64,000 bases of DNA from Aphelenchoides besseyi (Eukaryota; Nematoda; Chromadorea; Rhabditida; Aphelenchoididae). The position numbers were made by a program, and so were the translations under genes. The stretch's first letter is position 1; each line of letters begins with the position of its first letter. Under the pieces are notes generated by a model. The model was not told where the DNA came from and ran no database searches. It worked only from the letters and a program-made list of their open reading frames with translations. The stretch lies in assembly GCA_024699855.1 (NCBI GenBank), contig JAMPIQ010000003.1, positions 744,001 to 808,000 on the forward strand, in the 5' to 3' direction. Shown piece after piece: positions 1 through 64,000 of the stretch.

Positions 1-93
1 TGGAGACTTTGCGGTTAACCGAAGTAATTACGATTTCTTGCTTCGTAGTTAATGGTAAGAGCTGGTGTTTAGTTTGTTGAACATCGATTTCAG

Positions 94-607
94 ATGTCCA
101 ATTTATTGATTCGTTTGACGATTCTTTTCGTTCTTTCAACCTATTTGGTTGAAGCTCAATGGTACAATCCGAACGCTTGGAACCAACAGGCATACGATCA
201 ACAATATCAGGACTATTGGAATCAGTATTGGTCCAATTATTATAGTTCCGGTTATTACAACAATCGAAACTTTGCTCAATATTTGCCACAACAACCATTC
301 TATTTGCGTTTCGTTCAATATCGACCGATCTATCGACCTGTTTATCGACCCAGCAAGTTTACGTTTTTTTCACACTCATATCTCTGTTTTAGCTCAACAA
401 CAATGGATACCCAATCAGGTTCAACTGCAATCCAACCAAATTCAACAACCAGCAAACCTTCAACCTACTCCTCAGCCACCAACTTTGCCCACACGTCAAC
501 AAGTCGAAGTCTCTGCATCGGCAGTTCGAAACGAACTTCCGGATGACGTGTCAACAAATCAGGGGTTCGGCGAGAATTCGGTTTTGAATTCGATTCATAG
601 ATCTTAG
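94..607 (+). CDS. Small secreted Tyr/Gln/Asn-rich protein
   Basis: The start at 94 gives a hydrophobic signal peptide ending around VEAQ (residue 22). A stretch rich in Tyr, Asn, Gln and Trp follows, with repeated Y-R-P units (residues about 75-88). A short intron probably lies around 357-392 (GT at 357, TTTTAG ending at 392). The reading frame after it is uncertain: the frame stopping at 607 gives a Gln/Pro-rich tail that suits the first exon best, but the join I see leads into the frame stopping at 546. AATAAA follows at 616-621. I recognise no family. Composition suggests a secreted structural or cuticle/eggshell-associated protein, which is inference only. Confidence 0.55.
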
Positions 608-651
608 TTGCAAGCAATAAACATCTACAGGTCAAATGAAAACTAATTTAT

Positions 652-1020
652 TTGCAATGTGCACTCGATTGAACTTAGAACTCTTCGTTCGTTTTCGATC
701 GCATATGAGCGGAACATTGAACGACACAACTCACGTCCTAGAACATATCATTTGTCTAATCAGTTGGTTGTCGATTACCGATTTGATATCATCCAAAAGG
801 AATTTGCTCATCAGATTCGAACAGTCGAGAATCTTGACGGCTCGACAAAGCGGCTGCAATTTGATTGAGTTTTTTGGCAAAAGTTTTGTCAACTCACTCC
901 ATTTGCCGTGCACATACAACGCACGCACGGTGATCGTAACTTTGACTCCCCGCGCTGGAGCTCCGTCTTTCCAATCGTACAAACTGCTGAACTTTGAGTT
1001 GGGACATAACCAGTGGGTTA
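652..1020 (-). other. Possible extra 3' exon of the peroxidase gene, or its 3' UTR
   Basis: Directly downstream of the peroxidase stop is an open reverse frame (982 down to 731) with natural-looking composition, followed by AATAAA near 652 on the reverse strand. Joining it to the peroxidase would need a donor one codon before that gene's apparent stop. No domain is recognised. It may equally be untranslated. Confidence 0.3.
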
Positions 1021-4000
1021 TTACTTACGTTTCTCTTTCCAGTTCTTCAAATTCAGTTGCTGAATGCTTTCGCAGGGAATCGGTGCGTTACTGCAATCTT
1101 GTTAATGATGGATTATTCTCTTCACTCACTTGAGATCATTTGGAATGCTAAAGACGTCCGGTTGAATTCGTTTCAGTCGATGGCCGTTTTTACACAAAAT
1201 TGAGCCGAGAGTTATTTTTCGTATTTCCGTCAATTGCTCTGAAAATTTGTTATCGTTTTCTGTTCTTGTCCACCTACCGTTTGTGAACCTTGTTTCGGGC
1301 ATGTGATTCTCGTAATAGAAGCGATCACAACGTTTCAATCGTCGGAACTGTTCGCCAATCAAACATGCCATGGTGGGAGGCATCAAAGCTCCGCCCATCG
1401 GCTTTTCGGACAACAATCCCGGAAACAGATCGATGTCATCAACATGCTCGTAAACACTTGACAAGGCGGCCACCGATTCGGCATCCATTTCGTTCAGAAG
1501 ATCTTCGAATACACGTGCTTTTCGAAGACCACAGAACGGTCGAAAAGTGTTGTACTGAAATTCGTGTTTAGATGTCTGAAGTCATCTTACTCCTTGAACT
1601 CCGTGATCTCTTGCTCTCATGATATTCAACGCAATCAAATCGAAACCCGAAAGTGGCCATCCACGTTGTTGGAATAAATGATTTCGAAGGGCATCGGTGA
1701 TGTGTCGATCAAAAGCCATGCACTTGCTTCCCAATAGACCTACGAGAATGCTATCAAGCCCGCCTAAATATTTTCATTATCACATTTTCACTCCACAACC
1801 TACCGGATTCACGATCGTAAATCGGTTCCATGTTATTGAAGTTCTCCTGCAAATCTACGGGTTTTGTGTGATTCACATATTCGGAAGTTAATCGTGGGAA
1901 CATCTAAAACTGATCGAATAAAAGAAAGGATCATTATATTCTCACCCTTCTAACTAACGTATGACCATATCTGAATGCTGCTGTAGCAAAAGGATGTGAA
2001 ATGGAAGCATCGCAAGTTGAATCGTAACCTTAAAACTATTCGTAAAAAATGCTTTTAAAACTCACCTTCAAAGTAACCCGAACGTTGGGGTTCTAGTTCG
2101 TACTTTTGAGCGAATCGACGGCCAATCAACTTTGGAAGGTACTCGTTGAAAACAATGTGTTGAAATTGGGCTCCGACTATTCGTCTCGCTTCCTGATAAA
2201 GACGCTCGTCCGACCATCTGGGATTCAAAGTCGACAATTCACGTGCTAATCGATTGTGTTCACGAAGCCAAATGTTGTGCATTGTGGTGAGTCCCGGTTG
2301 ATGAGAATTTCTTTCGTCACCCGCAACAAAACACGGAAATCGAGGTTTAGATCGACAGTCTTGTTCCTGATCTCCTTGTGGTAGTGCTTCGCTGAATACT
2401 TGTGTTTATTAAGAACATTCTTTTTAAGCTCACGTGTTATGGCTTCCGAGTTCTGTAGAGTTCATCAGACCGCCGTGGAATAAACGCAACGCTGCGGCTT
2501 CACATTGAGTGGAACCATAGATGACGGAAGCGTCAAGATAAGCGGTAAGTTGATTCAACTGATTTCTGTATCCCAAACTTAATTGTCCCAACAAAGATCG
2601 AGCCATCGGGAAACATCGACGTTCTCCATTCGAATCGTGAGTTGGATGAAACGGATCGTTGTCGGGCAAATGAACGGGCATACAATGAACAGACAACGTT
2701 TGAGGTGAGTCGCAACGACTGCAGTTCAGAATTTCGTTACCCGGTCCTAAACGAGCATTCAAAACGGTCGTAGCGTATTGTTACCTCTTTCAACAGGTGA
2801 ATGAGTGACTTCATGATCCAACTGAAAATTCAAATTTTTTAGGAACCTTAAATCTCACATACAAATTGACCAAACTGCATGACCATATGTGTGTATTTTT
2901 CGTCGTCATAAGCTCGATCGACGTGAATCGCATTCGACACCGAACGTGCCAACGGCAATTCACCACCACGCACAGAACGAGATCGTGGAGCATCGATTCC
3001 GTCGGCATATTCGGGTGGAAACAAATGACGTAGCGGTCCGAATGCGTTGCCGTAATGTGGAAATCGAAGATTGTTACACCATCCCGAATAAGATCGATAC
3101 GGAGCTGTTGGATCGCAGGGAAGATCTTTGGGCAAACACTGATCAACGGTTCCGTCACGAGCCATGAAAGGCGCGATATTCGAAACGAATTCGCTCACGT
3201 CGATTTGCGGCAAGAGTTGTTGCAAAGTTTCGTGATCGAGTTTGATTTCCAACTCATTTGGATTGTTCGTCAGCGTTTCACTAAAATGAACGTGCAGAAG
3301 TGATTGAAGAGATCGCTTACTTGTACATTAGTGCTCTTGTTGCTTCCAATAAGACGGATGATAATTTGGACTGTTCGATGGCTTCGCGTTTCGGACGCAT
3401 CATTTGACCATACGAGAAGATTGGATCGTGCTGATGAAAACGACCTTGATCTAAAATCAAGTTGTTGGATACACATTTAAGGTCGAAACTCACTTTTGCG
3501 TATGTTCTCAGCTTCTCGTTTTTGTCTTTCATTTACGACATTGACTCCAATTTCGATTGCTTTTTTGACCGTTTCCATTGTCACGGGCATCTGAATTTGC
3601 GCTTCGACATCTCTCCATGGTTCGAAACTCTGCTTCTCCACTGCTTCTTGAGTGCCATTGCAGAGAAGTGGAAAGTTACTGAACTCAACGTTTCATATTG
3701 ATTGCTATCTGACTTACTCTTTTTTATCGGCAGCTTCGAAGACGTGTGGTTGGACCAACACCATTCCGCTGTTTTCACACATCACTTGAGCCAAAGTTGT
3801 TTTACGAATTTCCGTCAATTGCTCTCGACTGAAACCCCATGAGTCGATGGTGTTTTCGTACCAAAATCGATCACCGAATTTTGTCTGAATCGACGATGAA
3901 ACCTCTAATTTTTATGGGAACTCACATTTTGAAACTGCTTCGCTATGATACAAGCGAACGTTGGTCCTACAGCTGCTCCACGAATCGGTCGTTCTGCCAA

Positions 4001-6132
4001 TCCACCGATGAAGAAGTCGACATCTTCGACCGTACGAAAATGTTTTTTAAGCAGCGGAATCACACGTTTTGGATCTGCGAAATCGTCCCAAAGTGCTTCG
4101 AACGAATCGACAGCACTTCCGCCGCAATGTTCACGCCAAACAACATAGGACGGAAGTCCGTGATCTCGGCCGGTTTGCAACAGCATGGCGGCCAAATCCA
4201 ATCCCATACTCGAAGTGCCTTTGAATAAGCGACCACGAACATCGGCCGACATGTGAAGACCGAATGATGGTGGTGAGTCGCGAATGAGGAATCTGTTAAT
4301 TTAAATGAACTAACAGTTCTCACAGAACATACCGTAGAATTCCGTCAATATCCTCGCCGAACAAAAACAGTTTCGGTTTGTTGATATAATCGCCTAACGG
4401 TCGTTCCATTGTTTTATAACCGGCCGAATGAAATTGAGCAATTTTGTCGCCGAGCATTGTGTAGAAGAACTAAGCGCATTTTACTTTCGTCTTTTGTAGA
4501 AAACTCACTTGACCAACTGCTGCCGCATAGCCGTTTATGACTGATGGATTGACATTCAATCTGTAGATCTTGTCGGAATTTAAAGATTGATCGTGACTTT
4601 GAATATGACGGTACCAACGTTCACGGCCAATGAGAAGCGGTAGAAACTCGTTGTAAGTGATGTGTTGGATTTGTGCAATGACAACTCTCCGAGCCTCTTG
4701 ATACAATTGTTCGTCTGACCATCTGCGATTCAGATCCTGAAGTTGAAAGTGAGAACAATAACTCGTAGGATGTTTTCACCTTCAAAGTCTGTGCCACTCG
4801 ATTATGTTGACGAATCCACAGAGTGTGTAGGGAGACGAGAGTTGGCAGAAAGTTTGTGTGTTCGGAGCCGCTCAAGAAACACGACATTCCGTCTGGGCAT
4901 TTGGGTCCAATAAACGAAGGAGAATCAACGGTCATGAGCATTGGTTTCGGATATGCGGTATCCGATGAGACCTTCATTTTGCCTGAAGAACAATTGGTTT
5001 CTGTAAAATCGACAAGCTTACCGTCTTGAAACGTTCGCAACGAAACAGCTCGATCTGCGGTACTACCGTAGATGTTACTCGCGTCCAAGAAACTGGTCGC
5101 TTGATTTGACTGCTCTCTTGGTCCTAATGAGCAGTCGGAACGTGCAGCAATCAAAGAACGCGGATAATCGAGACAACTGACAAAACCGCCGTAGAATGGA
5201 TCGTGCTCATCGACGGTTATTGGACGACATTCCGGATGATCGGCTTCGCAACAAGGAAGTGGAACGTGTTTACCATCTTAAGAAACCAATGAATATAACT
5301 GATTGAAGCGCTTACTTTCGATTAGTTGCATTGAGCCGATATGAACCATATCAGTGAAAATGAACATGGTCCAGTGAACAAACAAAGTGGTCAGCGGTTG
5401 AGTTGTTGATTGAGAGTCTTCGAAGACTGCCGAATTATCGAAGAACACGTTCGACAAAAGACGTGGATTAGGTAATGGATAATCATTGATTATTGAGGCC
5501 CGGAAATCAGAAATCTCTAAACGTCAAGACGTCAAGAGCTTGAAGGCAGCAAGTTTACCGTCTAAATAGTCGGGAGCAATTTCACGTTTGAACGCCGCAA
5601 AAGCAGCACCCCAAGTCGGCGATTGAACGTTATTGCAACTTCCATCATACGATCGGTAGTTTGTTAAGCTGCACGGCGGCAACGATTTGCCACAGATTCC
5701 CGACTTCGAGAAGTCAGTTTTTTTAATTGTCGATAAACTTTGTTTCCTTCTAAAATTATAATTGATAGTTGAATTTGACTAGTGGATTACTGTTTCAAGT
5801 TTTCGGTCGTACGTAAAAGCACGTACGCTGCGAATGCCTTTTGCTTTCCGCGTTCCGATGAAAACGTGTGCGATAGCCACGCGTTTCGTGGATATGGCAT
5901 ATGAGTGGAAAACTCTACGAAACCTATTAGTTTGAGAGGGGTTTGTTGACTCACCGTATTTCGAGAATAATTCCGGTTCTGTGTGATTGTACAAGTGACT
6001 GGCTTCATTGAGTGCTCGTTGAAAAGCCTCTGAAAGTCATGTCAGAGCTTAAATTCTTTGCTTGAACTCACCATCAACTTCATCGCTTTGGATTGAAATG
6101 AATAAAAGAAAGAAGACGAGGATCGCAAACAT
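1021..6132 (-). CDS. Secreted tandem-domain animal haem peroxidase; first domain catalytically degenerate
   Basis: The start at 6132 opens a signal peptide ([10 protein letters not shown]). Two animal haem-peroxidase domains follow in many small exons: domain 1 about 5760-3800, domain 2 about 3530-1021. Both carry the family landmarks: PC...YRS.DG.CNN near the start, Q.NQ.T..LDAS.IYGS, a LHTLW or MHNIW helix, and RDHG. Domain 2 keeps the distal His (LDHEVTHSP, near 2810), the distal Arg (AGDERNS, near 2300) and the proximal His ([10 protein letters not shown], near 1960), so it should bind haem. Domain 1 lacks all three: FIFTDMVH replaces the DHD region, SGSEHTNF has no Arg, and GQFFYTML replaces FRYGHTL. 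A helical linker joins the domains. Secreted peroxidases of this family oxidise Tyr or halide; in nematodes several cross-link extracellular matrix. The protein ends [10 protein letters not shown], as the family does. Confidence 0.9.
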
Positions 6133-6333
6133 GCCGCCTCCAAATCGTGGCTAAAGTTTATCTTCGTAAATGGTATAAAAGTCAACGTGTAAAAACAAAA
6201 TCTTATTGCTAAAAACGAACAGTACAAGTGGTGAAATTGAACGTGAGAGCTCATTCCGTTCGTTCAATCCACTCGATACAAAGCGGCATAACGAGAAGTG
6301 TCGCGCGAAGATGTAACGCTCATCTTGACTTCA

Positions 6334-6732
6334 ATGAACACGAATAAAAGAAACCAGTGGGGTCTACGAAACCTTGCAATCAAAACCAGCGCATTTCGAC
6401 TTCTGTTTCAAAATCCGCGTATTGAACAAGTCGATGATTACTCAATAGTGACTGTAGAACACGTCCGGAAAAGAAAGCAAACTAATTTGCAGCAACTGGA
6501 AGTCTCCGCGTGTGTCCGTCGAATGTTCAGAGGCAATTCGATGCAACTAATTAGCGACGCGGTTCATGAGCTTTTTGATGAGATCCGAAAAGAAGATCGC
6601 AGTTTTTACGTTTTGGAACACAAATCTGAACTTCGGAATGTGAAAGTGTTTGCAGGAACGAACATACGAAAAGCACGACGTCTCCTACGGTCAATTTACT
6701 CGTTGAGTTTTTGTAGAAAAACTCGTGGCTGA
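6334..6732 (+). CDS. Hypothetical basic protein, single exon
   Basis: An uninterrupted frame of about 132 codons starts at the first good ATG (6334); the open frame extends a little further 5' without a start. The product is Arg/Lys-rich with a central helical stretch (ISDAVHELFDEIRKED). No signal peptide, membrane segment or known motif is visible. It lies about 200 bp from the oppositely oriented peroxidase gene, so the two may share a promoter region. No AATAAA is obvious directly after the stop. Existence as a gene is uncertain. Confidence 0.35.
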   Translation: MNTNKRNQWGLRNLAIKTSAFRLLFQNPRIEQVDDYSIVTVEHVRKRKQTNLQQLEVSACVRRMFRGNSMQLISDAVHELFDEIRKEDRSFYVLEHKSELRNVKVFAGTNIRKARRLLRSIYSLSFCRKTRG

Positions 6733-7810
6733 CGCAAAAAGAACACGGAAACTGCCGCCGTTTCGTGTTTTTACTCTCGATTTTAATTGCAAAAAAACTT
6801 GAGAAGGAGCGGAAAGTGACCCAATTCGCGAAAATGTACGAGTTTCTGTTTTCAATTCACAGCAAAAGAATCGACAGCGATTTGACGTTATGATCGTAAT
6901 CCACGACTAACGGGTGTGCTCCTCGCCCAGCTGATTTCGACGGTTGTTATACACGAGCAAAAACAAGTGGTCAAACACCGTAAAAAAGAAGCTGCAGATG
7001 TACGACTTCTACAATGTTTTCGTTGTTCTAAGCAGCTAGCCAAACATGCAAATGGACATTCGATTTTATGGCCGACCACTTGGAGCATAAACATCATATT
7101 CGGTTATTGAGAATCTTGTACGTACATTTAATTCATATGTGAGGGTTCGATATAAGCTTCTTTTGTTCACCAACAATTATTTTGTAATCACTTCCATTAC
7201 ACCACCTATTTTCACTTTTACTAACAAACTTTTCCTTATTCCAAGTGCATTCATTTTCTTTGTATTGCTTTCGATCTTCATAAGTAGTCACATTCAACCT
7301 CTTCTATGATTGACTAAGTAGTATCTGTACTTGAATTTCACTTCCATATCTCGATTTGGTTTCTGAGATCAAAAGATGATCGAATATGAGACAACAAATT
7401 ACAAAAATCGGTTAGAGCAATTAACCGAAATGTTGTTGGTCAAAGAGCAGAAGATCAAAAGCTAATCTAACAATGAAAAGGAACACAGGTGAAAGAACAG
7501 TTTTTGTTGCACAAAAAAACAAACGCTTCCTGTTGAAGTTACGAGAAACTGTAATTCAAAAGTCGATCAATTGAACTTTGCTTTCAGATAACTGAGCATC
7601 AAGAACCCTGGACGTCCAATCAAACTTTTAATTGTTATTGTCAGAAGTGTATAAGTTAGTCAAAACTCGTGTCTTCGTTCTCAAATCGCTTATTTCTGGG
7701 TACATAGAACGATACGCCAAGATCTCGACGAAATAAAATTGTTCACTAGATTCTTCATTCCGTTTTTTGTCCAGTTTGCGTGTGGCTGCTTTTTCGTTTC
7801 CGTGCTTCAA
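6733..7810. other. Mostly non-coding interval with short coding-like fragments
   Basis: There is no complete gene. A forward frame (about 6916-7110) has a CFRC...H....H spacing but no start context. Another (7377-7463) encodes a short coiled-coil-like peptide with Leu spacing, ending in a stop. Neither can be joined convincingly to other exons. The last part should contain the sds22 promoter. Confidence 0.3.
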
Positions 7811-8936
7811 ATGGCAATTGCTGAGGATCATATCACAAACTTGATTGCGGACGTCGGTCTGGACGACCAACCGGAGTTCGATATCACGACCGTCGATGCG
7901 AAGGCCAAAAATCTCAATGTGGCTCGTTGTGCAATTCGAAAACTCGACGGCTTTGATCGCTTCAAAAACGTCACCGCGTTGTGTTTACGTTACAATCATT
8001 TGGAAAAGATCGAATGTTTGGATTCGTTGACCTCGCTCGTTGAATTGGACATCAGTGCCAACGTGGTGAGTAATAGCACTTGAATGAATCTAATCAATTC
8101 GTTTAGATTCAGAAAATTGAGGGTTTGGATAAGTTGGTTAATTTGGAGGAGTTGGATTTGGCTTACAATCAAATCAAGAAAATTGAGGGCTTGGACTTGT
8201 TGACGAAGCTCCGCAGTTTGTTCCTCATGTGCAACAAGGTGGCTAAAATCGAAGGTTTGGATTCGGTATGCTCAGGAAGTTTTGATTGTTCAGATCGTTT
8301 GTTTTCAGTTGGTAAATTTGAATCGTATGGATTTGAGTGGCAATCAAATTGCGTGGATTGAGAATCTGAACAACAACATCACTCTCGAGTTTCTCTACTT
8401 GAACGACAACCAAATCAGCAGAATCAAGAACTTGGATCACTTGAAGAAGCTCAACATTTTGAATTTGGTTGATAACTCAATCACTGAAATTTCGGTCAGG
8501 TTTTCTCCCTCCTTCTTATGCCAACTTGTGTCTTCAGGGTCTCGAGCAACTTCACGAGCTTCAAGGATTGTACCTCGGTCAAAATCAGATTAAGAAGATT
8601 GAGGGATTGGACGCGAATACAAAACTTGAAGTTTTGGATCTGAACATGAATCAATTGCGCAAAATCAGCAACGTTAATCACTTGTTTTATTTGACCGATT
8701 TTTGGGTTAAAGGAAACAAACTCACGGACTTCCAAGATCTCGATCAACTCTCCGATTTGATGTGTTTGTCGTGTGTTTACTTGGAGATGAACCCGTGGGC
8801 CGACAATCCCGATTATTGGAACATTGTCATCGATAAGTTGCCGCAAATCCAACGTCTCGATGATGAAACGATTTCGCTGTTGAGTGCGGACGAAGCGGCT
8901 GGTGATGGGACTGCCATAATGGTCGAAGTTGCTTGA
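7811..8936 (+). CDS. sds-22: Protein phosphatase 1 regulatory subunit 7 (sds22), leucine-rich repeat protein
   Basis: Four exons (7811-8065, 8107-8265, 8309-8494, 8538-8936) join in frame across introns of 41-43 nt. The product, about 333 residues, is almost entirely SDS22-type 22-residue leucine-rich repeats: successive L.SL.EL..N.I.KIE.L units starting near residue 35. It ends with the typical LRR cap (YLEMNPWA.NPDYW) and a short acidic tail. Sds22 binds the PP1 catalytic subunit and helps in its maturation and mitotic control, mainly in cytoplasm and nucleus. Length and repeat number match the family, so assignment is firm. The start chosen is the first ATG that leads into the conserved N-terminus; the open frame continues upstream without an ATG. 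AATAAA follows the stop at about 8943. Confidence 0.93.
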
Positions 8937-9210
8937 TCGGCTAATAAAATCCTTTTTTAAGAGTGTAAATAAATTTTAACGTTAATGATTGATGTTGAAT
9001 TTTGTTTTGATTCTCATTTGATTGAGACATACAAGATGACTAATGGAATTTTTGTGTAGATTTTAATCTTAACATCACAAGTTCAAGACTAATTCTTTTT
9101 TCTTGTTTCTCGTTTGTTTGGTACAAAGTCGTGTTTAAATGAAGATTGGCAGTTGTAAAATGTTTTAAGCTGATACGATAAGCTATAATCTCATTTATTC
9201 ATTGCAACTA

Positions 9211-10727
9211 TCAAGCTTTTTCTTTTGACTGAGTGACTTCAACTTTCTGGACTTCGGAGCTCAGTTTGTTCGATCCTATGACTTTTGGATTCGACTCTGA
9301 AATTTTTCATTAGTTCGTCAATAAACACAGAACTTACCAGTCGTCTTCTTGTCGTCTTTGCTTTTTGACATTTGACCTAAACAGAAAGTGATGACCGCAG
9401 AATATGCGAGCACAAACCGTAAGCTTCTTCCCACTCGAATGGATCAGTTACTTTGATTTTCGTGCTGATGAGTGGAGTGTTCACGAGCTTGTGAAGACGT
9501 TTGTAATCGACTTTGACGTCGTTCTGAAGGCAATTACTTAGTTGTCATCTATCTCATTTCACTTGCTTCCATACTCACGAACAACAAGCAAAGACGTCGG
9601 TAGGAGGCGGGCAAACTGTCGTAGAGTTTCGGGTTTTGTTGGCTTTCAGCTTCTGAAATCGGAATGGTTAGATAAGCGGGGTAGTCGAGTTACTTGGTTT
9701 CATCAAAAAAGATTCTTTAGCTTCGATGATCTCTTCGTTGTTTTTCAAGTTCAAGCTACGCCAACGTAGAAACGCTGGAGCCAACATGTCAAAAGAAAGG
9801 AAAACCCACGACTCGATGTCATCGTGTTCTTTAGCCACTTCTCCGCTCAAAACTTGTCGTGACGCAAAAATCGGATCGATGTTGTCGGTTCGCATTTCTC
9901 TAAAACACTTTTAGTTGATCAGTTGAATGACCAACCGTATAATTCTCTTGTTGAAATGTCCGGATGAGAAGTCGATTAAGCGAAGGGAATGACGATCCTT
10001 GTCGAACATGAAACTGCGTGGACAGATGTTGCCGTGAATGAAATTAAGACGATGAAGAGCCGTGATTGCATTCAGAGTTTGAGCGTTCAGACGAGTCGCC
10101 GACTTTGCTCTTCAAAACAAACGAGTGACAATCAAACTCGAAACCTACGTAAAGAACTTGTCTTTGAGCACCTGCATGCGAAGATCGTGCAGATTCATCC
10201 AATAGAGTGGCATAACCAAACTGCGATACTTCTCGGTCTTTCCGAAGTCGATGAGATATGGGAGTTGAATGATCAGCTCATTGAACTTTTCCTTCATAGC
10301 CGACACTTCGTCCATGACATTCAAATCGGACTAAAAGTGTTGGGTGAGCTTGTGTCGGTCAACTTACACGTAGAAAGTCAGCTTTTTCTATTTTCTCGAT
10401 CTTCATCGCAAAGAACTCGTCTCGAGTTTTGTCCACCGGTTCGGCGCGAACTTTGAAGACCCACGACACCGAACTGCGGTTCAATTCCTGAACAAGTTTG
10501 TACTTTCGATTAGTTCGATCGTAGCTCATAACATGGCCGGGAATAAGGTCTTCGGGTTCTTTATACTCCAGCAACTGAGAGACAATCAGAGAAGTTGATG
10601 AGGGACTTACTATTGCAGTTTTTAGCGCATTGTCCTTTGCATCATTTGTCAGTTCGGGTGGAGTCATCGATGCCGTTGGAGTATTGGATGACACGGCGGG
10701 ACTTTTCGCTTCGTCTTTTTGAGCCAT
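9211..10727 (-). CDS. TTBK/CK1-like pseudokinase
   Basis: The gene runs from the ATG at 10727 to TGA at 9211 in about eight exons with short introns. After a roughly 75-residue Ser/Thr/Pro-rich leader comes a kinase fold of the CK1/tau-tubulin-kinase type: FFAMKIEK keeps the ATP-binding Lys, L.VMPLYWMNLHDLR matches the hinge region, and HDDIESWVF matches the TTBK/CK1 helix after the activation loop. The active site is broken. The glycine-rich loop reads ELNRSSVSWVF with no Gly, the HRD.K.N loop reads HGNICPRSF (near 10030), so both the catalytic Asp and the loop Lys are gone, and DFG reads DFS. A Lys/Ser-rich tail closes the protein. Nematodes carry large TTBK-like families, many expressed in sperm; a scaffold or regulatory role here is inference. 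A reverse-strand AATAAA lies near 9194-9199. Confidence 0.85.
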
Positions 10728-11159
10728 TTCACTGGAAATTGTCCGAAAGAACGAATGGAATCACTTGTCTTGGAATTGAAAGGTTTGATGCAAATTTGAG
10801 ATTATCAACTTGTTGGAAGTCACGAGCGATGAATGTCGCTTAATAGCAAGAAACACGTTTTATATCTCCGTTCTGTTAAACTTCTAATTTCACTACCTTG
10901 CTTCTTTGTTGTCAATCGACTTTCACCCGAACAAGTCGTTCACAGGTGTTGAGCGACGATTTTAATGTCCCACTAGCGGTTCTGTTCTGAAGTGCCTGGA
11001 AATTCTCAGGAAATGCCGTTTCGACATTTAAAGCCGTCAAATGGAATGTTCTGAAAATCGAGGAAAACAAAACGACGATTGCGCGTTCGTTTCGTTTTTG
11101 TTGTTCTCATTGTTCGGAGGCTTTGAATCAACTTTATTTTGTGCGATTTCAGATCCACG
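10728..11159. other. Intergenic, divergent promoter interval
   Basis: This interval separates the reverse-strand pseudokinase from a forward-strand secreted-protein gene. No coding frame here has a start and splice signals that I trust. A TTTCAG at 11147-11152, just before the ATG at 11160, could be a cis- or trans-splice acceptor. Confidence 0.4.
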
Positions 11160-12063
11160 ATGCGTATTTCCTCCGCAATCATTGCGCTCATTGTGCTCAT
11201 GCTTTTGGCCAATAGCGTCGATGGAAAGACTATCAAAGTTGGGTATTTACAAATCTTGAGTAACATTGTTGTTAACAAATCTTCTTGTTTTAGTCACCTT
11301 TTGTTGCCCTCAAAAATCGTATCATCATATTCCCTCATTGAAGATCTCCAACGATATGTTTGAATTGAACGTCAAATACGAGTAATGACTGATGGGTAAG
11401 TTCACGAGCTTGTTATTGTTGACATCACCATTTAGACACCTTGGTTTCCTTGATGCTTGTATGATCATCTTCAATTTGCCGTTTGCTCTGGATCCAAAGC
11501 CCGTTTGTGAATGTGATTTTTACGTGGGCAACAGTAAATTTGATTTTCGTGCAACTATTTCCACCTTTCGCTTTTAGGTGTCTTTTGGCTTCTATACTCG
11601 CATTGCAGTTTGCGAGTCGAAGTCGAAAGTGATCGAATTAAAATTTCCACAGCGGCGATTTACATGTGCACTCCTAATATTTAAATGGAACCTGTTCATT
11701 CGTTGTATTTGCGTGATGTTCCTGTTTAATGGAATCAATTTCCGATTCAAATTCCACTTTTAAACGTAAGTAACAATTGAAAGTTTCAAATTGAACCTTT
11801 GGTTTCAGAATTCTGGCAACGGCGTCACGTGTACCCATCAGGCTTTCAATCATGGAACAAAGACTACAACGATGTTTTGGGGATTTTCATTCCTTTGCGT
11901 GAATCTAACTTATCGTTCCCTCTTCAACGATTTGTTTTAGATTGTTTACTGTTGAAATTGTAAATGCGCTTCACTCCAGGTGCAAGCGACATGTCTATTG
12001 TTAACCATTCATTCCAGTAATTATTTTTGCTCATTTTATCTTTTTCAATTGTCGATTTCAATA
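11160..12063 (+). CDS. Hypothetical secreted protein, multi-exon, structure uncertain
   Basis: The ATG at 11160 opens a clear signal peptide (M-R-I-S-S-A-I-I-A-L-I-V-L-M-L, cleavage after SVDG). Several downstream blocks flanked by GT and TTTTAG or TTTCAG look like exons: about 11295-11385, 11440-11535 (Cys-containing, PVCECDF), 11579-11650 (GFYTRIAVCES) and 11810-11938. I could not find one set of joins that keeps a single frame through all of them. AATAAA at about 12058 fits the 3' end. No family is recognised. It could be a secreted Cys-containing protein or a decaying copy of one. Confidence 0.4.
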
Positions 12064-12443
12064 AATTTTGTTAATTTTTGAGTCGTTGGTTACGAACAAA
12101 CATTCTTTTGAAATCAAGATTTATGAAAAAAACGCTAACATTAAAAAGACCAACTAATTTACGGACTAATACAATCAATTCGATGGAACTTCAACAATGG
12201 AATTGGCTGTAAACGTGGAGCCGAACTAAAGTTCACGTTGGCGTGCGGACAGATGTGGTGAGTTTACGAAACTGCCGTAGCCCCGAGGTGATCTGAGCGC
12301 CTACAACATAAAAATGCACGTCCAACTACCACGAACTAAGTACCCCGAAGCCATTTTGCAGATATTCACATACCCCGACTACAAACCGAGTTGAGAGTTT
12401 TCTTGTTGAACGTGTCTTTGCTCGCAATTTATTTTGCGGAATA
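12064..12443. other. Intergenic
   Basis: AT-rich at first, then a more GC-rich stretch without an open frame of note. Probably the promoter and 5' leader of the next gene. No motif is recognised. Confidence 0.4.
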
Positions 12444-13629
12444 ATGGAGTCGCTGTCTCGTTATCTAAGTGCTTCTATTGCAAATGTAGACGATTGCATG
12501 TTGATACCAAAGGATTATGTCGACGGTCGTTATGTTTTTGTTTATGAATTAAATCGAAGAATCATGGATACCTGGCGCTCATCTTATGTTCACGTCTTTG
12601 ATATGTTTATTGAAAAACAATTGTGAGTTATCTTTGACTGTACATTGATATTTTTATTTTATAGTTCTTTCCCATTGTGGAACAGGAGTATCTATGACCG
12701 CCATTTGGTCCGTTTGGAAATCCTTAGTTATAAATGCGTACTCTTGTGTGTTTCGATGCCTGTTGGACACCGTTTCGAGTTTCATACTTTAGACTATGAA
12801 AATGAAAACAGCAAATTAACTGCTGTCGACTTCTACAACGCAAGCCCCACTGATTCATGTCGACTGGTTATCGATCGAGATCAATCAAAACTATTCATAC
12901 GCGAAAATGAGTTGATTAAAGTTTTTGATGTCAACACACAAAAATTTACAGTCAAACCAATTTGCGATTTCCATGTTTCCAACTGGAGAGACTTTTACGA
13001 AGTGCATTGGTACGACGATAAGATTTGGTTTTTTACCAGGATGAACGAAATAATTGAAAACAGGATTGCGTGTTTTGATGTTAAAAAGAGGAAAATCAAC
13101 GTTGTTGAGCTTACGATATCAAAGGAAATGCAGATCGAAGGCCGGGTAAGTGATTCCAAGCTACATGTGCCTAATTGACTTGCAGAAAAAGCACTGGTAT
13201 CATCAGAGATGGTGGAAAAACGAATTCTGTTACACGGTATTTACATACACACACTGCCATTGTCACGAGCACCAAAAATCCTCCACATTCACGGTTTTGA
13301 ATCTGCGAACAATGGATATTAAGAATTGGAAGTTTAAAGCTCATATTCCAGCGAACATTTTCTATCAAAACTACAACGAAAACGGCGAAAATCAAATCAT
13401 TTGTGAACAGCGAAAATATCATGTAGAAGAGCAGAAAAAAATAGACTACACAATTTACCGTATTCCCATACGGTTGGTTTAGTTTCATGATTACAAATAT
13501 CACACATATGCTTTTAGAGTACCGGATCAACTTTACTTGTTAGCTCTTGTTAAAGCACGTCCACACTTAAAACCCAAAGTAACAGAATCGTTTGCGAACA
13601 GGATCTCGAGTCAATTACATCATTTATGA
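12444..13629 (+). CDS. Uncharacterised protein with propeller-like repeats
   Basis: Four exons (about 12444-12622, 12664-13145, 13185-13474, 13519-13629) give a protein of roughly 350 residues. The middle resembles repeated beta-strand units of the kind seen in propeller or kelch-like proteins (for example L-F-I-R-E-N-E-L-I-K-V-F-D-V, then IWFFTRMNEI, then FTVLNLRTMDIKNW), but no signature motif confirms a family. No signal peptide or membrane segment is seen. A Cys/His-rich patch (YTHCHCHEH) precedes the last repeat. A damaged relative seems to lie at 38.6-39.1 kb, so this may belong to a lineage-specific family. Confidence 0.6.
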
Positions 13630-14079
13630 TTCGATTCACTTTTATTGTTCTCTTATACTAGTCGTCTGTCTAATATAGAAAAAAGGTTGTACAATTGTTT
13701 GGTCTTTTATTATGTAAAATCTTCTATCAGTGTGGTCGAAAATGTTCAACAAAATTTTTATGAACTCAGCACATCACATCGAACAAAACTTGAGATTTGC
13801 AGAAGATCGATCGTAAATTCCCCCAAATCTTACCAAGTTCGATGCAAAATTATCATGTAAAAATCAAGGTTTAATCGGTACGCCCATAGTCGTTTAGTTT
13901 TATAGTTAAGCGTTGACTAATCTCGTGATCATGTACGAACTAGTGAGTGGATTTTGTAGTTTTTAAATCTCAAATCGTCATTAGTTTACGTAACGCAATG
14001 TCATCTAGAGTCTAATTTTTATTTCAAAATCTAATTCCTTACAAAAAGAAATTGGTCTTCGTATCATCAGAAGTTCGCA
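13630..14079. other. Intergenic
   Basis: A 71-codon forward frame (13645-13860) is present but lacks domain, signal peptide or splice support, and I do not call it. The rest is AT-rich promoter and leader sequence of the receptor gene. Confidence 0.4.
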
Positions 14080-15294
14080 ATGAGCAATTCAGCAGGAGAT
14101 TACTCAACGGTTAATGTATCAACGGGTGTTTTTAACAAACTTTTCGGTGATCTGAACCGTGCGCAGCTACTTCGACTGAACAACATTTTCGCTTGGATTT
14201 TGGGTATTCTTCTTAACTTATTGCTCTTGTACATGATTAGATTTAATTCGTCAAAATCACTTCAACCCTACCGAAAAATGCTCGTCATTGGCACGTTCTC
14301 GGATCTCTTTCTTTTGTTCACAAATTTTATGTGTCAGAACGTAAGTCGGAAATCGTGATTCAAGTCTGGTTTTGGAGGTAACACGTATCGTTGATGGAAG
14401 TTATATTTTCATGTTCACTGGACCTGCAGCCATTCTACCACTGACCGCTCAATGGGTTTGTTTGACAATGCATATGTCGGTACCCAGTTTTGCATTGTGC
14501 ACTTTGTATTTCGAGTTTTGGTTTCGTTATTACATCGTCAAGAAGTAATGGGTGTTCGATCAATTACATTCATTTGTTCTTTACAGACGTTCTTATCCAT
14601 CTAACTACCAAGTTTACTGTCGTTTTTGTTCTATCTTAGCGATTTTCATTGCACTGGCTATGCTAGTTATCTACGACTATATCTTTTTCATCAACTCGTC
14701 TGTCAACTATCAGCAGATGTGGTACACGAACGCGACCGCATTGCCGATTATGGTCATCGATTTAAAGGTAAGTGAGTGAACAGTTGGGCGAATTTACGTA
14801 GACTTCAGAGAAATCCAGTGGCATTATTCGGACTCATCTGTCGTCGTATTTTGACTATTGGATTGTTATTTTTCATCATCGGTTTTTCGATCGCATCAAT
14901 ACGTATGATGAAACAAGGAACAGCAAATTTGAGTTTTAAATCGAAAACTCTGTTAAGTCAATACGCTAAAACGCTGGTTTTCAAGGTAACCGACACAAAC
15001 TCTTTAATCACATTCAGCGTTATTTAGACGGCAATACCAACTTTTTGTTACATCTTTCCAATTATTATCTTGACTTTTTTGACATTCGCGAAGATTGACT
15101 ATCCGCTGCTCGGTGTTCTCACGAACGTCTCTGTGGTCTGGTCGGCGGCTTTAAACTCGTTAAGTTCGTTGGTTTTCATCAAATGTTACAGAAATACGTT
15201 GGCAAACACCGTGAGATGTTTGTTGAGTTTGTGTGGACTAAGAAGCTCTCAAAATCGAACACAAATTACGATAATCATCCGCTTAACCGATTGA
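14080..15294 (+). CDS. Serpentine 7TM chemoreceptor-like GPCR (Srd/Str-like)
   Basis: Several exons (14080-14340, then blocks near 14381-14546, 14586-14768, a segment around 14800-14985 and 15029-15294) encode successive hydrophobic helices. TM1 is F-A-W-I-L-G-I-L-L-N-L-L-L-L-Y, followed by the SLQPYRKML loop, TM2 DLFLLFTNF, then five further segments. The helix/loop pattern, with P-Y-R after TM1 and a short basic tail, is that of nematode Srd/Str receptors; subfamily assignment is tentative. Such receptors usually sit in cilia of chemosensory neurons. A close paralogue follows 200 bp downstream on the same strand, which indicates tandem duplication. Confidence 0.75.
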
Positions 15295-15502
15295 TTACTG
15301 TTACAATAAGTTAGTTTTATTCGCCGACTCTTTTTATTCGTTTTGTTGTCATGTGAGTAAAACACCGGAGATCAAAAGAAAATGGTGTTGCATCTGTGCT
15401 TCTTAAAATACAAAATTATTCTGCTTAGGAAGTTTGTATCTGAGAGTCTGAGTTTAAAGGACTTTCTTCTTTACATATTCATTTCTCAAGTTAATAAGGA
15501 AA

Positions 15503-16651
15503 ATGAACATAACTATCAATCCTGAAGACAAGGCCACCGCTGTTAATCTCGATTCCAAAGTGATGGATGAGATATTTGCGATCAATTATCTTTCTGCCTT
15601 CTTATTGGGCATAATCTCGAATGTACTGTTTATTTACCTAATTCTTCGACGATCACCTCCAAATTTGCGGCCCTATTGTCCGATACTTTTGATTACCGCT
15701 TTCACGGACGGATTCGCTATACTGACGTTTGGTTTAGGGCAAATGGTACGAAGCATGCGATTTATGATAAGATCACATTTAGGATATGCGTATGATCGAT
15801 TACATTGGTCTTTTTGTACTTAAAGGACCCGCCAAATATCTTCCCGAGCTTGGGCAATGCATTGTTGTAGCATTGGTCTTGTTTAGTTTGGATTTAGAAG
15901 TTCTTATTCTTCTGCTAGAAAACTGGTTCAGATATCGATTTGTGAAAGCGTATCTTACAAATAACTTAATATTGATTAAAGTTCCATTTACAGAAAAAGC
16001 TCAGTGCCATTGAAACAACTTTTGTGTCGTGTTTTTATCATTTTGTTTGTATGTTCGCTTAAACTTCCGGTCCTTGTGTCCGATTATGTTTACTATCGAA
16101 AGGTCAATGACGACTATCGATCCTCATGGATACAAAAGAATGAGGATGCTAACTCGTATATCATGATTATACATTTCAAGATTAACTTCGCCTATCAATT
16201 ATACGGAGCTGCAATGATTGCAATGTTTTCGGGAGCTTCTCTGTTGTCTATTTGTCTTGCAACCTGGTCTGTCCGCATAATGAGGAAAGAAGTGACCAAC
16301 ATGTCCAAGAAGACAAAGGATCTATTGAGCCAGTTTACAAGAACCATTGTCCTGCGTGTGAGTTTTTCATTCCTTTAATTCATATCCTATTTCCAGTTGA
16401 TTTTATTTGAAATTACAAACGTTCTTCCAATTTTCATTAATCAGATTGCATGGTATATGGCCATAAACGCGACGAACATCAATGTCGCATCTTTGCTTCT
16501 GCATGTATGGTTGCCCACAATCAATTGCATATTCTCGATTGGATTCATTAAAGCCTTTAGACAGACCGTTTTCCATGGTCTACGATCAATTTCGCAAATC
16601 TTTAGATTACGATCTGAAAGTTTTGTTACAAGAGTTCATACTCTTAGCTAA
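15503..16651 (+). CDS. Serpentine 7TM chemoreceptor-like GPCR (Srd/Str-like)
   Basis: The ATG at 15503 opens an extracellular N-terminus with an NIT site. TM1 is F-L-L-G-I-I-S-N-V-L-F-I-Y-L-I-L, followed by an LRPY loop and TM2. Further exons (about 15823-15950, 15992-16358, 16397-16651) supply the remaining helices and a basic tail. Organisation, loop motif and exon pattern match the gene just upstream, so the pair arose by tandem duplication. The ligand is unknown. Confidence 0.75.
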
Positions 16652-17354
16652 TGCTGACTTCCCCTAACATAATCGGCAATGATGATGGTGATGATGGGGA
16701 GAAAGTGGACTTGACGATCGAACGCTCGTTATTCATTGTTGTCATCACTTATTGTTATTGTTCTATTTAATAAACCACACTAAATCTATCTGTCCTAAAA
16801 TTCGCTTTCGACAACAGCATATAAAATAATTACAATAAAGTTATTAACTTTGGTAGAAATTTTTTTTACATTTTTGCTTCAAATGTGGGTTCACATATTT
16901 TAGTCGTTACGCTTATTCTCTAATAGGTATATTAGCATTCTAGAAAGCTCAACTAATGAGCGTTACAACGGTATATAATACATGTCTCCAAAAAAGCTAT
17001 TCGCAGAGATACGATCGATGTAATGTCAAGTTTCTGATTTCTTGATTTCAGTGCATTTCACCAGTTAATTGTTGAAACACCATACAAGTAAGCGAACGGC
17101 AAAGCCGCGAGTTTTTCTGGTTTCCATTTAATTTTGTATTCTGAGGTTTGATCCCTAAGTTATAAGACGACACAATTGTTTGGTAGCAAACTAAATTTTG
17201 CAAGCTTTCTGGTATAAAGTAACTTTGTCATGTCCTACGTAATTATAGGTTCTTTTACTCGGGTACATTAGAGATGTTATAATGGAACTTCTTGAGCGTT
17301 TTATTTCAATTATAAATTAACAATGGTAACGAGACGAGTTGGTCATAATCATTC
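16652..17354. other. Intergenic, AT-rich
   Basis: Convergent 3' ends lie at both sides: AATAAA near 16768 belongs to the receptor, and a reverse-strand AATAAA near 17300 to the Gly-rich gene. A short GATGATGGTGATGAT stretch at about 16678 is a simple repeat. No gene is seen. Confidence 0.5.
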
Positions 17355-17758
17355 TTAGTTTCCGTCCATTCCTCCGAATCCGCCACCCATTCCTCCTTGG
17401 CCGCCGCCCATTCCTCCTTGGCCGCCACCCATTCCTCCTGGTCCACCGCCCATTCCTCCTGGTCCACCGCCCATTCCTCCTTGGCCGCCACCCATTCCTC
17501 CTTGGCCGCCACCCATTCCTCCTTGGCCGCCACCCATTCCTCCTGGTCCACCGCCCATTCCTCCTGGTCCTCCGCCACCGCCGCCGCCCATTCCTCCGCC
17601 GCGGCCGCCCATTCCTCCTCGTCCACCCTGATTTCTACCATTTTGCCGTTTGTGACTACGGGCAAGAGCTGCAAACATGTTAAATGAAAAAACACGTTCA
17701 ATTACTCACCAGTGCCGAGAAGAACAATCAGTAAAACGAAAAACAAAGTCAATCGCAT
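17355..17758 (-). CDS. Secreted Gly/Met-rich repeat peptide
   Basis: Exon 1 (17758-17710) encodes a signal peptide, M-R-L-T-L-F-F-V-L-L-I-V-L-L-G-T, too short to stand out as an ORF. A 41-nt intron joins it to exon 2 (17668-17355), giving A-L-A | R-S-H-K-R-Q-N-G-R. After this basic, dibasic-containing start the mature part is almost only GGMGGG[Q/P] heptads, repeated about ten times, ending GFGGMDGN. It resembles nematode glycine-rich secreted peptides linked to epidermal or antimicrobial defence, or to cuticle, by composition only. The repeat DNA makes copy number prone to expansion and to assembly error. Reverse-strand AATAAA near 17300 supports the 3' end. Confidence 0.8.
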
Positions 17759-18332
17759 GATTTTGGATGAGCACCAAAAGAATTGAAGAGTGAAGTGAAT
17801 CAGACGTTGCTGTGTCTTTGAAATCTTTCACTTTTTGCTTTTATACTTAAATTGAGTAACAGATCCAGATCGCTCGTTTGTTGTCTTATCTGCTTTTTTG
17901 ATTAACGAACCCAAATTTAGTCATACAAACATTTAAACTTAAGAGTTCACGACTAAAAGTTGTTAGTGCAGCTGTTTTCCACGCAAATGATCTCATTTAT
18001 TTATTCCGTTTTTAGTATGAGTAACGTTTTGTGGACGCGATGTTTGATTGTTCAGTTAGCAAAAGAGCACTTTATTGCTTTTCAGTTATCGTTTCAATTG
18101 TCCTTCAAGAACACCGTTTATGTTGCGAATGCAAAGAACTGACTAGTATCTAACTGACTTATTCGCTATGACGAGTTACAATCATACTGTAACTTACAAA
18201 GTGTATTTTTAGTCGAAACCAGTTGGAGTGTAAGAATTGTTTCAATAAACTACATTCATCCATCAGTTTGCAATTCTAAAAATCAAAATTAAAGAACGTT
18301 TTAAGCAATTCAATAACAAAACTTATGTCAAT
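17759..18332. other. Intergenic
   Basis: This contains the promoter of the Gly-rich gene (a TTTTATACTT element at about 17840 is TATA-like on the reverse strand) and the 3' flank of the reverse-strand receptor. No gene is seen. Confidence 0.4.
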
Positions 18333-19595
18333 CTAGCCGAGAAGGTTGTTCATAGTTGTAACGACGATCGTGCTTTTCGTTTGCTGAGACTTTTTGTAGT
18401 ATCCAAAAGTGATGAGTCGAAAGATAGCCGCTCGGTATGATCTGATAAATACGATAGTGACCAGAGGATTGAGAAAGGTGACGGAAAGAGTAAAAGTCGA
18501 AAGAAGGAGCGAGTAGATGACATTCGATTGACACCTCATGAACAACCACGGATAAATGAATGATGGAATCATGTTTGAAATGATTAGGATAAACGCCCTA
18601 AAACTGGTTATATTAAGCTTAAACGTAAATACACAGACATGGATATAATCAGTCGATCCATTGACTGATTCAATCTTTTCGTTCTTACAGATTTCATTGT
18701 CGCTGATCGACGCAAAATTCTTCGGATTGCAACGGCGCAAACGACAATCGAACTAAAACTGAAAAGGGACAAGAACGTAGGCGTGAAGGCAAGAACAGTT
18801 AATGGTTTGGGTTTCTGAAAACAGCACGCAATTTGTTTAATACTCAAACTTTCATACTAATATCTTCCCGATGATGTTTTCTTGCCGAATATTGAAACCA
18901 TAGTAGTTGAGTATGGCGGCAGAGTCTTCTCGGTCTTCAGAAGTCAGATCGTCCAAATTCGAGTTTATCATAACAAAACAGTGAAAACTTGAGAGCAGAA
19001 TGTAAAAGGTCAAGAAGCAATAAAGTCGTCGTCCAGAAGGTTGTTTGTTGCTGAAAAGATCATAAGCTCACTGAATGCTTAAACTTACTATTTCACCAAC
19101 AACCACCTGTAAACGAACTGAGAAATCACGATGTTCCAACTGAGAACAGTCAACATAGACATGAAAACGTACATCCAATAGACATAAGTTGGATGTTTAA
19201 CGTAGAATAATCCGGTGGGTAGAGGAAAGAGACGTTGATATCCAATAAAAATGTACTGCAACATCAAAAATGATTATCGATCAACGAAGACAACCTACTC
19301 GTCCGTGAAGAAAGTAAGTTGCGGCAAACAAAAAGTCAACAATTGAATTGCACAAAAGCAAGGGGCTGATCTTAATCGGTGAGTGTTGCAATTGTCTTAT
19401 TACCACAATAAGCAGAGCGTTCATGGCCATCGAAGTGAAAGAAAACAAAAGATTCCAATAGAATTGAACGACTGGAACAGAAACTCAACGGCTTATATTA
19501 CCGAACAAACCTCTTATTTGAGTGGTTAACTCCAAATCGTTGCCATATTGCAAAATGTTACGGTGAGTGGTTTCATCCAACTGAAAGCAATTCAT
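18333..19595 (-). CDS. Serpentine 7TM chemoreceptor-like GPCR
   Basis: The start at 19595 (M-N-C-F-Q-L-D-E) leads through about seven exons with introns of 40-50 nt. Hydrophobic helices are separated by short loops: TM1 F-T-S-M-A-M-N-A-L-L-I-V-V-I, TM2 NSIVDFLFAATYFL, TM3 near LTVLSWNIVISQFV, then Y-C-F-L-T-F-Y-I-L-L, T-V-L-A-F-T-P-T-F-L, M-I-P-S-F-I-Y-P-W-L-F, and TM7 L-N-P-L-V-T-I-V-F-I-R-S-Y-R. Helix order and the NPLVTI motif in TM7 fit nematode Sr superfamily receptors. It is more divergent from the two forward-strand receptors than those are from each other. Confidence 0.75.
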
Positions 19596-20038
19596 ACTCG
19601 AGATCTGCAATAAAATGAAAGAATTTCAATACTCCCTACAAAATGCAATTATTAAAAGTGTAAATAGAACTTCTGATCGACTTGACAAAGACCTTCAACT
19701 TCACACAATCATTAGCGAAAATTGTCCAATCAAACCACAATTCGCACGTGAGAAACGTTTTTAATGCCAATGGTGTGACCGTACATTTTACTAGAATACA
19801 AACCCTGCTTTAAATCCAAAAAATACCAATTTTTCATCGGCAATTGTTCTAATTCTTTATTGCAATTCAGTTTTCTCGTGAATTGGAAGGTCGAAAATGT
19901 TTACCTTTCGAACAGATTGAAGCATTAACAACATTTTTACTCAAGTTCTACTACAGTATCTTCCTCAGACACAAATACGATCTTTCAAAACACATCGACT
20001 CTCAAATTCCAATTGTCAGGAGCAAAAAAAGAAGGACT
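19596..20038. other. Intergenic
   Basis: Upstream region of the receptor and downstream flank of tRNA-Thr. A run of T on the tRNA strand just past its 3' end (20019-20032) would serve as Pol III terminator. No gene is seen. Confidence 0.4.
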
Positions 20039-20109
20039 GCCTCATAACGGAATCGAACCGTTGACCTTCTGTTTACTAGACAGACGCTCTGCCCCTGAGC
20101 CAATGAGGC
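20039..20109 (-). tRNA. tRNA-Thr (anticodon AGT)
   Basis: The reverse complement folds as a standard 71-nt cloverleaf. A 7-bp acceptor stem pairs GCCTCAT with ATGAGGC, the D arm is GCTC/GAGC, the anticodon stem is TCTGT/ACAGA with loop CTAGTAA (anticodon AGT), and the T arm is AACGG/CCGTT with loop TTCGATT. No intron is present and CCA is not encoded, as expected. A T-rich terminator follows. Confidence 0.95.
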
Positions 20110-20274
20110 GCACGTGTGAGAGAACAAAACTCCCGTTGAAGTCCCTACGTTCGTTCGCTCAGATCGAGTTGCGATGATCGGCGCTCGTACTCCCGTTCTT
20201 TTGATTGATAAGCGAAATCAACCAATCAAACGCTTTCCGTATGTTGTACGTTTATATTCTTGAAAAATCAACAT

Positions 20275-21342
20275 CTAAGATTTAGAAATTGTGCTCATTT
20301 GGCTTCTGGAGGTGACAATCACGACTTTTGTATTCGAAGTGAGTCCTATTCTTGAGCCATTGGAAGACAATCGTTTCGTGATCAAATAGCAAAAGGTAAT
20401 TCCTGTAAGTAGTGAATCTGTTGCCGTTAAACACAGATTGTAAGGTCCTAGTATGCTAAAAAAGTTTGAGTTCTCGTCATTTTGTTCTTGTCTCCTACTT
20501 TCCAAGACTGATTCCCACGACTGTAAAGCCCATTCCAATAAAAAACGGAGCTACGTTAAGAGAAAGTTCAGACAAACAAGCGGACAACGACATCAAATTT
20601 GCCTGAAAGTTTAGTTGAGCAAACAACCCCAACATCAAACCAACCCGTCGATAGTTCTGTTGCGCTCTTCGTTGGCGTCGTTGATGTTCGTTCATTTTGT
20701 ACATAAAAACGACACCCGAAATGACACTTACAACAGAAGCCAAAATTTTCGGTGCTATCAGTGCTTTTTCGGAAATAACTTTAAGAATGCAATTGATTTG
20801 AGCGCAATCTGAAAACCATTTGATCTTCGTTTCTTTTTGATTCACTCGCTTGTGCAGGTTGGAATTGTTTCGACCAGTGGAATAGTTCCGTAATAAAACA
20901 CTGACATCAAACAAACAAGAAGATTACAGCAAACCAAACGCCGTTGAGTTCGAGCATAATTGTGTGGCCATTTGAAGATCATTAGACGCTCGATGATCAG
21001 AAAAGAAACGGAAAATGATGTTACTGTCGATAGCGCTCGATACGGAAGACCCACCCAGAAAATGTAGGGTCCAAAGAATTGATCTAAACTTAACTATGTG
21101 CTTGTTCGTTTGCAACTAAAGTTACCGGACGTTCTTTTAGATATCAAATAAGCGGCTGAAAGCGCACCATTGAACGAAGTGCCCAACCAAAGAAGAATGT
21201 TGATTAGAAGAAGTTTCGAGCTTTTTTGTCGAACCAACTGAGAAGTTAAAATTTTCCAAAGCAAACTCGTAAATAAACAAAAAGCTATCGAAAAGATTAG
21301 AGATTGATAGGCATATTGGACAACAAAGATTGTTGGTAACAT
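20275..21342 (-). CDS. Serpentine 7TM receptor-like protein (Sra-like)
   Basis: Exons on the reverse strand give hydrophobic helices in order: F-V-V-Q-Y-A-Y-Q-S-L-I-F-S-I-A (TM1), LLINILLWLGTSFNGALSAA (TM2), VTSFSVSFLIIERLMI (TM3, followed by basic W-P-H-N-Y-A-R), LLVCLMSVFYYGTI (TM4), ISEKALIAPKILASVVSVI (TM5), LGLFAQLNFQANLMSLS (TM6) and a final NLCLTATDSLLTGITF (TM7) with a Ser/Thr-rich tail. The ERLMI plus basic loop after TM3 resembles Sra-type receptors. The first ATG in frame is 21342, but a short upstream exon cannot be excluded. Confidence 0.7.
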
Positions 21343-21998
21343 AACAGAAAATCGCAAGTCGATTCGCGATTTTAAGTGACATTTATGTAACCGATAGAAT
21401 TCTTTAATACCTGAAACTTTGTACTTCCCGATACAAAAACTTTTCTGATGAATGAACTACACTTTATTAACTGTAAATACATGACGTTCAAATTCTTTTA
21501 ACACACACCTACGAATATCTAAGTTGGTTGCTTTGATCGGTTAATGACACAACTGTTGCTCTTTATATGCGAGTTTTATCGTAGTTAGCCTCTGGCGATC
21601 ACAGAATAGTATCTTTAAAGTGATGTTTATAAACAAAGAAGTTTGAGATTTGTAACTCTACGTAACAAGAGATCAGGACGAAATTTGAAGGGAGAGCGTA
21701 TTTCCATGGAAGTCGAGACTTTTCACGTGGTATTCTAAGCGACCAATCTAAGATATTAGTGGAAAGAAGCCCAACTCCTTTTCACGAGTGTATTCGGTTC
21801 CAGGTTCTATTCCAAAACAGTTTCTGTTCACCATAGAGTTGACGCAACAGACGAGTCGACACAGCGATTGGTAGTCGTTTTTGTTGTTCGCCGTCTGATC
21901 GCGTGCAGACAATAAACAAACTCACTGGTTTTGGCGCGTTTATTCATGACTTTTATTGACGTTCATTTTTAGTTAACTTCTTCGCTTCACCTCTCAAA
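21343..21998. other. Intergenic, divergent promoter interval
   Basis: This lies between the reverse-strand receptor and the forward-strand HTH gene. No open frame of interest. TTTTTAGTTAAC near 21967 could be an acceptor for a leader exon. Confidence 0.4.
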
Positions 21999-22772
21999 AT
22001 GGACGAAAAACCTCCGACAAAACGTGTCTACAAAGCGACGGATCCGAAGACTCGTGCGTGTTTGTTCTTCGAATACAAACGTGGAGTGTCGGCCGCCGAT
22101 GCAACGGCTCACATTCAACAAGTTTTTGGTGTCGATTCGATTGGATTGGAATGTGCACGAAAATGGTATCAGAAGTGGCGATCTGGAAACGAGAACTTCG
22201 ATGAGACCCGAAGTGCTGGTGCAACTGATGCAGCGAATGATTCGAGTGCCGGCACTTCGACGGCTGAAGTCAAACCGAAGAAGCCACGAGCTCCACGAAA
22301 GAAAAAGTCGGATGAGGTCGCGAATCAACAAGCGGAATCGAGTGGTCTAACTGCGCCGAAGCAAGCGAAATTGGAGTCGATTGTCGACTTTGCTACCGAA
22401 GCTTCGAAGCCAAAAACAAAGAAGCCGCGAAAGAAGAAATCCGATCAACAACCGGTGCCGATGGAAGCCGTTCAGCCACAAGTTCAATCAATGGTTCCAA
22501 TGCAAGTGCAGAAGTTCGAAGCGACGCCGTTCGTTCAACTGCAACCTCTGACTCCGATGCAACAGTTCACTCACGAACAACAACCGTTGATGGCTCCCGT
22601 TCAAGAGTCCGAACACACGATCAAAGTCGAGATGAGTGAGTGCGGTTACTTGCAGCCGAAATTGGAGGCGATGGCCGAAGCAAACAAAGAAAACTCACAA
22701 ACCGAAGACGAGTGGGCAGATGCCGATCAGGAGCCCACTGTCGAAGCTGTCAATGTCGAAGATGAATGGTGA
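21999..22772 (+). CDS. Transposase-type HTH (HTH_48-like) fused to basic and Gln/acidic tail; candidate domesticated DNA-binding protein
   Basis: A single intact exon of 257 codons. Residues about 17-65 match the N-terminal helix-turn-helix of mariner/Mos1-type transposases: a first helix ending F-F-E-Y-K-R-G-V-S-A, then A.AHIQQVFG.DSIG, then A-R-K-W-Y-Q-K-W-R-S-G-N, the family's W..KFR.G spot. No DDE catalytic domain follows. Instead there are two near-repeated basic blocks (K-K-P-R-A-P-R-K-K-K-S-D and K-K-P-R-K-K-K-S-D), a Gln/Pro/Met-rich stretch, and an acidic C-terminus with two D/E-EW elements. No terminal inverted repeats flank it. AATAAA at about 22856 follows. A role as a DNA-binding transcription regulator is inference; it could also be a simple relic, but there is no frame damage. 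Confidence 0.75.
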   Translation: MDEKPPTKRVYKATDPKTRACLFFEYKRGVSAADATAHIQQVFGVDSIGLECARKWYQKWRSGNENFDETRSAGATDAANDSSAGTSTAEVKPKKPRAPRKKKSDEVANQQAESSGLTAPKQAKLESIVDFATEASKPKTKKPRKKKSDQQPVPMEAVQPQVQSMVPMQVQKFEATPFVQLQPLTPMQQFTHEQQPLMAPVQESEHTIKVEMSECGYLQPKLEAMAEANKENSQTEDEWADADQEPTVEAVNVEDEW

Positions 22773-23380
22773 TTCTCGTCTCATTTTTGTCTCTATTTCA
22801 ATTCACGCTTATTGTTCTCCAATTTTTGTGTGACGTTATTTCCATAAGTAATCAAATAAATTTGATGAGATTATGACTTGAGAATCATCTTATCGAAAAC
22901 AGGAAAGCATAAACTTCGAGTCTTCGACCAGCAAAGTAGTTGTTTGATCTCTTCTTATGAACGAACTCTTGTTTTGGAATCACGTTATTTTCTTAACAAA
23001 TCAAAGACTATCTTCTAGCCGTCTAAATATGTTGGTCTTTGACAACGTAAACGATCGAATGACTGTTGCTACTATCGATGAGCGAGTGTGAATAAGAGAA
23101 AAGTTCCAGAAAAAGCAGTCAAACGTCGACGAATTGAATTTTCGAGAACTTTGCGACTCGGAGGTTAGTCGTGAATTTGCTCATGAATTTCCGGAGTCGT
23201 AAAAACAGTTGCGAAAATCAGTTTATGTTCTCTTCTGAATTACACTTGTTATGATGGTATGACTGTGAAGTGTTTATGTTCTTATCGAAAATCCACAAGA
23301 TTAACATTCGTTCTGTTTGGTCAAGTTATTGATAAGCAAAATTATTCAAAATGAAAGACAACCGCGAGATCATAAACAAA
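22773..23380. other. Intergenic, convergent 3' ends
   Basis: 3' flanks of the HTH gene and of the next reverse-strand gene. No coding evidence. Confidence 0.4.
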
Positions 23381-24111
23381 CTAGATGTAGATAGAATAGA
23401 TTGCTGCCAAAGAAACAGCCATTGGCTCGCATATAAGAAAACAAAACTTTAAAGTATTGGAATATTTCTTCTCGCCTTCGTAGCAAACGTTCATGATTTC
23501 CAACACAATCCACGGAAGATAACAACCTACGCGAATGAAGAAACAAACTGCTTCTTTCTCAGCGCTCTAAATCCAATCTTTTAGTTATTTCGGATTGTCC
23601 AATTCTCACCTTAATCCATGCAGCGATGTCCAGCTCCAATATATCTTTGCGTAGATCATATTCTTTTTCGCTTGCAGCAGTTCGAATACCAACGACTTTC
23701 AACTCAAACAAGTTACCGGTGATGCTTTTGTCTTAAACATAAACCTAAAGCCTCTAATGAAAATCAAACTTACGAGGAGTTTTTAACTGCCCGACAATTA
23801 AGTAGGAGAACGTGAGGACAGCGATTGATCACAATTGAAGGACAACGATCCTTAACCCGAGATGCTGTGGATGTGAACAGAAGTCTGGAAGCCGCATAGG
23901 TCGAGAGTGTCTTCGAAAACAACTTTGACCGTATTCCTTGAAGTCGACAACCAACAGTTCGTTCTCTTTGATCAGCAAGCTCCAAGCAAGTCGGATCGAA
24001 GACCTTGAAAGCCGAGTAAAAACAAACGATTCGCAAACTTACGTGATGTCCCCCAACAGCATCAGAAGTCAGTACGAAGAAAAGGATCGAGAAATTCAGT
24101 TCCGTGATCAT
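23381..24111 (-). CDS. Hypothetical secreted protein
   Basis: The start at 24111 gives a signal peptide (L-N-F-S-I-L-F-F-V-L-T-S-D-A, cleavage near V-G-G). Four exons can be joined in frame: 24111-24052, 24012-23775, about 23726-23611 and about 23566-23381. The product has several Cys (DPTCLEL, VGCRL, DRCPS, INRCP, LLNC), an N-S-S site and a hydrophobic C-terminal stretch, so it is secreted or membrane-anchored. No family is recognised. The third acceptor (AAAAG) is unusual and was chosen only because it keeps the frame. Confidence 0.5.
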
Positions 24112-25017
24112 GATGAGAGAAGTCAGTAGTGAGCAGAGAGCAACCAAACTTAACGGTTAGCGGCAAGTCGACTGACGAGTTTGAATCTTCTCGACAGAAA
24201 CGCAACATAAAATACAAATTTCAATTGATGATTCTGATGCAAATTGATGCTCGAGCAGATCGATGATCAACTTCGTCAACGTGAATGTGCTTTGACGTTT
24301 ATTTCTTTTTCTAACAACATGTGAAAATCAAAACAACTAACAATAAGTTCTTGATTCGTATTCCAAACGTGCAATTTATTCAGGAGTTGTTTACTTGAAG
24401 AGTTGCCTGATAGTAATCGTACGACCATAAGAAAAAGTTTGAAGGCATAAATGTCGGTTGAGTAGAGTTTTTCTGTAGTCAAAACAATTATTGTGAGCCG
24501 ATTTATGGCAACGCTACAGCATCTGCTAATCCCTCACAAAAGTTTTCTTAGAAAACTGCGTGATCTAAGTGGACCAAAAGCTATACCGAGTACTACGAGG
24601 CATTATAGTCGTTTCGTCTTTTGCACCATATCAACATCTATTGCATTCATTGGGGTTAGCTAGTCGCTTTCGTTCTATCTAATGTTTCAAAATCCCTCCC
24701 ATCAAACATGTAATCAGGAATCCCCGGACAGGCCCACTTTTTAAGCGGCGTCGGAGAACATAAGCAATAGTTTTGGTTGAACGCATTTTCTCTTTTTCAC
24801 ACTGTTCGAGTCCGCCAATTGACCATCGAAGTTGTGTTTTATCTTAACTCGTTTGTTGGCATTTCGATCGGTTGCCGCATTCTCTTTGCGCCACTAATCG
24901 TTCTTATCGCCGCGTGTTGTTAACCAGCTATAAAACTTTTTTGTAAACTTATCGATCGACCGTCGCAGTCCGAACACGCAGCCCCTTTTGTATCTAATTT
25001 TTCAAGATTTCAGCAAC
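24112..25017. other. Intergenic
   Basis: A 68-codon reverse frame (24482-24276) lacks any supporting feature. Around 24700-24770 there is a C-rich stretch (CCCCGGACAGGCCCAC) unlike its AT-rich surroundings, without a recognisable RNA fold. The last 150 bp are presumably the Elongin-B promoter and leader; TTTCAG occurs shortly before the ATG. Confidence 0.35.
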
Positions 25018-25401
25018 ATGATCGAAGGACACTTGTGGTTTACTTGTCGTCGTGGCAAGAAACATTTGCACATCGATGTGCCGGCGGACACAACCGTTTC
25101 GGATGTCCAGGAACACATCCGCGAGATCTTGATGACGAAGGAGTTGCCGAAGCTTAAGAGACCGATCAACGACGAACGCACCGAGTGGGCCGACTTGGAT
25201 CCAAATGCCGTATGGAAGTCGCTGAAGATAACGACGAAAGAAGCAAAAGCCGAGAAGCCGTTCATTCTGGCGTATGTCTTTGAAGAAGATAATGACAAAG
25301 TCGAACTGGCGCCAATGAGCCAACCGAAGAATTTCGATCATCTCAAACGTAAAGTTCCGGAAAACCCGCAAACCGACTTCCAAGGACCAGCAGCCGTCTA
25401 A
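25018..25401 (+). CDS. elb-1: Elongin-B (ubiquitin-like adaptor of Cullin-2/5 E3 ligases)
   Basis: A single exon of 127 codons. Residues 1-85 form a ubiquitin-like fold in the Elongin-B pattern (M-I-E-G-H-L-W-F-T-C-R-R start, a central DV..HI.EIL helix). The C-terminal part has the family's hydrophobic strand followed by APMSQPKNF and a Pro-containing tail (V-P-E-N-P-Q-T-D-F). Elongin-B pairs with Elongin-C to bridge BC-box substrate receptors to Cullin-RING ligases, and also belongs to the Elongin transcription-elongation complex. Length matches the family's usual ~118. The start is preceded by TTTCAGCAAC, a plausible leader acceptor. Confidence 0.85.
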   Translation: MIEGHLWFTCRRGKKHLHIDVPADTTVSDVQEHIREILMTKELPKLKRPINDERTEWADLDPNAVWKSLKITTKEAKAEKPFILAYVFEEDNDKVELAPMSQPKNFDHLKRKVPENPQTDFQGPAAV

Positions 25402-25504
25402 TTCAAATTGTTTTGTCTAAAATGTGAATCAGTAAATTTGATGCAAAGAATTTTTTGATACTCGAGATCATTTAAATCGTCTTGTTGGTTTCAAACTGTC
25501 GATC

Positions 25505-26174
25505 ATGTTCAAGTTCTTTCTTTTCGCCGTCGTTTTGCCCGTTGCTTCTGCTTTAGATGCCGGAAAGGTTCAGGACTGCATTGCCAACATCACTTACGAC
25601 AAGCACCAAGCATTGTAAGTTGGTGAACGAAGTGATTTTGATCAAATTTCAGAGATTTTCAAAAGTGCGAAATCGCTACGGCGACCGTTGAATGGCCGGC
25701 AACCATTCCGCTGGAGATTTTGCTCTTTTCGGAAATCAACGAGAACACAACGTAAGTCATGAGCAGGAAAGTTGTGACTGTTTTCAGGTTCAAAGTTTCA
25801 ATTGCTGACTGTGAATTGCAATTCAAATCCGTTCAACGATATGGAATCTGGTATTTGACTGTCGGTAAGCTTGAACCGTTTTTCTTGTCTATTCGCAGTT
25901 TACAGGAACTTTTGTTCAAGTCACCGACTCTCCGTTGACTTTGGAAGTGCTTCCGGAAGATCATGTTGGTGTTGCAAATGATCCAAAAGCTGATGTCGGT
26001 TGTTCGGACAAGAAAGTTCGCTTCGACTCGGGAATCGACCGTTCGAAAACGTTTGTCGCTGTCGATAAACCACCTAACGTCAAACAGTTCATGTTTCAAG
26101 TCTTCGTGAGTTTTTGCTTTTTTTGCACTTAATTTGTTTAGGCCAAAGACGCGAATATCACTCGTCTCGTTTAA
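25505..26174 (+). CDS. Hypothetical secreted protein
   Basis: The ATG at 25505 opens a signal peptide (M-F-K-F-F-L-F-A-V-V-L-P-V-A-S-A). Five exons join in frame through short introns (first donor at 25616, last acceptor at about 26142), giving about 175 residues. The mature protein has four scattered Cys (QDCIANI, FQKCEI, ADCELQ, VGCSDK), N-I-T and N-T-T glycosylation sites, and a beta-rich look. It starts about 100 bp after Elongin-B on the same strand, a spacing seen in nematode operons, though no trans-splice data can be read here. Family unknown. Confidence 0.7.
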
Positions 26175-27109
26175 TCTTTAAATTGTTGTACATATAAACC
26201 GTTGATTTTGCTGGGGCTCTTAATTATTGTTGGTTTGTTCATTCACATAAGAGTGATTGATTTCGGCTTGTAGTCACAGTCTCAGTTCTCCAACTAAATG
26301 GATGATAACAACTTTCGTTAATTAATCATGGCGTTTAATTTTCTAACAAAAATGACAGCTCATTGTTGACGATCACCATGGATTTTCAGTTGATGGGTTT
26401 TCTGATCCACGAATTTGATCGCTGTACTTTCCCTGCGGAATCGTGTAGTTGGCGTCGGGCATTGTGATAATGTAATCGAAAAACGTGAAACACAAATTTT
26501 CTGGGGTTTTGCTCTTTTAAAACTTTAATGTCAATGATCCGTTGACTTGCACGCTCACCCAATTAATTTAATCGTTTGGACTAACAACAAGAAAATAGGG
26601 ATTAAAAGACGACGTTGAATGAAAGGTCACAAACAGTAGAAACAAAATTGTTAGGATCTTCATTTTTCTTTGTAACTATAAATCTTTGATTCTCATTTTT
26701 TACGAACCGATGAGCGTGTTGTTGACATATGAGTTGACGTCAATCAATGTTTGAAGATCGCTTTTCGATAGCTATCGGAGTCAACCAACAACAAAGTTGT
26801 TCAAAAAGTTATACCAATTGATTTTACCAGTTTGATTAACCGCCGTTCAATTCTCTCTTCTTGTTCACACCTGCAAAATCTCTCAACAACTTACGATTCT
26901 TTTGATAAGAGTTTGAACTTTTGCGCGAAAACAAAGTGATTTCTATATTGTACTCTTAATTGATTTATGTTAACAGTACATTACTTTTAGCAGTTGCAGA
27001 TAATTCGATCTTTTGGCACTTGAAATTTGCAATTCATTATCGAGTTCTAAGCTCAAAGAAAAGCTGTAAATGCTGAAGAGGTTTATTGGAACACTACACA
27101 TTGTTTAGT
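26175..27109. other. Intergenic, AT-rich
   Basis: No open frame with start, domain or splice support. It contains the 3' flanks of the secreted-protein gene (forward) and the M13-like gene (reverse). Confidence 0.5.
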
Positions 27110-30100
27110 TTAATAGGGTTTGCATTTGTCTTTTGGATTCATCGCAGAGCCAACCGGGCAGCTGAATGCTTTAGCAAACGCTTCTGTGTTGGCAAGCAGA
27201 ACATTTACTTGGTATTTTTCCGGAATTTCGCCTTGTTTAATCAAATATCGAAGGCCATTAACGTTGAGATTGGCACAATTTCTCTGAAACAATCAAAGTA
27301 AAAAAATCGAGAATGTGTGGAACATACCATGGCATACGAAATGAAGAAGTTCTGTTCGCCAGTAAGTGAGTAACCGAGAAGAGTAGGATCCGAGTTTCCA
27401 ACGTTCTTTTTGTATGCCTAAAGATTTCGCATTAATTATTGCAATCTTCTTGCACTACCTCATAAGCAAATTGAATACCAAGATATTCTTCCATCGTATC
27501 TTCGTTATTGCTAAGCTTTGTTCCGGGTAACTCTTCGAGTTCCGTTTTTTTGAAGGCATTCGTCATACATTGCAATGTCGCTTTGTATTGTTTAGTTGTT
27601 TCGGCACTCCACCAATCACGCGTTTTAAGTGTTGAGTCAATGGTTGCACCTTAAATTGAATGATCGTAACTCTCATTCAGCTATTGCCTACCAGTATTCA
27701 AGACCAACATAACCATTTTTCCAGTTAGATATTGTCCAGTCATTCCATAATTTAGAGCTCTAAAAGATGTCATTTTAGTTTTCATTTTTTATCTCCACTT
27801 ACTGGGTCTTAGTTTTTTGTTGATAGAATGGATCTTTGGCAATAGCAGACGGAATAACTGAACAAAAGATCGTCGAAATATAACTGATAGAACTTACATA
27901 GCTTATTCTTATTGAAATGAAACACGTAAGCGATTAAATTCTGCCGTTCTTCCCAGTCGTCGTTTGTGTCTTCCTCATTAACGGCCGCTCGGAAATCTTC
28001 GTTTCTGCGCAATCGTTGCAGCAATTCGACTAATTGAACAAAGTTCATTCGTTCATAATTCTAAACTCGTCCTATAAACGTTGTTTCATTAAGAAACTTA
28101 CTTTGACCAAGTCGATACGTTTGCGTTTCTTAATCGTAGGGTATATGAACTTTAGACCCTTGAACTTATCCACAGCTACTTTCTTATCATTTTCGGACAT
28201 CCAACTAACTTCAAACCACGTTTCGACGTACTGAGTACGTAGTTTTTCAACAAAATTTTTGAAGTACTTTTCTTCAGTTGCTGGCAGATACTTTTCAAGG
28301 AAAAGTTGATCAGATAAGTCGGCAAAGAATCGTAAACTCAGATCATAACAATAGGAATTTCGGTTGAAAGAACTTTTTTGGCCTCTTAGATCATCTTTGA
28401 AGCTCTAGAGATCCCAATTAATAAACATGATTGTTCTTCGAAACTTGCATTGACAATCTTGACATATCGGTAGTCCAAATACGGAGCCATTTGAACAATG
28501 TAGTTTAGAATAATGAAGTTAGCAACAACTTCTGGGTCATTTTTTTATCATTTTAATAACCACATCGTAAATCTCTTCGACCGTCTTTGCATTTTTGACT
28601 CGTATAGTTCGATGAGTTTGAAGGAAATTCTGATAAAGCTGATCGTCGCTTCCCGACTTGATGTATTCATTAACGTTGGTCTGAAATATATTTTGAACGA
28701 ATCATCATAACAAACTTACGGACAGGTTATCCATGTCAACATCTTCGTACACCGCATTTTTGTTCTTCATTACGACTTTAATCAATTCTCCTTGGAAAGC
28801 AATGATCTTTTCCAAATCCTTCGTCATGTCTTCAGTGGATCGTGTTGCTTTCGCATCTTTAGCGAACAACGTAACCAACTCTTGTAAGAACTTTCGATAA
28901 ATCTCCAACTTTTCCTTTTTATTAAAATCATCAGCTGACATTCCGAACGGCAAATTGGAAGCTGACAGGTGAACCTGAACACTCGAATTGCAACTTCTAA
29001 TACAAAAAGAACTCACTTTAACAACTTCATTCTGCAATTCTTCGTTTTCAGTTGTAACATCCAAAAAGGTTTGAATACCAAATGCCGAACTGAACCATCT
29101 GACGTCTGATAGTCCTAAAAACTTCTTAGCGTCCCATTCAACATCACGGATCTTTCCCATCAAAGCCCAACCGTTTCGACGCTGAAATCATAGAATTAAA
29201 CTGAATACGACAATTAATGTACATACAAGAAGCACATCGACCAACGTTTCCACACCGTCGTTTCTCAAACTACTTTCATCGACGCAAAGATCATAAAAAC
29301 GTTTGAGTTCGTTTTCTTCTTCTGATTTTGGATTCAAAGATTTGAGAATCTCTAAAAAGTTTAAATCATAAAAACAACGATCGTGAATGCTTACTCTCCA
29401 TTTCATCGTGATTCTTATCGTTTGCATCCGTGATAAAGGTACGCGAGTTCCAGCGTTGGGGTATCGGATGCTCTTGAATCCAACGACCACACGAGTATTG
29501 ATAAAAATCATCACATGGATTAGTGGAAAGATCAATAGAATGTCGAAATGGTTCGTACGCAGGTTTAACATCCTCCGGCTTCGTGTTTCCGCCGTTTGTT
29601 TTGGATCCCGATTTTGTATCAGTTGAAGGATTAGAAGTTTGCTGACCGCCTTTGCTTGGCTGTGAACCTTGAGTATTATCCGCTCCAGTGTTTTTATCGT
29701 TTGCAGAAGGCTTCGGTTGTTTGTCCGCATCTTCGTTAGGAACGGAAGGTCGATTCTTCGGGTTATCATCTTTTGGTTGAGTCCCGGTTGATTGGTTCTT
29801 AGAGTTGTCTTTATTCGTTGATCCAGTCGTTTGATCTCCGCGTTTACCCGAATTGTCAGTTGGATTTTTTGAACTGCTATCCTTAGGTTGATTTCCGGTC
29901 GGTTGATTATTTGAAGTGTCACCGCTTTTTGCTGGACTAGAAGGCTTGTTTTTTGACTCATCTCCGGAATTCGATTCTGACTGATCTTTCGAGTTGCTTC
30001 CGTTTGTTGGATCATTTGAATTGCCGTCTTTTTGTTGATTCTTAGAATTGTCGTTGTTCTTCGATCCCGTTGATTGGTCTTCGGTTTTGTCAGATGAATC

Positions 30101-32083
30101 TTTTGAATTGCTATCCTTAGGTGGGTTTTCTGCCGGTTGATTTTTTGAGTTATCATCGTTCATTGATGAACCGGGAGATGGATTCTTCGAGTTGCCGCTA
30201 TTATTGTCAGAACTAGAAAACTGCTCGTCTTTCTTCGGTTGCGATCCAGTTTGTTGGTCTTTTGAGTTGCTGTCATTTGGTTTCGATACAGTTGGCTGAT
30301 CTTTGTCACCGGTTTCGTCCGGTCCAGTTGTTTGATCATTTGAATTTCCCTTGTTCTTGTTTGAGTCGGAGGATTGAGCTTTGTCGCCGTTCTTCTGCGG
30401 TTCACTCGGTTGATTCTTCGAGTTACCGTCGTTCTTTGGATTGGAAGATTGATTGTCGTCTTGTGAGTTGCTTCCATTTGTTTGATCTTTCCAACTGTCA
30501 TCTTTTGGTTGCTTTCCAATTGGTTGATTATTTGAGGTGCTATCCTTAGGTTGCGTTCCAGTTGACGGCTTTTTAGAGTTGTCATCTTTTGAATTAGAAG
30601 GTTGATTGTTGTCTTTTGAGTTGCTTCCATTTGCTTGGTCTTTCGAGCTGTTGTGTCTTGGTTGTGTTTCCACTTGTTGCTCTTTGTTTTCAGTCTTATC
30701 TGGGCTCGATGGTTGGCTGTTCTTTGATTTATTTTGCTGTCCATTAGAGCTGCCGTCTGCTGGCTGCGGTGCTGTCGGTTGGTTCTTCGAATTTTCACCG
30801 TTTTTATCTGCGCTCAATGGCTTATTATCTTTCGAACTGTCGCTGTTCTTTGGCCCGGTCGATTGATCTCCGGTTTTGTCAGCGCTGGATGATTGATCCT
30901 TTGGTTGAGTTTCAGTCGGAGAACTCTTTGAACTACCATTGTCTTTTGTCGAACCAGAAGACTGGTCTATGCTACCATTTTTGTTCGGACTTGACGGATG
31001 ATTATTGTCTTTTGAATTCTCATCTTCCTTTGGTCCAGTCGATTGATTCTCTGAGCGTCCACCACTTTTGTTTGAGCTGGCAGGTTGATTGTTATTTCCA
31101 CCACTATTCTGTGAGTTTGAATTCTCTTCATTGTTGCGATCACTAGGTTTCGAATTGCCGCTCTTCTTGGTATCGGTACTTGGCTTCGAGTTTTTAAGCG
31201 TTCTTGTATCTTTAGTCTTTCCATCATTCGGTTTGGCTTCACTTCTTGAATTTGAGTCGTTCTTGGCATCGTCACTTCTTCCGACTACGTTGTCATTTTT
31301 GGTTTCCGGTTTGTTGATTGCTTCACTTGTCGGAGTGTCTACTGACGCTTTTGATGGCTTATTGACATTCTTTCCTAATTGCATGTTATTTGAATCAAAG
31401 TTATTGTCATCAATTGGATTGTTTTTTAAGTGCCCAGGTTGTGAGTTGTTCTTGTCGTTTTTCGCATTTGTCGTCGGCGTTTTTGGAGTGGTGTTTTGTG
31501 GTGGAGTAAGATGAGGTTTACGTGGAGGCTTGTGAATGGGTTTATGGGTTTTTCTTGGAGCACGTTTACCATAAAGTCCACAAGTTCGACGACAGAATTT
31601 GTTGAGTCGAGCTGAACTGCAGATTTCTCGAGATATCCACGGCTTACAGCTAAACAAGAGATCTGAGAAGTTGTTTCTGCTGAACTTACTATTGATGATC
31701 TGCGGAACTGGTCGATCGATAAGCAGTCGGTTTGGTGCGATGATTAGGCTTTCTTGGTCGATGACGAGCGGTTATCTTCGGTCCGCGAGAACGAGCTTTA
31801 TGACGTCGAGATGAGTTGTGTTTGCGATGTCGTTTTCGTTGATGAACCGCCGGAACTGAGCAGATACCACAAGTGACTGAGAGTTTGAGGTTTGATCCCA
31901 GTTGAAAGATTAGTTCTTACCTGGACAATTGATGCGTATTGAATGTCCGATTTTCGGATGAAAACAATACCGAGAACCATGACCACAGAACGCGACATGA
32001 TCTTGACATTTTTTCGCACTAATCGGTATTAGTGCGTCAACAGGGAATATGGTGATTATTAGGAAGATAGGCCACAGATGCAT
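27110..32083 (-). CDS. Secreted ShKT / giant low-complexity / M13-peptidase-like protein lacking the zinc motif
   Basis: The start at 32083 gives a signal peptide (M-H-L-W-P-I-F-L-I-I-T-I-F-P-V). Exon 1 and the start of exon 2 (32083-31921, 31876 on) encode a ShKT-type Cys module (K-K-C-Q-D ... C-G ... C-F ... N-C-P ... T-C-G-I-C). A very basic linker and a second ShKT-like module (CKPW...C...FCRRTCG, about 31645-31570) follow. One exon then encodes more than 600 residues rich in Ser/Asn/Lys/Asp/Gln/Pro (about 31500-29600). The rest is an M13 (neprilysin-type) fold: S-T-N-P-C-D-D-F-Y-Q-Y-S-C-G-R-W start, IPSA...LNYGM, and C-terminal AFSCPVGSAMNP..KC. Near 27720-27755, where G-H-E-x-x-H belongs, the sequence reads L-T-G-K-M-V-M-L; the later E-x-x-x-D reads E-D-T-M-E. 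It is thus probably not a peptidase. Confidence 0.85.
29600..31500 (-). repeat. Low-complexity Ser/Asn/Lys/Asp/Gln-rich coding repeat inside the M13-like gene
   Basis: The encoded protein is built from irregular ~15-25-residue units containing variants of N-S-K-D, K-N-Q-P, S-T-G-x-Q-P-K-D and S-S-D-K. Unit boundaries drift, so it is a degenerate tandem array rather than a clean satellite. It stays open for some 1,900 nt in one frame, and long shadow frames appear on both strands because stop codons are rare in such sequence. Confidence 0.85.
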
Positions 32084-32370
32084 TACAAATTGATAGTAAA
32101 GATTTTGAGCGACGACTAAAGTTTATATGCGAGAAAAAAATTAGACGTTTTGTTTGCTCAGCTTTTTGCCGAACTTTCTGATCAAGCACAGACAAAGATG
32201 AAGGTTTGTGAAGATATGAGATTAGCGGTTAGAAGTGTCAAAAAATAGAAAATTCTGCCAAAATCCAAACAAACAACAAAAATCGGCTGGTCGGGAACTT
32301 GTGCGAAATCAAACGGTTAGACTACGATGTCCAACCAGTTTCTGCAGTCATTTGCAGAAGCTAAAATCAT

Positions 32371-32794
32371 CTATTGCAAAAAGAGAATGTCTCCACGAAC
32401 ATGTCTGAATCTGCAAGTAGCTTCTAAAATGAATAGTAAAAGTTTACGTCGCTCGATTAGTGTCTTGGAAATCGGTTGATGGTTGTTTGTCATTTTGTAT
32501 TTTGGGTCTAACCCGATAGAGAAGACAGTTTGTAAGCCGAAGCCATAAACTGAGCAGCTCACTGCAATCTAAGTAATCAACTTGTTATGTCAAAAAGATG
32601 CTTTGTAGTTTGTTTTCGTCGTAAATGACGAGCCGAAAGATCCAAACCAAAAAGGCCAAAAACGAAGCGTCGAAAATGTCGTGTGGATCGGCGGTCTTTT
32701 CCCAACGTCTACGGACTGATTCATCGTCCCGTTCGGCGCCATTCATTTCCTCGGGTTCTCCGCTCCAACAGTCTTGAACTGTCCGTAGCATCAA
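32371..32794 (-). CDS. Possible small membrane protein, divergent from the Jun-like gene
   Basis: A reverse frame starts M-M-L-R at 32794 and carries an acidic/basic stretch (ERDDESVRRRWEKTADPHDIF) and one hydrophobic helix (A-S-F-L-A-F-L-V-W-I-F-R-L-V). It stops at 32585; a second frame (32562-32371) may be a further exon. No family is recognised and splice joins are not convincing. The forward complement is also open for 70 codons. Confidence 0.3.
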
Positions 32795-32926
32795 CCAACC
32801 TCTTTCTCAATTCGACATCTTTTTTTGGTTCTTTGCACATAAAAAAAATCAAACTGGAGAACAACAACGAACTTCCGTCACAACAAAGGTAACTTTTTGA
32901 AAAGAAAATTGATTGCCAACGAACAG

Positions 32927-32935
32927 ATGAGTCAT
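32927..32935. promoter_or_regulatory. Consensus AP-1 (TRE) palindrome at the start codon of the Jun-like gene
   Basis: ATGAGTCAT is a perfect 9-bp AP-1 site (core TGAGTCA). It overlaps the proposed ATG, so M-S-H are encoded by the site itself. In other animals c-Jun binds such sites in its own gene. Confidence 0.4.
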
Positions 32936-33537
32936 TGGTGTCTTTTCCGTTTGCGCATATTGGTCACTGGAACTCTAATAACCTTGTTTTCAGCTACTTG
33001 GATTTGTTCCATCAATCCACCGACCACTCGAATGTCGTTCCATTTTCTCAGTTCAATGAAATGATCGGATCTCATCACAATCAATCAATCGGCCAGGAAA
33101 ATGAAATCGCCATCAAAGCGGAACCCGAGGATCCGCAACCAACCACTCCGATGCCCAACGAATATCTACAATCGAATCAAATGCACATGATTCATCAACC
33201 ACCGACTTCCCACTATCAATTGGGAATTGACAAGTAAGTTCTTAATGTTAGTGCCAATCTATCCTCTTTCAGTCATTTCCTGTTGAACGATCAGGCCCGA
33301 CAGCGTCTGGAGCGCAAAAGAGCGCGAAATCGATTGGCAGCAGAGAAGTGTCGTCAACGGAAACTTCATCGAATCGCGACGTTGGAAGAGCAGTTGGCGG
33401 CTGAAAGAGAACGTACCACACAGTTGATTAAGCAGCGCGATCAATTAGCCGGAGATCTGCATCATCTTCGTGTTCTAATCGATCAGCACCGAGTTTGTGG
33501 CGACGAGCTGGAGCGGCTGACGCGTTCAAATCGTTGA
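32927..33537 (+). CDS. Jun-type bZIP transcription factor
   Basis: Three coding exons: an 11-nt micro-exon with the ATG (32927-32937), 32994-33232, and about 33274-33537. A leader exon ends at 32888 (GGTAACTTT donor) and would be non-coding, since its frame hits TGA in the micro-exon. The N-terminal half is His/Gln/Pro-rich with an IKAEPED element. The C-terminal half is a bZIP: basic region R-K-R-A-R-N-R-L-A-A-E-K-C-R-Q-R-K (the N..AA..CR..K signature), then a Leu heptad zipper and an HRVCGDEL end like the Jun HVNSGCQL tail. Jun proteins dimerise with Fos/ATF partners and bind TGAGTCA. At about 185 residues it is shorter than vertebrate Jun, and I see no clear JNK-docking delta region. AATAAA at about 33557 follows. 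Confidence 0.8.
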
Positions 33538-33587
33538 ATTTTTTTACTTTTAGTCAATAAACTAAGTATTTGGAGAGCTCATGATTC

Positions 33588-34022
33588 TCATGGACAACTT
33601 GAAAGTTCCTTGATTAGTATCTTCTTGCTGTTTTTATTTGACTTTGTGTTACGAACGCTTTGCATTTCTTTGGTGAACAAACTTTGAGCCACGAACACAA
33701 CACTCACGTCCCAATTATGAAAGCCTTTCGTAAACAACGCGTCCAAAAACGGGCTTTTCATATCCAACATTAAATCGTCTAATACGAGCAATAAACGTCC
33801 GTTTCCGTCATGGTGGACTTTGATTAGTTCAACGTCCGGAACACCGGCGTGAGTAGAAAGATTACGTAAGGTGGCTTCAAGGTTGAAAATTTGCGGATTG
33901 AACTCGCCATAAGCATAGAGCTTGCGTGACGGACAGTCTTGAATCAACTCTCTGATTGGTGTAGAAATTTTGCGACAAATTCCGTTTTTGCACTGCCTGT
34001 AGCACCGGCAATAACTTGAACG
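33588..34022 (-). pseudogene. Packaging-ATPase-like P-loop relic (virus- or Maverick-like)
   Basis: The reverse strand encodes a Walker A-type loop (G-A-T-G-S-A-K-T, near 34000) followed at the right distance by a Walker B-like strand (L-L-L-V-L-D-D-L-M) and an LFTKGFHNWDVS block with a VAQSLF strand. This order resembles FtsK/HerA-type packaging ATPases of Maverick/Polinton-like and related DNA elements. A one-base frame break between the two motifs (around 33950) separates them, and no capsid or polymerase gene is nearby. Assignment to a specific element family is tentative. Confidence 0.5.
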
Positions 34023-34170
34023 GATAAAGAAACATATCAGTTACTTATGTCGCTTCGTGTTTTTACTACACTTATATAACCGGTGACTGTTTAATTGTGA
34101 GGTAATGATCAACACGATGAAACAAATAGTAAAAGATTTTTGCCGTAGAACTAACAAAAAACGTATGTTT

Positions 34171-34750
34171 TAGTGTTCATGCAAGCTTTACACGGAAATT
34201 CACGCGCTTATGGACGATGTGGAGCGTGTTAGTAAGTGTATTGAACAATTGACTGCTCCGGACTATGTGCACGATCGTCATCGTGTAGCAACAAACGATG
34301 TTCAGTCTTCGACAACACGTCTTCCACTGTTACAGTATTTGTGTCAAAGCCAACGAATTACATCTACAGTGTGCGCAAGTTGGTGCAATCAATGCGCCTT
34401 TATCCGGAAGCTTATGAGCGTGAACTGCGTCAAACTAGAACAAACCAACAACGTAAGGACGCCGTGCCGCCCGACGCTACGGTCCTATTAGATTGAATAA
34501 ATGGCTAGAAGTTCTCGCTACACGTCTGCCGCTAACAACGACGATAACCATTCGTGAACTTTTTCGAGCCCTGTGCCACGACAACGATTCGATTTCTGAA
34601 CGACAATTGCGAGTAGCGTGGATACGTTTCGTGCAAGTTTTGTTCTGTGAATGTGTCGCATATGCCGACAAATTTAAAAACGTTACCATTCGAACGTCGT
34701 CGAAACGAAATTCATTTGACGGCAAAGTCCACAAACAGAAGAATTCCTAG
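34171..34750 (+). pseudogene. Unrecognised frame-broken coding relic
   Basis: Three consecutive blocks (34171-34330, 34333-34493, 34497-34750) each look like protein-coding sequence, but in different frames, with shifts near 34335 and 34495 and no introns between. The first is acidic/basic helical (DDVERVSKCIEQL), the second is helical with NYIYSVRKL, the third has WLEVLATRLPL and R-L-R-type helices. AATAAA occurs at 34800. The family is not recognised. It faces the ATPase-like relic and may be part of the same decayed element. Confidence 0.4.
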
Positions 34751-34898
34751 GGTTGGCATCCGTTTAATTGCTTTGAATATCGTTATGTTTGTTTGTTAAA
34801 ATAAATTCATTTAAATTCAAATTGTTTTCATACTCATGATTTCTTGTGAATTATGCACTTCTATTGCCTGGTTGATTAAAAACCGCAAAAAAAGAACT

Positions 34899-34969
34899 GC
34901 CTCGTAACGGAATCGAACCGTTGACCTTCTGTTTACTAGACAGACGCTCTGCCCCTGAGCCAACGAGGC
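34899..34969 (-). tRNA. tRNA-Thr (anticodon AGT)
   Basis: A second 71-nt cloverleaf, identical to the one at 20 kb except for one acceptor-stem pair: GCCTCGT pairs with ACGAGGC (G-C instead of A-T at position 6-67). Anticodon loop CTAGTAA. A T7 run just 3' on the tRNA strand acts as Pol III terminator. Confidence 0.95.
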
Positions 34970-35341
34970 GGACAGAAAAGCAGTTAAAAAAGTCGTTCTT
35001 TTGTCGCTGCTCTTTTGTTGCGGGGAGAAACTCGAGGATCAGCTTGTTCTCAGGATTGTTCTCATCATGCTAATTACCTGCAACTTTAACTGATGTCTTC
35101 ATGTGTGTTGATAGTCCAAAAGTGTTTGTTTAGAAGACACAAACAACGAATTGTCCACTCGTTTGTTGCTTTTTGCGCTGGACGTCGAACAGACCACAAA
35201 CGAATTGCCTGATTTGTTGTAAGAAAATCGATTACCGTAAAAGTGCTCGTTGTTGCAGGGAAAGTCAACGACTAAGCGCTTTCGACCGATGCTTTTACCA
35301 GAGAACTTACTTTCCTTACCACTCGCTATTTACGCATATTA
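34970..35341. other. Intergenic
   Basis: No gene is seen. Short open frames on both strands (around 35086-35505) run into the adjacent transposable element and have no start or domain support. Confidence 0.4.
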
Positions 35342-35955
35342 TACAGTGTGTCCCAAAATGCTCGCCAACCGGTCAAACCGCAGTTTGGTCCCGCTGCGAA
35401 AAATTTGCAATTGGCGACGCGCTTGAAGAGGATTTCCGCTCACTTTTGTTCTTTTATCTGCCGTTTACTCGAATTGTGAGGATTTCAAACACTTTCAGGA
35501 GTTGACTCATGTTTTGAACGAATTCAGACGATAAAAAAACCGGTATTTTTATTCTTGCAATTGCGCATGCCCGCCTCATTTCTCCACGCACTTAATCAGC
35601 CGCTTCTCATAAGATTGTGTTTTGGCACATGGCCGGAGTGACCGTCGCAAAAGCGGCAACTCGCAGCGCAATCGGGCACTTTTCTGCGTCGCTGAATTGA
35701 TGCGGGTGAATTTGATGAATTTCGTCTTCCATTTTGTGTTCTGTAGAAAAGGAACCATTAAACAATAGTTGAATGGCGATTACCTTTATTTGCGATGTTT
35801 GGGTTACTTCTGTTCGTTTGACAAACCTAACAAAAAAAGCCGAAAACAACCCAAAACGCTTTTTTGATTTTTTTAAATGAGTCAAATGAAAAAATTTTTG
35901 CAGTGGGACCAAATTGCGGTTTGACCCGTTGGCGAGCATTTTGGGACACACTGTA
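35342..35955. mobile_element. 614-bp non-autonomous DNA transposon with ~59-bp terminal inverted repeats
   Basis: The ends begin CAGTGTGTCCCAAAATGCTC on the left and are its near-perfect inverse on the right for about 59 bp, with TA on both sides (35342-35343, 35954-35955), as for Tc1/mariner-superfamily elements. The interior (reverse strand about 35760-35610) keeps a short frame with F-S-D-A-E-K-C-P-I-A-L-R-V-A-A, which may be the remains of an N-terminal transposase HTH. The catalytic domain is missing, so movement would need a transposase from elsewhere. Confidence 0.85.
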
Positions 35956-35992
35956 CAGGGTGTCCCAGCGAGTTTCATACATTTGAAGGGCT

Positions 35993-37485
35993 TACAGTAC
36001 TGGACAAAAGTTTGGAAGACACCTGTATCTCGCGAATGGCTGAAGGGAACAGGTCGGTTTTTGTACATTAGAGTTTTTATTCGAAGAGCATTTGAATGAA
36101 CATAAAAAAGTTGAAAAAATTTAAGCAATAAAAAAAATTAACAAAAATTGAAAATGGGGGTGGACAAAAGTTTGGAAGACACTTTGTTTTGTTGAGATAT
36201 CTGCGCGCCTCGCTTTTCGCCACGTCCACAAGACGTTTATTCATACAGGAGAACAGGGTCTCAATCGTCTGAGCCTTAAACTTCGGGGCGGCGCAATGGA
36301 TTGCGGTTAGAGGTTCGGGCTTTGTGCGAAATTGGCCATTCTTGTATATTTCGTCTTCCATCAGCTTCCAAACGTTCTCCATCGGATTCAGATCTGGGCC
36401 ACGCGATGGTCAATCGCTCGTAGCTACTTCCTGGTCGAGTAAGAAGTCAGTGCTGACCTTCGCCGTGTGAATTAGTGTCAGGTCTTGTTGCCACGCCCAG
36501 GACCGGCGTCTCATTTGCTTTCGGATCCACAGTAAGAACTTCAAATTGAGATCCGAAAAGTAGTCGACTGCCTTGTAGTGATTGTTGCAGACCTATAACG
36601 GATAAAATTGCCATCAAATGTTGAAGAGATAGACGAAGAATTTACGTTGATCAGCAGTTTTGCGGTTGAACAGATGGCACCGAGGATCATGATTGATCCA
36701 CCGCCCATTTGTCGCTTGTATCGCTTCAAATGAACGTTTTCGGTTCTATACGAACCTGCACTGTCCGGCCCTTCCAGACAAAAGCGCTTTTCGTCGCTGA
36801 AAACCCATGTTGTAAAGTCGGTCCCAGCGATCAAGTGACGTCGTGCAAAGTTGAGACGGTTTAAGCGGCGTGTGCCCGTGAGAGGAAGCCGCTTCTTAAC
36901 AAACTCGTAGAAGACTTCGTCGCAATTCAGCCATTGGCGAATCGTTCGTCGATCGACCTCCATTTCCAAGTTATCCTGGATTGAACGCGAGCTAAGGCGG
37001 CTACCGCCTTGAAGTTCGTTGACTACATGGCGTTTAATACGACGACGAAAGCGCGAATTCACTTTCTTTGGACGACCGAGAGTCTTGCCTGTCTTTCTGC
37101 TCGAATTTTTGAGTACGCGCTCAACACTCGACTTCCAAACTTCAAATTGCTTTGCCGTTCCTCTAATACTTCGTAAAATCGCGTACTGCTCCTTAATTTC
37201 TTTTTTCTTGTCCGAAAGAATATTAAACGACAAAACTAAAAAGTTGAAGAAACCACGCTATCATTACTAAGCACACAAAAACCCCATAAACCGAGTGTCT
37301 TCCAACCTTTTGTCCACCCGATTTTCGAGTTAGGCCAACTTTTCTAGAGTTGGACGTCACGGCCAGCTTTTTTATTGTTCATTCAAATACTCTTTGTCTA
37401 AGACGTTCAATGTACATAAACCGACCTGTTCCCTTCAGCCATTCGCGAGATACAGGTGTCTTCCAAACTTTTGTCCAGTACTGTA
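35993..37485 (-). mobile_element. Tc1-like transposon, copy 1 (reverse orientation)
   Basis: TA dinucleotides (35993-35994, 37484-37485) flank ~75-bp inverted repeats beginning CAGTACTGGACAAAAGTTTG. Each end also has an internal direct copy of the core TGGACAAAAGTTTGGAAGAC about 160 bp inward (36161 on the left; 37297 on the right with one mismatch), the IR/DR arrangement known from Sleeping Beauty-type Tc1 elements. It sits beside the 614-bp element and a short CAGGGTGTCCCA remnant (35955 on). Confidence 0.93.
36077..37233 (-). pseudogene. Tc1-family transposase, copy 1, disrupted
   Basis: The N-terminal part has paired HTH-like regions (G-K-T-L-G-R-P-K-K GRPK motif), then the first catalytic Asp in FSDEKRFCLEG. 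A short intron (about 36593-36645 in this orientation) leads to the second Asp (W-Q-Q-D-L-T-L-I-H-T) and the final Glu in N-P-M-E-N-V-W: a DDE transposase. It is broken by a TGA at 36410-36412, where the family has a conserved Trp just before PSRGPDLNP, and by a one-base deletion near the C-terminus (about 36222). The beginning lacks a clear ATG. Confidence 0.85.
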
Positions 37486-38277
37486 ACACAACGATTGGCT
37501 TACTCTCAAAGTGGATTTCGATTTTTTACAAGTGACTGCATAACTTTGCCTGCTGACGTGCAAAGTTGATAACTCTACTATTTAAATCGAAGTTGCCATT
37601 TCATTTGCTCTTTTAACTAACTACTGGAATTTATCGTAAGATAATTCCTAATGACAATTGTTCGGGAGCGAACAGATTAACAACTCTTTAATTTATTGGC
37701 CCCGAATTACAAGATACAAAAGATAGTCGGGTTGAGGCGGGAAGACGGAGAAATTAAACAACAAGAACCCAAAAAGAGGAGCTCGACGGACGGAGTGCTC
37801 GGCAGAGACAAGCGGCGATAAAAAGTGCAGAATCCAATCGGGATACAGGAGAAATTCAAGCGAGGATTTTTCACAACTGAACAACAATAAACTATAAGCA
37901 AGTTATACGCCAAAAACTAACCAACAAAATGACACCGAACAAACTGCTCGTCGATTTCATGTCCAAGAGCTTTTGATCTTTGAATTACGATATGACCGAA
38001 TTCTGGGTTCAACAACGACATAATTGCTCGTGCAGATGCAGGCACAAAAGTACAACCACTAAGAGCATCGAATTTCCACTGAGGCTCAGGACCAAAACAT
38101 TAATGTGATCCTTAAAGTCGAATGTTTCAACGCTTGTCCAGCCGCGACGCATAAGTTTGAAGACAAATTTAACGTTTATTCGAGGAGAAAATTTCTGACA
38201 AGAGCTTTCTAATCATTAGAACTTTCCAGAGCAATGCAACAGTATGCCCCAGCATTTTTTCGCTTTAATTTTTGATA
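37486..38277. other. Intergenic
   Basis: No gene seen. Reverse frames near 37690-37913 are open but overlap in two phases and lack a domain, so they are not called. Confidence 0.4.
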
Positions 38278-38415
38278 TCAAGCTTCTAATTTTGGAGTGT
38301 ACTGTCCGCGTTTCAAACGTTGTTGTACTGCATCGTTTGAAGAGTAATCGGCGGGCTTCGAAAAATTAGAACCCAACAATGTCGCCAACAAAACAATCAA
38401 AAGAATGAAATTCAT
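38278..38415 (-). CDS. 45-residue prepropeptide-like secreted peptide
   Basis: A short reverse ORF: ATG at 38415, TGA at 38278. It has a strong signal peptide (M-N-F-I-L-L-I-V-L-L-A-T-L-L-G-S-N-F-S), a short acidic spacer (K-P-A-D-Y-S-S-N-D-A-V), a dibasic K-R site after Q-Q-R-L, and a nine-residue C-terminal peptide G-Q-Y-T-P-K-L-E-A. The layout is that of a neuropeptide-like or antimicrobial precursor releasing one small peptide. No Gly amidation site is at the C-terminus. No family match is recognised; small size keeps confidence moderate. Confidence 0.5.
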   Translation of the reverse strand: MNFILLIVLLATLLGSNFSKPADYSSNDAVQQRLKRGQYTPKLEA

Positions 38416-38600
38416 TTGACTTTTAAATCTCAACGCCGAGCTTATTTCCGACCTTTGAACAGATCAACAACACTGCCTATGAAACTTCAACTTGACCAGT
38501 TTATCGAAGAACCAGGAACATTCTAAATTCCAAGTAAGCAATTTTACTCTTAGTGATTACGAATACGATATGTATGTCAGATAATTATGCCTTAAACGAT
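38416..38600. other. Promoter-side interval of the small peptide gene
   Basis: Short interval without open frames. Confidence 0.3.
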
Positions 38601-39110
38601 ACCAATTCTTTAATCAGTGATCTACATGACATCGGAAGCGCACCATAAGAGCTTTGATGTTGTTCAACCCACTTACGATTGGCATGCGGTTTGTTATCGT
38701 AAACTATTCAAACATTGGAGATGTTCAAGATTGTATACGGCAGATTGCTTAACGATCAGAACTTATGATCTATGGATTCGTTTAGAATTTCAAAAACGCT
38801 CATCATAGTAATTTAGATATTCTCTATGGGCGGTGTCAATTACTCGATTCCATCACCAACGCATATAGTCGACATTGGTCTTGACGAAACCCAATGCGTT
38901 CTGTCCTATCCACTTAGCAATAAAAACTATTCACTGGAGGTAGCTTTGAAAGAGTTAATTATCCTCATTGTTATTTCCATTCATGTGCTTGGCAACCCAT
39001 GACTTATGGAGTACTGCATCTGTTCGATATCAAAGGCGGTCGTATTGATTTGCTGAAACAAAGATTGAACAAACAAAATCTTTCACAGGGAAGCCGAGAA
39101 CAGTACAAAA
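38601..39110 (+). pseudogene. Damaged relative of the 12.4-kb propeller-like gene
   Basis: Two or three coding-like blocks in different frames: 38617-38808 (FDVVQPTYDWHAVCYRK), 38827-38935 (THIVDIGLDETQCVLSYPL) and about 38945-39065 (YFHSC...YGVLHLFDIKGGRIDLL). The last block lines up with FTVLNLRTMDIKNW and its preceding Cys/His patch in the 12.4-kb gene. Stops and frame changes between blocks, without good splice sites for all, suggest a decayed copy, although a gene with introns I failed to place is possible. Confidence 0.35.
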
Positions 39111-39942
39111 CACCAAAAAACATAAATTAACTTTATACGCGTGACCTTATCAAATGAATTAAACTGCAAATCCTTCTTGAATATCGATAGTTGATCAAAC
39201 AACACGGATTTCGGTCATTTCCGCGTACTGCAATATGTGTACAGAGATCAACGGGTCCATTTAAATGATGACAAAAAAAGACTAATTTCCTGCAAAACGT
39301 GGAGTCGAAAGTCGTAAATTAGCGGAAACTGATAGCAAACAAGATGAAAATCAGTAATTGAAGCTCAACGCTACAACGATTTCCGTCATTCAATCGCTCG
39401 TTTGTGTGTTGTAAAAAGCAAACAAAGTAAAGAACACCACAAAAACCTTCTATCTTATTGGTTTGAGTAGTGGAGTTAATTTTGCTTTCGAGTTGAAGGG
39501 CTTTGACGCAAATCAAACTTTGTCACCATTTTGTGTTCGATCGTGTAAGTTCTAAAACGAGTCGTGACCACGATACAACCATCGGCTTTTGTTTGCATTA
39601 GAAACCAAATCGTTCGCTTCCGTTTTTTGTCTGATGAACAAAGAGTGTAGAGGTAGAGGAGTGGTGGTTAAATTTGTGTGGTGTTGGAATTCCACGCGGA
39701 CTTTATCTTGCAGGTTGAAAATTACTTTTTCACGTCACACTTGTACTTGTCGTTTTGGTTCGTTAATTAAATTTGACCTGAAAGATTCCTTCGAACGCAA
39801 ATTCGTTTTCGAAGCGATCGTCGACTTTTTCACGCTTCTGAGTTCCTGCAGCGGGTTCTGATTTTCGCGAATCAAAGACCAGATTTAAAAGCCACTCAGG
39901 TTATGAAGCGTATGTTTGATTAACCTTTTCAGTCGTTTTAGA
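39111..39942. other. Intergenic
   Basis: Open stretches on both strands (reverse 39516-39319, forward 39589-39861) lack splice, start or domain support. The right part is the presumed promoter and leader of the nuclear receptor; TTTTCAG at about 39926-39932 precedes its ATG. Confidence 0.4.
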
Positions 39943-41453
39943 ATGGTAGTGACGGCTGAAGACTCGCTAAATGACATCTATTTAACCAAAATCGAGACAA
40001 CCTCGTCAACGGCTTCATCGCCTGTAGATCAGCTTATGACTGAGGACCTATTGGAAAAACAAACAGCGAAACGCAACGTTTTAATCGGTCCAACAGAATG
40101 TGCGGTTTGTGGCGCACCAACTTCGCATTGTCATTACGATGTGCCGTCATGTCACGGATGCAAAGTAGAGTTTCGATTTTGCAAACTGATTCATTTGTCA
40201 ACTTTCAGGCCTTCTTTCGACGAAGCGTTATCAATGGCGGTTACTATGTTTGCGAACACGAATTGGACTGCGAAGTTCGTTCGGGTGTGTTTCGTTGTCG
40301 ATCGTGTCGTTATGATGCGTGTCTGAGAGCGGGCATGAATGTCGCTGGAGTTCGATTACCGAATAATGTCGATTACGAGAAGATCATAAGTCAATATGAG
40401 AAACGAAAAAGGAAGATTGAACAAGAGACGACAGTTCCTGTTAAGGTAAGCCGTCATTGCAAGAGAATGAATTAGTCTGTAGTATATTCCAAGATTTGAA
40501 CAAACTACTGACTCTCGTATTGTCGACGCGTTGAAGTTTATCGAATTGAAGTTTAGTCGCCTACGCTCTTCGACATTCAGCGGGTTTCCTTACTACACTG
40601 ATCATAATGTTGGGAATTTGCTTCAAAAACGATCCGAATTGGGGAATGCCGATAAATACGAGGTAAACTTTTGAAGGCGTTTGTTAACTTTCGATGTTTT
40701 AGACTCTTTGCAAGAGCAAAAATGCTCGTTATTTTGCACGACATTTCTTGCTTGTCGATTTGATTTTGACTGTCGAACAACTGAAGACAATGCCTTTCTT
40801 CTATCAGTTGGATGCATTTGATCAGGAAGCATTGGTTATGCATGTTGTTTTGGTTAACACCGCTCTGTCCGAAGCTTTTTACTCATACAATCAAAATTCT
40901 CGATCGATCATTTACCCAAATCGAGAGACACCGCTATCCGGACGAGCTGAATTGGTTCCAAACGTCAGTCGCAAGTTTCCAGAGTAAGTGACTATAAGCT
41001 CTACGGTCAATTTTGTTTTAAGACTTTTGCCTATTGAGTACGACGTGTTTATAAGACACATCGAAACACTCGCACGTGTCGTACCTGATGTGGAAGACTA
41101 CTGTCTTTTGAAGGCAGTAATTTACAGTCATGCCGGTAACTTTGCGGGTGCAGAGGGTTTAATAAGATTTGAATTTAGAGACTCCCGGTCTATCCGATTA
41201 CGCACGTGAACTTCTGGAACAAAGTCGAGAAATTTACTCGACAGCTTTGCGTCGTCGACTTCAAGTCAAACTTGGAACATTGCCCGGTGCTCAAAAGTAT
41301 GCGAACCTCGTCAATATGATCGAATCGTTCTTTCATTTTGCACAAAAGAAACGCGAACTTTACGTTTTCATTGGCATCCACGAAAAGACGTTTCAGCTCA
41401 GACAACCAAGTCTACTCAATTGGTTTATGTTGCACACATCACGTCCCGAATAG
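39943..41453 (+). CDS. Nuclear hormone receptor (divergent nematode type)
   Basis: The ATG at 39943 precedes a Ser/Thr-rich A/B region. The DNA-binding domain has two C4 zinc fingers: C-A-V-C-G-A ... C-H-G-C-K (first exon to about 40167), continued after an intron by AFFRRSVINGGYYVC ... C ... CRSCRYDACLRAGM. The P-box is C-H-G-C-K-A, unlike the C-E-G-C-K-A of most receptors. Further exons (about 40494-40661, 40701-40983, 41022-41130 and onward) encode a helical ligand-binding domain ending F-M-L-H-T-S-R-P-E. The last two introns, especially between the SHAG block and L-E-T-P-G-L-S-D-Y, are the least certain. It should act as a ligand-regulated nuclear transcription factor; the ligand is unknown. 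Confidence 0.85.
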
Positions 41454-41773
41454 GTTCCCATGGTCTCCACAGACAATTGATATCAACATACATTAGGCCT
41501 TGTTGCTGTTCGATAATTTAATATACCATGTACAAAATTTAACTGACAAAGTGAACCGGCGACTTGCGTTGTTTATTTGAATGTAAAAATATATAGATAT
41601 TGCTAACAAAATCTATTCAATCTTTGTGACAATAAAATGAATTCGATTCGGAAATCATCTCTTAAACGACGATATCAATACCACCAACAGATCACCACTT
41701 CTTAAGTATTTGTGATTAGATTTCGATTCGGAATGTGATGCTTGTTTATTAATAGCAGTTTGTTATAACAAAT
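41454..41773. other. Intergenic, convergent 3' ends
   Basis: Contains AATAAA for the nuclear receptor (about 41631) and the 3' flank of the aspartic-protease homologue. No gene. Confidence 0.5.
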
Positions 41774-43275
41774 TTAAACTTGTCCAGTGGTGACCGGTAC
41801 ACTTGTGAGTTTTTGAACATAGTTTTTGAAGGTAATCGTCGTATCATCAATTGACCATTCAACGCCATAGTTGTACAGGAATGGTGTGCCCAGCGCATAC
41901 GGAGTAGAAAAAGAACTTGTGTATGAAAAAGCGAGAACACATTCTCCCTCTTTTTCAAGTCCCAGATCAACAATATAAGAAGTTGATGGAACACGCAATT
42001 CGACTCCACTAACAGTGAAGACAAAGTCAGGGACTTGGCCTCGATTCGAACAGGAGGTTGTATAAACGCCGACTTCAAAATCATATCCCGGTTCGATAAG
42101 CGAATATATAATGTCGAAAGCTTCCCATGGTACGTAAATCACCGACAATCTAAAATTTCGTGTGTCATTGACTTTCAGCTTCGAACAAACCCAGTATCAA
42201 CTTTGGCCAAATCAACACCTATCTTTTGATCAGCGAGAGCAAACGAATCCAATTTGAAGCTTAACTGTTCGGTTTCTTGGTTAAAAGACAATGAAACAAC
42301 TACGAGTGGATTGGGATCACAAGTTTCTTCGTCTAACTTCGCACCAAAAGTGGTAACAGACCACGCGAACGCGCCATCACTGTCTTCCCTAAGTTTAGAG
42401 CTAATCAATTGCTAATAAAAAAGCTTACTGCCCGGTAGCTTGCGAGATGATTCGTGGATTTTTGGAAGCAGCAAAAAGATTGAAAATTGGCGACGAATTT
42501 GGAGTTACTTTTTCGTCTTTGTATTTTGGGTCCCAGGCGAAGCCAAACGCTCCGGAAATGTCTCCGTTGAATTCCGGGTCATACCTGAAATTGAATGTAG
42601 AAAGATGCTTTTACGATGAAAACAAAGTTCTTTTGTTAATCAAAAGTCAAAGCTTACCATCCCGCATAGATGTCTGTGACAGAACCAAACGTAATGTTCT
42701 CTGGATCAAAGAACGTCACAATGTCAGTATAGGCGTTTCCATAAAGTCCTAAAACGTTTAACCTATCATTTGTGTCCTCTCTTTTTTACCGGCATCTCCT
42801 GATTGCGCATAAAATGGACCGGCTTCAATAGCGGATGAGTCACTGAAACAAATTCGTTGATATCAATTAGATTGTTGGCACTAACGGATCGCTGGCATTG
42901 AATTTTGAAACACCAGCAGCAGCATTTTGGTAGCTAGCATCAAGAACCCACAGCGTATCACTTCCTGATTCAAGAGCAACAAAGAAAAGTTGGTCTAAAA
43001 AAGCAATCTGAAATATCACCAAAATTGATTATCTAACCTGATTCTCCGATGCTTAGGAACGTCGAGATGGGTTCCGCGGGATACGTACTTACGTAGTCCT
43101 TGTGCATTTTGAGGGCTTCAACACGTTTGCGTTGATGGTAAGCTTTCAATTGCGCAGCATTGCGATGATACTTTTTTCCGTAGACTCGACGGGCTTTCAG
43201 GTCTTTAGTACCGGCATTGAACGCTGAAGCAACGACGGTGAGAAGAACTAGAGCAGCAACAAGACTGAACTTCAT
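41774..43275 (-). CDS. Aspartic-protease homologue (pepsin family) with first active-site Asp replaced by Glu
   Basis: The start at 43275 gives a signal peptide (M-K-F-S-L-V-A-A-L-V-L-L-T-V-V-A-S-A) and a basic propeptide (A-R-R-V-Y-G-K-K-Y-H-R). The pepsin fold follows: I-S-T-F-L-S-I-G-E-S|D-Q-L-F-F-V-A-L-E-S-G-S-D-T-L-W-V aligns with the family's F.V..DTGS.NLWV, but the motif is ESG (about 42960). The second motif is intact after splicing (A-K-V-D-T-G-L-S, intron at about 42143-42197), followed by I-Y-V-P-W. About six exons. Without the first Asp, normal pepsin-type catalysis should be lost; Glu is the most conservative replacement, so weak activity cannot be excluded. Binding or inhibitor-titrating roles are inference. 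Confidence 0.85.
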
Positions 43276-44120
43276 TTTGAACAACTAAAGAACAAGGTAA
43301 CGTTGACGGATTGAAGACTACAGGTCGTGGTTTTATACGACGGGAACAAGATACGTCGCACCCTAAAATGACATGATGAAAAATAAAGTCAAGACTAATT
43401 AAAGATGGTTGCTCGTTTATATCAACGATAAACAACTCCCTTCACTTGCCACACCTTCTTATGGCGACCTCCCGATAGCTAAAGAACAAACGGAGCCTAC
43501 AAGTCTAAGTAGAAGTTTTAGTGTAGAAAAAATTCTTATCAGTAAAATCAACATATCGAAAGCATTCAAATATTAATCAGATTCATCAAGTGTGTGGGAG
43601 TAAAAATTGATGTCAACATTCGACTCGTTCGATGCATCAGTTTTTCGAATAACAAGTAAAAGGTCTTAGTTTGCGTCATTGAATTTCGTTGACAGAGTTT
43701 TATGTTTGCTTTCTGACAACATTGAACTCATCAAGTACATTTTGACTTCTTTATAACGTTTTGTGTATTGTAGGTCGCTCTGTTACTCAGTCATCAAAAG
43801 AGAACGGTAATCTTAAGACATCCACTGTATGTTTGCATTTCACGCTTAATCGCACCTTTTCTCAATAAAAATTGATCGATTGTGGAGAAGAAAGACTTCA
43901 GAAAAGATGAAGACTTTCAAGCATGTGAATTAACTTATCTTTCTTCGAACATCAAACTTTTGGAGTGTTCTTGTAGTAGTATCAAGTTCTTTATTAATTT
44001 ATTTTATTAAACTCACATTTAAACAATCTAATTGGCTATAAAAGAGTCAACTAACGGTCCTTGGTTTGAACACTATTTTGTCTACTATAATCTGACTAAA
44101 GCTACAACATTGGCAAATTG
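43276..44120. other. Intergenic
   Basis: No coding evidence; AT-rich. TTTATACGA near 43332 on the left is TATA-like for the reverse-strand gene. Confidence 0.4.
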
Positions 44121-44124
44121 ATCA

Positions 44125-44370
44125 TAATGGACTCCCAGCTCTAGACATATCCAGGTCCGAAACCTACGCGCTCGCTATTCAACTCAATCGATTCAAAAGC
44201 TATCATCAAAAGACGCAAAATGTCGTCGTCGAGAAGTCAACGAACATCAGCAAATGAAAGAGTTCATTTCTCGCAATTTGGATGCAACTTGCGAACTGTT
44301 GCAAGATCTTGCTTCTCAACTCTTTTTCTCTACATTTCATACATTCACTTTATGGAGAATAAACGACATT
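44125..44370 (+). other. ATG-less coding-like block resembling a bZIP tail
   Basis: One frame stays open for about 80 codons and reads as a basic-plus-coiled-coil segment (SKDAKCRRREVNEHQQMKEF, then LDATCELLQDLASQL). Its order, including an N-L-R-A element upstream, resembles the C-terminal part of the reverse-strand gene at 45.9-46.6 kb. There is no start codon before the basic part. It is either an exon of a gene I could not assemble or a relic. Confidence 0.35.
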
Positions 44371-44622
44371 CAATGCTAACTCTATGCTTGCGGTATTCTT
44401 GTTTAGTCGAAGCTCAGTTTCCCAGCGACCTCAATCGAATGATTTCCGTGTCATCATCTTGCTCACTGATTTCATTCTTGAAATAGAGTTCTGTACAAAT
44501 CGTCCACTTGCGATTGCTTTTCATCAGACTGAAAAGCGAAAGAACAATTGAAAACGACGGACAGATTGAAGTGATCGAAATGCTTTCATTTTTTTTCATT
44601 CACTTTTCTGGGCGGTCAACTG

Positions 44623-45813
44623 ATGGGCAAGCTATCGAAGATCGGCGACTTGGTTCCACCGAACACCATCCTTCACGATCGTTTTCTTGTTGTTCGGCGT
44701 TTAGGTATGTCGAGAAACCGAATGCTAACAATTGTTCTTTGAGGACAAGGCTCTTTCGGTCAAGTGTCGGCTGGTCGCGATTTGGCGAGGAAGAAGAATG
44801 TGGTTGCCATCAAAGCGGAAATGCGATTTCGAAACTCCAGAGATGGCGATCCGCGGCGATTGATCATCGAGCAGAAGGTGTTGATTGCTTTGAGAGGAAA
44901 AGTAAGTTCGCAGTTCGAAATGCTGATTGTTCGTTTCAGCGTCACATTCCACTGATATTTGCTTCTGGAAAAACTGAGCATGGAAATCCGTACGTTGTGA
45001 TGTCGCTCTTAGGTCCCACGATGTCTGATTTGCGACTGAAAAGACCCAAACACCGTTTCACTCTGCACACAACGATCTGTGCATCCCAACAGATTCTCTG
45101 CGGTCTTCAGTACTTACATGAAGCGGGATTCATTCGTAAGTTCTTTTTCTTAGTTGTCAATAAACTAGAATTTCAGATCGTGATGTGAAGCCCTGTAACA
45201 CGTGTGTTGGCAATAAAGACCCACGAACTCTGTACATAATCGACTTTGGTTTGTTTTTTCGCCAACCGCTCAACAGAATTTCGAATTTCAGGAATGTGCC
45301 GTCGAATTGTTCTACCGAACGGACAGAAACGTCCGCCTCGAAAGCATCCGCATTTTCGTGGCACCTATCGATACGCGTCGATTCGAATGCATGCAAGATC
45401 GGAATGTGGACCGGCTGATGACATTCAAAGCTGGATCTATTCGATGATCGAGTTGCATCTTCGGGAGTTGCCGTGGTCCAAAGTCGAATGTTTCTATCGA
45501 GTTCACAGCATAAAGAAAGGAACTCAGTTAAGCGTTTTGTGTTCTGGTATGCCCACTCCTTTTCTCGAAAGCTGTCAATACGTGACTCAATTGAAATGGG
45601 ACGATACTCCCGATTACGATCACATCCATTCGCTTTGGCGCTCATGTTTGGATTCACTTGTTGACTACACGAGAAAGTTTGATTGGGAACTAACAGACGG
45701 GTATGTTTCCATTGAACGATTGACAATGAGCTTTTTGTAGTGACACGGATGCGCGCTCGAACTCCGGTTTAATTGAAAAGAATCCGCAGAAACATCAACT
45801 GCCTACAAAATGA
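44623..45813 (+). CDS. TTBK/CK1-like protein kinase, motifs intact
   Basis: The ATG at 44623 starts M-G-K-L-S-K-I-G-D-L-V. Exons at about 44623-44703, 44742-44900, 44940-45135, 45178-45252, 45293-45701 and 45742-45813 join in frame. The kinase is complete: glycine loop G-Q-G-S-F-G-Q-V, V-A-I-K-A-E with the ATP Lys, hinge Y-V-V-M-S-L-L-G-P-T-M-S-D-L-R, catalytic H-R-D-V-K-P-C-N (split by an intron), DFG split at 45252, and F-R-G-T-Y-R-Y-A-S, the TTBK/CK1 activation segment. D-D-I-Q-S-W-I-Y matches the family's helix F region. At about 330 residues it fits nematode TTBK-like kinases. It should be active, unlike its relative at 9.2-10.7 kb. AATAAA at about 45820. Confidence 0.9.
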
Positions 45814-45895
45814 ATGTTCTCAATAAACTACTGACAAGCATTGAAACAACTGGGTTTATTGAAATCTAAAAAAATAACAAACGAATCATCGCAAA

Positions 45896-46637
45896 TCAAA
45901 AGGTTTGTTGCTTTGTGCTGATGAAGAGCAAAAGTAGAGTTTGGTAGAGATAGTTCCGGAAAGTTTCGATTTCGCTGTTCAGTTCCACGATCTTGTTGCT
46001 CAGGCTTTCCAACTTCACTTTGTGCTGTTCACAGCATTTGCGTTGATACACTTGTTTCTTTTTGACTTCTCTATCGATTGGAGCTCTCAAGTTCTTTGAT
46101 CTGAAAACTGAAAGCAATGAACTCGATTACAACAAAATGACTTGCATTGTTTTCCTCTGCGCTCGCATGTTGCGGTTCTTTGGTTCAACGGGCAATTTAA
46201 CTGCTGGATCTGATGGAGGAGTTGTTGGAAGGTTCACAGATTCATCGGAAGTGGACGAAGACAAAGGCAACTCGGTCGATAGAAGTCGTGAGTTTTGTTG
46301 GCAGAGTTGAGCAAAAGTGTCTTGCTCGGTCTGCGATAGTGAGCGGAGGATTCGAGTCAAATAAGCGGTATCGTCGGTGTTAAGCGAAAAGCTAAAATTC
46401 CAAGAAACAAAAGAGAAGTGAATGGTAAACTTACCTTTGTGCACTCAGCTCATTTTCCGTGTGTTTCAGAATTCTCGGATCTTTGCTGTTCACGGGTTTC
46501 ATTGATTGCTGGAAACGGAGAAAGTAATCCGACGGTTGGATTCGTGAGACTGGTTTACTTTGAACCGTAGGAGCGACTTCTGGAGGAAGCGAACTTGGAA
46601 GTCGCGGAGTTCGTATAGTCAATGGAACCTTGAACAT
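45896..46637 (-). CDS. Putative bZIP-like nuclear protein, last-exon frame uncertain
   Basis: The ATG at 46637 (M-F-K-V-P-L-T-I-R-T-P-R) opens a Pro/Ser-rich N-terminus; a second exon (about 46393-46147) has a TPPSDPAVKLP stretch and a basic K-N-R-N-M-R-A-Q-R-K-T-M. The final exon contains a basic/coiled-coil frame (REVKKKQVYQRKCCEQHKVK, then Leu-spaced L-E-S-L-S-N-K-I-V-E-L), a plausible but atypical bZIP. The only splice sites I can see join exon 2 to a different frame, which stops after a short helix. So this may be a truncated product, an unusual splice, or a frame-damaged gene. Confidence 0.45.
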
Positions 46638-47548
46638 GAGGGCCAATCAAATTGCGAGATCGTAAAACTGAAACGAAAGTCAGAATAAACATCAAAAAAC
46701 AACGTGGTGGTCATTGCGATCTTGTTTTTGAAATCAAATGAGTTTTCTTCGCTTTGCGGCCGTCCATTAAAACACGTGCATTGCAATACGTTTGGCGGCG
46801 ATCGATGTTGTGAGTTTGTTTTTGTTCAGACGCTCGGAAACGAGTGCGCAGACATAGTCTTCAAATGGCAACGTTTAATGCACGAGGCCTTTAAAACCGA
46901 AGGGTTGAAAGGCAAAACATTCAAATGCGATGAGCGGAAGTTCAACGACTTACAGAAAGCAAGTTGATCAAAGCCACTGCTCCAACTCAAACGATCACAT
47001 TGCTTGAAAGTTCATATTCCTATCCATTGGTGCTTTTCAAACAAACTCAGCACTTGAATATCCACGAGTTGTTGTCATTTTTGCTTTGGTCTTGTTTTCA
47101 ACTTCTCAATTGCATTGCACAATCCGACACAAAGAAGTCGAATTTACAAATCGAAATTTGTAGTCGTCCATTGGTTCTCTGCCTTTCACATAACCAAGTA
47201 GTTAAGTCAATCGGATGATCAATAACCTTAATTAGAAGAGTTGTACTTCTGTTGTAAACGATCGTCATTCTGGTTCGCAAAAACGACTTTGAGAGTGACG
47301 TTTCCGAAATTAGGAGATTGAAACGTGGATCCTCTTCCGTAGATAACTCGCAGGGACCGCTGATCAAACATAGCGATCGTTTTCAAGTCCGTTCATTCTA
47401 AAAGTTTTCCTTATTTGCTTCTGTTCATTGACCCGCAATGTACACAATCCTTTAATTTAATTTAGACCCGCCTTATCATTACGTCACAGCAGTGCATTTA
47501 GTTTTCGTATTTAAACGGTTGAATTCGACCGTTAAGTCACAAGTAAAA
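46638..47548. other. Mostly non-coding interval with weak coding-like fragments
   Basis: The forward strand (46704-46967) has a frame ending W-Q-R-L-M-H-E-A-F-K-T-E-G-L; the reverse strand (from 47370) has a short frame M-F-D-Q-R-S-L-R-V-I-Y-G with G-N-V-T-L-K-V-V-F-A. Neither can be extended to a complete gene. The last 100 bp are the promoter of the next gene (TATTTAAACGG near 47508 is TATA-like). Confidence 0.3.
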
Positions 47549-48689
47549 ATGGAGTCATTAAAGGTCGCCATTTGGTTTGCGTTAATTGGAATTTCGCTTC
47601 AAACGATTACCGTCCCACTGACCAACTATCATGATGTAATCTATCGCGGTAAGCTGAGAACATAGTAACAGGTGTTGAATCGCTTTGAAGGGAAAGTTTC
47701 GGTTGGAACACCGCAACAAGAATTCGATGCGGTTTACCATACCGGTTGCACGTTGACTCGTTTTCCGGCTAAAGGCTGTCAAGCTTCTGGACGTTTCGCC
47801 GATGCGTGTAAACCCGGAAAAACTTACAATCCTGCCGCCTCTCGTAGCTCTCGATATTATTCCTTTTTCAAAGTTGTTGCTGTTGAATATACGCATTTCG
47901 GTTCGTCTGGCCGTGAATACTACGACACGTTGGCTGTAAGTTAATGACTGGTTTACGCATATTAAGATGTTGATTTAGTTTAAAGACGGAAAAACAGGAA
48001 ACGAATTGGCTGTCAGAAATGCGTTCGTTGGAGCCTCAAACAGAGTTTGGGGCTTTGATCATGCGGTTGTTTGTTTGGCCAGCTCGGCAAAAAGAGAATC
48101 CAACTCGACGTTCGTTCAAATGCACAACAATCGCGTGTTGCCGAAAACTCTGATGACCGTTGCTTTACGCAAATGTGACCGTGAACACTGCGAAGACGGT
48201 GGTGCTGTGACATTTGGTGGTTATGATCGCAAAAACTGCAGATCGTTCGTTCAATGGATGCCATTGATTGAAGGATCTTCAGCATGGCGTTTTCGACTTG
48301 ATTACTTAAAGATCAATAATCATCCAGTGGCTCAGGCAAGAAGAGCGATCGCAAATACCGACACCGGCAACTCGTATATTCATTTTCCAAAGAGCTGGAT
48401 ACCCTCTGTGATTGCCTTATTGAAAGTTAAGAAGCACGGTTTCTACTACACAACCGATTGTAAGGCAAAGTTTTCGCTCGTCTTTGTGATCGGTAACAGG
48501 AAATTCACGGTGGATCAAAGAGATTTGATTTTGAATCAACAAATCAATGGCGAGTGTGTGGTTGCAATCACCGAGAACATAAACGATCCAAGAACGTTGA
48601 TTCTTGGAGCCGCCTTCCATCGCGCCGTTTGTGTGATTCACGATATTGACGGTCGTCGACTCGGTTTCTCCCTAAGCGCACATCACTAA
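47549..48689 (+). CDS. Aspartic-protease homologue (pepsin family) with first active-site Asp replaced by His
   Basis: Three exons, 47549-47635, 47672-47935 and 47979-48689, joined by introns of 36 and 43 nt. The signal peptide is M-E-S-L-K-V-A-I-W-F-A-L-I-G-I-S-L-Q-T. The fold begins KVSVGTPQQEFDAVYHTGCT: family VGTP..F.V..DTGS, with Asp replaced by His (codon 47738-47740). The second motif is present (A-N-T-D-T-G-N-S-Y-I-H-F-P). Cys pairs and the I-L-G-A-A-F-H-R-A element before the C-terminus fit the family; length about 350. There is no long basic propeptide. It should be proteolytically inactive. It is only distantly like the other homologue, so the two losses look independent. AATAAA follows at about 48713. 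Confidence 0.88.
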
Positions 48690-49032
48690 GCCTCAAGGTT
48701 CAAATGATTTGCTAATAAACACAAGCAAAGTTGTTTTCAATAAACGTTGATGTCAATTGTTAAACTCGGTTCTGAACAAAATGGTGTAAGCAAAAGATGA
48801 TTGCTTGTTAGAAGACTGAGCTTTTAACAAGTTTATTCTTCTTGATAAATCAAATAAATGATTGAAGGTTTATTTGTTAAGCGTACGTAGCACAAACAGG
48901 ACCCTCGTAAATACCAACCATCATCGCGAAGTTCTATCTTTGAACAACGATAAGTATTAGTGTTACATTTGCTGACACTGAACAGTAGTCATCAATTGTA
49001 CGCGTCTCAATTACTTACATGTAATAGATAAT
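48690..49032. other. Intergenic
   Basis: AT-rich 3' flank with several AATAAA-like motifs. No gene seen. Confidence 0.5.
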
Positions 49033-49472
49033 TTGATTCGCGTGAATCTATGGACTGTCGTTTTCACGGCCACGTGCCCAAAATCTTCCGAACTGATCGC
49101 TTTTGGTTGTAACACATATGTCGTCTCGACTTTCATCAAGTTTGTGGAAAGCAAGATCCTGAAAACACTGTCAACTCGTTCGATTTGTCCTCTTATCCCA
49201 TTTGCATATGGTCTTCCATTGCAAAGAGAAGCTGACAGACGAGGTTGAGTGAATTAGCGTACGAAGACACCCATGATATTCCCATCGACAAGAAGGAAAT
49301 AAAGTTCATTTTGTCAATCAATCACACAAACTACCATAACAAAAAATTAATGATTTTATTTAAGCACTTTGAAGGCTTATTCCCGATTTCAACTTATCCA
49401 TCCAAACATCTATCGACTTATGATCTTTTGTGCGATAGCAAACAACGTGGCAAGTATGATCGTTGTGATTAG
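49033..49472 (+). other. Unrecognised coding-like blocks in two frames
   Basis: Two adjoining frames (49033-49248 and 49245-49472) overlap at a probable frame break. The second reads as a normal soluble protein segment (Y-E-D-T-H-D-I-P-I-D-K-K-E) ending Y-D-R-C-D. No start, domain or family is recognised; probably a relic. Confidence 0.25.
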
Positions 49473-50394
49473 AATGCATCTGCAGTTACTTTAGTTGTAA
49501 CCAAGGAATATACGATGTAATCATAAACAGAAAATAGCTATCGAGCATTTGCATAACTTTAGAAATTAGAATTAAATTTGCATTGAAATTGAAGAATATA
49601 AATAGCGAGTGTTGAGACGAAATCTCCACTCGTGCTCGAGTTTGTGCTTGCAATCTTTGCTCTTTGTCTCAACGTTCGTGAATCAACGAGGGCTGTTTCG
49701 TGTTATCTCGGTGCTGGTGCGAACAAGCTGTCTGCCGGAACAATGTCTGCAAGTCGTGAAACATTTTTGGTTATTATCGTTCATTTCAACTTTAATTGGC
49801 ATCGTAAATAACTGCTTTGGTTCATGGCGTTGTGAAGCCAATTTCTTCCCGATGATCATCTACATCTAGTGGTTTATCAACATTGTCCACTCTCATCGCA
49901 ACGTCAAGAAGGACTTCACGAATTCATTTAGTTGTGACAAAGCTTTTGATGTTCAATAACGCTTTGAACCAACTTCTTTTTTTTATTACATTCCCTGGAA
50001 TAATGTTGTCGTATAACATCTCGACGTTTCTATTTCGCAAAGAAAAAACGTATTTAGCAAAAAACTAAATGACAAAAGAAAAATATTGACTACTTTAAGC
50101 ATGATACTCTTCCAGAGCCGCAATCTTACTTTTAACTTTTCCGACAAGTTTGTCCGGAGAGTATTCGGTATCATCACAATGGGGACGTGAAACGTCAGAC
50201 ATGCATTTGAACTGCAAATGTGTTGAACCATCTAAGTCGCCCACAAACATGCCGTTTCATCAACGGCAACATGAATTGCACATTTGTTGCAACTTCCGGC
50301 ACTATGAAACATACTTGGCCCAATGCAACGTCCTTTTCCACTGGGGAAAATGGACGGATAAACAACAAATTTATTCAAAACGATTAATCAATTC
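49473..50394. other. Non-coding interval with a possible signal-peptide exon
   Basis: Around 49633-49790 a forward frame reads F-V-L-A-I-F-A-L-C-L-N-V then A-V-S-C-Y-L-G-A-G-A-N-K, like the first exon of a small secreted Cys protein, but without an ATG in place or a convincing continuation. Otherwise no gene. Confidence 0.25.
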
Positions 50395-51528
50395 TACAGG
50401 GTGGGCAAAATGAACTCCCACTTTTTTCCGAAAAAAACTTTTTGAAATAAAAAATTGGAAAAATCGGTTAGTTTTGTTGTTTTCGTTATGGATTACAGTG
50501 GTCAAGAAAAAGCGAAATTCGTTGCTGTGTTCATTGAGGAGGCGTACTGTTACGTCAAGTTTGGCAAACGAATTCGTCGTGATGCCGGTGATTATGATGC
50601 TCATATCCCCGATCGCAAAACCACCAAAAAATGAGTGGACGACTTCTTCGCCACTGGTTCAGTGCGCGGCGAGCGCGGTATGCACAAGTCCAAGTGAGTT
50701 CGAGTTTTGCCTTGTTTTCATTGCTCTTTAGGCGAGTTCGAACCGCAGAAGCAATTGACGATGTTCGAGAAGCGTTCGAGGCCAACCCACATCTTTCAAC
50801 GAGGCGCAATCCGTTCGTTATTGGACCCGGTGGTGATGGAGAAGACGAGCCTACCACTCAGATGTCACGAAAAACACTCCGGCGTCTTCCCTCCCCGAAA
50901 GTGACGGTGTGAATGGGCGTTGGCATTGAAGGCGTGATTGGCTCAATTTTCTTGGGAACCATCAGCCGGTCAACGGGAAATCAACTCCCAGTGGTTGGAA
51001 CAAACCCTGGTGAACGAGATCCTGCCAACCCTTAGGGGTTGGCCCAATTTCAGCGACATCTTGTTCCAGCAAGATGGCGCCCCGTGCCATATTTGGAACA
51101 ACGTCCTGACTTTGCTCAGTCGTGAATTCCCAGGCCGGTGGATTGGAAGAGGAACCCGTGCCCATCCAGCACCCGTGGCTTGGCCACCTTGATCCCCTGA
51201 TCTCACAGCACGTGATTTCTGGCTTTGGGGTTACATGAAAGGCCGAATATTCAACAGTGATCAGCGTTCCAGATCGCTAGGCGAGTTGAAGACGGCAATC
51301 GTGGAAGTCGCCGACCAAATAAGACGAAATCGACCAATTCGCGAACGAGTCATGGCCAGCTACCAACGGCGTCTTCAAATCTGCCTCGATCGACAAGCGG
51401 GACAAGTGGAAATCCGGCGAAATTATTACGGTTAATAAATTCCGATCTCAAAGTGAAAACGGACCGATTTTTCATTTCAAAAAAATTTTTCGGAAAAAAA
51501 GTGGGAGTCCATTTTGCCCCATCCTGTA
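50395..51528 (+). mobile_element. Degenerate mariner-superfamily transposon
   Basis: TA on both sides (50395-50396, 51527-51528) and inverted repeats starting CAGGGTGGGCAAAATGAACT (left) and its slightly diverged inverse (right), running on for ~50 bp. Inside, the forward strand carries transposase pieces: K-F-V-A-V-F-I-E-E start, F-F-A-T-G-S-V-R, an intron-like 50693-50731, I-L-F-Q-Q-D-G-A-P-C-H (second Asp) and R-S-P-D-L-T-A-R-D-F-W-L-W-G-Y-M-K. Confidence 0.88.
50489..51435 (+). pseudogene. Mariner-type transposase, broken
   Basis: The frame is interrupted by a TGA at about 50632 where the family has Trp before V-D-D-F-F, by frame changes around 50770-50900, and by loss of the segment between the HTH part and Q-Q-D-G-A-P, where the first catalytic Asp should be. 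Another frame break lies near 51185. Only remnants of the DDE domain survive, ending in a basic C-terminus and N-Y-Y-G. Confidence 0.8.
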
Positions 51529-51690
51529 GAATCGTGTAAAGTGGGACCTTAAAAACACCTTAAAAGAGAATTTCATGGGGGTTAAGTAGATAATGTAAGG
51601 TGGGAACATAGAAATTTGCATTGAGATCGAGTAGAATCATGTAAAGTGGGAACGTAGAAAAACTCTCAAACGAGACCTTCGTGATCGGGT
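51527..51690 (+). repeat. Degenerate direct repeats beside the mariner element
   Basis: Three imperfect copies of a unit like GTAGAATCATGTAAAGTGGG followed by AACGTAGAAA start near 51527, 51587 and 51631. They abut the transposon's right end and are not part of its inverted repeat. Confidence 0.6.
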
Positions 51691-52007
51691 ATCTCAACGG
51701 TGTTTTGAAGGGGAGTCGGAGATCATTTTAAGGACGTTTTAACTTCCCTCATCGTCATCGTGACTGCTTTTGACGTGAAGTTTTCGTGGGTTTTGTCGAA
51801 GACCGCAACCAAAACATCTGAATTTCATAACAGTCAGATCATTCGGCAGATTTTCTTACCATTCCTACACTTACGCACGGCACATACTTCATTATCACAC
51901 GCCGCAATGAACGTAGTCTTTTTGACGACTCCGCAGAGTCGAAAAGGATGTTCGTTGATTTCGACCTCATTCTTCGCGTTCTTTTTCTTGTTCGTTAGCT
52001 CAAGAAG
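51691..52007. other. Intergenic
   Basis: An 83-codon forward frame (51760-52011) has no start context or domain and overlaps the end of the next gene. Nothing else is seen. Confidence 0.4.
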
Positions 52008-53008
52008 CTAACAACATGCAGACGAAGAAATCTACAAATGACAAACGAAAACAGTGAAATTTAAACCTCAAAAACTGACCGTTAAGGTGTAGTTTGTTTT
52101 TGTGCGATCAAAACGAATTCCGTCGGTACCGACAATTGCAATGGCATTCATTGCAGCGACCTTACTAATCAGATCGGTGAGCACAGTGTCCGCCTTGAGC
52201 AGAAACTCGATTTCCAAATCCTCTTCCATTCCATTTGCGTCAAGACACTGACTAAACGACTCTAAAATCTCAAATTTTCTTAATTTCGAAATCATTTAAC
52301 TTGCCGAATTCCGTAATACTCGGTTCCTCACTTTCCCGAAGCAATGGACTTTGAATGGATTCGACGGAGTCCAAATTAGTCGACTTAACGGAAGGCGGTG
52401 GAGAGAGAATGTCGAATTCGGTGAGCGTCGAACCTTCAACTTCTTCGACGACTGCACTCGTTGTTTGATTGTTGCGAACGACTGGTTCTAAACGAAGAAG
52501 ATGTTTATTTCGTTATTAGAACCAAAAATTTGCCTTGAATTGCACTTAAACAAAGTTCCAGTTTGGTGTCGAATTCTGTTTGTTCGTTGATTAGCGATAA
52601 AAGTCGATGGTCGATGAATTTACAAGCCGCACCATGTTTCTTGCATCCAATATACGCTCCACGATTTGCGCGTGTTCGGTCCACAAGTACGCATTGCGGC
52701 GTGTGTTCACATTCATTTATGCAACTGTTCTTTCCTAGTCGACAAGGACAAGTTTCTCGCATTCTGTTCGAAGAGAAGGTTTCCAGGCAAAGGTGTCCAG
52801 GTTCCGAGCACTCAAAAACACAACACACGTGAGATACAGTCAAAATGTCCAAAGGATTGGCGTTTATTTGGTTCGAGTATACTTCAAAGCCATTATTTAG
52901 CATCGCGCCAAAATGCAGAAATGATCTTTGTAGCGGGAATCTATAACAGAAATGAATGATAAGCCTAAAATCTGCTACTCACCCTTGGACTTTGAAGACT
53001 CCACTCAT
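52008..53008 (-). CDS. Cysteine-rich protein with CXC/pre-SET-like cluster, probably nuclear
   Basis: The start at 53008 (M-S-G-V-F-K-V-Q) leads through a short intron to a Cys-dense exon (about 52941-52537): V-C-C-V-F-E-C, then C-P-C-R-L-G-K-N-S-C-I-N-E-C, then C-V-L-V-D-R-T-R-A-N-R-G-A-Y-I-G-C-K-K-H-G-A-A-C. The Cys spacing recalls zinc-binding CXC or pre-SET modules, but no SET domain follows. An acidic/Ser-rich exon (TEFDILSPPP) and a helical exon end the protein at 52008. Its 5' end faces the 3' end of the next reverse-strand gene about 130 bp away, so the two may be co-expressed. Confidence 0.55.
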
Positions 53009-53137
53009 TTTCCGACTATAGATTGCGCGAAACACATGTCCTGTTGTTGTGCTTGTTGCTAACGATTTGCCAGTCTCTCTTTCGTACTTCTGTTCCGCGT
53101 GTCGGTACCAATCGACCTTTATTTTGCAATCGTTCGG

Positions 53138-56100
53138 TTAATCGGCGTGCAGTTCGACCTTCGCCAATGGGCACAACCCGAGGACCCAGCTCGTTGTTGT
53201 AAAATTCGGCGTCATTCCAACCAATTCGATGTTTTTACCACGAACTACGAGGACGAGCATTTGGACTAATCGATGATAACGTTTAAGCTGATAGTCGGTC
53301 ATTTCGGCGAACGTCGCTCGGCTGATCACATTGGCGAACTTGTTCAAAAACAAGTACGATGGCTTGGCTTCGCTTTGATTGGCGTAAGAAGTTAAGATTT
53401 CGAAGTCCTGAAGATCCTGTTTAGTCCATTCCTCGTGGATTGGTTTCATTCTATTCGTGTATTGGACGGGTGTTTCTTTCGGCAATGTCGGTGATATTAA
53501 CAGGTCCCGATGGATCTCATAGGATCGAAATGTGAGTCGAATTGTGTCGACTGAGAGAACTTCGGTTTATCTTGCAAATAATTTGCAAACTCGGAAACCT
53601 AAAGCAACAAAGAACGTTTAAAAAATTTCGCTTCAGATTACTGTCTTGATTTTTCGAACAACGCGTAAAAGTGTTTCAGACTGCAGACCATCGATGGAAG
53701 AACGCGCGTGAAGTCCCTCAGCTTCCACTTTCAAATCGGAGTAAACTCATTCGTTAACGCGTCGCACAATCTGAAAGCATTGTGCTGTAAATTGTTTGAC
53801 AATGTTGGGTAGTGGAATCTCACAACGTCTTGGCCTTCCGTTTTGACGCGGTAGGCCGTTGTTTTTTGTTTTGGACTCTCGTGGCATGAATATTGTTGTT
53901 GGTATCTTAATTCTAATAAACACTTTGTAACTAAAGGACTCAACAAATTGGCGCAGTCGACATCGAAAAGAACCAACTAAAAGGTGAAAGTTTTGAAGAA
54001 TTGTTGTTGCTCTTAAAATTTCAGCAATGGAATCGGTAATAAAGACTTGCAAGATCCAAATATCACGCTCTTCAAATACGATCCGAGAAGCAATCAAGCA
54101 AATCGATGCCTTGGAGAAGGAGAGCCTTACCGCCGACGGCCGAAAGAAACTCATCAAATTGGAAGCTATTTTGCGAAACTCTATCGCGAATATTACCAAA
54201 TACGAGGAAAAGTGGTCGCTCGCGGGAGGAGATGATATGGACGACTACACAGCAAACACGAACGACTACATCCAAGCGGTACTGGAAGGACAGGTTGCGA
54301 TGGACGACGTTCAAGCGATGTTGGAACCGAAAAGAACGACCACAACAACAGCAACGACTGGTGGAATCACGTCGTCGGTCACATCGATGTTAGCTGAAGC
54401 ACGAAATCTCCTGCCGACGTTCAAATATGTCAAAGAAGGCGAGCAGGATTTCGACGACTACCTGCTACGTTTCAAAGCAGTAGTCGAGACAACAACGCTT
54501 ACGACGAGTCAACAACGAACGTTGCTATTGTCGGTTCTTGGAGACTCCGAACTCACTCGTTTGCGAGACAGTTTGATGCCCAACGCACCGGAACTTTGCA
54601 CACTCGACATCCTTACTGCGAAACTCAAGGTTCTGTTCTCTAATCGGAAGACTCTATTTCAGAAGAGACTCGACTTCCTATCCGCACGACATGCAGCTGG
54701 TGAGTCAATTGATGAACTTGCAGATCGCGTTAACAAGTTGTTCGCTCAAGCAAATTGGGGAGCAATGTCGAGCGAGCAAATCAAGAGCTTGATCTTGGTC
54801 AACTCGTTGAAAGCCGCTGGAGACGAACCGTTCACGAGTGCAGTTCTGCGCGAAATTGAGAGCAAAGAAGGAGACACTACGTTGGATGGATTGCGAGTGA
54901 TCTGCCGAGGAGTCGAGAATCACGCTCGAAATTGCCAACGAATGAAAATGGAGGACCCTACCTCGTTCATCAAACAAGTCAACGATTCCGAAGAGCAGAT
55001 TGCCAAGTTCGAGTACAAGAAGACGACGAAGAAGAGACAACCAAAAAAGAACTCACCGACACCCGAAGAGCCACCGTCCACTGGAAAAGAGTGCGGCAAA
55101 TGCGGTCGAGTCCACGAGAAGAAGAACTGTCCGGCATTCAAGTCCACATGCAACCAATGTGGCAAAACGGGACATTGGGCAGCAAAATGCCGAACGAAGG
55201 CGCTCAACACCATCAACATCAGCCAAATGCTGGTCAACGTGCCGAAGACACAACCCGTCAAACGAACCGTCTTGATCAATGGAATCGAAATGGAGTTCGA
55301 GTTGGATTCGGGAGCACGAGTGTGTGCAATTGGGCTGCGACAGTTAAAAGAACTGGGCAACCCGAAGTTGCAAGCGTCCAAAGTGAACGTTCGGGGAGCC
55401 GATGGTAAGCCAATGCAAGTTCAAGGATCATTTCAGGCAACGATTGATTGGCGAGGAGTCAAAGGACAATCGGAGGTCTTGGTCTTGAACATGGAGAATC
55501 AAGCGCTACTTTCGTTGGACATCATCACAGCGCTGGGAATGTGTGAATTTCACGATGAGCCGAAATTGAACCAAATGGTCGAAACCGCTAAGTTGCCATT
55601 CATGAATCAGAAGTTCTCGAAATTGTTTGCAGAAGGACTGGGACGATGCAAAACGTTGACAGCGAAACTACACATCGATCCGAACTGCAAACCAACTCAT
55701 CTGTCTCGTCGTCCGTTGGCATTGGCAATTGAACCACTGGTCGAAAAGGAGATTGAACGATTGGTCGAAATGAAGATCCTGAAGCAGGTGGACCGATCAA
55801 TATGGGCAACTCCGATTGTGGTCGCGAAGAAACCACAAGGCAAAATTCGGATTTGCGCTGATTACAGCACCGGATTGAACCGAGCTCTGGAAACGGACAA
55901 GTACCCGCTACCAAATATCGAGGAAGTTTTTGCCAAATTAGCAGGCTGTAACACGTTTTCTCAGTTAGACCTTTCAGATGCTTACCATCAAGTCGAGTTG
56001 GACGAGGAATCGCGTTCGTTAACGACGATCACAACTCATCGCGGTCTGTTCGAGTATCAACGTTTGAACTTCGGACTGAAAACAGCACCGGCGATTTTCC

Positions 56101-59100
56101 AACGGATCATGGACCAAATCTTGGCGGGACTACCCGGAGTGATCGTGTATTTGGACGACATTTTGGTCTGCGGTCGAACAGCTCAGGAACACGACGAACG
56201 TTTGAATCAAGTACTCGAGAAGTTGCAACTCACAGGTTTTCGACTTCAACTTCCGAAATGCAAATTCAACGCAAAAACCGTCACGTATCTGGGAGCAATC
56301 GTCGACGAGCACGGAATTCGACCGGATCCAGCGAAGTTGGAAGCAATCCGAAAACCGGAGACGGAAGGTGAAGTTCGAGCATTTTTAGGCTTCGTCAATT
56401 ACTATGGAAAGTTCATCAAGAATCTGCACATCCACAAACAGCCGCTGGAGGAACTCACGCACCAAAGAACGGAGTTCAAATGGACGAAGAGACACGATCA
56501 AGCGTTCGAGAAGCTCAAGGAAGTTTTGTTAACAGATTTCTCGCTAGCTCACTACAACCCAAACAAAACTCTGATTGTAGCTGCGGATGCGAGTCCAACC
56601 GGAATGGGAGGCACCTTAATGCAACGAGACGAAAATGGAACGGTGGAAACAGTCTTCCACATGAGCAAATCGTTCACTGACGCCGAGCGAAAGTACTCGC
56701 AAATTGAACGGGAAGCTCTGAGCTTAGTTCTAGCTGTCGAACGCTTCCGCAAGTTTGTGTATGGTAGACAATTTTACTTGCAGACCGACCATCGTCCGTT
56801 ACTCGCACTGTTCCGAACCGACCAGACAAAAGGATTAGACGCGCGTACGTCAAGTCGACTCTCCAGATGGGCATTGCGACTGTTGGGATTCGATTTCAAA
56901 ATCGAATATGTCAACACCAAGGAATTTGGGTACGTCGATGCACTGTCGCGATTGATCGACGAAAAACGAGAACACGCGGACCCACAACTCGAGGAAGTCA
57001 TCGGAAACTTGCGGGTCGAAGAATTGGAACTGTCAACCCTCGGAGAAGAGATTCAGGAATCAATGGGAGTCGGATCGAATAGTGAGAAGTTTAAAAAGTC
57101 TATTTCCAGCGACCCCGCGTTCCACAAACTGCTCAATCGAGTGCAGAATGAATGGACAGACGACGACAAGAACGACGAGCTCATTGGCAAATTCTACTCG
57201 CTGCGCAACGAACTCTACGCCGTCGATGGACTCATCATGTTCCGAGATCGTTTTGTGGTGCCACCGAATCTACGAACAGAAATTTTGGAGAAGATCCACG
57301 ATGGTCATCCCGGAATCCGACATTCGAAACAACGAGCTCGTGCCACAGTCTTTTGGCCTGGAATCGACAACGACATCGAACAAATGGTCCGAAACTGTTC
57401 CGCTTGTGCTGAGGTGGCCGTCGCGCCTCGAAAAGCTCCGTTGTCACCGTGGCCTGAAACGCAAGAACCATGGGACCGAATCCACATCGACTTCGCAGGA
57501 CCGATCGATGGAAACTTCATTTTGGTGGTTGTCGATGCGAGCACCAACTGGATTTGGACTCAGAAGATGAAAACAATCACCGCTCAACGAACGACCGAAG
57601 TTCTGGAGAAACTTTTCTACCTCACGGGACCACCAAAAACGCTGATCTCTGATAATGGAACTCAATTTGCTTCTGATTACTTTCATAAGTTTTGTAAGTC
57701 TTTGGGAATTGTCCACCTCTTTTCTCCGCCTTACCACCCCCAATCAAACGGGAGGGCCGAACGAGCTGTTGCTCGGGTGAAAACCGCAATCTTAAAGGAA
57801 GGAAGAGGTCTTGGGGCTCTCGGACTTATCACGTATCAGCTCAACGTCAACCCGAGTGATACAAATGATGGCACCAGTGCGGCAAACGCATTCTACAAAC
57901 GAAAGGTTCGTACGCCTCTGGAGATGCTGCTCCCGAACCGCCAAACCACAAAGTCAACAGCGAAATCAGCGAAACAAACCGCCAACTTCAATCGCCACCA
58001 CGGAGCCCGATTGCGCAACTTCACGATTGGAAGCTCTGTTCTCGTCGACCTCAACCCTAAACGACGAGTTACCGGTCAAATCCTACGCTTCAATGGAACC
58101 CGATCAATCACAATTCAAACTCAAAATGGACCCGTCACGCGTCACATGAACCACGTCCATCTACGACCGAAGGAGCCGGAGAGTTCTGAGTCTCGACCGA
58201 CTGATAAGTTGGGTTGATCTTGGGAATGGTTAGTGGCCCGTGGTAATCTTCTGTTAGCTTGTTATCGTTATTTTTGTTTCAACTGTTATTGTTAAGTTTG
58301 TTTATCTGTTATCTCAATCATGGGACTTTCAATGTAAAGAAAGGGAGGGATGTTGGGTAGTGGAATCTCACAACGTCTTGGCCTTCCGTTTTGACGCGGT
58401 AGGCCGTTGTTTTTTGTTTTGGACTCTCGTGGCATGAATATTGTTGTTGGTATCTTAATTCTAATAAACACTTTGTAACTAAAGGACTCAACAGACAACA
58501 ATCCTTACCGCAAGTACATTTGTTTTGTTTTCTTGTCCATCGCTTTGCTCATACTGTTGTCAAACGGGATTTCAACTCGTGTGTTGAAATCATCGGTCTG
58601 GCCATACGAGTCGTAATGATCAGCAAGTCCCAAGTATGTGGTAAACATCTTTTCGTCCTTTTCCTCTTCAGAAGTTTCTTCACGTCGATTAGAATTCGCG
58701 TCGTTTTCTTGCTCAGCCTTGAGAGCTGCCTTCGCTTCCGCAACTTGAAGTTGGTATCGTTGACGATGATGTTCAGAATCACGCTCACGCATATACTGTG
58801 CGCGCAGTCTTTCCATCGTTTCCAACGAAATAATTGGTTTTCCGCGCATTTTCGAGAGGACCGTGTCGTGCTAAAATTCTAAACGGTAAAACAAATTTTC
58901 AAATTCTTAAACGTACCGAAGCGTAAGGCGGAACGCCATAGACGATCGAATACAATTCTTTTCGGTTAAAACCGGGGACTCCGGCGTAGCCTCGACGTTG
59001 AATTACAACTTTCTTCAAACTGTCTTTCGTCCATTTTGGTCGATCTCGGTATTCCGGCAAATTCGCCCATCGCTTGCACAACCTGCAAATTCGAGATAAA

Positions 59101-59723
59101 ACGAGCATTAAAATTGAATTTGCTTACAGGACTCGATCTTCAGCCGGATCAGACATCTTAGGTTTCGCTGCGTTTTTCTTTTTCTTTGGACTTGAATTTG
59201 ACTGTTGAGCCAAAAACGCATCGCTCTCGTCGGACGAAAGAGTTTGTAATCGACGTCGTTTGGTCGCCGGACGATTGCTTCGTGTGTTTCTCGTCTTTAT
59301 TTTGTTCTTCAGATGTTCGGCTCGAAGATCGTTCATTTCATCGAGTGTTAACACTATCTTCCCAACAACGGCATCGCAAATCATTCTCGACTGAAAATTA
59401 ACATAAGAAACTGAATAAAATTTCAACGTACACTCGGATTAGTTCTAAGTCCGTAAACTATCGCAAAGAGTCCTCGGCGATTCCAACATTCCGGGTTGTT
59501 TTTTGCTTTATTCTTTTGAAAAACAATATCGCGAGCTGAATCTTCTGTACAAACCTGACGACCTTGAAATTTTGGACGTGCTGACCAGTCGTTGTAGAAG
59601 CTAAAAAAACGAGATAAAGAACACCGGAAAGCGCAAAAATTACGCTATTCTTTCGACCATGTGGCCTTCGTCATCCACCGCTTCACCGAAGCTGCTCGAT
59701 GACGACTCGCGAAAGTCGTCCAT
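53138..59723 (-). CDS. Uncharacterised nuclear-type protein gene, split by an intronic retrotransposon
   Basis: The start at 59723 (M-D-D-F-R-E-S-S-S-S-S). Exons about 59723-59650, 59600-59560, 59555-59430, 59400-59130, 59085-58918 and 58870-58505 join well. A ~45-residue unit occurs twice (F-Y-N-D-W-S-A-R-P-K ... W-N-R-R-G-L-F-A-I-V-Y-G, and LCKRWANLPEYRDRPKWT ... Y-S-I-V-Y-G-V-P-P-Y). A Lys/Arg-rich, NLS-like segment and an acidic coiled coil (E-E-T-S-E-E-E-K-D-E-K) follow. The exon ending at 58505 has a good donor; its intron holds the whole gypsy element, and the acceptor lies at 53771. Downstream exons (53770-53138) continue in coding-like sequence, but with two apparent frame breaks (near 53742 and 53528). 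No family is recognised. Confidence 0.55.
53803..53945 (+). repeat. 5' LTR
   Basis: 143 bp with TGTTG/CAACA ends and an internal AATAAA (near 53915), suitable as poly(A) signal in the 3' copy. It matches the 3' LTR at every position I compared. Confidence 0.96.
53948..53965 (+). other. Putative primer-binding site
   Basis: TTGGCGCAGTCGAC begins 2 nt after the LTR. TGGCGC... is the usual form of a tRNA 3'-end complement; I cannot name the tRNA. Confidence 0.55.
54027..58217 (+). CDS. Gag-Pol polyprotein of the gypsy element, intact
   Basis: One open frame of 1,396 codons with no Gag/Pol frameshift. Order: a Gag-like helical region (residues about 1-330); two CCHC-type knuckles (C-G-K-C-G-R-V-H-E-K-K-N-C, with only three residues before His, and the canonical C-N-Q-C-G-K-T-G-H-W-A-A-K-C) at about 353-390; an aspartic protease (E-L-D-S-G-A) near 428; reverse transcriptase with Y-L-D-D-I-L-V near 710; RNase H beginning A-A-D-A-S-P-T-G-M-G near 850; integrase with an H-x-x-x-H, C-x-x-C zinc region (H-P-G-I-R-H ... 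C-S-A-C), then D-F-A-G-P and S-D-N-G-T-Q-F-A-S catalytic Asp motifs and N-G-R-A-E-R. No chromodomain or envelope gene is present. All key residues look intact, so it may be active. Confidence 0.96.
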   Translation: MESVIKTCKIQISRSSNTIREAIKQIDALEKESLTADGRKKLIKLEAILRNSIANITKYEEKWSLAGGDDMDDYTANTNDYIQAVLEGQVAMDDVQAMLEPKRTTTTTATTGGITSSVTSMLAEARNLLPTFKYVKEGEQDFDDYLLRFKAVVETTTLTTSQQRTLLLSVLGDSELTRLRDSLMPNAPELCTLDILTAKLKVLFSNRKTLFQKRLDFLSARHAAGESIDELADRVNKLFAQANWGAMSSEQIKSLILVNSLKAAGDEPFTSAVLREIESKEGDTTLDGLRVICRGVENHARNCQRMKMEDPTSFIKQVNDSEEQIAKFEYKKTTKKRQPKKNSPTPEEPPSTGKECGKCGRVHEKKNCPAFKSTCNQCGKTGHWAAKCRTKALNTINISQMLVNVPKTQPVKRTVLINGIEMEFELDSGARVCAIGLRQLKELGNPKLQASKVNVRGADGKPMQVQGSFQATIDWRGVKGQSEVLVLNMENQALLSLDIITALGMCEFHDEPKLNQMVETAKLPFMNQKFSKLFAEGLGRCKTLTAKLHIDPNCKPTHLSRRPLALAIEPLVEKEIERLVEMKILKQVDRSIWATPIVVAKKPQGKIRICADYSTGLNRALETDKYPLPNIEEVFAKLAGCNTFSQLDLSDAYHQVELDEESRSLTTITTHRGLFEYQRLNFGLKTAPAIFQRIMDQILAGLPGVIVYLDDILVCGRTAQEHDERLNQVLEKLQLTGFRLQLPKCKFNAKTVTYLGAIVDEHGIRPDPAKLEAIRKPETEGEVRAFLGFVNYYGKFIKNLHIHKQPLEELTHQRTEFKWTKRHDQAFEKLKEVLLTDFSLAHYNPNKTLIVAADASPTGMGGTLMQRDENGTVETVFHMSKSFTDAERKYSQIEREALSLVLAVERFRKFVYGRQFYLQTDHRPLLALFRTDQTKGLDARTSSRLSRWALRLLGFDFKIEYVNTKEFGYVDALSRLIDEKREHADPQLEEVIGNLRVEELELSTLGEEIQESMGVGSNSEKFKKSISSDPAFHKLLNRVQNEWTDDDKNDELIGKFYSLRNELYAVDGLIMFRDRFVVPPNLRTEILEKIHDGHPGIRHSKQRARATVFWPGIDNDIEQMVRNCSACAEVAVAPRKAPLSPWPETQEPWDRIHIDFAGPIDGNFILVVVDASTNWIWTQKMKTITAQRTTEVLEKLFYLTGPPKTLISDNGTQFASDYFHKFCKSLGIVHLFSPPYHPQSNGRAERAVARVKTAILKEGRGLGALGLITYQLNVNPSDTNDGTSAANAFYKRKVRTPLEMLLPNRQTTKSTAKSAKQTANFNRHHGARLRNFTIGSSVLVDLNPKRRVTGQILRFNGTRSITIQTQNGPVTRHMNHVHLRPKEPESSESRPTDKLG
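58336..58350 (+). other. Polypurine tract
   Basis: AAAGAAAGGGAGGGA lies directly before the 3' LTR, as needed for plus-strand priming. Confidence 0.9.
58351..58493 (+). repeat. 3' LTR
   Basis: 143 bp, identical to the 5' LTR by eye, followed by the GACAA duplication. Confidence 0.96.
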
Positions 59724-60173
59724 TGATCAAAACTTGAAAATTGAAACTTCGGACCTGACAAGAAAGTTGGTGATGCAGATGCAGAATACCAACTGCTCCG
59801 CACATCGTTGTGTCACGACTAACTCAGCAACCCTGTAAATTATATTGTTTTATTCGTGTTGATTGGGTTAAATTCCTCATCTCTGCAAACTTATTTGGTT
59901 AACTTTTAAGTTCTTTTTTACTATTAAGTTGTACGATTCTTTTTACACGTGTATTCCTTGTCTTTCAATAATTTTTAATATAGTTTTTCCATGTTTCGTG
60001 ATTGGAGACGAAAAGATAACGTTTTTCGATTTCAGATTCAAGTAATCGAGCCGGACATCAGGCGCCATGCAACGTGCTCAAGAATCGCCGAAGTAAGAAC
60101 TCCGACAACTCGCCCTCTCCGGGCACTATGACCTCCGAATACTCGCACGACGGTCAATCAAACCGCCAACATT
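59659..60173 (+). CDS. Possible small gene divergent from and overlapping the split nuclear-protein gene
   Basis: An ATG at 59659 opens a frame (M-W-P-S-S-S-T-A-S-P-K-L-L-D-D-D) running to a donor at about 59837. A second coding-like block (60045-60173) reads N-R-A-G-H-Q-A-P-C-N-V-L-K-N-R-R-S-K-N and ends in a stop before polyadenylation-like sequence. The obvious splice pair does not keep the frame, so the join is unresolved. Its first exon would overlap the first exon of the reverse-strand gene by about 65 bp. Confidence 0.3.
59838..60044. other. AT-rich, intron-like
   Basis: Starts GTAAATT and ends TTTCAG; no open frame of note. Confidence 0.4.
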
Positions 60174-60353
60174 GATCCCCTTATTAAAGTCAATAACGAA
60201 AGTTGAAAGTAATCAAAATGGATCTTGAAATGATAGTCAATCATTTTGTTAATATATAATTTTCAGAACATCGTCTTAGTTTTTCTAAAGGTGTTTTTCG
60301 TTTGTCATCCACTTTTATTCGACTAATAAAACTTTACATTTAACATAAAACAA

Positions 60354-61035
60354 TCAACCGTCGAGTCGTCTTTTTCGTTTTGACTTCAGAGTTCGTTCCC
60401 GTAGTTGACGTTGAAACGCCAAACGCTGCCACTCCTTGGCTTCTAAGCGACCAGATCGACGCATTTCACCGACAATTCTTTGCATGTGAAAACTGCGAAA
60501 CTTCTCGTTGTGAGGCTGTAAACTGAAGTTGAGTTGAAAGCGAAAGAAAAAACCTTTAATATGCGTTCAACGTTGTACGGCACACGAACCAATTGATCAA
60601 ACAAAATTCCGCTGCAAACTTTGTAGATTTTCGGGAACACGTAATGTCGTATTTCGTAGTTTTGACGATCGAAGTCGGTGATGTAGGACTCTCTACTTGA
60701 GTTTCGATAGATGACAAACAACTCAATCGGCACTTCATTTAACACTGCAGACCATTTCATTGAGTCTTTGAAGGCACCCAACTGACGACGATTTTTGAAT
60801 TTTTGTTCCAACTTTCCAATGAAAATTGGTTTGAATTCTCGTCGAATGATTCCGATTTGAACGGTTCGAGCAGCTGGAGACGATTGAAGCGCAGTTTCAC
60901 GGTGCCATTCATCCCGTCAACGAGCGCTCGACAACAACCCGACGTCTGAATCCACCGTTCGTTTTTCCTCATGGTTCTTATTGTCACCACCATAGAAATA
61001 GGACATAAAATACAAACACACATACGTTTAGTCAT
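60354..61035 (-). CDS. Unrecognised basic protein, start uncertain
   Basis: A well-formed reverse frame, about 60935 to 60555, reads R-R-E-F-K-P-I-F-I-G-K-L-E-Q-K-F then IELFVIYRNSSRESYITDFD and Y-V-F-P-K-I-Y-K-V-C-S-G-I-L. A short intron leads to a very basic end (RSGRLEAKEWQRL ... K-S-K-R-K-R-R-L-D-G) and the stop at 60354. Reverse AATAAA is just downstream. At the 5' side another frame (from M-T-K-R-M-C-V at about 61035, hydrophobic) overlaps but does not connect by a visible splice. The Lys/Arg tail suggests nuclear or ribosome-associated function, by composition only. Confidence 0.45.
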
Positions 61036-61167
61036 CGGGAATTGAAATCGACAACGAAACCGAACAATCGCAATTCTCTTTTTTTTCGCCCAATGCGCCG
61101 TCTGTTATCTTCTTTCTTCATAAACTCTTTTCTTTATATTCAAATTTTCTTAAACAAAGCTAAACCC

Positions 61168-61204
61168 AAGTAGCTTCCCGCCGCTCCGCGGCGGGGAGCT
61201 GCTT
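61168..61204. other. GC-rich 17-bp hairpin
   Basis: Left arm 61168-61184 pairs with right arm 61188-61204 over 17 bp (two G-T wobbles), with a 3-nt TCC loop. The arms contain CCCGCCGC / GCGGCGGGG in otherwise AT-rich DNA. Confidence 0.8.
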
Positions 61205-61325
61205 GTCAGAACAAGAAGTCAAAAACAAATCGAAAACAACTACTCTCGATCTTCAATGCCATCACAATGAAATCGAAGGCCACGAATACGAGACGTTGAA
61301 TACAAGTGAAGGCTACAAAAGAGGA

Positions 61326-62819
61326 TACAGTATTGGACAAAAGTTTGGAAGACACCTGTATCTCGCGAATGGCTGAAGGAAACAGGTCGGTTTATGTACA
61401 TTGAACGTCTTAGACAAAGAGTATTTGAATGAACAATAAAAAAGCTGGCCGTGACGTCCAACTCTGGAAAAGTTGGCCCAACTCGAAAATCGGGTGGACA
61501 AAAGGTTGGAAGACACTCGGTTTATGGGGTTTTTGTGTGCTTAGTAATGATAGCGTGGTTTCTTCAACTTTTTAATTTTGTCGTTTAATATTCTTTCAGA
61601 CAAGAAAAAAGAAATTAAGGAGCAGTACGCGATTTTACGAAGTATTAGAGGAACGGCGAAGCAATGTGAAGTTTGGAAGTCGAGTGTTGAGCGCGTACTC
61701 AAAAATTCGAGCAGAAAGACAGGCAAGACTCTCGGTCGTCCAAAGAAAGTGAATTCGCGCTTTCGTCGTCGTATTAAACGCCATGTAGTCAACGAACTTC
61801 AAGGCAGTAGCCGCCTTACCTCGCGTTCAATCCAGGATAACTTGGAAATGGAGGTCGATAGACGAACGATTCGCCAATGGCTGAATTGCGACGAAGTCTT
61901 CTACGAGTTTGTTAAGAAGCGGCTTCCTCTCACGGGCACACGCCGCTTAAACCGTCTCAACTTTGCACGACGTCACTTGATCGCTGGGACCGACTTTACA
62001 ACATGGGTTTTCAGCGACGAAAAGCGCTTTTGTCTGGAAGGGCCGGACAGTGCAGGTTCGTATGGAACCGAAAACGTTCATTTGAAGCGATACAAGCGAC
62101 AAATGGGCGGTGGATCAATCATGATCCTCGGTGCCATCTGTTCAACCGCAAAACTGCTGATCAACGTAAATTCTTCGTCTATCTCTTCAACATTTGATGG
62201 CAATTTTATCCGTTATAGGTCTGCAACAATCACTACAAGGCAGTCGACTACTTTTCGGATCTCAATTTGAAGTTCTTACTGTGGATCCGAAAGCAAATGA
62301 GACGCCGGTCCTGGGCGTGGCAACAAGACCTGACACTAATTCACACGGCGAAGGCCAGCACTGACTTCTTACTCGACCAGGAAGTAGCTACGAGCGATTG
62401 ACCATCGCGTGGCCCAGATCTGAATCCGATGGAGAACGTTTGGAAGCTGATGGAAGACGAAATATACAAGAATGGCCAATTTCGCACAAAGCCCGAACCT
62501 CTAACCGCAATCCATTGCGCCGCCCCGAAGTTTAAGGCTCAGACGATTGAGACCCTGTTCTCCTGTATGAATAAACGTCTTGTGGACGTGGTCGAAAAGC
62601 GAGGCGCGCAGATATCTCAACAAAACAAAGTGTCTTCCAAACTTTTGTCCACCCCCATTTTCAATTTTTGTTAATTTTTTTTATTGCTTAAATTTTTTCA
62701 ACTTTTTTATGTTCATTCAAATGCTCTTCGAATAAAAACTCTAATGTACAAAAACCGACCTGTTCCCTTCAGCCATTCGCGAGATACAGGTGTCTTCCAA
62801 ACTTTTGTCCAGTACTGTA
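61326..62819 (+). mobile_element. Tc1-like transposon, copy 2 (forward orientation)
   Basis: Same element as at 36-37.5 kb in opposite orientation, 1,494 bp, with TA at both ends (61326-61327, 62818-62819). Its left end has one change (CAGTATTGG). The same long inverted repeats and inner direct repeats are present. Confidence 0.95.
61578..62673 (+). pseudogene. Tc1-family transposase, copy 2, with in-frame TGA
   Basis: Near-identical to copy 1. The N-terminal GRPK region, F-S-D-E-K (first Asp), an intron at about 62166-62218, W-Q-Q-D (second Asp) and N-P-M-E-N-V-W (Glu) are all present. The TGA at 62399-62401 stands where a conserved Trp is expected, exactly as in copy 1. Unlike copy 1, the C-terminal frame is unbroken (V-E-K-R-G-A-Q-I-S-Q). 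No clear ATG at the beginning. Confidence 0.85.
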
Positions 62820-62951
62820 ATTCAAAACCATCGATTTTTTGTCCGCCATCCGACTATTGGTAAAAATCGATTAAACGACCACTTCAGATCGTTGATTTCT
62901 GTTCTTCACTAGTCAGTTTATTGAATAAGTCGAATAGCGAGTAGTCTTCAG
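62820..62951. other. Flank between Tc1 copy 2 and the kinase relic
   Basis: No exon encoding a kinase N-lobe or HRD loop is found here, which supports truncation of the next gene. Confidence 0.5.
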
Positions 62952-63665
62952 ATTACTGGCGAGACCGATTCAATGAGTTCGTATCAAGTCACTCGCTATT
63001 ACCGACCACCAGAACTTTTGCTCGGTTCTCACAAATACAATGCAGCTATTGGTAGGATTCTCAATTAAATGAATACCACAGATCGACTGTTTTCAGATAT
63101 CTGGTCGGCAGGATGTGTGTTCCTTGAAATGCTCCGCGGACGCACTTTTTTGCCGGGAACTTCAACTGAAAACCAACTCGAGAAGATCGTCGACTGTTTT
63201 GGACTTCCGACCGCCGAACAAGTTCGCTCGATGTACGCACGTTGTCCACGTTTGCTGCAAAAAGTATCCGTGGCCTATGCCGTAAGTATTTGAGTTGCTA
63301 TGATCAGTAATTTTGGAGTTTCAGGCTCAAAACTACGAATCTCGTGGTGGCAACAGTTTGACCCGCTTGTTACCCGATGCTCCACCACAAGCCATCCAAT
63401 TGCTCGAAAAGATCTTCGACTACAATCCACGCAGTCGTTTGTGTGGACCTTGACTTCTAGGATCTTCGTTCTTCGACGAGATCTTCGGCTCCAACAATCA
63501 ACGCAAGAGCAAACCGTTGGATCTTTTGACTCGTGTTGTAAGTTTTTATTTCTCAGTCTTGTTTCATGCTTGTTCCAGGATTTAGCTCGTGCTGTTGCTG
63601 GTGACTTGAGTCGTGAATCATTGAAATCGCACACGGGTGCAGGAAGTGGCGAAGTACCACGCTGA
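62952..63665 (+). pseudogene. GSK3-like protein kinase, 5'-truncated with in-frame stop
   Basis: The first exon (62952 after TTCAG) encodes the end of an activation segment, Y-Q-V-T-R-Y-Y-R-P-P-E-L-L-L-G, then D-I-W-S-A-G-C-V-F-L-E-M-L, L-P-G-T-S...L-E-K-I (GSK3/CMGC C-lobe) and N-P-R-S-R-L, with three short introns. A TGA then interrupts before L-L-G-S-S-F-F-D-E-I (about 63452), and the C-terminus continues open to 63665. ATP-binding and catalytic loops are absent; Tc1 copy 2 lies 130 bp upstream. It resembles the GSK3 branch more than MAP kinases. It could make a short C-lobe protein, but is more likely a pseudogene. Confidence 0.75.
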
Positions 63666-63729
63666 TTTTACTGATTTCCAACAATAAACATTTCACAATT
63701 CATTCGCCAATATTTTTACTATTCGAATA
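63666..63729. other. 3' flank of the kinase relic
   Basis: Contains AATAAA at about 63684. Confidence 0.5.
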
Positions 63730-64000
63730 TATTGGGTTGTTACTAAAGTTTTGTCCGATTGCGTCATGAGTGACCTAAATTAGGAATGAAAGAAATTGAC
63801 CGTTCGGTTGGAAGTGTGTGAACGAAGTTCGGTTGTTCAGCTGCCTACTGTCCTAAGTATGGTTTTCGTTGTAGATTAGAATTCATTTATTAAAATTAAC
63901 ACAAATCATCAAAAATACTCGCCATTTGAGTTGATAGTTCGGCGCCACCGTCCGGGCAATTGGGTGATTCCGCGCGTGTAGAAGGATCGATGACGGGAGG
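63730..64000. mobile_element. Possible left end of a mariner-like element running off the window
   Basis: TATTGGGTTGTTACTAAAGT resembles mariner terminal repeats (T-[A/T]-GG-T-TG-...-AAAGT), with TA at its edge. No transposase frame is visible in the remaining 270 bp, and the other end is outside the window. Confidence 0.35.

What the first reader, a model, noticed from the sequence alone, without database searches (positions are those of the whole stretch)
27110..32083. Secreted ShKT + giant Ser/Asn/Lys repeat + M13 fold without zinc site
The combination of two Cys-rich toxin-like modules, a basic linker, more than 600 low-complexity residues and an M13 domain with L-T-G-K-M-V-M-L in place of HExxH is unusual. 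It looks like a matrix or mucin-like protein with a protein-binding M13 fold rather than an enzyme.
Basis: partly seen in the sequence, partly recalled or inferred. Interest (0 to 1): 0.75.

Follow-up and report, generated by a model that had tools for sequence, protein, structure and literature searches.

The report
Secreted ShKT–pseudo-neprilysin with giant linker
In a plant-parasitic roundworm, a gene for a probably secreted protein joins two small cysteine-rich modules, an unusually long charged and flexible linker, and a neprilysin-type enzyme fold that has lost its zinc site; it belongs to a small family in which working and dead versions share the same front end.

Summary
On the minus strand, 27110-32083, of Aphelenchoides besseyi lies a 14-exon gene: signal-like leader, ShKT1, basic linker, degenerate ShKT2, a 674-residue linker and a whole M13 domain. 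All 10 catalytic/substrate positions checked are changed (HExxH is GKMVM), yet 8 of 8 structural cysteines remain. Introns of 39-45 nt leave no room for a missed HExxH exon.

Exon 7 has a frame break near 28540 in this assembly; a database entry starts a separate 359-residue protein just after it. I left it unmended and searched the pieces apart. And the gene has kin: of 23 M13 loci found, 7 have detectable N-terminal ShKT; all 5 clearly dead M13s are ShKT-fused, and 2 ShKT-fused ones keep HExxH. The tree favours two losses of catalysis; one is not rejected (p 0.067).

'Mucin-like' is weak: the linker is a well-mixed polyampholyte (89 K+R, 90 D+E, 25.5% Ser+Thr) grown by in-frame duplication. 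Best reading: a secreted, tethered, non-enzymatic M13 scaffold or decoy. New variant of a known kind; expression, ligand and gene integrity untested.

The parts
27110..32083 (-). whole gene, 14 exons (E1 32083-31921, E2 31876-31690, E3 31649-29395, E4 29351-29227, E5 29181-29017, E6 28974-28720, E7 28680-28449, E8 28404-28102, E9 28060-27898, E10 27857-27803, E11 27759-27692, E12 27649-27459, E13 27417-27328, E14 27283-27110)
   Evidence: junction words and phases; 12 of its 13 introns sit at the same place (within one residue) and phase as the 12 introns of the C1:16.4M paralog
32009..32083 (-). hydrophobic leader (signal peptide judged by eye, no predictor run)
   Evidence: similar leader in P0001 and P0003
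31860..32008 (-). ShKT1, six Cys, split by the E1/E2 intron
   Evidence: Pfam ShK residues 25-60
31716..31859 (-). basic linker
31580..31715 (-). ShKT2 across the E2/E3 intron (left end approximate): four Cys, lacking Cys1 and Cys6 of its paralogs; the intron inside it is shared in place and phase with 5 of the 6 paralogs compared (not L054)
29582..31519 (-). low-complexity Ser/Asn/Lys/Asp/Pro/Thr/Gln/Gly linker, 646 residues; net charge about zero; dispersed in-frame duplications; a single match in the genome by DNA search
28540..29581 (-). first piece of M13_N, up to the frame break
   Evidence: Pfam PF05649 1.6e-29
28536..28550 (-). frame break in exon 7: run of A, then an in-frame UGA; the downstream M13 frame is another frame. 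No suitable intron found by eye
   Evidence: no intron at this place in C1:16.4M or L066
27110..28538 (-). rest of M13_N and the M13 domain; in databases a separate protein from an internal Met (P0007, 359 aa)
   Evidence: Pfam PF05649 1.7e-16 and PF01431 4.9e-29
27920..27931 (-). A-Y-V-F in the place of the NAFY substrate motif
27708..27722 (-). G-K-M-V-M in the place of the HExxH zinc motif
27486..27503 (-). E-D-T-M-E-E in the place of GENIAD
27209..27232 (-). segment holding the columns of His711 (Glu) and Arg717 (Gln)

Best explanation
The gene encodes a secreted, non-enzymatic member of an Aphelenchoides ShKT-ShKT-linker-M13 family. Shown by sequence: the ShKT modules, the linker, the M13 homology and the loss of the catalytic positions. 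Inferred: the ShKT modules place the protein at an extracellular site (cuticle, gland secretion or a partner receptor) shared with its still-active ShKT-M13 paralogs; the 674-residue balanced-charge linker is a hydrated, disordered tether that lets the M13 part reach outward; the M13 shell is kept folded by its disulphides to bind a peptide or protein without cutting it, acting as a scaffold, decoy or protector of substrates of the active paralogs. The exon-7 break is taken to be an assembly error or a recent lesion in one copy rather than part of the mechanism; this is a judgement, not a result.
For: Domains. 10 of 10 active-site columns changed in the window gene, 8 of 8 Cys of an active Loa loa M13 kept. 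The C-terminal piece is 85.3% identical over 361 residues to its counterpart in another A. besseyi assembly, with no stop, about as conserved as the same part of the dead paralog P0001 against P0003 (81.4%). Relatives of the same build: C1:16.4M (its model is identical to P0001, 850 of 850), L066, L057, L061 dead; L054, L055 with HExxH. The ShKT2 intron is shared by the window gene and 5 of 6 paralogs compared. Dead M13s are ShKT-fused in 5 of 5, HExxH-bearing ones in 2 of 14 (loci are related, so this is only a guide). Foldseek: only M13 structures at E <= 0.001 for the P0001 and P0007 models. Precedent for secreted inactive M13 proteins proposed to sequester peptides: Drosophila Nepl15 (PMC7822871, passages; PMC8223033, passages).
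Against: The Asn, His and Arg columns used for substrate in neprilysin are changed too, so classical peptide binding in the cleft is doubtful. ShKT2 lacks two Cys. No expression, localisation or ligand evidence. The frame is broken in this assembly and no full-length product came up in the database search (6 of 2379 candidates matched, best 45%); the C-terminal part is entered as its own protein in two assemblies. Clade support for the ShKT family is 89/86 and one single loss of catalysis is not rejected. Models have low to moderate confidence (mean pLDDT 59 and 72), with residues 1-185 of P0001 nearly all under 50.
Confidence: 0.5

Rival explanations
1. It is mainly a structural surface-coat or matrix glycoprotein: the long linker is O-glycosylated, the ShKT modules cross-link or anchor it, and the M13 fold is a passive remnant.
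For: Toxocara TES-120 mucins combine Ser/Thr-rich cores with two to four ShKT domains (PMC3611597, passages). Linker 25.5% Ser+Thr with 16 N-x-S/T sites. Linker 674 residues against 17-70 in the paralogs.
Against: The linker is a balanced polyampholyte with charges better mixed than in 300 shuffles (0.914 against 1.385 +/- 0.128), not a Ser/Thr core; kept Cys and 85% conservation of the C-terminal piece argue that the M13 part is not a mere remnant.
Confidence: 0.2
2. It is a decaying gene: the exon-7 frame break is real and fixed, and the domain losses reflect relaxed selection.
For: Frame break with in-frame stop; loss of Cys1 and Cys6 in ShKT2; no full-length product in the database search; the other assembly's entry P0008 starts at the equivalent internal Met.
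Against: Only one break in 14 exons; 33 of 34 repeat spacings in the linker are multiples of three (recounted; families overlap); C-terminal piece conserved without stops between assemblies; 8 of 8 M13 Cys kept. Without nucleotide data from other isolates dN/dS was not run.
Confidence: 0.15
3. The break is functional: either two separate genes (a ShKT-linker-half-M13 protein and a C-terminal M13 protein), or programmed frameshifting at the A-run/UGA.
For: Entries in two assemblies start at the same internal Met (P0007, P0008). The next frame is +1 at an A-run directly before UGA followed by C, the geometry of known +1 recoding sites (antizyme, Euplotes; recalled, from no call).
Against: The split cuts M13_N in its second half, and the C-terminal entry shows no leader. 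Annotation starts are weak evidence, and homopolymer errors can recur in similar assemblies. The models of paralogs C1:16.4M and L066 read through this place in frame.
Confidence: 0.07
4. The linker is the functional part: an extracellular hydrophilin-like protectant against drying, carried by ShKT and M13 as anchors.
For: GRAVY -2.10 and 7.3% Gly, which meet the recalled hydrophilin thresholds (Gly over 6%, hydrophilicity over 1). A. besseyi survives drying (recalled).
Against: Many low-complexity hydrophilic stretches would score so; the paralogs lack the long linker.
Confidence: 0.05

Closest known systems
Neprilysin-like (Nepl) inactive M13 proteins of Drosophila, e.g. Nepl15
   Same: secreted M13 proteins with catalytic motifs lost; lineage-specific expansion beside active paralogs (PMC8223033, PMC7822871, passages)
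   Different: no ShKT modules or long linker in the passages read; here the ShKT-bearing family has its own active members
Toxocara canis TES-120 mucins (MUC-1 to MUC-5)
   Same: secreted, ShKT modules joined to Ser/Thr-rich low-complexity (PMC3611597, passages)
   Different: no M13 domain in the table rows read; Ser/Thr core rather than a balanced polyampholyte
ShKT joined to astacin (M12), M14, haem peroxidase or tyrosinase in nematodes
   Same: ShKT joined to a secreted enzyme domain (PMC10857297 for Bursaphelenchus, PMC5763927 for Anisakis astacins; passages)
   Different: M13 not named among the ShKT partners in the passages read (the list ends 'and others'); here the partner domain is dead
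A. besseyi P0001 and P0003 (named 'Phosphate-regulating neutral endopeptidase')
   Same: leader, two ShKT, linker, M13 without HExxH; the C1:16.4M gene (P0001) shares 12 introns
   Different: ShKT2 has six Cys; linker about 68 residues in P0001 against 674; frame unbroken

Membership tests
M13 family (homology and fold) | Pfam PF05649 and PF01431 over gathering score | tested here: met
   103.9 and 61.1 bits against 32 (two pieces); 101.9 against 24.5
M13 family (homology and fold) | structural Cys of the family | tested here: met
   8 of 8 Cys of active P0004 aligned to Cys
M13 active peptidase | HExxH zinc/catalytic motif | tested here: not met
   GKMVM
M13 active peptidase | GENIAD motif with zinc Glu | tested here: not met
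   EDTMEE: zinc Glu column Asp, Asn column Thr, Asp column Glu; some ambiguity in this stretch between the alignments
M13 active peptidase | NAF/YY substrate motif; His711 and Arg717 | tested here: not met
   Asn to Ala, His to Glu, Arg to Gln
M13 active peptidase | C-terminal CxxW | tested here: not met
   ends C-K-P-Y
Nepl-type inactive secreted M13 | M13 domain, motif loss, leader instead of transmembrane segment | tested here: inconclusive
   domain and loss met; leader judged by eye only
ShKT (ShK) domain, first copy | Pfam PF01549 over gathering score, six Cys | tested here: met
   36.8 bits for the whole stretch against 20.9, residues 25-60 the best; six Cys
ShKT (ShK) domain, second copy | six Cys in three bridges | tested here: not met
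   four Cys; the missing two are Cys1 and Cys6, a bridged pair in the ShKT pattern (passage of PMC10857297, partly cut, and recalled)
ShKT mucin (TES-120 type) | Ser/Thr-dominated, O-glycosylated core | tested here: inconclusive
   25.5% Ser+Thr, 27.7% charged; glycosylation not testable here
Hydrophilin | high Gly and hydrophilicity; response to drying | tested here: inconclusive
   linker composition meets recalled thresholds; response not testable here

The most novel reading that the evidence does not exclude
Aphelenchoides has an enzyme/decoy toolkit: ShKT-ShKT front ends deliver active M13 peptidases and, arising twice independently, dead M13 twins to the same extracellular place, where the dead ones hold or shield the peptides that the active ones would cut; the window gene is the long-reach version, its linker stretched about tenfold against P0001 by in-frame duplication.
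Probability: 0.2. Interest if true: 0.7.

Novelty: new variant of a known kind. Interest (0 to 1): 0.5.

Why it matters
Inactive M13 proteins are known in insects, but what they are kept for is mostly open. A family in which active and dead M13 domains share the same ShKT front end, with the loss of catalysis probably repeated, is a natural experiment on the use of a dead peptidase. It also shows that database names ('Phosphate-regulating neutral endopeptidase', 'Membrane metallo-endopeptidase-like') assign enzyme activity to proteins that lack the catalytic residues.

Tried and rejected
A missed exon with HExxH: rejected, no intron is longer than 45 nt and the HExxH column is in exon 11. An intron hiding the exon-7 break: none found by eye among donors and acceptors in the sequence (no script was run for this), and the two nearest paralogs have no intron there. 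A tandem array: not found; best periodicity, 14 residues, within shuffle range (0.152; shuffle maximum 0.157). The linker as a mobile or shared element: one match in the genome, itself (that search skips simple repeats and common words). ShKT-M13 fusions outside Aphelenchoides: a profile search returned only A. besseyi proteins (3 of 6,814 candidates at E <= 1e-10), but it also failed to return the Loa loa M13 that one search had found, so absence is not shown. Literature, open-licence PMC only: neprilysin+ShKT+nematode (1 paper), ShK domain/M13/metallopeptidase/nematode (60 papers, 15 listed), peptidase M13/ShK toxin/domain architecture/nematode (10 papers, all listed) and A. besseyi+neprilysin (1 paper): no ShKT-M13 fusion in the titles, abstract starts and passages seen. 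One dead clade instead of two: not rejected (AU p 0.0674). Automated gene models: the P0001-guided models misread the zinc region of L054 and L055, which the P0004-guided models read as HExxH; I used the latter for the tree and site table. L048, L056 and L065 were left out of the tree as too short; L052 (branch length 3.15) was in the tree but out of the counts, as were P0008 and L060 for the ShKT count. ShKT in the other loci was sought only with the P0001 N-terminus and the Pfam search (79 matches), so 'no ShKT' means not detected; L065 scored 59, just under my cut of 60, over scattered pieces. M13 loci are a lower bound, as the tool states.
Full report
WHERE IT IS. The window lies at C3:744001-808000 of a 47.39-Mb genome in 31 contigs. 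A database protein 99% identical to the C-terminal part of this gene (P0007, Aphelenchoides besseyi) sits on a contig of 9,972,226 bases, exactly the length of C3, so the source is A. besseyi, a plant-parasitic nematode.

GENE MODEL. On the minus strand 14 exons run from 32083 to 27110 with 13 introns of 39-45 nt, 12 GT-AG and one GC-AG (junctions chosen by eye, phases checked). They encode a hydrophobic leader (signal peptide by eye; no predictor was run), ShKT1, a basic linker, ShKT2, the low-complexity linker and M13. ShKT2's second part, the linker and the start of M13_N share one 801-residue open frame; the chance of such a frame is about 10^-22 at window composition, 10^-19 at its own. 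Pfam: ShK 5.8e-9 with two stretches, M13_N 1.6e-29 and 1.7e-16, M13 4.9e-29. Twelve of the 13 introns match the 12 introns of the paralog at C1:16.4M in place (within one residue) and phase, including the one inside ShKT2. This supports one ancestral gene.

FRAME BREAK. Exon 7 does not read through: after a run of A an in-frame UGA begins at 28539, and the M13 frame goes on from 28538 in another frame. I found no intron that explains it, by eye, and the two nearest paralogs have none there. Databases hold the part after the break as a separate protein starting at an internal Met: P0007 (359 aa) and, from another A. besseyi assembly, P0008 (361 aa, 85% identical). A search with the M13_N piece found no protein of 603-1920 residues closer than 45% (6 matches among 2379 candidates), so no full-length product came up at that sensitivity.

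ACTIVE SITE. On an alignment of 24 C-terminal M13 halves, the window gene is changed at all 10 positions examined (neprilysin numbering): N542 A, A543 Y, H583 G, E584 K, H587 M, E646 D, N647 T, D650 E, H711 E, R717 Q. The alignment of the E646 stretch differs slightly. The 8 Cys of an active Loa loa M13 are all kept. I grouped the exon matches by hand into 23 M13 loci, a lower bound: 14 have HExxH, 5 do not, and 4 (L048, L052, L056, L065) are too short or too poorly modelled to say.

FAMILY. ShKT was detected in front of 7 of the 23: the window, C1:16.4M (its model equals P0001 in 850 of 850 residues), L066, L057 and L061 (all dead), and L054 and L055 (HExxH; ShKT2 of L054 only partly modelled). 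L060, which groups with L054, has a leader and a His/Ser-rich stretch instead. In the tree the ten rows of this group, L060 and two proteins of other assemblies included, form one clade at 89/86, not strongly supported; the window clade of five is 100/100; L057 and L061 sit beside the active L055 (93/82). Parsimony gives two losses of the zinc site and one gain of ShKT, but a single dead clade is not rejected (AU p 0.0674). The two dead groups kept different residues: L057 and L061 keep His587 and Asp650; L066, in the window's group, keeps Ala543, Glu646 and Asn647. Dead M13s are ShKT-fused in 5 of 5, intact ones in 2 of 14 (Fisher p 0.0018; loci are related, so the p is only a guide).

WHAT IS SPECIAL IN THE WINDOW MEMBER. 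ShKT2 has four Cys; the two missing are Cys1 and Cys6, bridged partners in the ShKT pattern. The linker is 674 residues from the last ShKT2 Cys to the M13 start, against 17, 36, 33, 70 and 56 in L066, L055, L054, L057 and L061; for P0001 and P0003 that script counted from a Cys inside the linker (33 and 37), and from ShKT2 it is 68 in P0001. The 646-residue low-complexity part has 89 K+R and 90 D+E, charges better mixed than shuffles (0.914 against 1.385 +/- 0.128), 3.3% hydrophobic residues and no Cys. It contains dispersed direct repeats of up to 99 nt at 60-88% identity; 33 of 34 spacings are multiples of three, families overlapping (recounted): growth by in-frame duplication. Its DNA has one match in the genome, itself.

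CONSERVATION. The C-terminal piece and P0008 are 85.3% identical over 361 residues; the same part of P0001 and P0003, from two assemblies, 81.4%. So the piece after the break is at least as conserved as an unbroken dead paralog. No nucleotide sequence of another isolate was at hand, so dN/dS was not run.

STRUCTURE. AlphaFold2 models of P0001 (850 aa; 6 sequences; mean pLDDT 59, residues 1-185 nearly all under 50) and P0007 (359 aa; 8 sequences; mean pLDDT 72) match neprilysin first in the PDB (E 9.4e-26 and 1.0e-11), and their 19 and 17 matches at E <= 0.001 are all M13 structures. The rmsd values are large (about 6-10), so this supports the fold class only.

MECHANISM. Catalysis is excluded by sequence as far as the motifs go. 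What remains is a probably secreted, disulphide-held M13 shell on a long hydrated tether behind ShKT modules. The most economical role is binding without cutting, as proposed for Drosophila Nepl15 (PMC7822871, passages), here at an address shared with active ShKT-M13 paralogs. Against it: the substrate-holding Asn, His and Arg are lost too. A coat or matrix role is the main rival (TES-120 mucins carry ShKT; PMC3611597, passages), but the linker is not Ser/Thr-dominated.

NOVELTY. Inactive M13 proteins are known: thirty sequences with altered catalytic or structural positions, all invertebrate but one (Bland et al., PMC2259306, section 10). ShKT joined to M12, M14, peroxidase or tyrosinase is known (PMC10857297, passages). 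ShKT joined to M13, in active and dead forms, I found in none of the papers seen in the searches listed under Tried and rejected. New variant of a known kind.

Noticed in passing
window 36544-37257 (-) and 61554-62267 (+): Two 238-residue open frames with nearly the same first 60 residues in opposite orientation about 25 kb apart; weak match to Tc3-type transposase HTH, below Pfam's cut-off.
   Followed up: partly
window 53997-58214 (+): 1,406-residue open frame with reverse transcriptase, RNase H and integrase domains: an LTR-type retroelement.
   Followed up: partly
window 21960-22769 (+): 270-residue open frame with the Mos1-type HTH_48 domain.
   Followed up: partly
window 4624-5277 (-): Exon of an animal haem peroxidase (E 2.2e-36).
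   Followed up: no
window 20038-20109 (-) and 34898-34969 (-): Two tRNA genes.
   Followed up: no
window 33238-33537 (+): Open frame with a basic, leucine-zipper-like stretch, just upstream of this gene on the other strand (by eye; not searched).
   Followed up: no
L060 (C2:3352500-3359800), upstream of its M13: An M13 with intact HExxH, grouped with the ShKT-M13 family, has a leader and a His/Ser/Ala-rich stretch in place of ShKT: possible loss or replacement of the modules.
   Followed up: partly
P0001, P0003, P0007 (database entries): Names such as 'Phosphate-regulating neutral endopeptidase' for proteins without HExxH.
   Followed up: yes
P0007 against window exons 7 and 8: The database model drops two residues at the E7/E8 junction that P0008 and the paralogs keep, which fits my GC-AG intron better.
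   Followed up: partly
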